From a bacterium (GTDB lineage Bacteria > Patescibacteriota > Saccharimonadia > Saccharimonadales > SZUA-47): a stretch of 35,485 nt of DNA. The stretch covers positions 1 to 35,485 of the forward strand of contig JAUHXF010000010.1 in NCBI GenBank assembly GCA_030427125.1, in the 5' to 3' direction. Below are positions 1 to 35,485 of the stretch, piece after piece. The stretch's first letter is position 1. Every line of letters begins with the position of its first letter. Position numbers and translations under genes: made by a program. Below the pieces are notes generated by a model. That model made no database searches. It had not been told where the DNA came from and was given only the letters and a program-made list of their open reading frames with translations.

Positions 1-466
1 CGACGAGGCAGCAAAGAAAGTACAATCCGCGGTTCGTAACGGCATTATGCCAGTTCTTTGTGTAGGGGAGACGCTTCAAGAACGCTTGTCGGGTGAGACG
101 AATCAGATTCTACATAATCAAGTGACGGCTGGTCTTATGCACTTGACGGCTCGAGAAGTAAGTGCCGCAGTCATTGCCTACGAACCGGTTTGGGCTATAG
201 GTACTGGAGAGTTTGCAAAACCAGATCAGGTCGCAAACGCGATAGACTACATAAGAAAGCAAGTAGAGCATTTATTCGGTGAGCGCACTGCCAAACATGT
301 GCGGATATTGTACGGAGGAAGCGTCGATAATCATAACGCCAAGTCATATTTGAATATTCCAGGATGCGATGGAGCACTTATCGGCGGCGCGTCACTTAAT
401 GCTCATGTGTTTTCAGAGATTGTAGATATTGCATTCCGTGTGCAGCAGGAAAGGTCTCACGGCTAA
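1..466 (+). CDS. tpiA: Triosephosphate isomerase, C-terminal part (5' truncated by window)
   Basis: PVLCVGETLQER, AYEPVWAIGTG, RILYGGSV, DGALIGGASL are TIM signatures; frame open from base 2 (DEAAKKVQSAVRNGIMPVLCVGE). Confidence 0.97.
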   Translation, partial: DEAAKKVQSAVRNGIMPVLCVGETLQERLSGETNQILHNQVTAGLMHLTAREVSAAVIAYEPVWAIGTGEFAKPDQVANAIDYIRKQVEHLFGERTAKHVRILYGGSVDNHNAKSYLNIPGCDGALIGGASLNAHVFSEIVDIAFRVQQERSHG

Positions 467-1041
467 TGGCTACTAAAGAGAATGACGCAAAAGTGTTTGA
501 CGTTGCAAAGCCAACTGATGCGAAGAAAGACATTGGTAGTAAGCCGATGATTATCGGTCATAAGTCACTTAAAGAAGACCCAATGGTCAAAGAAGCTGTT
601 ACTGAGTCTGGCAAAGAAGAAACGCCAACAGAAACAGCCGGGCAAAAAACTGAAGAACAGAAAGTCACACCGCCGAGCGTATCTAAGAAAGTAATCACGC
701 CACCTTCAGAAGAACAGAAGAAAGAAGTAGTTACTAAAGATACAGTAGTTGCGACTGATAGTCAGGAAGGGTCAACTGAAGAAAATATAGAGACCGAAGA
801 AATTGAGGAAGAGCTAAAGGTTGATCCCGAGGTGGAGAAGAATGAGAAGAATGAGAAACTTCACAACATGATTGAAAGTAAAAAGTATTTTGTAACCATA
901 CACGAAAAATCATCATCTCACGCGAAAGTATTTATTATCACGTTTATTATTGCCCTTCTTGTTGGGTTTGCTGTTGTTGCTCTATTAATCGATGCAGAAG
1001 TTCTCGATCTTGGCGTTGATGTTCCGTTTGATTTTCTCTAG
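466..1041 (+). CDS. Hypothetical protein with charged Lys/Glu-rich N-terminal region and one C-terminal TM helix
   Basis: ORF start overlaps tpiA stop; C-terminal hydrophobic segment VFIITFIIALLVGFAVVALLI. Confidence 0.75.
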   Translation: MATKENDAKVFDVAKPTDAKKDIGSKPMIIGHKSLKEDPMVKEAVTESGKEETPTETAGQKTEEQKVTPPSVSKKVITPPSEEQKKEVVTKDTVVATDSQEGSTEENIETEEIEEELKVDPEVEKNEKNEKLHNMIESKKYFVTIHEKSSSHAKVFIITFIIALLVGFAVVALLIDAEVLDLGVDVPFDFL

Positions 1042-1094
1042 TACGTGAATTTTACACCGTTAATCACGCTATTGCTTTGTTAGAATAGAGTCCA

Positions 1095-3263
1095 ATGGAT
1101 GTCATTTCAACGCTCAACGAAGAGCAGAAAAAAGCCGTTCTACAAACGGAAGGACCCCTTCTTATTCAAGCAGGGGCTGGTTCAGGTAAGACAAAAACTC
1201 TGACGCATCGAGTGGCACATATACTACAAGAGGGTTTAGCAGCTCCTGAGCAAATCTTAGCGGTAACTTTTACTAATAAGGCAGCGAAAGAAATGCGAGA
1301 GCGTGTCGCGACGCTACTTGGACAAAATGCAGACAATCGTAACTTCTTGCCCTATATGGGTACATTTCACGGTATCTGCGTTCGCTTACTTCGTCAAGAC
1401 GGTGAGCATATAGGTATACCGAGAACTTTCGTAATTTATGATGAAGCAGACAGGCTAGCAGCGGTTAAACAAGTATCAAAACGTTTACAAATTGATGAGA
1501 AAACATTCCCGCCTCGTACCATGTCGCACGTCATTAGCGCTGCGAAAAACGAAGGAATACGGCCGCAGGAATACACACAAAGTGCTTCATCGCCAGCACA
1601 GAAAACAGCTGCACAAATTTACCCAGGTTATCAGAAAATTCTCCGTGATGCAGGTGCGCTCGATTTCGATGATCTAATCATGAAGACATTAGAAATGCTG
1701 CAGTCTAGTGATGAGTTGCGACAAAAGTGGATTAATCAATTCCGCTATATCATGATTGACGAATATCAGGACACGAACACAGTCCAATATAAGCTTGTAA
1801 AATTGCTTGTAAATAACAACAAAAACATTGCGGTCGTTGGTGACGATTGGCAGTCAATTTATTCTTGGCGTGGTGCAGATTTTCGTAATATTCTCAACTT
1901 CGAACGGGACTATAAAGACGTATTAGTTATAAAGCTTGAGCAAAATTACCGATCTACCAAACCAATTTTGGATGGTGCGCATTCAGTTATTACTAAGAAT
2001 AAACAGCGAAGTGATAAAAAGCTTTGGACGTCTTCGTCTACTGGGAAGCCAATACAAATAGTCGCGGTTAGTACACAGCGTGCAGAGGCAGAGACGATCG
2101 TGCGTCGTATCAAGAATGCTGTTGAAGGCGAAGTTCGTCGATTGAGAGATTTTGCCGTGTTGTATCGAACTAACGCACAAAGTCGTGCAATTGAAGAGGC
2201 TTTCCTGCACTACGGTGTCCCATACCGTATTGTCGGTGGACAGCGTTTTTACGATCGCAAAGAGATAAAAGATATAATGGCGTATCTTCGGTTTATTTAT
2301 CAGCCTGCGGACCGTATTAGTTTTGAGCGTGTTGTAAATGTGCCGACTCGAGGGATTGGTGCCGTAAGTATGCAACGTTTCTATGCATGGCAAGAAAGCA
2401 ATAATCTAAACTTGCTTGATGCTTTGCGTCGCGCGGATGAGGTGCCGCAGTTGCCGAAGAAAGCGATGCAAGGTTTGCGTGACCTGGCTGATATTGTTGA
2501 CTCGACACAGTCGATTATGGAGGATACATCGGTCGCAGGACTAATCGATGGGTTAGTTCGGAGAATAGAGTACAACCAACACTTGGACGACGGTACTCCT
2601 TCTGGAGAAGCCCGCCAAGAAAACGTGCAAGAACTGCTTAGTGTCGCCAAAGAATATAATGAGCTTGGTTTAAGCGGCTTTCTAGAGGAAGTGTCGTTGA
2701 TTAGCGACATTGATTCGGCTGAGTTTGGGAGCGACACCGTTATGTTGATGACGCTACACGCGGCTAAGGGGCTTGAGTTTCCAGTTGTATTTATGCCGGG
2801 CATGGAGGAGACAATCTTCCCGCATAGTCGTGCGTTGTATGATCAATCAGAGATGGAAGAAGAGCGTCGGCTTTGTTACGTTGGCATGACGCGAGCAAAA
2901 GAAGAGCTATATTTGTTACATGCTTCAAGTCGTATGCTATATGGCGGAGTGCAACATAATCCACCAGCTCGTTTTTTATCAGAAATTGGCGCAGAATTGG
3001 TCGAAGAAGGAGTATCTTCATTCCAGGCTTTTGCTTCTTCGCCGCATGCGCAACCAGAACAAATAGGTTGGACCAAGCAGGTGAAAGCCGCACAGGATGA
3101 GCCTCGCTATGTAGCAGAGTTTCACGAGGGTGACAGTGTTGAGCATCAGCTGTTTGGTGAAGGCAAAATTGTTGAGACAGATGGTGACATGGCCGCTATC
3201 TATTTTAAAAAAGCAGGGGTGAAAAAGCTAAACACCTCAATCGCTCCACTAAAAAAGCTATAA
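1095..3263 (+). CDS. UvrD/PcrA-family DNA helicase (SF1)
   Basis: QAGAGSGKTKTLTHR (Walker A), MIDEYQDTN, VVGDDWQSIYSWRGAD, LEQNYRST, LMTLHAAKGLEFPVVF, CYVGMTRAKEELYLLHA. Confidence 0.97.
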   Translation: MDVISTLNEEQKKAVLQTEGPLLIQAGAGSGKTKTLTHRVAHILQEGLAAPEQILAVTFTNKAAKEMRERVATLLGQNADNRNFLPYMGTFHGICVRLLRQDGEHIGIPRTFVIYDEADRLAAVKQVSKRLQIDEKTFPPRTMSHVISAAKNEGIRPQEYTQSASSPAQKTAAQIYPGYQKILRDAGALDFDDLIMKTLEMLQSSDELRQKWINQFRYIMIDEYQDTNTVQYKLVKLLVNNNKNIAVVGDDWQSIYSWRGADFRNILNFERDYKDVLVIKLEQNYRSTKPILDGAHSVITKNKQRSDKKLWTSSSTGKPIQIVAVSTQRAEAETIVRRIKNAVEGEVRRLRDFAVLYRTNAQSRAIEEAFLHYGVPYRIVGGQRFYDRKEIKDIMAYLRFIYQPADRISFERVVNVPTRGIGAVSMQRFYAWQESNNLNLLDALRRADEVPQLPKKAMQGLRDLADIVDSTQSIMEDTSVAGLIDGLVRRIEYNQHLDDGTPSGEARQENVQELLSVAKEYNELGLSGFLEEVSLISDIDSAEFGSDTVMLMTLHAAKGLEFPVVFMPGMEETIFPHSRALYDQSEMEEERRLCYVGMTRAKEELYLLHASSRMLYGGVQHNPPARFLSEIGAELVEEGVSSFQAFASSPHAQPEQIGWTKQVKAAQDEPRYVAEFHEGDSVEHQLFGEGKIVETDGDMAAIYFKKAGVKKLNTSIAPLKKL

Positions 3264-3270
3264 TATATTT

Positions 3271-3705
3271 ATGTCTCGTATTTTGTTTTTCTTACTGTGG
3301 CCGCTTATATGGTTGTATGCACCGATAACTCGACGTGTTCGTGTTCTTATAAAGCATGGTGATGACTATGTGCTGGTCATTAACAAGTTCGGTCCTGGAA
3401 AATGGCAATTACCTGGTGGCGGAATTAAGTTCGGTGAGTCAGTCGAAGCAGCTGGAGTACGTGAAGTCGAAGAAGAGCTAGGACTCGTTATAGCACACGT
3501 AAAGAAGCTGCACGATGCGTTTATCGTCGTGAAGCAGTTTGGGCTACTAATGCGCTATAGTTACGTTTTTATTGAATTAGATGAACAGAAAGAATTAATT
3601 TTCAATCGGGAGCTACAAGACGCCCGGTGGGTGTCGGCTGACGAAATGAGCAACATTGCGAAAGAAGTTAGCATTGGGCTCGAACTTGTTGATAAACAGA
3701 GGTGA
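3271..3705 (+). CDS. NUDIX hydrolase with N-terminal hydrophobic segment
   Basis: Nudix box GGGIKFGESVEAAGVREVEEELGL. Confidence 0.93.
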   Translation: MSRILFFLLWPLIWLYAPITRRVRVLIKHGDDYVLVINKFGPGKWQLPGGGIKFGESVEAAGVREVEEELGLVIAHVKKLHDAFIVVKQFGLLMRYSYVFIELDEQKELIFNRELQDARWVSADEMSNIAKEVSIGLELVDKQR

Positions 3706-3742
3706 GTGCTAAAATATTATATACGCTATAGAAAGCGTAAAT

Positions 3743-5005
3743 ATGAAGAAAAAATTCATCAAGAAAATACATAAAACGAAAAAGAGTGCTGCAAAAAAGT
3801 CTAGATTTCTACTGCGACATCCTTTGTTGCTGCCCGTCACGACATTTGTAGTGTTGTTTTTTGTTGGATTAGCTGGGTTTGTGGCGATGGGCGGCTCAAC
3901 GCAGGGCGCCGAGGACGCCCGCATTGTGAATGTGTTTGTTGATGGCGAGCAGCAGACGGTGACGACACGTGCAGACACCATCGGTGCTTTGCTTGAGAGG
4001 CTAGATTTAAATCTGGCTACTGAGGACATCGTAGAGCCTGAGGTTGAGGAACCGATCATTGAGGATGATACTCAGATAAATATCTATCGAGCTCGTCCCG
4101 TAGAATTGACTGAAGATGACCGAATCATTACTGTCGTTACTGCGCAGCGCGCTCCTAGACTCATTGCAGAAGAAGCCGGTATCGAACTATTACCTGAAGA
4201 CGAAGCAGTTCTGGATGAGACTGAGTTTAATGTACTCGAGTCTGGTGCGACAGAGCGGCTTATTATTAAGCGGTCTGTTCCAATTAGATTTAGCGTGTAT
4301 GGTGTGTTGAAGCCTGTTCGTACAACAGCAGGCACGGTTTCAGAGTTATTAGAAGAGCAGGGTATTACGCCAAATGAAGATGAAGTTGTGCAACCAGCTC
4401 TTGATGCAGCAATTAAGCCAGAGCTGCTTGTTGCAGTTAATCGACCAGGCGTAAAGACGATTGCTGTAGAAGAACCAATTCCTTATGACGTGGAAACTAA
4501 AAATGATGATAGCATCACTGCTGGACAAATCCAAGTAGAGAAAAAGGGCAAAGACGGCGTACGTGCTGTTGTTTATGAAATAGAAGAAGACGATGAAGGC
4601 GAAGAGATCAGCCGTAAAGAAATACAGAAAGTTGTCGTAGAGAAGCCAGTCACGGAGATTCGTCTGCGAGGCACGAAGATAGTAGCCCCAAGCTTCAACC
4701 CTTCTACAACAGTATCTGGAGACAAAGCCGCACTGATGGCTGCAGCAGGAATAGCTGAGTCAGATTTTGGGTATGTTGATTCAATTATTTCTAAAGAATC
4801 TGGCTGGCGCCCGGGAGCAGTCAACTCAAGTTCAGGGGCTTACGGATTATGCCAGTCATTACCAGCGAGTAAAATGGCGTCGGCTGGCTCAGATTATCGT
4901 ACTAATCCTGTTACGCAGCTCAAATGGTGTGCAGGCTACGCCGTAGGAAGGTATGGCGGATGGGCTGGAGCGTATAACGCATGGCAAGTGCAGCGCTGGT
5001 GGTAG
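3743..5005 (+). CDS. DUF348/G5-domain cell-wall protein with C-terminal lysozyme/transglycosylase-like domain (YabE/Rpf-like)
   Basis: N-terminal TM; repeated ubiquitin-like DUF348 modules (VNVFVDGEQQTVTTRADTIGALLERL...); G5-like segment (IPYDVETKNDD...GTKI); C-terminal SKESGWRPGAVNSSSGAYGLCQ...AYNAW. Confidence 0.88.
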   Translation: MKKKFIKKIHKTKKSAAKKSRFLLRHPLLLPVTTFVVLFFVGLAGFVAMGGSTQGAEDARIVNVFVDGEQQTVTTRADTIGALLERLDLNLATEDIVEPEVEEPIIEDDTQINIYRARPVELTEDDRIITVVTAQRAPRLIAEEAGIELLPEDEAVLDETEFNVLESGATERLIIKRSVPIRFSVYGVLKPVRTTAGTVSELLEEQGITPNEDEVVQPALDAAIKPELLVAVNRPGVKTIAVEEPIPYDVETKNDDSITAGQIQVEKKGKDGVRAVVYEIEEDDEGEEISRKEIQKVVVEKPVTEIRLRGTKIVAPSFNPSTTVSGDKAALMAAAGIAESDFGYVDSIISKESGWRPGAVNSSSGAYGLCQSLPASKMASAGSDYRTNPVTQLKWCAGYAVGRYGGWAGAYNAWQVQRWW

Positions 5006-5566
5006 CTATTTTTTGAAAATCAGGATGTATACCAAAGCAGCCTGAGTGACAGTGCTATAAATAGGAGCGAGTAGTAATACAGCATCTAACTCTCCAACTG
5101 AAATAGCAGCTAAAAGGGAACTTATGCCCCCAAAAATAAATGCACTAGGAGTCTCACTTTCGGGATCATTTATTGACTTCATGAAGGTTGGCGCGAGTGC
5201 AACGCTGGCAGCAAATAAGTTTGCCAAAATGCTGAGCAATGGATCATCGAAAACTACCCACAGAGACACACCGAACAGAGAAATAATGAGTGAAACTACA
5301 TCAAACCTCGAGCTACCACCAGTTCCATTCCAAAGTGATGCTATGAAGATTGCTCCAGTAGCCAAAACAGCCGCTCCAAATAACCACAAAGAGTTTCTAG
5401 CACCTGCTGCGTATTGATTTGCAAACCCTATGCTGTTCAGTAAAAAAATGATTCCCCAAGTAACCCGATGAGGTTGCGTTTTCTTTTTCAAGGTATCTAA
5501 AAAGTAGGGAACATCTCCTAAAAAGAAGATGACAGAACTCAGAACACCAAGAATAGTAAAAAACAT
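5006..5566 (-). CDS. Hypothetical multi-pass membrane protein
   Basis: Several hydrophobic segments (FFTILGVLSSVIFFLGDV, SLWLFGAAVLATGAIFIASL, VVSLIISLFGVSLWVVF). Confidence 0.75.
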   Translation of the reverse strand: MFFTILGVLSSVIFFLGDVPYFLDTLKKKTQPHRVTWGIIFLLNSIGFANQYAAGARNSLWLFGAAVLATGAIFIASLWNGTGGSSRFDVVSLIISLFGVSLWVVFDDPLLSILANLFAASVALAPTFMKSINDPESETPSAFIFGGISSLLAAISVGELDAVLLLAPIYSTVTQAALVYILIFKK

Positions 5567-5610
5567 TGGATTAAGTATCTCATACTTAGTATCTACGATA
5601 TAGTTATTGT

Positions 5611-6153
5611 ATGAGTGTGAAGATAACGTATTTTGTTCACGGCACCACTACTGATAACGAAACTGGTAAAGCTACAGGCTGGCTACCTGGGGAGCTGTCG
5701 GAATTAGGTAGAAAACAAGCAATAGAGCTTAGTGTTCAAGCTGCTGACAAAAAGTTTGATGCTGTATATTGTTCAGATTTAAAAAGAGCTGTTGAGTCAG
5801 CAAATCTTGGTTTTGGACTAAAATATAAAATCGTAGAGGACGCAAGATTGCGCGAGTGTAACTATGGTGATTACAGTGGAGCCCCGCAAACATTCAAAGA
5901 CAACATGCAATGGTTTGTAAATAATAAGTTTCCAAACGGCGAAAGCTACAAAGATGTTGAAGTACGCCTAAAATCATTTATTTCATCTTTGAGAGAAAGT
6001 TACGATAATCAACATATTGCAATTGTTGCACATCAAGCACCCCAGCTTGCACTAGAAGTTTTACTGAAAGGCAGGACTTGGAGTCAGGCAATTCAAGAGG
6101 ATTGGCGAAGGACGAAAGCATGGCAGCCAGGCTGGGAGTATACAGTTGATTGA
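5611..6153 (+). CDS. Histidine phosphatase (phosphoglycerate mutase-like) superfamily protein, divergent catalytic motif
   Basis: ITYFVHGTTTDN...GELSELGRKQAIEL...DAVYCSDLKRAVESA...LRECNYGDYSG...IVAHQAPQLAL. Confidence 0.88.
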   Translation: MSVKITYFVHGTTTDNETGKATGWLPGELSELGRKQAIELSVQAADKKFDAVYCSDLKRAVESANLGFGLKYKIVEDARLRECNYGDYSGAPQTFKDNMQWFVNNKFPNGESYKDVEVRLKSFISSLRESYDNQHIAIVAHQAPQLALEVLLKGRTWSQAIQEDWRRTKAWQPGWEYTVD

Positions 6154-6925
6154 TACGAAAAAAGAATTAGGCCAGCATTGGCTGCAAGATGAAGATATCC
6201 TGCAGGCGATTGTCGAAGCGGGTGATGTGTCGAGTAATGATTTCGTCTTAGAAATTGGGCCGGGGAAAGGGACCTTAACTGAAAAGCTATTGGAGTCCGA
6301 AGCTGAAGTATTAGCGTTAGAATTTGATCAAGACCTCATACCAGAGCTTGAAAAGAAATTCTCAAATTGCAAAAAATTTGCAATTTCTAGGGGTGATATT
6401 CGGAAATTCGACTATAATACATTACAGCCAGGATACAAGGTTATCGCAAATATCCCCTATTACTTAACAAGTAATCTAATCCGTGCGTTATCGGAAACAA
6501 GCAACCCACCAAATCTTGCGGTTCTGCTTATTCAGAAAGAGGTTGCAGAACGACTATGTGCTCAACCAGGAGATATGAGTATTTTAGCTGTTACAGCACA
6601 GTTTTATTTTGAGTGTCGTTTAGACATCGAAGTGCCTGCTGAGTTCTTCACACCACCACCGAAAGTCGACTCACAAGTAGTCGTTCTAAGCAGGCGGTCA
6701 CAGAATCTCTTCGATGTTGATGAGCAGAAATTTTTTAGCCTCGTTAAGGCTGGGTTCTCTGAGAAGCGTAAAACACTCCGCAACTCATTGAGTGGTGGTT
6801 TGCAGCTCTCAAAGGATGATGTTGAGACGCTTTTAGATAAAGCCGACCTGTCTCCAACTGCTCGCGCACAAGAATTATTGCTAAGCCAATGGCACGAGTT
6901 ATACTTGGTGTATGAATCACGATAA
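6146..6925 (+). CDS. rsmA: 16S rRNA (adenine1518-N6/1519-N6)-dimethyltransferase
   Basis: LGQHWLQD, VLEIGPGKGTLTEKL, VIANIPYYLTSNLI, FTPPPKVDSQVV, KAGFSEKRKTLRNSLSG. Start overlaps upstream gene. Confidence 0.96.
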   Translation: MIDTKKELGQHWLQDEDILQAIVEAGDVSSNDFVLEIGPGKGTLTEKLLESEAEVLALEFDQDLIPELEKKFSNCKKFAISRGDIRKFDYNTLQPGYKVIANIPYYLTSNLIRALSETSNPPNLAVLLIQKEVAERLCAQPGDMSILAVTAQFYFECRLDIEVPAEFFTPPPKVDSQVVVLSRRSQNLFDVDEQKFFSLVKAGFSEKRKTLRNSLSGGLQLSKDDVETLLDKADLSPTARAQELLLSQWHELYLVYESR

Positions 6926-7427
6926 GCACCATGACATGCATATGCATGATCAAGGCACGGGATCTCCCATTGAATATGTGAAGTTCATAGTTGTCATTGC
7001 TTTTGTTTTTGGGGTGGCAACATTACTCGCTTCCATAGATTTTCGACCTTTCATGGAATCACTTATGGGGGTATTTTTGCTGGTCTTTGGTGGTTTTAAA
7101 CTCATTAATCTTCGTGAATTCGCCTATGGATTTCAGAGCTATGACATCGTTGCTAAGAAAAGCTTACAGTACAGCTTCGCGTATCCTTTTATTCAAATCG
7201 GCCTCGGAGCAGCTTACTTAGCTGGCTTGGCTTCACTGTTGCTGCATGTCTTAGCGCTTATTGTTGCTGTTGTCGCAAGTGTCGGCGTGTTGCAAACACT
7301 TCTCTCAGGTCAAAAAGTGCATTGCGTATGCCTTGGGAATGTTATAAGACTTCCATTATCTCGGATAAGCTTTGTAGAGGATTTCGGCATGGCGCTTATG
7401 GCCATTGCCATGATCTTCATGCGTTAG
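6912..7427 (+). CDS. MauE/DoxX-like membrane protein with His-rich N-terminus
   Basis: MNHDKHHDMHMHDQ N-terminus; four hydrophobic segments; FGGFKLINLREFAYGFQSYD and VHCVCLGNVIRLPLSRISFVED resemble MauE/DoxX-type proteins. Confidence 0.7.
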   Translation: MNHDKHHDMHMHDQGTGSPIEYVKFIVVIAFVFGVATLLASIDFRPFMESLMGVFLLVFGGFKLINLREFAYGFQSYDIVAKKSLQYSFAYPFIQIGLGAAYLAGLASLLLHVLALIVAVVASVGVLQTLLSGQKVHCVCLGNVIRLPLSRISFVEDFGMALMAIAMIFMR

Positions 7428-7465
7428 ATTTCTGCTCGTATACCTGTTATGCTTTATGTGAATAA

Positions 7466-8281
7466 TTGAGGTATCTTATGATAGAGAACAACGACAAACC
7501 TGTCGACGAGTTAAGTAAGAAAATTACCGACACACCACAAAAAGAAACTACAAATAACAAGCCTTCACAGCATAAACACGCAAAACTAGTGCTTGTGATT
7601 GTTTTTATAGTCCTTTTGGGGATTATCGCCGCTCTCAGCTACTTATTACTTCAAGAAGACAAAACTATTTCAGATAACCAAGATGATTCGGTGACAGAAA
7701 TGATAGGTAGCGAGATACCAGATGAAAAAATTGATGAGTCTGTAGGTAATTCAAGACCAGAAATACCTGATGGATTCATATTGTATGAGGATTTAATAAA
7801 CGGTTTTTCGTTTTATTATCCTGAAGTCTGGGGAGAAATAGAGGAGTCTCCAACTTCAAACCTAACTATATACAACGCAAGGTTTACTAATAATGATCGA
7901 GCCCAAATTTATTTAAATTCAGGTGATCAAGATTTCACATCAGGCGGCAGAGGAGGCGCCCTGTGGGATTGTGTCGGTCATACGTATATGGGGAATAAAG
8001 ACATAGGCTGTAAAGCTGTGTATATAGATGAGAGTGGCAAGAGGTTGTCAGGTAGTGTGCTTGAAAACGCATCGAGCTATGCAACGATAGAAGATGATGA
8101 TTTTATTGTTTCAAATAAATATGAATATTTCGAAACAGATGTAGCCGAAATCCTATTTAATCCAAACAGTACAAGATACTATGGAGGTACGCTTGTAATA
8201 CAAGAACCCACAGATGAAGATCTAGATAATCTGGATAAAATGTTATTTCTGTTTTCGACGAAAGTAGCTGAAGGACTATAA
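7466..8281 (+). CDS. Hypothetical single-pass membrane-anchored extracytoplasmic protein (start may be ATG at 7478)
   Basis: TM segment LVLVIVFIVLLGIIAALSYLLL followed by acidic linker and soluble domain. Confidence 0.7.
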   Translation: MRYLMIENNDKPVDELSKKITDTPQKETTNNKPSQHKHAKLVLVIVFIVLLGIIAALSYLLLQEDKTISDNQDDSVTEMIGSEIPDEKIDESVGNSRPEIPDGFILYEDLINGFSFYYPEVWGEIEESPTSNLTIYNARFTNNDRAQIYLNSGDQDFTSGGRGGALWDCVGHTYMGNKDIGCKAVYIDESGKRLSGSVLENASSYATIEDDDFIVSNKYEYFETDVAEILFNPNSTRYYGGTLVIQEPTDEDLDNLDKMLFLFSTKVAEGL

Positions 8282-8298
8282 TACTATACAGGTAAAGT

Positions 8299-8718
8299 AT
8301 GCAGACGCAATTATATTGGCAAATTCACACACTGGCTTTCTTGTTCGAGAAGAAAGCCGATGAACGATTAAAGGAGAGCTTCGGACTCGGATTTGCTCAA
8401 TATAAAGTGCTGGAGGCAATTGGTAGAAATACGAATGCCAAGCAGAACACAGTTGCTGAACTGCTTGATCAAACAGAGGCAAGCATTTCGAGACAAATAC
8501 GTATTCTTTCTCGTAAAAACCTCATTACCGTAGACATGGTCATGGGTAATAAGCGCGCCCGCGAGCTTAATTTAACAGAACAGGGCGAAGAGCAACTGCG
8601 TCTATGCCACGAGCAGCTTGAGATGATTCACGCTCGTGTATTTAACGGTCTCAGCTCGGAAGATGTGCAGTATTTTGAGGCGCTATTCGAGCGACTTATT
8701 GCGAATATTCGCTCATAG
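8299..8718 (+). CDS. MarR-family transcriptional regulator
   Basis: NTVAELLDQTEASISRQIRILSRKNLITVDMVMGNKRARELNLTEQGEEQL, the MarR winged-helix pattern. Confidence 0.92.
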   Translation: MQTQLYWQIHTLAFLFEKKADERLKESFGLGFAQYKVLEAIGRNTNAKQNTVAELLDQTEASISRQIRILSRKNLITVDMVMGNKRARELNLTEQGEEQLRLCHEQLEMIHARVFNGLSSEDVQYFEALFERLIANIRS

Positions 8719-9918
8719 GTATTTTTCTACAAAGTAAATATAGACACCGTTTGTCCATCCAAAACCAACTTGATTCGGATAGACACCTTCAGCAGGTGCC
8801 AATGAAGTGTTGACGACGTTATATTTTTCTTGGAACTCATTATGCTCAACAAACCATTTTGTACAATTTCTCACCCATTTTTCAGCCAGATGTTTAGCCT
8901 TTTCTTCATACCCGTATAACGACAACCCTTCGCACACTATATATTGAAGTGGAGCCCAGCCATTTGGGTAGGCCCACTGAGTTTTTGCGGAACCAAACAG
9001 ACTGTAGTACATGGCATTGCCGATGGTTGTGGTGAGGCCGCCAGGCTTCTCGAATCGTTCAAGTTTATCAACGAGGCTCTTCGCCTGTTCTTGGCTTGCA
9101 AGCCCTGTCCATAAGGCATAGTATGCTGCGAGGGACCAAACATTACTTTTCTTTTTTTCTTGATAGTTATAATCAAAGAAGAAGCCATGACGGCTATGCC
9201 ACATAATACGCGTTACTATGACTTGTCGCTGTTCCGCTGCATCGTGCCAGATTCGTTCTTCGCTTGATTCACCTAGTATGTGTGCGGCGCGAGCAAAGTC
9301 GGCTTCGTATTTATAGAGTAGGCAATTAAGGTCTACCGGTAGATAGTCCATGCATTGGCGCTGAAATCGAGGCGTCATATCCCAGCCGCTTTCTGCTTCA
9401 GCCATATCGTGAAGTGAATTAATATCGTAATACCGACTTAAGCCTCGGTGAACTTTACGCATATGTGGGTGTGCACTCGACGTCCAGACGGTTTGGTATT
9501 CTTGCTTTGCTACCTGTATGTACTTGCGCAGCCAAGATTTTGATTTTCCATATTTGTCGTAGACATGAAAAATGAAGGTTGTAAGTATTGGTGGCTGTGA
9601 CCGAGATGTGAAATAGTACCTGTTTGCGTTGGGGATAAGACCAAACTCCTTGTAGAGATGAATAAGGTTGTCGAGCATTCCAGTGACGAGTTCTTCATCA
9701 TTTATTCCGATAGCAATAAAATAGCTGTCCCAGTAGTATTGTTCATTAAACACGAAGCCGTTACGATCTTTTCCTGGGACGATGTACGGGTTTGGGAGGC
9801 CAATGAGCGTCGCATCGTTTTTCACAGAAGTCCGTTTTAGTTCTGTCCAGAATTCAGAAATATGATCAAGCGCTGCTTGAATGTCTGATTGTTCAATTTG
9901 TATGTTTCGCCCACTCAT
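8713..9918 (-). CDS. Trehalase-like glycoside hydrolase (GH37 family)
   Basis: QYYWDSYFIAIGI, AEAESGWDMTPRF, QWAYPNGWAPLQYIVCEGL (trehalase signature-like), EFQEKYNV. Confidence 0.9.
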   Translation of the reverse strand: MSGRNIQIEQSDIQAALDHISEFWTELKRTSVKNDATLIGLPNPYIVPGKDRNGFVFNEQYYWDSYFIAIGINDEELVTGMLDNLIHLYKEFGLIPNANRYYFTSRSQPPILTTFIFHVYDKYGKSKSWLRKYIQVAKQEYQTVWTSSAHPHMRKVHRGLSRYYDINSLHDMAEAESGWDMTPRFQRQCMDYLPVDLNCLLYKYEADFARAAHILGESSEERIWHDAAEQRQVIVTRIMWHSRHGFFFDYNYQEKKKSNVWSLAAYYALWTGLASQEQAKSLVDKLERFEKPGGLTTTIGNAMYYSLFGSAKTQWAYPNGWAPLQYIVCEGLSLYGYEEKAKHLAEKWVRNCTKWFVEHNEFQEKYNVVNTSLAPAEGVYPNQVGFGWTNGVYIYFVEKYL

Positions 9919-10035
9919 CTATTGGTAGTGTAACGGTCTGAGTGATATTTTCAAGAGTATTATTACTATGAGAATACGCTGTACATTGCCTTTTATGCAG
10001 TTAAGTATCACCATAAAGACAGCGCGACCACTTTG

Positions 10036-10064
10036 TTGATACCGATTATGTTTTATGCTATAAT
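10036..10064 (+). promoter_or_regulatory. Sigma70-type promoter for tmRNA
   Basis: TTGATA - 17 nt - TATAAT, about 65 nt upstream of the mature tmRNA 5' end. Confidence 0.75.
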
Positions 10065-10128
10065 ATATTTAGTCTCGGTACTGTTTTTTTGGGATACCAA
10101 AAACAAGACCGGAGCATAATTTTGACGC

Positions 10129-10536
10129 GGGGCTGATTTAAGCTCGACATTGGACTTTTACAATCTAGTATGGCAAGCCGGGTTTATCTGAACGTTATCC
10201 GGATAAAATTACAAATGCAAGTTCATTTGATCGCGAAGAAGCTATTGCTAGCCTGAAGAATCTCTTCACAGCTGACAAAGAGCAGTTCGCATTTGCAGCC
10301 TAATTTTTTAGTCTGCGATCTTCGCTACTGACATCAGATAGGTGGCAAGGTCTTATATTCATCTGATTGCTACCGCGTCCGCTACCTGAGGACGAGGAGT
10401 AAGCTTTTCAGGTCGCTCTACGAGAGTCTTTTGTCTATTTATATCTTTCGTAGCTAAGAACGGTAAATAGACTAAGCTTGTAGTCATCTAGAGAGTGAAC
10501 CGATGGACGTGGGGGCAGTACCCACCAGCTCCACCA
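10129..10536 (+). ncRNA. ssrA: tmRNA (ssrA)
   Basis: 5' GGGGCTGATTTAAGCTCGAC; 3' CAGCTCCACCA pairs with GGGGCTG; GACTAAGCTTGTAG block; pseudoknot-like CCGG/TTTATC...CCGGATAAA before an ORF ending ...KEQFAFAA-stop. Confidence 0.93.
10217..10303 (+). other. Predicted tmRNA tag ORF: (A)SSFDREEAIASLKNLFTADKEQFAFAA*
   Basis: GCA resume codon ~10 nt after the predicted PK1; in-frame to GCC TAA. Confidence 0.75.
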
Positions 10537-10544
10537 TTATCTTA

Positions 10545-10572
10545 AGAGGGGTTCACCCCTCTATTTGTTTTT
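10545..10572 (+). terminator. Terminator-like hairpin after tmRNA
   Basis: AGAGGGG TTCA CCCCTCT followed by T-rich ATTTGTTTTT. Confidence 0.65.
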
Positions 10573-10641
10573 GAAGTAAATTCAAAAACTGCGTTACTCC
10601 CCCTAAAGCTCGTTCCACTCGTATCGCAGGACGTGACCAGC

Positions 10642-10658
10642 ACCCACCAGCTCCACCA
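10642..10658 (+). repeat. Direct copy of the tmRNA 3' terminus
   Basis: ACCCACCAGCTCCACCA, identical to 10520-10536; GGACGTG also precedes both copies. Confidence 0.9.
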
Positions 10659-10663
10659 TAAGC

Positions 10664-10690
10664 ACCTCATCTATTGATGGGGTTTTTATT
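10664..10690 (+). terminator. Second terminator-like hairpin after the tmRNA 3'-end copy
   Basis: ACCTCATC TATT GATGGGGT + TTTTA. Confidence 0.7.
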
Positions 10691-10711
10691 TTCCGTTTAT
10701 AATTACTTTCA

Positions 10712-10855
10712 ATGAAGTGCGAAAATAAAATGAGTTTCGATAGCAGGAAAGAGGCAGAAGATACTGCCCGTATTGCATTATTGCAACATGGAACGAAACT
10801 AAACCCTTACCTATGTAGGGAGTGTAATCTGTGGCATTTAGCATCAAAGTTTTAG
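10712..10855 (+). CDS. Small zinc-ribbon-like protein (47 aa), absent from the ORF track
   Basis: MKCENKMSFDSRKEAEDTARIALLQHGTKLNPYLCRECNLWHLASKF: C...SRKEAE...YLCxxCxxWHLAS pattern of small zinc-ribbon proteins. Confidence 0.65.
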   Translation: MKCENKMSFDSRKEAEDTARIALLQHGTKLNPYLCRECNLWHLASKF

Positions 10856-10926
10856 GGGAATACACTAACTCTTAATAATTATATGCATATTGTAAAAAAA
10901 GTTGCATAATAGTATAATTATCGTAA

Positions 10927-12120
10927 ATGACTAGTGATGACAATTCTCCAGAGCGTCTTAAGCGTGAAGCATTAATTACCGCCGCCGCATTCCCCGAACA
11001 GCTTGAGGTGCAACCCGTCAAAGATATAGATGCCTTATTCGGTTTAGCACACGGCTTACTAGATGAGCGTCATGCTATAAGAAAAGCAATTATTGACGGG
11101 GAAAAAAGTGTTGTAACTAAAGACAAACACGCAATGATGCTAGAAACTGTTGAAGATGGCGTCACCGTAAAGAGAGCATGTGATGTATATCTATCTAGTG
11201 GGGTAAGGGAAGACACTGTTCGATTGCTTTTCGTTGATGCGGGGCAAGAGCCTGAATCTGTAGCTAACGATGATGTTATTATCATGACCAGAGGGAATCT
11301 AAAGGACGGAATAACAGTCTTGCTTTTCGATAAGGATAATCTTGGCCTCTATCATGACGCTAATCACGAGCAAGATTATGCTATCGCAAAAGAAGTTATA
11401 GATCGTATTTCAAGCGACATTGAAAGACGGCGGTTTCATAGAAATATGAATAGGCAACGACGCAATAGACGGATACGATCTTCTGTCGTTGGGGCTGCAA
11501 TAGGTATGGCGGCCGGGTATAGTCATAATGTTATTGGTGAACCTGATCTGCCTGCATATCTGCCTGTGGGCCCAGCTGAATGGATTCTTGACTGGAATAA
11601 CGGCCCTGATCACAAAGCTTCAGGATACGATAATCCAGAAAATGAAGTTATAACGCGAGGAATAACAACAGAACTACCTATTGCAGAAGACTATGATGTG
11701 CATGGTGTACCTCGATCTTGGTCTAGTGGGGGGCTTGATTCGTCAACGAGTAACGTCCAGCTAGGTGAGAAACCTGGACTGTGGAAAGTAGATCTCACTC
11801 AAGATACAGAGGTGGCTGATGATATTGATCCAGAAATGCTAGAAGAACGAGTTTCTCAGCTATTTGAAGATTTTGACTGTGGTGACTTGAGCGGAGAATC
11901 CTGTTCTGTATCAGCCATGGATACCGTGAGAAATGCCGAACTAGATGCAACAACAAGATGTCACACTGTTGATATAATATTGCGCCAGGACACTCAGTTA
12001 TTCGGGACTGATAGTAGTCTAGACGGCTATACGTACTACTATGATGATGACTTCCTGAAGCTATGTTCATCGTTAGGTGTATCTGTGCTAGACCCTGAAG
12101 TCTTTATATATAACCCTTGA
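10927..12120 (+). CDS. Hypothetical protein with a central hydrophobic segment
   Basis: 397-aa ORF with TATAAT 8 nt before ATG; RRNRRIRSSVVGAAIGMAAGYSHNVIG segment. Confidence 0.8.
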   Translation: MTSDDNSPERLKREALITAAAFPEQLEVQPVKDIDALFGLAHGLLDERHAIRKAIIDGEKSVVTKDKHAMMLETVEDGVTVKRACDVYLSSGVREDTVRLLFVDAGQEPESVANDDVIIMTRGNLKDGITVLLFDKDNLGLYHDANHEQDYAIAKEVIDRISSDIERRRFHRNMNRQRRNRRIRSSVVGAAIGMAAGYSHNVIGEPDLPAYLPVGPAEWILDWNNGPDHKASGYDNPENEVITRGITTELPIAEDYDVHGVPRSWSSGGLDSSTSNVQLGEKPGLWKVDLTQDTEVADDIDPEMLEERVSQLFEDFDCGDLSGESCSVSAMDTVRNAELDATTRCHTVDIILRQDTQLFGTDSSLDGYTYYYDDDFLKLCSSLGVSVLDPEVFIYNP

Positions 12121-12171
12121 GTACTTGAGAAAACAGGTATAATCTCGTAAAATAGCATCTACGTCATTGAC

Positions 12172-12247
12172 GGCTCTGTAGCTCAGTTGGTAGAGCAGAG
12201 GCCTGAAGAGCCTTGTGTCCCCAGTTCAAGTCTGGGCGGAGCCACCA
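12172..12247 (+). tRNA. tRNA-Phe(GAA)
   Basis: GGCTCTG/CGGAGCC acceptor, anticodon loop CTGAAGA, T-arm CCCAG TTCAAGT CTGGG, encoded CCA. Confidence 0.96.
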
Positions 12248-12254
12248 ATAAAAC

Positions 12255-12277
12255 AACCCAGTAATCTGGGTTTTTTT
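12255..12277 (+). terminator. Rho-independent terminator after tRNA-Phe
   Basis: AACCCAG TAAT CTGGGTT TTTTT. Confidence 0.85.
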
Positions 12278-12365
12278 ATTGAAGATGAATCTTGGACTTG
12301 AACTGGGATAGCTGCGAAGCAGCCCAGTCAGTGCAGCAACGTAGTTGCAAAAAGCGTAGCGCTGC

Positions 12366-12381
12366 CTGGGCGGAGCCACCA
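12366..12381 (+). repeat. Direct copy of the tRNA-Phe 3' end
   Basis: CTGGGCGGAGCCACCA, identical to 12232-12247. Confidence 0.93.
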
Positions 12382-12420
12382 AAGAGAGTTTTGATTGTTA
12401 ACTCAAAACTCTCTTTTTTT
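12381..12420 (+). terminator. Strong terminator hairpin after the tRNA-Phe 3'-end copy
   Basis: AAAGAGAGTTTTGA / TCAAAACTCTCTTT perfect 14-bp arms then T-run. Confidence 0.85.
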
Positions 12421-12468
12421 ATTTCGTGGTATTATCGGAGCATAAGAACTTTGTGAGGAATATATAAA

Positions 12469-13530
12469 ATGGACCCAAACCAACAACAGCCAAACCCGAC
12501 ACCACAACCTGCGCCACATCCAGCGCCAGGACAGCCCGTACACCCGTCGTCAACGACACCACATCCAGCGCCAAATGAACATGCTGCACAACAACAACCG
12601 ACTCCACCGCCGCCAACTCCAGCACCGGTCACCTCCGACCATCAGACGCAGCCAGCGAGCCAGCAAGCAGCTCCAAGTCCATCATCAGATTTTTCATCAA
12701 ACCCATTTTTAGCGACAGGACGTGGGCTTGGATCAGTATTTTCAGCCAATCCACTTAGCTCAATCGCAATAGTATTTGCACCACTCGTCTTATTTGCTGT
12801 CGGCGGCTTAGGGGTGTTTTTCGCACTCGGATTTGCGCTCGTGAGCCCGATTATATCTATACTGGTTGGGTTGGTCGGCTTTCTTATTTTTGTGCTGCTT
12901 TTGTTACGTATTAGCGTCGGGACTGCATACCTCGCTTCTGAAGCCTACAAAGGCAGTTCAGTGACTGCTAAAGAAGCAATTTTCAAAGGAATCAAACCGC
13001 ATTATGGGAAAGTGCTCTGGGCTCTTTTCTTAGCGGGGCTACTCATTATTCTTGGGTTTTTATTCTTTATCATTCCGGGAATAATACTGCTTGCTCGCTA
13101 TAGCCTCATCCCTTACGTTATATTCAACGAAGATGTACGTGGCATAAAGGCGTTAGGCAGGAGTTGGGCGTTGACTAAAGGGCATACTATGGAGATGCTC
13201 GGCCTGCTCGCAGCTACTTCAGTAATTGGCGGCGACGGTTCATTGTTGCCGATTATTTCTTCTAGTGCATTGGCCAATCGCTATCATGAGCTTGTTGAAC
13301 ATGAAAAAACAGGTAAAAGCACAGGGAAAGTACACTGGATAAATACCCTCGTAGTTGTTGGGTCAGTCGTACTCTTCGTTATCATGATTACTGCTTCAGC
13401 ACTATCTTCAGGAGGATCAGATCCAAACAGTGACCTTGAATCGTTGCTTAATGAAGAGTTTGAAAGAAGCTTTCAGATTGAGTCGGACTTTGACTTCAAC
13501 ACAGGAGAGTTCAATAGCAATTTCCGGTAA
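12469..13530 (+). CDS. Membrane protein with Pro/Gln-rich low-complexity N-terminus
   Basis: DPNQQQPNPTPQPAPHPAPGQP... then multiple TM helices; SD-like GAGGAAT upstream. Confidence 0.85.
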   Translation: MDPNQQQPNPTPQPAPHPAPGQPVHPSSTTPHPAPNEHAAQQQPTPPPPTPAPVTSDHQTQPASQQAAPSPSSDFSSNPFLATGRGLGSVFSANPLSSIAIVFAPLVLFAVGGLGVFFALGFALVSPIISILVGLVGFLIFVLLLLRISVGTAYLASEAYKGSSVTAKEAIFKGIKPHYGKVLWALFLAGLLIILGFLFFIIPGIILLARYSLIPYVIFNEDVRGIKALGRSWALTKGHTMEMLGLLAATSVIGGDGSLLPIISSSALANRYHELVEHEKTGKSTGKVHWINTLVVVGSVVLFVIMITASALSSGGSDPNSDLESLLNEEFERSFQIESDFDFNTGEFNSNFR

Positions 13531-13559
13531 GATCGCATAGATACGTATAATAATCAGTA

Positions 13560-15284
13560 ATGGTTATCAAAATACGTCTCAAGAGTATTGCCCACGGTAT
13601 ATGGCGGGTTGTCAGCAACAAGAAAAATCTTATAGTTTTTGCGCTGTTTTTATTACTGTTATTTGGTGTGCAGCTTGGGTTATTTTTTATAACGGAACAG
13701 ACAGTTTCATATAATGAGAAAGAGCTTTCAGGCACAGATGAAGAGGTCTTAACGGCAATTGTTAGTGAGGACGTGACAATTGAGCTTGTGCATGGTGAGA
13801 AGCGCCTTCAACAACGTATTGCACCAATGGGTATAAATATCAACGAAGATGTTGCCGCTGAACAGCTACAGGACAGAAAGCCCTATAGTAGATTGATACC
13901 ATTTGTCGGACTGTTTATTGACGGTTCATCGCTAGAATTGCAGCCTCAATATACAATCGATGAAGAGAAGTTGCATGCGGCATCTGAAGAAATAGCAGCT
14001 GCGTTGTCGTACGATGCAGAAGACGCAGGCTTGGCTGAACAAGAAGGTGGACTCGTAGCCACGCCCGAAAAAGAGGGAAGCATGCTAAGTAGTGACGTCG
14101 TTTTCCGAACGTTAGCTGCATATTTCTCAAACCCGCAAGATAAGCAAGTAGTGTTTGCCGGTAAAAGTGTTTCAGCAGAATTAACAGCGGAAGAATTGAA
14201 GTCTATTATAGAGACATATCAATCGTTGCTGTTGAGTTCGCTCATTGTGCAAGTTGACGATAGAGAGTATGTATTAGGACCGGATGAAATACTTGGTCTG
14301 GTTGAAATCACCTCTGATTCACTACAGTTCTCCGGGGAGGCTGCCACAGAGTTAGTTGGTCAGTGGACGAAAGATATTGTCGAAACATCTGGCACTACAA
14401 AAGTGACATATGTTGACGACAAAGAGACTGATCGTATCATTGGAAGTGATGGCAGGGGTTTTAACACAGATGAGATGTTACAGGATATTGCAGCTTGGAT
14501 AGATAACCCAACAGACGGGGAGGTGCTGTCGTACGAAAGCTTTGTGGTGCCAGCACGAGTGGTCGAAGATAGAATATATACGGCAACAAGCGCAGGACTG
14601 AAAAGTCTATTAGAAAACTGGATTTCAGAGAATGCTGGAACGTACAGTGTCTACGTCGAAGAGCTCGATTCCGGTGGCAGGAAGGCGGCTGTACACGATG
14701 ATATCTCGAGAGTCATGGCAAGCACCTATAAAGTTTTCTTGAGCGCGGTTGCATATCACTTAGCTGAAAACGGAGAGATTTCACTCAATAAGAAAGTGTA
14801 CGGCAATAGCACGGTTGAAGATTGTATTCGCCTAGGGATCATAAACTCTGATAATCCATGTATGATAGCGCTTGGTAAATACATAGGCTGGGCAAAAGTT
14901 GACAGTACAATTGCTGCTATGGGCTTCAAGGACACAGTGTTGAATAATTATAATTCTGACGGAAGTTTCAATGGTGATAAGACTTCAACTGCGAGAGATA
15001 TGGCTCAAATATTGAAACAACTCTCAAACGGCACGCTGCTTTCTTCTGCAAATACTAAGAAGCTACTCGGCTATATGGCTCAAGATATCTATGATGACGG
15101 CATTCCAGCTGGGTCAGGCGGGTCGAATGTCGAACACAAAGTTGGCTTTTTGTATGCGCTTAAACACGATATGGGCATCGTCTACGCTCCTGAATCAACG
15201 TATGTGCTGGTTGTACTATCGGACAACTCCTCTTGGTCCCGAATAGCTGACGTCTCACAAGAAATATTTACATTCTTAAACTAA
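13560..15284 (+). CDS. Membrane-anchored serine hydrolase, class A beta-lactamase-like fold
   Basis: SxxK (ASTYKVFL), SDN (IINSDNPCM) and K-x-G (HKVGFLY) motifs in order; N-terminal TM. Confidence 0.87.
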   Translation: MVIKIRLKSIAHGIWRVVSNKKNLIVFALFLLLLFGVQLGLFFITEQTVSYNEKELSGTDEEVLTAIVSEDVTIELVHGEKRLQQRIAPMGININEDVAAEQLQDRKPYSRLIPFVGLFIDGSSLELQPQYTIDEEKLHAASEEIAAALSYDAEDAGLAEQEGGLVATPEKEGSMLSSDVVFRTLAAYFSNPQDKQVVFAGKSVSAELTAEELKSIIETYQSLLLSSLIVQVDDREYVLGPDEILGLVEITSDSLQFSGEAATELVGQWTKDIVETSGTTKVTYVDDKETDRIIGSDGRGFNTDEMLQDIAAWIDNPTDGEVLSYESFVVPARVVEDRIYTATSAGLKSLLENWISENAGTYSVYVEELDSGGRKAAVHDDISRVMASTYKVFLSAVAYHLAENGEISLNKKVYGNSTVEDCIRLGIINSDNPCMIALGKYIGWAKVDSTIAAMGFKDTVLNNYNSDGSFNGDKTSTARDMAQILKQLSNGTLLSSANTKKLLGYMAQDIYDDGIPAGSGGSNVEHKVGFLYALKHDMGIVYAPESTYVLVVLSDNSSWSRIADVSQEIFTFLN

Positions 15285-15303
15285 AAAAACGACCGATTGG
15301 TCG
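15283..15303 (-). terminator. Terminator for tRNA-Leu (minus strand)
   Basis: On the minus strand: CGACC AATC GGTCG TTTTTTT. Confidence 0.75.
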
Positions 15304-15311
15304 CTCGAATT

Positions 15312-15397
15312 TGGTGCGCGGGGCGGGACTTGAACCCGCACGCCGTAAAGGCCGGAGATTTTAAGTCTCCTATGTCTACCAATTCCACCACCCGCGC
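15312..15397 (-). tRNA. tRNA-Leu(UAA)
   Basis: Acceptor GCGCGGG/CCCGCGC, anticodon loop within GGAGACTTAAAATCTCC, T-arm GCGGG TTCAAGT CCCGC, encoded CCA. Confidence 0.94.
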
Positions 15398-15455
15398 TTG
15401 AGTGATTTTGTGTTACTACTATACCCCAAGTCCTGTATACTATCTACTGTTTTAT

Positions 15456-15529
15456 GGCGCGTTGGCCGAGTAGTTAGGCAGAGGTCTGCAAAACCTTGTA
15501 CACGGGTGCAAATCCCGTACGTGCCTCCA
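15456..15529 (+). tRNA. tRNA-Cys(GCA)
   Basis: Acceptor GGCGCGT/ACGTGCC, anticodon loop CTGCAAA, T-arm ACGGG TGCAAAT CCCGT, ends TCCA. Confidence 0.92.
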
Positions 15530-15547
15530 TAGAATTTAGGCATACAT

Positions 15548-16477
15548 GTGAAACAACACAAGCTTCTACAACTTTCGATCGTCAAAAAACATGACTGGCT
15601 TCGGCGACTGACTGAAATTGGTGTACATACCTATCGAGAGTGGAGCAATGACGGAACCTTGCGTATTGGTGCAGGAATCGCGTACTACGGAATTATTGCC
15701 CTGGTGCCATTGATATTAGTAGCGGTTGGCATTGCTGAAATATTTTTTACCTCAGATGATGTGATTAGGTATATAGAATCATTTATAGAATCATTATTTG
15801 GTGAGCAAGCGGCAGGGGCAATTCCCCAGATAGAGCAGAGTGTTAATGGCGAAGATGCGAACCAGCTATCGAGCGCAGGACTTATTGGTCTTGGAGGCTT
15901 ATTATTCTCAGCGACACTGATATTCATTGCGCTACAAGATGCGCTACGGGTGATATGGAAACTGGGCAAAACACAGGTCTTTTCGATAAAAAAATATGCA
16001 TTATCTTTCGGTGTTATGCTCATAGTTGGCACGAGCACTACGCTGTTGCTCATTGCTCACTCGGTTATTTCATTTGTTAATCATCTGTTGCCAGATGATG
16101 TAGAAGTGATTAGTCTACTCACAAGTGTGGCGAGTGTCTTTGCAATCTATATAGTTCTTTGCCTTTCTATACTTGTGTTACTGAAGTCTTTCATTACAGT
16201 AGAGCTCGCCTGGAGGGATTTATTTGTATCGAGCGCTATAATTTCTGCTCTTTTATATGTCGGTGTATATGCGTTAAGTATTTATTTCTCTGTATTCGCA
16301 GATAAGTCATTGTATGGTGCACTTGCCGGATTTATCCTTGCACTTGTCGCTATATATTATTTCGCACAAATATTTCTGGCAGGGGCTCAGTTGAGTAAAG
16401 TTGTTGCATACCGGAATGGAAATCGACATTTAAAAAATATATTAAAAAACACAGACCCACGCACAAACCGTACATAA
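15548..16477 (+). CDS. YihY/BrkB-family membrane protein
   Basis: GAGIAYYGIIALVPLILVAVGI...; C-terminal LYGALAGFILALVAIYYFAQIFLAGAQLSKV. Confidence 0.92.
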   Translation: MKQHKLLQLSIVKKHDWLRRLTEIGVHTYREWSNDGTLRIGAGIAYYGIIALVPLILVAVGIAEIFFTSDDVIRYIESFIESLFGEQAAGAIPQIEQSVNGEDANQLSSAGLIGLGGLLFSATLIFIALQDALRVIWKLGKTQVFSIKKYALSFGVMLIVGTSTTLLLIAHSVISFVNHLLPDDVEVISLLTSVASVFAIYIVLCLSILVLLKSFITVELAWRDLFVSSAIISALLYVGVYALSIYFSVFADKSLYGALAGFILALVAIYYFAQIFLAGAQLSKVVAYRNGNRHLKNILKNTDPRTNRT

Positions 16478-16530
16478 AAGTCTGCCGTGGCCGTACTGTC
16501 TCTAGGCAAGTGGTGGTATATTAAGACGAG

Positions 16531-17787
16531 ATGATTAGTTTACCTATCGAGAAAAAGTGGTTTCGATATCTGTTTTTGTATTCTTTTGCCATAGGTATTG
16601 TCGGCGGCTCCACGGCGCTGTTATATACATATGCAACATCAATACCTAGCGAATGGCTATTCGGAGGTCCTGCGGATGGCCTATGGACAGGAAAATGGTG
16701 GTGGATTGTGGTGACTGCTATCGGCGGAGGGCTCGTCATGTTTTTAAGGTCTCGCTGGGGCATACCAGATAAGTTACCTGGTGCCGTAGAGGTAGGACAA
16801 GAGGCTATAATCGAGCCGAAAGATGTTCCAAGGCTTGTTCTTATTTCTATTATTTCTCTCGTGTTTGGCGCATCGCTCGGTCCTTCCTACGGGATTGTTA
16901 TGCTAGGAGGCGGCTTCGGTTCGTTCATTTTCGGCCGCATGAAACGTGCGCTGAAGATACAAGATCCGACGAAAGAAATCGAACGTGAGTATACCCGTGC
17001 CGGTATGGCGAGCAGCTTAGGATCTGTATTCTCAGATCCGTTACTCGGTACTTTGTTCACCAATGAACTATCTCCATCAAAGAAAAATCAGCTCGCTTCA
17101 TCTATACCGCAGCTTATTGCCGCTATTTTCGGTTTTTTAATTTTCTACGGTTTAACAGGTGCAACAATTCAGAAGGTTTATCAGCTTCCAGCGTATGAGT
17201 TTGAATATCGACATTTATTCGTTGGTGTCATTCTTGGCCTTTCTTCAGTGGTAGTGTTGCTTATTTTTTCTTTTATAGGTCGTGTTGTGTCTTGGGTTAT
17301 GAATGCGGTAAGTAACCGGTATATAAGAGGTATAACTGGAGGTGCCTTGGTTGGTCTCTTTTCATATATGGTGCCACTGACGTTTGGCTCTGGAAACGGT
17401 CAGTTGAGTTTTGCTACAAATGAGTTCGCCAATCTGGGGACGAGTTTTTTGTTTATTGCATTCATCGTCAAGATGGTCAGTGTGTCGGTTAGTCAGCAGA
17501 GTGGTTTCTTGGGAGGAAATGTGTTCCCAACTTTGTTTATTGGAGGAATAAGCGGTATGTTTATTCACGGACTATTTCCAGAAATTCCATTAGCCCTATG
17601 CGTTAGTTCAATGATGGCTGCTGTCCCTGGGGCGACATTGTCTACGCCGTTAAGTATAGTCCTCATAGCTACTATAGGTGTGGGACTTGGTACAAGCCAA
17701 GTGCCACCTGTCATTATGGCGGTTGTTGTTGCGCAGATGAGCCTAGCGAGTCTCCGTTATATTAAAATAAGTCGAACAGCGGTCTAG
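16531..17787 (+). CDS. ClC-family chloride channel/transporter-like protein
   Basis: GASLGPSYGIVMLGGGFGS, QQSGFLGGNVFPTLFIGG, multiple TM helices. Confidence 0.87.
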   Translation: MISLPIEKKWFRYLFLYSFAIGIVGGSTALLYTYATSIPSEWLFGGPADGLWTGKWWWIVVTAIGGGLVMFLRSRWGIPDKLPGAVEVGQEAIIEPKDVPRLVLISIISLVFGASLGPSYGIVMLGGGFGSFIFGRMKRALKIQDPTKEIEREYTRAGMASSLGSVFSDPLLGTLFTNELSPSKKNQLASSIPQLIAAIFGFLIFYGLTGATIQKVYQLPAYEFEYRHLFVGVILGLSSVVVLLIFSFIGRVVSWVMNAVSNRYIRGITGGALVGLFSYMVPLTFGSGNGQLSFATNEFANLGTSFLFIAFIVKMVSVSVSQQSGFLGGNVFPTLFIGGISGMFIHGLFPEIPLALCVSSMMAAVPGATLSTPLSIVLIATIGVGLGTSQVPPVIMAVVVAQMSLASLRYIKISRTAV

Positions 17788-17826
17788 GTTCGAAAAAGGT
17801 CTTAGCAGCCATGTGTATTATGTATG

Positions 17827-17982
17827 CTACCCTTCTTCTTGATTATCTATAAGTTCTTGAATTGATCTCTCAGCTTCGGCAAGCTCATCGTCGTTCATCA
17901 CATCTTGAATAGGGTCTGTTGATTCAATGTGGAATCCGTCTTTATCTTTTTGGAACCGATGTTGATCTTGATTGTCGCTCAT
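17827..17982 (-). CDS. Small acidic hypothetical protein (51 aa), absent from the ORF track
   Basis: MSDNQDQHRFQKDKDGFHIESTDPIQDVMNDDELAEAERSIQELIDNQEEG*. Confidence 0.5.
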   Translation of the reverse strand: MSDNQDQHRFQKDKDGFHIESTDPIQDVMNDDELAEAERSIQELIDNQEEG

Positions 17983-18112
17983 ACATCCATTGTAACAATC
18001 AATGCAAATCGTAATCTGTTATTGCAGAGTCGTCACTTATTTTATATACTCTACGAAGCTATTAGGTGCAGTAGCTCCTCGTTCAAAGAGAGGATTCTTT
18101 GAACGAAAGGGA

Positions 18113-18188
18113 CGCGAAAATTCTGTAGCGTGATTGTAAACAAAAAAGTAACGCCTTTTGTTTACATAATAGCCACTAAATTTTCGCG
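18113..18188. repeat. Nested inverted repeats abutting the tRNA-Gly 5' end
   Basis: CGCGAAAATT (18113-18122)/AATTTTCGCG (18179-18188) enclosing TGTAAACAAAA (18135-18145)/TTTTGTTTACA (18156-18166); all perfect. Confidence 0.9.
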
Positions 18189-18262
18189 GGTGTAGCTCAG
18201 TTGTTTAGAGCGCATCCTTGCCAAGGATGAGGTCGAGAGTTAGAGTCTCTTCACCCGCACCA
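18186..18262 (+). tRNA. tRNA-Gly(GCC)
   Basis: GCGGGTG/CACCCGC acceptor, anticodon stem-loop CATCCTTGCCAAGGATG, T-arm GAGAG TTAGAGT CTCTT, encoded CCA. Confidence 0.95.
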
Positions 18263-19831
18263 AATAGAACGCAACTGTGCATTCTGCACAAATAGACTTG
18301 TTTCACCTCTGGTAAACAGGTCTTTTTTGATGGTTAGGTTTTTGAATTCTGGGGTTTGCATTATTTCCCTCATTTCTGCGCTCATTTGCGCTATTAGTTT
18401 TACGAAATCAGTGTAAATAACAGATACGGAATCGTCATTTACAATCATGGAATCAAAAAGTTGGGTTATTATATTGCGCTTTTCCTGAACGTCCTCGATT
18501 TGGCTATATATAGAGCCTGCTTCTTGGCTTAATTGGATAGTTGTAATGATTTCATCCTTCGGAAGCTTCTGTGCATCTTCTAAGCCTAGGAGCTGCGATT
18601 GTAGCTCGTTAATACGACTCTCAAACTCTTCATGCTTTTGGGCGTATCTCTCGCGGCCAATCTCTCCAGAGAGCTTATCGTCATACAACATATCGTCCAT
18701 GCGCTTGTATCGGTCGATCTCTCTTTGTGTTGACTCTCTCTTGTCTTGCTTGCTGTTGTCCTCCGTTTCATATTCGTTATTTATCATGTCGATCAATAAC
18801 TCCATAATTTCAGGAGACGGGTTTACGAGGTTATCTAGACACTCTTGAATCTGCTCTTGGACATTATCCTCACGAACGTACTTCTTTTTCTTGCAAGCCT
18901 CCATAGACTTTTGACATGAACCATAGTGATAACCCTTTACTTGCCACCAAGTAATGAGCTTTTTGCAGTATTTACAGGTCATTACACCTTTTAACGGATA
19001 ATTATGAACTCGTTTCTTGTGAGGAGACTTGTTGTCCAGTTTTGCTTGAACTCGCTCAAATAGATCCTCGCTAATAATTGGTTCTTGTGCCCCAACATAC
19101 TCTTTGTTGTCGAATAAGATTTTCCCTATATAGAATGGGTTTTTGAGCATACGGTGAGTATTGGACTTCGTAAAAGGCCTTCCTTTGCGAGTTTTCAGTC
19201 CTACCTTCGCCATTTCATCACATATACTCTGAACGCTATGCTCATCCTCTAAATACAGCTTGAAGATTTTCTTAACCTTCCGAGCTGTATCTGGGTCGGG
19301 TACATGAATTTTCTTCCCATCCTTTAGAACTGTCATGTAGCCGGGCGGTGGAGGTGCTGGCATCCAGCCTTGTGCCAATTTCTCAGCCCAGCCTTTCATA
19401 GTTTCTTCACGAAGGTTATCTGTGTACTTCTTGGCTACTGCAAGATGAATGTTCCACATAAACTTAACATCGGATTTTGAGTTCTTATGAATAACGAGGC
19501 TTTCTTTAACGCTGTGTAGGTTTCGAGTTTCATCATCCTGCAGCCAATCATCAACAGCTACCGCATCTTTAAGGTTCCTAGTTAGTCGGTCAGTCTTTTC
19601 AACTGTAAGATGTGTGATCTTTTCTTTTCTGAGATATTGAAGTAGTTCAGTGAATATCTTACGCTCCTGATTCTTGGAAGCGGTTTCAGCAATTCTAAAT
19701 TCCTTCTTAACCATGAATTCTTTTCGTTGACAGTATTCACGAAGTAGCTTTAGTTGAGACTCTAAAGAATAACCATCCTCCTGACCTTTACTCGAAACTC
19801 TAGCTAGTATGACTGCTGTTTGTTCATTCAC
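18251..19831 (-). CDS. Large serine recombinase (resolvase N-domain + recombinase domain + zinc ribbon + coiled coil)
   Basis: AVILARVSSKGQEDGYSLESQLKLLREYC; VEKTDRLTRNLKDAVAVDDWL; MTCKYCKKLITWWQVKGYHYGSCQKSMEACKKK. Confidence 0.95.
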   Translation of the reverse strand: MNEQTAVILARVSSKGQEDGYSLESQLKLLREYCQRKEFMVKKEFRIAETASKNQERKIFTELLQYLRKEKITHLTVEKTDRLTRNLKDAVAVDDWLQDDETRNLHSVKESLVIHKNSKSDVKFMWNIHLAVAKKYTDNLREETMKGWAEKLAQGWMPAPPPPGYMTVLKDGKKIHVPDPDTARKVKKIFKLYLEDEHSVQSICDEMAKVGLKTRKGRPFTKSNTHRMLKNPFYIGKILFDNKEYVGAQEPIISEDLFERVQAKLDNKSPHKKRVHNYPLKGVMTCKYCKKLITWWQVKGYHYGSCQKSMEACKKKKYVREDNVQEQIQECLDNLVNPSPEIMELLIDMINNEYETEDNSKQDKRESTQREIDRYKRMDDMLYDDKLSGEIGRERYAQKHEEFESRINELQSQLLGLEDAQKLPKDEIITTIQLSQEAGSIYSQIEDVQEKRNIITQLFDSMIVNDDSVSVIYTDFVKLIAQMSAEMREIMQTPEFKNLTIKKDLFTRGETSLFVQNAQLRSIWCG

Positions 19832-20048
19832 TTTTTTTACCCTTTACTAACACTACCTTCCTGCCCTGAGCTAAAGATCTGTAGAAGACAACAAAGTCAG
19901 AAGCAAATGCCTCAGCCTCAGAAGTCTCTACTGGTCTACCTAAATCTCGCTCCATAATCCTTCTCAGTTCCTCAATGCGCTTGCGATCGCTAACATAGAC
20001 GGCAGAAAGCCGTTTTCGCACTTCATCAATCTTGTGCCTATTCGCCAT
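19824..20048 (-). CDS. Small hypothetical protein, coupled to the recombinase
   Basis: Overlaps recombinase start by 8 nt; SD-like GGAGGG before ATG. Confidence 0.7.
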   Translation of the reverse strand: MANRHKIDEVRKRLSAVYVSDRKRIEELRRIMERDLGRPVETSEAEAFASDFVVFYRSLAQGRKVVLVKGKKSE

Positions 20049-20129
20049 GCATTACCCTCCGCAAGCTAAATAGCAAAGAAGCTCAGCTTTTAACAAGCTG
20101 ATCCTCAGTAGTTCAATTCGATACGGAGT

Positions 20130-20330
20130 CTATTTTTTAGGTAGCTTTTTGTCTTTATCTACTTCTTCGCTGACGAGCTTCTTGAGCTTGCTATCGCCAA
20201 CTTCTGCCATAGCCAAGAGTACAAAGTCTGTAAGACTCAATCCATGCTGATACGCAAAAGCTTTCGCATAGTCACGAGTGGCTTTTGATGCATCTATCTG
20301 AAACCGAGATCTTACAGGCTTGTCTTTCAT
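20130..20330 (-). CDS. Small ribbon-helix-helix/antitoxin-like DNA-binding protein candidate
   Basis: KPVRSRFQIDASKATRDYAKAFAYQHGLSLTDFVLLAMAEV fits the beta-strand plus two-helix pattern of RHH proteins. Confidence 0.55.
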   Translation of the reverse strand: MKDKPVRSRFQIDASKATRDYAKAFAYQHGLSLTDFVLLAMAEVGDSKLKKLVSEEVDKDKKLPKK

Positions 20331-20339
20331 ACGAGTATA

Positions 20340-20350
20340 TTGTAATACAA
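20340..20350. promoter_or_regulatory. Palindromic operator-like site 1 (TTGTAATACAA)
   Basis: Perfect odd palindrome overlapping a candidate -10 of the RHH-like gene. Confidence 0.5.
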
Positions 20351-20432
20351 GTACTCCAGATTAAAAAGTATCTACACATTCCTAAAACAACTCCATGTGT
20401 CGAACTGTTAAGGAACTATTGCTATATATCTA

Positions 20433-20461
20433 TTGTACTACATGTCGCACATGTAATACAA
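20433..20461. promoter_or_regulatory. Palindromic operator-like site 2 (TTGTACTACATGT CGC ACATGTAATACAA)
   Basis: 13-nt arms with one mismatch; repeats the TTGTANTACA half-site of site 1. Confidence 0.55.
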
Positions 20462-20624
20462 CTATTTACTAACACTCTTTTCCACATTTACTACCTTTTT
20501 CGATAATGGTACTAACTTCAACTTTTGACAGATATAACATGCCTTCTAAATTCTCCTTCTTTTATATATACTATAGAGAGAAAAGAAAAAATCATGGGTG
20601 GTATTAAACAACTAATTATTACTC

Positions 20625-21410
20625 ATGAAACAATCAGAACCTACACTTAATCAAACCCAAGTAGACATACTTATCATTACCTACAGATTCCGCTACGTTA
20701 GCGCACCTCTACTTGCAAGACTTAGAAAAACTCACGTTACCACTGCTCGTGCTAGCTTAGAAAGTTTGTATCAAAAGAATCTTCTAAACAAAAAGTACGA
20801 TAAATCCTACAAGTTACTGGGTAAGCCAGCAGCTTATAGTCTTAACCCTGGTGGCGTGAAAGCGGTAGCCAACTATACAGACATCAATGACAAGTACGGC
20901 CACTCAATGTATAAAAATGCATCAGCTAGTGAGAACTTTGCTGATCAGAACCTTAACATCCTCGCAGCCTACTTATCGTTAGAAGAAAACTACAGCAACA
21001 TCTTCTCCATCTACACCAGAGCAGAAACTATCGACTTCGAGGATGATTTCCCGAAGACCCTCCCAAATCTGTTTCTTAAGCGTAACGAACCGTCAGAAGA
21101 GCTACCAGACTACTACATGCTAGACATAATCCCCGGAACCCAAAAGAACGTCCTATACAAAAAGATTGAAATGTATATAGACCTCCTAGAATCTGGAGAC
21201 TGGCAAGAAGACGAACACCCAACAATACTCTTGGTATTAGATAACTCCTACATAGAAGATGTAGCAAGAAAGATGTTTGAAGAGCGTAAAGACAGTCGGT
21301 TTATAGAGGATGATGAGATCTTACTCATGACTACTACTCGAAAAGCTGTCGTAGCCTCTCAAACCGCTAACATCTGGTCAACACAGGCCGAACACCTTTT
21401 GTCGCTATAA
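20625..21410 (+). CDS. Replication-relaxation-like winged-helix protein
   Basis: LNQTQVDILIITYRFRYVSAPLLARLRKTHVTTARASLESLYQKNLLNKKY...GKPAAYSLNPGGVKAV. Confidence 0.7.
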   Translation: MKQSEPTLNQTQVDILIITYRFRYVSAPLLARLRKTHVTTARASLESLYQKNLLNKKYDKSYKLLGKPAAYSLNPGGVKAVANYTDINDKYGHSMYKNASASENFADQNLNILAAYLSLEENYSNIFSIYTRAETIDFEDDFPKTLPNLFLKRNEPSEELPDYYMLDIIPGTQKNVLYKKIEMYIDLLESGDWQEDEHPTILLVLDNSYIEDVARKMFEERKDSRFIEDDEILLMTTTRKAVVASQTANIWSTQAEHLLSL

Positions 21411-21415
21411 AGAGT

Positions 21416-21706
21416 TCACTTCTCATTTGGCTTTGGCGTAAACCACTTTGCAGCTTTGGGTCGTCGGTGCGGGCATCCTGGCCAACAGCACGGAGTCTTG
21501 TCGCCTTCTTGCATTTCTTCTATTGCTCGCTTGAGTCTTTTGTCGCGAGTTTCTTGCTGTTTTGCCATAGTCGTCCAGCAAACCCATTCATTTCTCTGTA
21601 TATCGGTGAGTGAATTCCAATACTCAACTAGGTTCTCTTTTTCTAGTTCCGCTTTTAGTTCTTCAGTTATATCGTGGTAGGCAGTTTTTTCTATAATCTT
21701 ATTCAT
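21416..21706 (-). CDS. YdeI-like family protein
   Basis: NSLTDIQRNEWVCWTTMAKQQETRDKRLKRAIEEMQEGDKTPCCWPGC; start set at MNKIIEK. Confidence 0.65.
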   Translation of the reverse strand: MNKIIEKTAYHDITEELKAELEKENLVEYWNSLTDIQRNEWVCWTTMAKQQETRDKRLKRAIEEMQEGDKTPCCWPGCPHRRPKAAKWFTPKPNEK

Positions 21707-21713
21707 GGTTCGT

Positions 21714-22070
21714 CTACTTCGTTGCTCGCTTAACAGTATCAATTATTTTCTCTTCTACTGATTCGTCATACTTCATAACATACCATGCAGTTGGTATGAA
21801 GCTCGGCTCTCCGGTTATTTTTATGGAGTCTGTCACGCCAAATGTAATGTACGTGTGCTTACGGAAGAAAAATAACACCGCGCTGTCTTTCGTTTTTGCA
21901 TATCCTGGCATCCCATACCACAGCCGTGGATGTAGGGTTGGGTCAGTCTGCATTACTAGCTCGTGTATGCGACCAGCTTCTGCAAAACCCTTTGATTTAT
22001 ATAGTTTTATTTTATCGAGTACTTCTTTCTCAAGATCCGCACTCGTAACTTTTCTTCTATTTGTAGGCAT
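21714..22070 (-). CDS. DUF1801-family protein
   Basis: MQTDPTLHPRLWYGMPGYAKTKDSAVLFFFRKHTYITFGVTD; SD AGGAGG upstream. Confidence 0.75.
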   Translation of the reverse strand: MPTNRRKVTSADLEKEVLDKIKLYKSKGFAEAGRIHELVMQTDPTLHPRLWYGMPGYAKTKDSAVLFFFRKHTYITFGVTDSIKITGEPSFIPTAWYVMKYDESVEEKIIDTVKRATK

Positions 22071-22193
22071 AGAAGTCCTCCTAACAATTAAGAATGGTTA
22101 TGATGTGTGGATCAGAAGGAATAAATCGATCTTGATCAGTAACAGTATTATACCAAATCAGTGAGCAGTTTCACGTCTTGCTCAGGACTACGA

Positions 22194-22493
22194 TTACCAG
22201 CGAGGCATATCGCAAACCCTAGTCGGGGTGAAGAACTTATCTCGCTCAACTTTCAATCCAAACGGACCTTCAAGTTCTGACAGCTCACTGAGTGAAAAGT
22301 AACCGAACTCAGCTTCATGACCTTTCACGAATCCAAAACAACGGTCTACACCATCAAACTCGATGAGATACCATGTCCAATTACTCCAAGGAGTAAAGAA
22401 CTTGGCGAAGATCATTTTATCTTCTGGCTCAAGATGCTCCGTTTCGTATAGACTAGGAACTTTATTGATAATACTTTTGGTCAGCAGTTTCAT
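22194..22493 (-). CDS. DUF2958-family protein
   Basis: MKLLTKSIINKVPSLYETEHLEPEDKMIFAKFFTPWSNWTWYLIEFDG...FGYFSLSEL; strong SD AAAGGAGG before ATG at 22493. Confidence 0.82.
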   Translation of the reverse strand: MKLLTKSIINKVPSLYETEHLEPEDKMIFAKFFTPWSNWTWYLIEFDGVDRCFGFVKGHEAEFGYFSLSELSELEGPFGLKVERDKFFTPTRVCDMPRW

Positions 22494-22654
22494 GCTTCCT
22501 CCTTTACTTTTTGTAACGGAGGTCGCACACAAGCCGCACGGCAAGGGTGTCAATATGCAGCGCCCTACTGGACGAACGATATTGATAGCCTTGTTCGGCT
22601 TGTATACTGAGAAACCTACGAAAAGTAAGAAATCCTCAATGATATAATTTGGTC

Positions 22655-23389
22655 ATGAATAACGGTAAAAGCATCAAGTTCTTGATAGGTGAAAGCACTG
22701 ATGGTGAAACCATATACGGTAATTTTACTGAAAGCGGTAGCTTTGTATCATGTGGCCATGTTGGGTCTGGCCATTCAAGCTATGATGAGGGTGCTTTTGT
22801 AACAGATTTATTAAAAAACTACACTCCGGAAGAACTGAAGTTTGTAATGATCGACCCAAAACAAGTCCAATTAAATCCCTACAAAGAAATAGCACATCTG
22901 TGGAGACCTATAGCTTTCATGCCTAATGAAGCTCGCCAATACGTTTCTGAAATTATCAATGAACTAAACCAAAGGTTAGAACAAACTAGTTCTGACGATG
23001 GTATTACTGACAGTAAACCCGCACTGCTACTTCTTGTAACTGAAATAGCTGACCTGATGATGGTAGATCAAGGATTCTACGAACAAGCATTCCTTGAAAT
23101 TGCAACGAAAGGAAAAGCTGTGGGCATTTATTTGTATATAGCTACACAGAGGCCAAGCGAGGATGTGCTTACAGAATCAATACTCAGAGCAATTAGCGGT
23201 AGACTTGTCTTTGCAGTAGCCTCCGAGCAAGACAGTATCCGCCTATTATCGATAACAAGTGCTGTAGAGATTAAAAACCAAGGTGAGCTTTTATTTGTTG
23301 AACAGCTAGGCTCAAAACCGCTCAAGGTGCAGGCACCTTACATAACTGATGAAAATATAACTAAAGTTATCAACTCCATCGAAGCATAA
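22655..23389 (+). CDS. Stand-alone FtsK/SpoIIIE-like ATPase-fold domain with degenerate Walker motifs
   Basis: GHVGSGHSS (vs GTTGSGKS), FVMIDPKQVQLNPY, LLLVTEIADLMM (vs VDEFADLMM), IYLYIATQRPSEDVLT. Confidence 0.8.
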   Translation: MNNGKSIKFLIGESTDGETIYGNFTESGSFVSCGHVGSGHSSYDEGAFVTDLLKNYTPEELKFVMIDPKQVQLNPYKEIAHLWRPIAFMPNEARQYVSEIINELNQRLEQTSSDDGITDSKPALLLLVTEIADLMMVDQGFYEQAFLEIATKGKAVGIYLYIATQRPSEDVLTESILRAISGRLVFAVASEQDSIRLLSITSAVEIKNQGELLFVEQLGSKPLKVQAPYITDENITKVINSIEA

Positions 23390-23452
23390 AAGAAGACCTG
23401 AAGCTGCCTCGCAGAGGGCTTCAAGTCCTCGGCTACAGTATATAATGAAGCT

Positions 23453-23878
23453 GTGTCAAGAAAAATTAAACCAGTACTCTATATAGATATTGATGGTGTA
23501 CTCCTGGCGAATGAGACCAACCTCGCTGATGGTGCATCACAGTTTATTAAGTATGTTGCGGATAATTTTGATGTGTACTGGCTCACTACACACTGTATGG
23601 ATGGAAAGCCAGAACATGCAATTGAGTATGTAAATCGTGCATCTGAAGAAAACCTCACACAATGGCTTGAAAAGTTTAAGCCGACAATTTGGAGTCTAAA
23701 GAAAACCGATGCAATTGATTTCTCCCAGCCATTTTTTTGGTTCGATGATGATTGTTTTACAGAAGAACAACGTGTACTTCGTGATCATGGCGTATTTAAT
23801 TCATGGATAGAAGTAGATCTTCGTAAATATCCTGACCAGCTTGTGCATGAGCTAAAATTATTGAATGAATACATTTAA
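23453..23878 (+). CDS. HAD-superfamily protein
   Basis: VLYIDIDGVLLANE (DxDG motif I), YWLTTH, FFWFDDDC; GTG start 6 nt after TATAAT. Confidence 0.75.
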   Translation: MSRKIKPVLYIDIDGVLLANETNLADGASQFIKYVADNFDVYWLTTHCMDGKPEHAIEYVNRASEENLTQWLEKFKPTIWSLKKTDAIDFSQPFFWFDDDCFTEEQRVLRDHGVFNSWIEVDLRKYPDQLVHELKLLNEYI

Positions 23879-23914
23879 TACTACAACTACCCCTGTATGT
23901 AGGTTATACTTTGA

Positions 23915-24757
23915 GTGATGAGCAATCCTCGCCTACTACAATCCTACCTTCTTGACGGCTCAATTGAGGGTGTAAGAATTATCGAGTTGTCAGAAAGTTC
24001 AATAAAGGCATTCGTGATTCCTCGTATTCGCCTAAACGACATTAAGGCAAGAGAAGAAATAAACTGGCCTGCGCTATACATGCTTATAAATTCAGGCGAC
24101 AATCAGCTTTACATTGGTGAGAGCGAAAAGTTCTATGATCGAGTTAAGAATCACGATCAAACAAAAGATTTCTGGGATTTAGCTATTGCAATCGTGTCTA
24201 AAGACAACGGTCTTGAGAAAAGTGATGTTAAGTACCTTGAAAGTTTAGCCGTAGAAAAAGCCAAGGCGACAGCAGCAATGGAAGTATTAAATCGGACAGT
24301 GCCCGCCCGAAACAACGTACATGAGTTTAAGATTCATACACTTGAAGGTGTACTAAACGATACTTCGCTTATTGCAGAGAGTCTTGGGTTTAGTGTCTTC
24401 AAGTCAGACAACGAGGATGAAGAGGAACAGATCTGGTATCTAAAAAGTAAAAAGACCAGAGCGAAAGCAGAAGCCAGAGGCGACAAGTTTGTGCTCCTTG
24501 CAGGATCAATTATTGACAAGACCTATGCTCCAAGCTGGGAAGAAGCATACCCGAAATCTTTTGCTGAGCGCGAGCAGGTTTTAAGAGATAATGGCATCGA
24601 TCAAGGTGATACCGTACTAATAGAAAAGAATGTGCCGCTGAAAAGTCCGAACCATGCAGGCGGCCTCATATCGGGCGCAAACGTAAATGCCTGGGTCACA
24701 TGGAAAAACGCAGAAGGCAAAACCATGGATGAAATTATAAGAAAAGGGCAAAACTAG
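23915..24757 (+). CDS. GIY-YIG-like nuclease with DUF4357 C-terminal domain
   Basis: ALYMLINSGDNQLYIGESEKFYDRVKNHD...FWDLAIAIVS; C-terminal GLISGANVNAWVTWKNAEGKTMDE typical of DUF4357. Confidence 0.82.
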   Translation: MMSNPRLLQSYLLDGSIEGVRIIELSESSIKAFVIPRIRLNDIKAREEINWPALYMLINSGDNQLYIGESEKFYDRVKNHDQTKDFWDLAIAIVSKDNGLEKSDVKYLESLAVEKAKATAAMEVLNRTVPARNNVHEFKIHTLEGVLNDTSLIAESLGFSVFKSDNEDEEEQIWYLKSKKTRAKAEARGDKFVLLAGSIIDKTYAPSWEEAYPKSFAEREQVLRDNGIDQGDTVLIEKNVPLKSPNHAGGLISGANVNAWVTWKNAEGKTMDEIIRKGQN

Positions 24758-24839
24758 CCACCAGCCATCTTCACTACTCCTTGTAGTACATTCAGGCTTT
24801 TAATACAGAGGTAATAGGGCTATACTTAAGTGTATATTT

Positions 24840-27800
24840 ATGTCATTCAATGAAAACACAAGAGTAAAAATCCCTGCTATCCTACACCTTACAAGGCTAG
24901 GATATACATATCTCAGCCTTAAAGACGCATCATACGACCCAGAAACTAACATTTTCACAGACGTTTTCTATGACTCGCTACGATCCTTGAATGAGGGGGT
25001 TTCGGATGACGAGATCAAGCGACAGCTAGACGATATAAAGCTAGCATTAGATAACGAAGACATAGGAAGAAAGTTTGTAGAACTGTTAAACGGGGCATCG
25101 GACCTTAAGCTAGTTGATTATAAAAATCCCAAGAACAACAAGCTACATGTGGTCACTGAGCTAACCTACAAGAATGGCGAGGATGAGTTTAGGCCAGATA
25201 TTACACTCCTTCTAAACGGAATGCCAATTGCATTTATTGAAGTTAAGAAACCAAATAATCACGATGGGGTTATTGCCGAACGTGAACGTATCAATGTGCG
25301 CTTTAAGAACTCCAAGTTCCGTAGCTTCATGAACATAACCCAGATTCTTGTGTTCACAAATAACATGGAGTACGACTCAAACGATGCTGACCCGATACAG
25401 GGTGCATACTACTCTTCAACTTCGTATGATGAGGCTCGATTTAACTACTTCCGAGAGGAAGAAAAACTTGACCTCAATACATTACTGAGTGAAGAAGACG
25501 AAGATATAGAAAACTTCGTCCTTAAAGACAACAACCTAGCGACGATAAAACATTCCCCCGAGTTCATTACCAACAAGAACCCGCTAAACCCAACAAATAG
25601 AATCAGCACATCGCTGTTTAGTCGAGATCGACTACTGTTTTTACTTCGCTATTCACTAGCTTTTGTGGACGGTGAGAACGGCCTTGAGAAACACATTATG
25701 AGATATCCTCAGATATTCGCTACAAAAGCTATTGAGCGAAAGCTGGACGAAGGAGTTAAGAAAGGAATTATCTGGCATACTCAAGGTAGCGGAAAAACTG
25801 CTCTATCTTACTACAATGTTCACCATCTCACCGACTACTTCCAAAAACAGAACATCATCCCTAAGTTTTACTTCATTGTTGATCGAATTGATCTTGCCCT
25901 GCAAGCAAAGCGTGAGTTTTCAGAGAGAGGCTTGTCTGTAAAGACAATCAGCTCAAAAGAAGACCTGGTAAAAGAATTCAAAACCAATCGTGCAGTGTCT
26001 AATCTCAAGGGTAAACGAGAAATTACTGTCGTTAATATCCAGAAATTCAAAGACGATTCGGACATTCTGCAAAACTCGGACTATGACCTCAATATCCAGA
26101 GAGTTTACTTCCTAGACGAAGTACATCGTAGCTACAACCCAAGTGGTAGCTTCCTTGCAAACCTGCTTGCTTCCGATCGAGAAGCGATCATGATTGGACT
26201 AACCGGAACACCACTAATCAGTAAGGATAGAAAGTCACGAGATACTTTTGGAGATTACATTCACCGCTATTACTACAATGAATCCATTGCAGATGGTTAC
26301 ACACTCCGACTTATTCGTGAGGGTATCGAGAATAACTATCGCATACAGCTAGAAAATGCCCTTCGGGAAATTGAGATCCACCAAGGCGACCTCGACAAAA
26401 GACAGATTTTTGCTCATGAAAAGTTCGTAAATCCTATGCTGGATTACGTTACGAGCGACTTCACAAACAGTCGTATTCGACTTGGAGATAAAACAATTGG
26501 CGGCATGGTTGTATGTGAAAGTGCAGATCAAGCGAAAGCCCTCTATGAGACCCTACTTGAGAGAAACGCTCAAGCTGATCCGAAAGACCAGTTCAGTGCT
26601 TCTCTTATACTCCATGATGTTGGCACAAAAGATGAACGCAAGGACTGGGTTGATGACTTCAAGGACGGAAAAACAGATTTCTTGTTTGTATATAACATGC
26701 TCCTTACGGGATTTGATGCCAAGCGACTCAAGAAGCTCTACCTAGCTCGTGTTATAAAAAGTCATAACCTCTTGCAAACACTCACCCGTGTTAACCGACC
26801 GTACCGAAGATTTAGATATGGCTATGTGGTTGACTTCGCAGACATCAGTAAAGAGTTTGAAATTACCAACCGAGCGTACTTTGAAGAGCTCCAGCTTGAA
26901 CTTGGAGATGAGATGGAGACATACTCTAACTTGTTCAAGAGCACAGATGAGATTGAGTCTGAAATAGCACAGATCAAAGAGAGTTTGTTCCACTATGACC
27001 TATCGAATTCTGAAGTCTTTTCACAACAAGTAAGTGAAATATCAGATAGAACAAAGGTTATTGAGCTTAAGAAAATCCTCGCTAACGCCCGTGATCTCTA
27101 TAACATTATCAGGGGCAAAGGTGAATACGAGTTGCTAGACAAGCTCGACTTCAAGAAACTACAAGGACTATACAACGAAGTATCCCGCCATCTAGACCTG
27201 CTCAACCTAAAAGAATCCCTGGAAAACGAAGTAGATACATCAGGGTTGCTCAATGTGGCTTTAGAAAATGTGCTGTTCAAATTCACGAAAGTTTCAGAAG
27301 AAGAACTTAAGCTGGCAGATGAGCTTAAGGACATACTCAAGCGCACAAGAGAATCGCTAGGCAACAACTTCGACCCAGAAGATCCTGCATTCGTGTCTCT
27401 ATACGACGAACTTCGAAGACTCTTCAAGAAGAAAAACCTCGATGAAATCTCGCAAGATGAGATGAACGCAAATATCCAGTCTTTACAACTCATTTTCGAC
27501 AAAGCCGAAGAACTGAACCGCAAGAACAGACTCCTTAAAGCCAAGTACGAAAATGACGAAAAATACACCAGAATTCATAAACGTATTGTTGAGCGAAACA
27601 AGCCAACACTTGCAGAAAGTGAAATCTTCCAAGCCCTAACAGACATTAAGGATAAAACCGATGACAAGATACTGCTTAATCAAAATATGTTAGAAAACGA
27701 AGGCTACTTTGAAACCCAAATGCGCCAGTTTGTCGCAACAGGCTTTGACTCAACAAAGACTAAACTAGATTCAGAGGCAACACACTACATCAGTGACATA

Positions 27801-27845
27801 CTAGCTAAAGAATACTCAAGAGAACGGGAGGAAATGCTGGTATGA
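24840..27845 (+). CDS. hsdR: Type I restriction endonuclease subunit R
   Basis: DITLLLNGMPIAFIEVKKP (PD-ExK), HTQGSGKTALS, FLDEVHRS, GLTGTPLI. Confidence 0.96.
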   Translation: MSFNENTRVKIPAILHLTRLGYTYLSLKDASYDPETNIFTDVFYDSLRSLNEGVSDDEIKRQLDDIKLALDNEDIGRKFVELLNGASDLKLVDYKNPKNNKLHVVTELTYKNGEDEFRPDITLLLNGMPIAFIEVKKPNNHDGVIAERERINVRFKNSKFRSFMNITQILVFTNNMEYDSNDADPIQGAYYSSTSYDEARFNYFREEEKLDLNTLLSEEDEDIENFVLKDNNLATIKHSPEFITNKNPLNPTNRISTSLFSRDRLLFLLRYSLAFVDGENGLEKHIMRYPQIFATKAIERKLDEGVKKGIIWHTQGSGKTALSYYNVHHLTDYFQKQNIIPKFYFIVDRIDLALQAKREFSERGLSVKTISSKEDLVKEFKTNRAVSNLKGKREITVVNIQKFKDDSDILQNSDYDLNIQRVYFLDEVHRSYNPSGSFLANLLASDREAIMIGLTGTPLISKDRKSRDTFGDYIHRYYYNESIADGYTLRLIREGIENNYRIQLENALREIEIHQGDLDKRQIFAHEKFVNPMLDYVTSDFTNSRIRLGDKTIGGMVVCESADQAKALYETLLERNAQADPKDQFSASLILHDVGTKDERKDWVDDFKDGKTDFLFVYNMLLTGFDAKRLKKLYLARVIKSHNLLQTLTRVNRPYRRFRYGYVVDFADISKEFEITNRAYFEELQLELGDEMETYSNLFKSTDEIESEIAQIKESLFHYDLSNSEVFSQQVSEISDRTKVIELKKILANARDLYNIIRGKGEYELLDKLDFKKLQGLYNEVSRHLDLLNLKESLENEVDTSGLLNVALENVLFKFTKVSEEELKLADELKDILKRTRESLGNNFDPEDPAFVSLYDELRRLFKKKNLDEISQDEMNANIQSLQLIFDKAEELNRKNRLLKAKYENDEKYTRIHKRIVERNKPTLAESEIFQALTDIKDKTDDKILLNQNMLENEGYFETQMRQFVATGFDSTKTKLDSEATHYISDILAKEYSREREEMLV

Positions 27846-29467
27846 ACCAAGAGTTTACGAGACAGACCAAAGAACTTATCGACAACCTAAAAGGAGTATG
27901 TACCTCTTACGGCTTAGGTAACGACGGCAATGAGTTTAAGATTATTACCCAAGTCTTTCTCTATAAGTTTATGAATGATAAGTTTGGTTATGAGCTTAAA
28001 CAGCTTGAGCCGAGTCTCAAAGATGCTGAAAGCTGGGAGCAAGTCGTTGCCGACTACTCTGACGACAAGTACGACCTACTACTCCTAAAAATGAGTCCAG
28101 ACAGTGCAAGACTCAAGCGTGAGCACTACCTATCTAATCTCCATAATCGTCAGAACCAAGAAGAGTTTGCTAAATACTTCGATGACACGCTTAGAGATAT
28201 TGCTATCTTTAACAAAGACATCTTCTCTGTAAAGACTGAAGGTAGAGCAAAAGTAGAGCTATTTGATGAGCTAAGCCAGTTTATCTCTGATAGCTCTAAA
28301 CGAGACGATTTCTGCCGTGCGCTTGTTAATCAACTGGTGAACTTCAGCTTTGAAAAGACTTTCAACGAGAAGTTCGATTTCTTCTCAACAATTTTTGAAT
28401 ACCTCATAAAAGACTACAACAAAGATGGTGGCGGTAAATACGCTGAGTACTACACACCTCATGCAGTATCTAAGATTATGGCCTCTATTCTTGTCGATGA
28501 GCCAACAAGCAACGTGACTATCTATGACCCATCGGCTGGGTCAGGCACACTTCTTATGAACCTAGCTCACGCAATTGGTGAAGACCGCTGTACGATTTAC
28601 TCACAAGACGTATCACAGAAATCTACAGCTATGCTGAGGCTTAACCTCGTCCTCAACAACTTAGTTCACTCTATCCAAAATATCATTCAGGGAAACACTA
28701 TTCTTCACCCCTACCACAGAAACGGAGACAAGCTAAAGAAGTTCGACTATATAGTTTCAAACCCACCATTTAAGCTCGATTTTAGTGATTACAGGGATGA
28801 TCTAGATACGTCAGATAATCATGATCGCTTCTTTGCTGGTGTACCAAACATTCCAAACAAAAAGAAGGAGAGTATGGCAATTTACCTCCTATTCATTCAG
28901 CACATAGTCTACTCGTTGAATGAAAAAGGTAAGGCTGCCGTAGTAGTCCCTACGGGATTTTTAACAGCAAAGTCCGGGATAGAAAAGAAGATAAAAGAAG
29001 AGCTTATCAGAACTAAATCATTGCTGGGTGTAGTTACCATGCCTAGTAATATATTCGCGACAACCGCGACTAATGTATCAGTACTCTTCTTCGATAAGGG
29101 TCTTGAAAGAGATTACGCTGTACTTTGTAACGCCTCAGAACTCGGGACGATAATTAAGGATGGAAAGAACCAGAAGACTATTCTCTCAGAGGAAGAAAAC
29201 CAGAAAATAATCGAAACTATGAGCAATGCTCTTGAGGAAAAACAATTTTCAAAAAGAGTGAAGTTCAAGGATATTTCTGAGAGAAAGTACTCTATAAATC
29301 CTGGTCATTACTTTGATGTTGAGATTGATTTCAAGCCTATAACTCCTGAAGAGTTCATAGATAAAAAGAATAGCTATATCCTAGGTCTGAAAGAGCTTGT
29401 TGCTAAAGGCGAAGAACTAGACTCAGCTTTAACAGACATGCTAGAAAAACTAGAGCATGAGCGTTAA
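27842..29467 (+). CDS. hsdM: Type I restriction-modification DNA methyltransferase subunit M
   Basis: YDPSAGSGTLLMN, DYIVSNPPFKLDF, KYAEYYTPHAVSKIMA. Confidence 0.97.
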   Translation: MNQEFTRQTKELIDNLKGVCTSYGLGNDGNEFKIITQVFLYKFMNDKFGYELKQLEPSLKDAESWEQVVADYSDDKYDLLLLKMSPDSARLKREHYLSNLHNRQNQEEFAKYFDDTLRDIAIFNKDIFSVKTEGRAKVELFDELSQFISDSSKRDDFCRALVNQLVNFSFEKTFNEKFDFFSTIFEYLIKDYNKDGGGKYAEYYTPHAVSKIMASILVDEPTSNVTIYDPSAGSGTLLMNLAHAIGEDRCTIYSQDVSQKSTAMLRLNLVLNNLVHSIQNIIQGNTILHPYHRNGDKLKKFDYIVSNPPFKLDFSDYRDDLDTSDNHDRFFAGVPNIPNKKKESMAIYLLFIQHIVYSLNEKGKAAVVVPTGFLTAKSGIEKKIKEELIRTKSLLGVVTMPSNIFATTATNVSVLFFDKGLERDYAVLCNASELGTIIKDGKNQKTILSEEENQKIIETMSNALEEKQFSKRVKFKDISERKYSINPGHYFDVEIDFKPITPEEFIDKKNSYILGLKELVAKGEELDSALTDMLEKLEHER

Positions 29468-30587
29468 AACGAAGACATTAGACGCAGTAGCCCACTACCC
29501 GTCAGGAGGTAGCAACTCAAGTAGTAAGTTCTATGTAGGTACAGATAATCTGCTACAAGATAAAAAAGGTGTCGTGCAAATTGATACACCTCGATCTGGT
29601 CAATCTTCTGCTTTTAAGCATGGCGATATTCTAATATCAAATATACGACCGTACCTGAAAAAGATATGGTACGCAGATTGCGAAGGAATACATTCGCCTG
29701 ACGTACTTTGTATTAGAGCAAACGATGACTATGATAGTAAGTTTTTATACTATAGCTTATTTAGAGATGACTTTTTCCGTCACATGATGGTTGGTAGTAA
29801 GGGAACAAAGATGCCTCGTGGTGATAAAGATCAGGTTATGCAATTTATTGTTCCTGATTTTTCTCCCAATTATCAGGAGCAAGTATCCGGTCTTTTGTGG
29901 ACTCTTGATCAAAAAATAAAGAACAATCATCTGCTAAATGAAAACATCATTAATCTGTTAGAGCTTGTTTTCCAATACAAATTCATTCAAGTGAATAAAA
30001 GTGCGGAGGAGGGCTGGAAAGAAGTTGAGCTTTCTAGTATTGCAGATCAGTCTACAAGAACTGTCAGTCCCTTAGAAGGAAAAAACTATAATTACTATAG
30101 TATACCTGGATTTGATAAATACGGCAGCTACACAGTAACTGACGGCAAAGACATAGACAGCTCAAAACTTAAGGTCTTAGATAATGATGTGCTAGTGTCT
30201 AAATTAAACCCTAAACACAACAGAGTAGTATTTGCAGAAAATTGCGACGATCAGATTGCTTCAACAGAGTTTGTTGTAATAAGGGCAAAAAATACTACAA
30301 TTAAGAATCTTATTTTTGTACTGTGTCGTTCCACCCATTTCAGAAAATACCTTGAGCAAAGTGCAACTGGAACCTCAAACAGCCACAGGAGAGTATCACC
30401 TGAAGTAATCTTTAGATATAAATTTAACTATAATGAGAATGCTGCCGTAGAATTTGGAGCGTTTGCAAGCCCCTTAATGGAAACATACACGCATAACATC
30501 AATGAGGTTAAAGAACTAATAGGAATAAGGGATTGGGTCTTGCCACTGTTAATGAATGGCCAAGTGAAAGTCAAGGATGCTGCTTAG
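29457..30587 (+). CDS. hsdS: Type I restriction-modification specificity subunit S
   Basis: Two target-recognition-like halves with repeated helical linkers (YQEQVSGLLWTLDQKIKNNHLLNENI); DILISNIRPYLKK and DVLVSKLNPKHNRVVF. Confidence 0.92.
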   Translation: MSVKTKTLDAVAHYPSGGSNSSSKFYVGTDNLLQDKKGVVQIDTPRSGQSSAFKHGDILISNIRPYLKKIWYADCEGIHSPDVLCIRANDDYDSKFLYYSLFRDDFFRHMMVGSKGTKMPRGDKDQVMQFIVPDFSPNYQEQVSGLLWTLDQKIKNNHLLNENIINLLELVFQYKFIQVNKSAEEGWKEVELSSIADQSTRTVSPLEGKNYNYYSIPGFDKYGSYTVTDGKDIDSSKLKVLDNDVLVSKLNPKHNRVVFAENCDDQIASTEFVVIRAKNTTIKNLIFVLCRSTHFRKYLEQSATGTSNSHRRVSPEVIFRYKFNYNENAAVEFGAFASPLMETYTHNINEVKELIGIRDWVLPLLMNGQVKVKDAA

Positions 30588-32049
30588 TAAGTCTGAGTAC
30601 ATGCTCTACCTTAAGCATCCTGCATGGTTGTGGTACAAAAAGTATGAAAAGAACAAACTACCAGAAGTTAGCGAAGCAGATCAAGCTCTCTTTGATGCTG
30701 GTAATGTGTTTGAGCGTTATGCCGAAGAACTATTCCCTAAAGGAATGCATCTAGGCTTTAGTAACTTTGATGAATACACAAGTCTCGCAGATCGAACTGC
30801 AAGAGCATTGCATGACGGCGAAAAGAACATATACCAAGGTAGATTTGAGGCTGACGGTCTAACTTTTATTTGTGATGTGTTGCAAGTTATCGATGGAAAC
30901 CGCATTGACTTAACAGAAATAAAGGCTACCACTAAAGTTAAGCCTGAACATATTTACGACTTGGCATTTCAAATGGTCGTATTGGAGAAATGCGGCTATG
31001 AGGTCAGAGATGTATTTGTCGCTCATGTAGATAATGGGTATGTCCGTGACGGTGATATTGATCCTGAGAAAATGACCAGAATTACCGATGTTACCAAGAA
31101 GGTAAAGTCCAAGAAACAAGAGACGATAGATAACATTGAGGCTGCTTTAGTGGTTGCCAACTCACCTCATTGCCCCGACCCTTCGCCAACTTATGCTAAT
31201 CTCGGCTCATTCAGCGAGTGGCTTAATATCTACAAACAACACATAACCATTGAAGATGGCAGCATCTTTGAGCTTGGAGGGCTGAACGCAAAACAGCTAG
31301 GATTCTTTGAAGAGCAAGGCATTACGAAGCTGTTAGATATCCCAAACGATTTTGAACTAAAGCCAAAGCAGATACTCCAGCTCGAAGCCGCCAAACTAGA
31401 TAAGCCAATCATTCACTCTGAACCAATCAAGCAATTCTTAGACGGATTGCAATATCCACTCTATTTCCTAGATTACGAGACCATGGGTGCGGTTGTGCCG
31501 TTCTTTGATGGACACCAGCCATATAAGCAGTACCCATTTCAGTATTCATTGCACATACTAGACTCACCCGAAGCAGAGCTTAGGCATGCTGAATACCTAC
31601 ACACAGAAAACTCCAATCCAATCGAAGCACTTAGTAAGCAACTGCGACATGATATTGGTGAAAATGGATCAGTCATTACTTGGAATATGGGCTTTGAAAA
31701 AGGCTGCAATGATCTTATGGCTACACTACTGCCAGAATATGCAGAGTTTTATCAAAACCTGAATGAACGCATAGTCGATCTTGGCATGCCTTTTGCGAAA
31801 GGATGGTATACGCATAAAGACTTTAGAACCAGTTGGTCTATCAAGAACATCTTACCAGTACTCGTTCCAGAACTAAGCTATAAAGATCTAGAAATTCAAG
31901 ATGGCACAGCCGCACAAAGAACATGGATGCACACAGTTCTTGATGGCAAAAACCAAGAGCTAAAGGATCAGATAATGAGCGACCTCGTCGAATACTGCAA
32001 ACTTGATACATTAGCCATGGTAGAGATATGGAGGGTACTACATGGCTGA
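30577..32049 (+). CDS. DUF2779-type protein: N-terminal RecB/Cas4-like nuclease + C-terminal DEDD (RNase H-like) exonuclease
   Basis: ICDVLQVIDGNRIDLTEIKATTKVKPEHIYDLAFQMVVLEKCGY (D...ExK + QhxxhxxxxY); FLDYETMGAVVPFF, ITWNMGFEKGCNDLM, LVEYCKLDTLAMVEIW. Confidence 0.83.
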   Translation: MLLSKSEYMLYLKHPAWLWYKKYEKNKLPEVSEADQALFDAGNVFERYAEELFPKGMHLGFSNFDEYTSLADRTARALHDGEKNIYQGRFEADGLTFICDVLQVIDGNRIDLTEIKATTKVKPEHIYDLAFQMVVLEKCGYEVRDVFVAHVDNGYVRDGDIDPEKMTRITDVTKKVKSKKQETIDNIEAALVVANSPHCPDPSPTYANLGSFSEWLNIYKQHITIEDGSIFELGGLNAKQLGFFEEQGITKLLDIPNDFELKPKQILQLEAAKLDKPIIHSEPIKQFLDGLQYPLYFLDYETMGAVVPFFDGHQPYKQYPFQYSLHILDSPEAELRHAEYLHTENSNPIEALSKQLRHDIGENGSVITWNMGFEKGCNDLMATLLPEYAEFYQNLNERIVDLGMPFAKGWYTHKDFRTSWSIKNILPVLVPELSYKDLEIQDGTAAQRTWMHTVLDGKNQELKDQIMSDLVEYCKLDTLAMVEIWRVLHG

Positions 32050-32986
32050 TGAAAAATGGAGCTATCGATTCCTTAAATGCAGAGACTGCGGGACCACAGA
32101 AAATAGACACTATGCATCTGGATACTGCGAAAGCTGCTACCCAAATACTACTGAATACAAAGTTTTGGAAGAGTTTATATCTGGAAAATCTCTTGCAGAT
32201 ATAGGTAGAGATTTAGGTTTCTCTAGAGAAAGAGCCCGCCAACTGCTAGAAAAAGCTATCTCCAACGAAGCAGACAACGTCTCAAATTCTGAAAGTAGCA
32301 AAGAAGAGAAAGCTATGATTCGAGACACGGTAAAAGAAGAAGCTAAAAAGAACAGTTACAGACTTAAATATGCTGAACAAATTGCCGATAAGTACGATGA
32401 CATGCTGGCCTTACTTGAATCAACAAGCATATCAAGTGCCAGCAACCTACTTACTCAGATAGGCGTGTCCGCAAGAGCAAGTTTTATTATTGATGAGGAC
32501 TACCCAGATATATCAAAGAGACTCTTTATGAACGGCAACCGATGGTCAACACAGCACGACTGTTGTGTAAGTTGCGGCACAACGGAAACAAAGCACAGAT
32601 CAAGTGGACTGTGCGAACAGTGCTATAGGAAATCAGAGGGATTCAAAGAAATTCAGATGCGTTGGCGAAAAGAAAACTATGCAAAGTTCCGAGCATCACA
32701 GAAAAGATACGAACGGGAATACTATAAGCGACCAGAAGTTAAAGAAAGACAGAAAATACAAGGCTACCAGCAAAGATTTGGCAGTAAGGCCAGGAGAGAT
32801 GCAGCCATTAAGCAGAACGGCAACAAGTGTATAGAGTGCGGCATTTCTAGGGCTGAACACCGAAGCAAATATGGCCATGATCTATCGGTTCTACACATTG
32901 ATGGAAATTTGGACAACAATGACTCGGATAATCTAAAGCCATACTGCAAGTCGTGTTCTTCTAGGTTCGCTGTGCTGAAGAAATAG
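32042..32986 (+). CDS. Zinc-ribbon / sigma70-region-4-like HTH / HNH endonuclease-like protein
   Basis: CRDCGTTENRHYASGYCESCY and CVSCGTTETKHRSSGLCEQCY; SLADIGRDLGFSRERARQLLEKA; CIECGISRAEH...LSVLHIDGNLDNNDSDNLKPYCKSC. Confidence 0.8.
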   Translation: MADEKWSYRFLKCRDCGTTENRHYASGYCESCYPNTTEYKVLEEFISGKSLADIGRDLGFSRERARQLLEKAISNEADNVSNSESSKEEKAMIRDTVKEEAKKNSYRLKYAEQIADKYDDMLALLESTSISSASNLLTQIGVSARASFIIDEDYPDISKRLFMNGNRWSTQHDCCVSCGTTETKHRSSGLCEQCYRKSEGFKEIQMRWRKENYAKFRASQKRYEREYYKRPEVKERQKIQGYQQRFGSKARRDAAIKQNGNKCIECGISRAEHRSKYGHDLSVLHIDGNLDNNDSDNLKPYCKSCSSRFAVLKK

Positions 32987-35483
32987 TCTTTTTCTTAATA
33001 TCGTTGATTGATGATGCTCTGTTTTTCTTACGTTTCTTAGCTTTACGGCTTCTCTTGGGCACTTCTTCATCTAGTTGTTGGTGTTGTTGGACGATATTCG
33101 GTATCCTCCCGTAGGTTTGGCGTGAAAGGTTTTTTACTTCATCAGCTATTGCAAGATTAAGCTCGTCATCTACGACTATTGTCTCCCCAGACATAGGCTC
33201 TTGAGTGTGAACGGCTGCAATTCGGCAATAAAAGTTATAGGCTGGCAGATTAGCTATTTCGCCCTCGTTTACATACGGTCTGAACAATGGCAAAATCATG
33301 CGTTCATCGGCTGGACTTCCTGATCTGAAAGCAATGATTGTACCTACATTGGCTAGAACAATATCTACTAGCCGTTGCTCTTCTTGTTGCTGGGTTGATT
33401 GCTCAGCCATAACTAAGAAGAGTTTGTACTTACGAGCTTCAGACAACATCTGCACAAAGCTCATGGTGGCAAAGTTTTGGAACTCATCAACATATAGATA
33501 ATAGGAAGTTCTGTTACTTAGAGTCTTTCTAGCTCTTCTGAGCGCCGCTAACTGCAATTTAGCAAGCACAGTGACACCAAACAACATTGATGTGTCTTCA
33601 CCGAGTAACCCTTTCGAGAAATTACAGATGATGATTTTCTTATCATCCATGGCTTTATCAAAATCTATGGTGGATTTATCTTGCTCTAGAATCCTTCTTG
33701 CACTTGCTGAGAATAGGAATCGTCCGATCTTGGCTGTAATACCAGCAGCCATTTTAACTTTCTGCATCTCTCCAGCTTTGCCAATTTCGTTCTGCCAGAA
33801 TATCTTTAGATCTTTATCTTCAAGCTTGTTCACTACTTTTTTGCGGAACTTGGCATCGTTTAGCAGTCTAAAGATCGTAAAGAGGTTAGCACTCTCCATA
33901 GTAAGCGCCGTTTGGATAGTGTTTCTCAGCACATACTCAATCCTATGGCCTCCGCTGTCATCATCGGAAAATATTTTTCTCAACACCGATACTGCCGACT
34001 CTGTAACTAGATCCTTTTCTCTCAGCAAATCATCACCAGACAATCCCTCTGGCAGTTCAAGTAGGTTAATACCGACTGGTCGAGCCAGATCATCAGGGTT
34101 GATATAGATAACATCCTGCATTCGTTCCTTCGGGATAAGCCCAAGGATTTCTTCTGCTAGATCACCATGTGGATCAACAACTGCTATGCCTTTACCGTTT
34201 TTGAGGTCTTGCACTATTTGGTATTTCAGGAGGGTAGTTTTACCGTTACCCGTACCGCCAATCACATACATGTGTCTTTCACGCTCAGATTCGGTTAGTC
34301 CAATAGGTGTTTCTACTCCATGATGTTTGTTTACTCCAATCAGCACATCGTTATCTCTGCCAGACTTAAGAGATACTGGTGCTGGCAAAACCTTGCTTAA
34401 TGACTTCACGACATTAGTTGTTTTTGCGGATTCAGAGTGTGGGAAGTGATAGAGCTGAGATAACTCTCTTGCAGAAAAGTAGTTACTAGAGCCAAAAGTA
34501 TTGAAGCGTTTTTGAGTCGCCCCGTGCAAGATTCTCTTGCTAAAACCAAGACGGCGGCGCTTCAATTTAAGCTTTTGGTAGCCGGGCACATCATAAACAC
34601 CAAGTGATGAACTAACAGCTTTTTTGAACTTCTTTTCTGCTTGTTTGTCCTTGGTGTTTAAAACAAATCTAACATCGCAATCAAATAGTGGGCGTTTTAA
34701 CTTTTGGTTTACTGACTCTATAACTTCATGCTCAAAGTAGCTCAGAGTCCTAACTGGTTTATCCCCACGAGCTAGTTGTTTCTTGTACTCTAAGTCTTTC
34801 TGAGCGCCAACAATGTTATATCTGGTGGTTTCATGGTGAATCCCAGCCGAGAAAGCATCTGCTACACCAAATAACAGCTTATTGGTCGCGGATAGAAGTG
34901 GCACAGAAAAAGCTGTCTTCACTTTTGCCTCTGGCATAAAGGCGTCATTTCTTAAGATCTTTTTCCTTAAACTCTCCGCTTGTCGCAGCTTAACAGGCTT
35001 TAATACTAGCTGGTAAATAGCAGACTCATCAGAACCTAGCTTAGTCATGGTTGATGTTATGTATGCTAGTGGATCGTTTTGTTCTAGCTCCTCAAAGTTT
35101 TGGAGCGGGTAGGCAAAGTGGCTTGCTTGACCTAGCTCAAATACTCGTTTTGGCTTAATCGTGTCTTGTTCAATCTGTTTGGTTTTTGCGTCTGGTATAT
35201 ATGACTCGACAAGCTTTTCAAGCACAGCAACTCGATCACTAGGACAACATAAGACAAAACGTATTCCTTGTTCCTTATTGGCGTGAATTTCTACGCTGAA
35301 TATGTGTTTTCTGTCCAGTAGCATGTCTACAATGCCCTGTTCACCAAGACGGTAAATAGCCGAAAACAACGACTCGGTAGCATCAAGCGACTTATCTAGG
35401 AATGCTGGAGGGGTTATCTCAAGATATGCCAAGCTTCTAGAGCGTAGATAGATCACGCCATACGCAGACCTTATTAGCGCCAT
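32961..35483 (-). CDS. VirD4/TraG-like type IV coupling / DUF87-type ATPase (true start may lie outside the window)
   Basis: MYVIGGTGNGKTTLLKY (Walker A), GIAVVDPHGDLAEEIL, YLYVDEFQNFATMSFVQMLSEARKYKLFLVMAEQSTQQ. Confidence 0.85.
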   Translation of the reverse strand: MALIRSAYGVIYLRSRSLAYLEITPPAFLDKSLDATESLFSAIYRLGEQGIVDMLLDRKHIFSVEIHANKEQGIRFVLCCPSDRVAVLEKLVESYIPDAKTKQIEQDTIKPKRVFELGQASHFAYPLQNFEELEQNDPLAYITSTMTKLGSDESAIYQLVLKPVKLRQAESLRKKILRNDAFMPEAKVKTAFSVPLLSATNKLLFGVADAFSAGIHHETTRYNIVGAQKDLEYKKQLARGDKPVRTLSYFEHEVIESVNQKLKRPLFDCDVRFVLNTKDKQAEKKFKKAVSSSLGVYDVPGYQKLKLKRRRLGFSKRILHGATQKRFNTFGSSNYFSARELSQLYHFPHSESAKTTNVVKSLSKVLPAPVSLKSGRDNDVLIGVNKHHGVETPIGLTESERERHMYVIGGTGNGKTTLLKYQIVQDLKNGKGIAVVDPHGDLAEEILGLIPKERMQDVIYINPDDLARPVGINLLELPEGLSGDDLLREKDLVTESAVSVLRKIFSDDDSGGHRIEYVLRNTIQTALTMESANLFTIFRLLNDAKFRKKVVNKLEDKDLKIFWQNEIGKAGEMQKVKMAAGITAKIGRFLFSASARRILEQDKSTIDFDKAMDDKKIIICNFSKGLLGEDTSMLFGVTVLAKLQLAALRRARKTLSNRTSYYLYVDEFQNFATMSFVQMLSEARKYKLFLVMAEQSTQQQEEQRLVDIVLANVGTIIAFRSGSPADERMILPLFRPYVNEGEIANLPAYNFYCRIAAVHTQEPMSGETIVVDDELNLAIADEVKNLSRQTYGRIPNIVQQHQQLDEEVPKRSRKAKKRKKNRASSINDIKKKTISSAQRT

Positions 35484-35485
35484 CA

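Follow-up and report, generated by a model that had tools for sequence, protein, structure and literature searches.

The two short inserts that follow the tmRNA and tRNA-Phe genes in the 35,485-nucleotide stretch of DNA analysed here (the window), part of a 924-kb, 40-contig draft genome, are probably small (~0.1–0.2 kb) non-coding insertion modules of Saccharibacteria that target tRNA and tmRNA genes, as judged by comparison with related genomes. Their anatomy recurs beside tRNA genes in these genomes, a filler present at many of the loci is conserved in structure, and orthologous sites occur in both filled and empty form. The arrangement in the window is real and its architecture is of a known type; no description of such modules in these bacteria was found in the literature searched, coverage of which was incomplete.

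Repeated gene ends in the window

Both RNA genes are intact, and all features of the two inserts lie on the + strand. The tmRNA gene (ssrA, 10129..10536) is recognized by Rfam (RF00023, 81.9 bits) and was not called by ARAGORN in a scan of the window. Its 3' end (10516..10537) is repeated at 10638..10659 with a spacing of 122 nt, 21 of the 22 nucleotides being identical in the direct-repeat comparison (95%), and the repeat contains an 18-nt exact core, ACCCACCAGCTCCACCAT. At the tRNA-Phe(GAA) gene (12172..12247; ARAGORN, and Rfam with 66.9 bits), the proximal 3' end at 12232..12248 recurs exactly at 12366..12382 (17/17, 100%; spacing 134 nt), and this distal copy would be the original end of the gene. 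A preliminary description of this DNA had placed copies of the genes' own 3' ends 122 and 134 bp downstream, which is confirmed; the exact match of 16–17 nt that it gave for both loci holds for tRNA-Phe, whereas the tmRNA repeat is 22 nt long with one mismatch.

In agreement with the same description, both copies at both loci are followed by terminator-like hairpins with T-runs, as seen in the sequence and in predicted folds. The first tmRNA hairpin, AGAGGGG/CCCCTCT (10545..10562), would be element-borne, and the second, ACCTCATC/GATGGGGT with its T run (10664..10687), resembles the terminator of relatives that have no insert and would be the original one. The corresponding tRNA-Phe hairpins are AACCCAG/CTGGGTT with a T run (12255..12277) and the inverted repeat AAAGAGAGTTTTGA/TCAAAACTCTCTTT (12381..12416). 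The inverted T-arm match noted earlier is likewise present in both inserts, as a 13/13 inverted repeat of 12220-12232 at 12295..12307 for tRNA-Phe and as an imperfect copy for tmRNA, TTACTCCCCC at 10594..10603, read from the sequence against GGGGGCAGTA.

In the tRNA-Phe insert the inverted piece precedes a turn hairpin, GCTGC-GAA-GCAGC (12311..12323), which alignment shows to be identical in the sister genome G001, a partial direct repeat of the 5' strand of the T-stem (CCCAGT; 12323..12328), and a hairpin-rich filler (12329..12365) between the two T-arm halves, at the position that is occupied elsewhere by X-A or a second filler, X-B. By alignment the insert is homologous to that of G001, with which it has the terminator start, the inverted piece and the turn hairpin in common, whereas the filler differs; the tRNA-Phe insert of G009 has the same left half, with the inverted piece placed as in G001, and yet another filler. 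With the left half shared and the fillers different, fillers appear to have been exchanged at a fixed site of this insert. In a comparison across loci, the tRNA-Phe copies match their own tRNA best in part only.

The tmRNA insert contains a block (10544..10618) of the form AAGAGGGG...CCCCTCT.TTTGTTTTTGAA...TTCAAAAACT...CCCCTAAAGCTC, which alignment finds again 3' of tRNA-Leu(gag) in the same genome and 3' of tRNA-Leu(taa) and tRNA-Ala(ggc) in G001. The distal tmRNA copy is followed by TAAGCACCTC...GGGGTTTTT, and similar sequence follows the tmRNA gene in the insert-less relatives G022 and G027; for this locus the empty-site evidence consists of that terminator similarity, which suggests that the distal copy is the original gene end. 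The X-A model R1 gave no match at either insert in the window, and the inserts therefore share the architecture of the modules and not the X-A core, in line with the alignment of the tRNA-Phe filler. Rfam scans of the window inserts found no known RNA family.

Module anatomy in related genomes

Five related genomes with 180 tRNA genes were scanned for copies of tRNA ends in flanks of up to 450 nt, other tRNAs being masked, and tRNA ends and flanks were re-paired at random as a control. A copy of the gene's own 3' end of at least 12 nt lies within 450 nt downstream of 36/180 tRNA genes, against a control mean of 0.45 and a maximum of 3; at a threshold of at least 14 nt, 30 of the 180 genes have such a copy, compared with 0.15 expected, and the 5' end is copied upstream of 13 (1.1 expected). 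The control does not reproduce the arrangement and rules out chance repeats, as the preliminary description had argued from the two window loci. Within the window genome, which was read in separate stretches, the layout is also present at tRNA-Gln(ctg), tRNA-Glu(ctc), tRNA-Met and tRNA-Val(gac), and relatives carry it at homologous as well as non-homologous RNA genes. This is also a warning that copies of tRNA ends in these genomes are neither assembly errors nor products of chance.

The downstream copies span the region from the T-loop to CCA, and the upstream copies that from nt 1 to the D-arm or further. In a 3'-type module the intact tRNA and a terminator are followed by an inverted piece of the T-arm and variable loop, a short direct repeat of the 5' strand of the T-stem, the filler X, a direct copy that extends from the T-loop to CCA, and another terminator. 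This order is mirrored in the 5'-type module, in which a promoter and tRNA nt 1 to 25 (or as far as the anticodon loop or T-loop) are followed by X, a few tRNA nucleotides, an inverted piece, and the promoter of the intact tRNA. An inverted piece of at least 8 nt is found in 22/37 3' modules, compared with 10.5% when non-cognate tRNAs are used, and in 10/21 5' modules, compared with 6.7% in controls; it sometimes spans the insertion point and sometimes pairs solely with the T-stem strand beside X. A complete upstream tRNA-Trp copy in G006 has two interruptions, one at nt 25/26 and one in the T-loop. Spliced tRNA introns are a disfavoured explanation: the interrupted copies have an intact gene adjacent to them and are for the most part incomplete, with about nt 1-46 missing from 3' modules and the 3' end often missing from 5' modules.

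The structured core X-A

The filler at many loci is X-A, an 87-nt sequence that forms three hairpins. Among 111 distinct sequences, aligned to model R1 so that the figures lean towards the model, 96.8% of the cells are paired and 31/34 pairs show compensatory changes on both sides; the first 14 sequences, aligned with MAFFT, already had two-sided changes in 26/34 pairs. The covariation score is 0.544, compared with 0.153 for shuffled alignments and 0.05–0.09 for slid partners, and the pairing includes G-U pairs on the tRNA-sense strand. Rfam scans of X-A loci gave no known RNA family, and one strict X-A pattern had no viral match in IMG/VR.

Copies of X-A number 2 in G000, 18 in G001, 11 in G006, 4 in G008 and 18 in G045. 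Its distribution is narrow: in a phylum-wide sample it occurs in 8/287 genomes, all of one order, and the records with exact-pattern matches are almost only named Candidatus Saccharibacteria. Among 25 genomes of one genus the number varies from 0 to 13 per genome, a patchiness such as mobile DNA would be expected to show. In this host-dependent lineage with reduced genomes, a single structured element can be present up to 18 times in one genome, within or next to tRNA genes, and the tRNA loci are in consequence hot spots of rearrangement. An intact tRNA close by allowed the junction to be placed for 61 of the 91 matches examined; no placement was possible for the remaining 30, of which 13 are on stretches that contain no intact tRNA. 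In the placed set, 44 junctions fall in the T-loop, 36 on its 3' side and 8 on its 5' side, 10 are at nt 26 on the 5' side, and 7 lie elsewhere. The tmRNA module of G050 has an X-A-like core as well (L054, 43.2 bits). The tmRNA modules of G015 and G010 look X-A-like by eye.

A comparable layout next to a single tRNA gene of E. coli has been known for a long time. In the E. coli genome L417, the 20-nt end of tRNA-Tyr, AATCCTTCCCCCACCACCAT, which starts in the T-loop and runs to CCA, occurs four times outside intact tRNAs, with a spacing that is 178 nt in most cases. Ahead of every repeat stand an inverted T-arm piece, GGGGAAGG, a direct T-stem piece, AAGGTTCG, and hairpins. In a second E. coli strain, the ~1.4 kb that follow the tRNA-Tyr pair contain no such copy. 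These RtT repeats of tyrT (Rfam RF00391) resemble the saccharibacterial modules in having 3'-end copies that start in the T-loop and both inverted and direct T-arm pieces. They differ in being tandem repeats at a single tRNA-Tyr locus of Enterobacteria that are annotated as a processed sRNA, whereas the modules accompany tmRNA and the majority of tRNA types, exist as 5' and as 3' forms, and have a recurrent core that different tRNAs share. The Rfam RtT model, applied at E ≤ 10, matched neither the window nor the tRNA-Phe and tRNA-Asn modules of relatives, and its hits were confined to E. coli L417. The modules offer an evolutionary frame for the RtT repeats.

By analogy with RtT, the modules might encode a functional RNA that is processed out of the tRNA transcript at the second CCA and regulates or titrates tRNA-processing factors, the inverted T-arm masking the T-arm of the tRNA. 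The strong covariation of RNA type, the exact preservation of the tRNA ends, and the annotation of E. coli RtT, with the same architecture, as an sRNA processed from the tyrT transcript all speak for such a role, which we nonetheless consider unlikely. Most 3' modules are preceded by a terminator and should therefore be transcribed little; even inside one genus, the modules vary patchily in position, tRNA identity and number of copies; one core occurs upstream as well as downstream and in several tRNA loops; and the cores at the tRNA-Phe locus differ among related genomes. The decoy or attenuation RNAs proposed at the outset are, for 3' modules, disfavoured on the first two of these grounds.

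Filled and empty sites

The genomes G000 and G001 share the gene order tRNA-Thr(tgt), tRNA-Thr(ggt), and only G001 has ~104 bp between the two; beyond ATCCGACAGGTGGCTCCA, the end of this insert, the flank in G001 again matches that of G000. G001 also has a 5' module, located after tRNA-Gly(tcc) and ahead of tRNA-Arg(tct), that G000 lacks. At tRNA-Val(tac), compared in 22 congeners, a minority of sites is filled, with clear copies in G346, G348, G341 and G357; the copies in G349, G356 and G340 are weak or truncated, and the remaining congeners have none, one contig ending at the gene. The filled and empty orthologous sites at tRNA-Thr, tRNA-Arg, tRNA-Val and tmRNA indicate that modules are gained or lost as units. 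When the terminators of filled and empty sites were compared, the distal flank was the more similar in 15 pairs and the proximal flank in 21, so that the assignment of the distal copy as the original is drawn from a few anchored cases; the largest difference is that at tRNA-Thr(tgt), filled in G001 and empty in G000.

At tRNA-Val of G357 and tRNA-His of G313, the terminators after both copies are identical, which suggests that tandem duplication takes part at some loci and would fit tandem duplication as well as insertion. This bears on the proposal that the modules are by-products of replication or repair, arising by tandem duplication of the tRNA end and fold-back template switching with no dedicated mobility. 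Inverted pieces that abut direct T-stem copies do resemble fold-back products, and template switching, one of the possibilities raised in the preliminary description, could yield the inverted piece by fold-back synthesis. It leaves the recurrent covarying 87-nt structure unexplained, however, and by-product formation alone cannot carry a conserved core into many unrelated tRNAs at a few loop positions, which makes this origin very unlikely.

Among the origins initially suggested, scars of integrative elements are best supported, by the filled and empty orthologues, by presence and absence within one genus, by copies that start in the T-loop, and by one structured core that occurs in 0–18 copies per genome at many different tRNAs. 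"Scar" may be too weak a word: that a structured core recurs points to a functional module and not to random remains. It is the comparison between genomes that suggests that the modules move.

Recombination model and candidate enzymes

If the inserts are insertion modules, a 3'-type module would enter its gene in the T-loop and bring a replacement 3' end (about nt 56-76), usually with a new terminator, so that the gene stays intact. The original gene end and its terminator would be displaced 100–180 bp downstream and form the second copy; the space between the copies would be taken up by the inverted T-arm piece, the partial direct T-stem copy, and a core rich in hairpins, which interrupts the displaced copy in its T-loop. 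Modules of the 5' type, whose sites are the D-loop, nt 25/26, the anticodon loop or the T-loop, would bring a replacement promoter and 5' end. The exchange may be a site-specific recombination in which the T-arm of the gene and the X-interrupted T-arm of the module cross over at X|nt 56.

The folded core together with the inverted T-arm may act as a recombination site of the single-stranded type, comparable with integron attC and CTXphi attP. In predicted single-strand folds the inverted piece pairs with the T-stem beside X, a configuration that resembles attC and CTXphi attP sites in principle; a role of the folded core as a recombination site is probable. In many cases the pairing partner of the inverted piece is the partial T-stem next to the core, and the insertion point is not spanned, so that the folded-site model is not uniform.

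The window inserts contain no gene for an enzyme, and the modules carry no ORF for one. One tyrosine recombinase is encoded in 11/12 genomes and two in G222; by our reading of the sequences it is XerC/D-like, and this protein is the leading, as yet unproven, candidate for the enzyme that would move the modules. Y1 transposases are patchy among the genomes examined, and a Y1 transposase of the IS200/IS605 type was rejected as the mover because it is absent from G001, G045 and G313 despite their many X-A copies. Large serine recombinases are encoded in most of the examined genomes and are decayed or absent in G006, G305 and G322.

Relation to known elements

The modules resemble integrative elements that target tRNA and tmRNA genes, such as tyrosine-integrase islands and tycheposons, in which the 3' end is restored, a copy is displaced to the far side, and crossover sites lie in loops. 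They have a far-side direct repeat of the gene's 3' end from T-loop to CCA, and empty orthologous sites are found in relatives at tRNA-Thr(tgt), tRNA-Arg(tct) and tRNA-Val(tac). Known elements of this kind are kilobases long and encode an integrase. The window inserts encode no integrase and, at 122 and 134 bp, are too short for one, so that they could only be non-autonomous members. To our knowledge, neither an 87-nt covarying core nor an inverted piece of the target has been described for such elements.

Genomic islands at ssrA in Dehalococcoides offer a close precedent for the target. They are inserted in the middle of the tmRNA T-loop, 20 bp of the 3' end of the gene are repeated, tandem arrays of several repeats occur, and a conserved motif precedes the repeat (PMC3146451); these islands have an integration module that encodes serine recombinases (PMC3146451). 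The modules described here share the T-loop insertion and the 3'-end repeat but are 0.1–0.2 kb long and encode nothing, and, unlike in a Dehalococcoides-type ssrA island, no serine recombinase ORF was found inside either window insert. The modules might be taken for non-autonomous remnants of large-serine-recombinase elements that integrate in tRNA genes. A large serine recombinase gene does overlap a tRNA 3' end in the window (18251-19831, at tRNA-Gly; an element separate from the two inserts) and in G045, large serine recombinase genes adjoin a tRNA in several other relatives, and Dehalococcoides DsiB overlaps attL, with insertion within the tmRNA T-loop (PMC3146451). In G045, however, the 8.2-kb element with a large serine recombinase, located between tRNA-Leu(gag) and an X-A module, ends at a repeat of only GCACCA beside that older module, which places its crossover near CCA and not in the T-loop, and the element is read as a separate, later insertion; a serine recombinase was dropped as the mover of X-A on this ground. 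Moreover, G006 has 11 X-A copies and just a decayed resolvase fragment, and covarying hairpins are unexpected for a double-stranded serine-recombinase site, all of which renders descent from such elements highly improbable.

Integron attC cassettes and CTXphi attP provide a working analogy in their structured, foldable recombination sites, and some arrays here hold ORFs between tRNA and module; in contrast to integrons, the target is a tRNA loop and the ends are tRNA-specific. Reading of the tyrosine recombinase sequences, usually one XerC/D-like protein per genome, identified no IntI. A more far-reaching interpretation of the insertion modules, which we regard as possible rather than probable, is that they constitute an undescribed system of Saccharibacteria with tRNA genes as landing sites, in which the folded core and inverted target copy would form a single-stranded site and enzyme-free modules, perhaps with gene cassettes, would spread in trans, RtT being an isolated relative in type. 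X-A offers a ready set of structure-conserved sites for finding the recombinase responsible.

ORFs of ~150–240 aa, mostly without a Pfam match, lie between tRNA and module copy at tRNA-Glu and tRNA-Trp of G001 and at tRNA-Glu (L254) of the window genome.

Recombinases near tRNA genes

The module at tRNA-Leu(gag) of the relative G045, which carries the recurrent 87-nt three-hairpin core X-A, is read as older than the serine-recombinase element of 8.2 kb at the same gene (L361, 60–8460, reverse strand); this element is placed between the tRNA gene and the X-A module, and its repeat, GCACCA, is short. In the window, region 18186–19831, the 3′ end of tRNA-Gly contains the end of the minus-strand gene for a large serine recombinase of 526 aa with Resolvase and Recombinase domains. 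This protein probably serves as integrase for another element, one reaching the contig end, and neighbourhoods resembling this region were found again in relatives. Type I restriction-modification-like genes and a VirD4/TraG-type ATPase were identified by reading in this putative element beside tRNA-Gly.

One XerC/D-like recombinase is usually present per genome (L261, L262, L267, L270, L272 and others). Its gene is located about 1–2 kb or less from tRNA-Arg(cct) in several genomes, and this tRNA gene bears a module in G006 and G045.

Module architecture

ORFs of about 150–250 aa separate the tRNA from the module copy at L246, L247, L254, L303 and L309 in a gene-cassette-like arrangement, and at L309 a stretch of about 0.9 kb is bounded on both sides by two near-identical modules. 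In the sister genome G001, a conserved GCTTATGCTTGCA motif opens gene-bearing stretches after tRNA ends, directly after CCA (L246, L247 and others).

The E. coli tyrT locus, whose RtT repeats have the same architecture as the modules, differs between strains (L416, L417): the repeats are found in one strain, and none were found at tyrT in the other. This difference provides a ready-made presence/absence system for the RtT/module architecture.

The predicted tag region of the window tmRNA (10129–10536) is long, and ARAGORN made no tmRNA call at this position.

X-A is nested within X-A at L327, L227 and L214, with the last hairpin of the host copy split. A second, shorter core, TTCGCTAATCCCCCG...CGGGCGGATTA...ATTCCCG, is observed at tRNA-Met (L027) and after tRNA-Glu of the window's own genome (L254), in the latter case apparently in several repeats.
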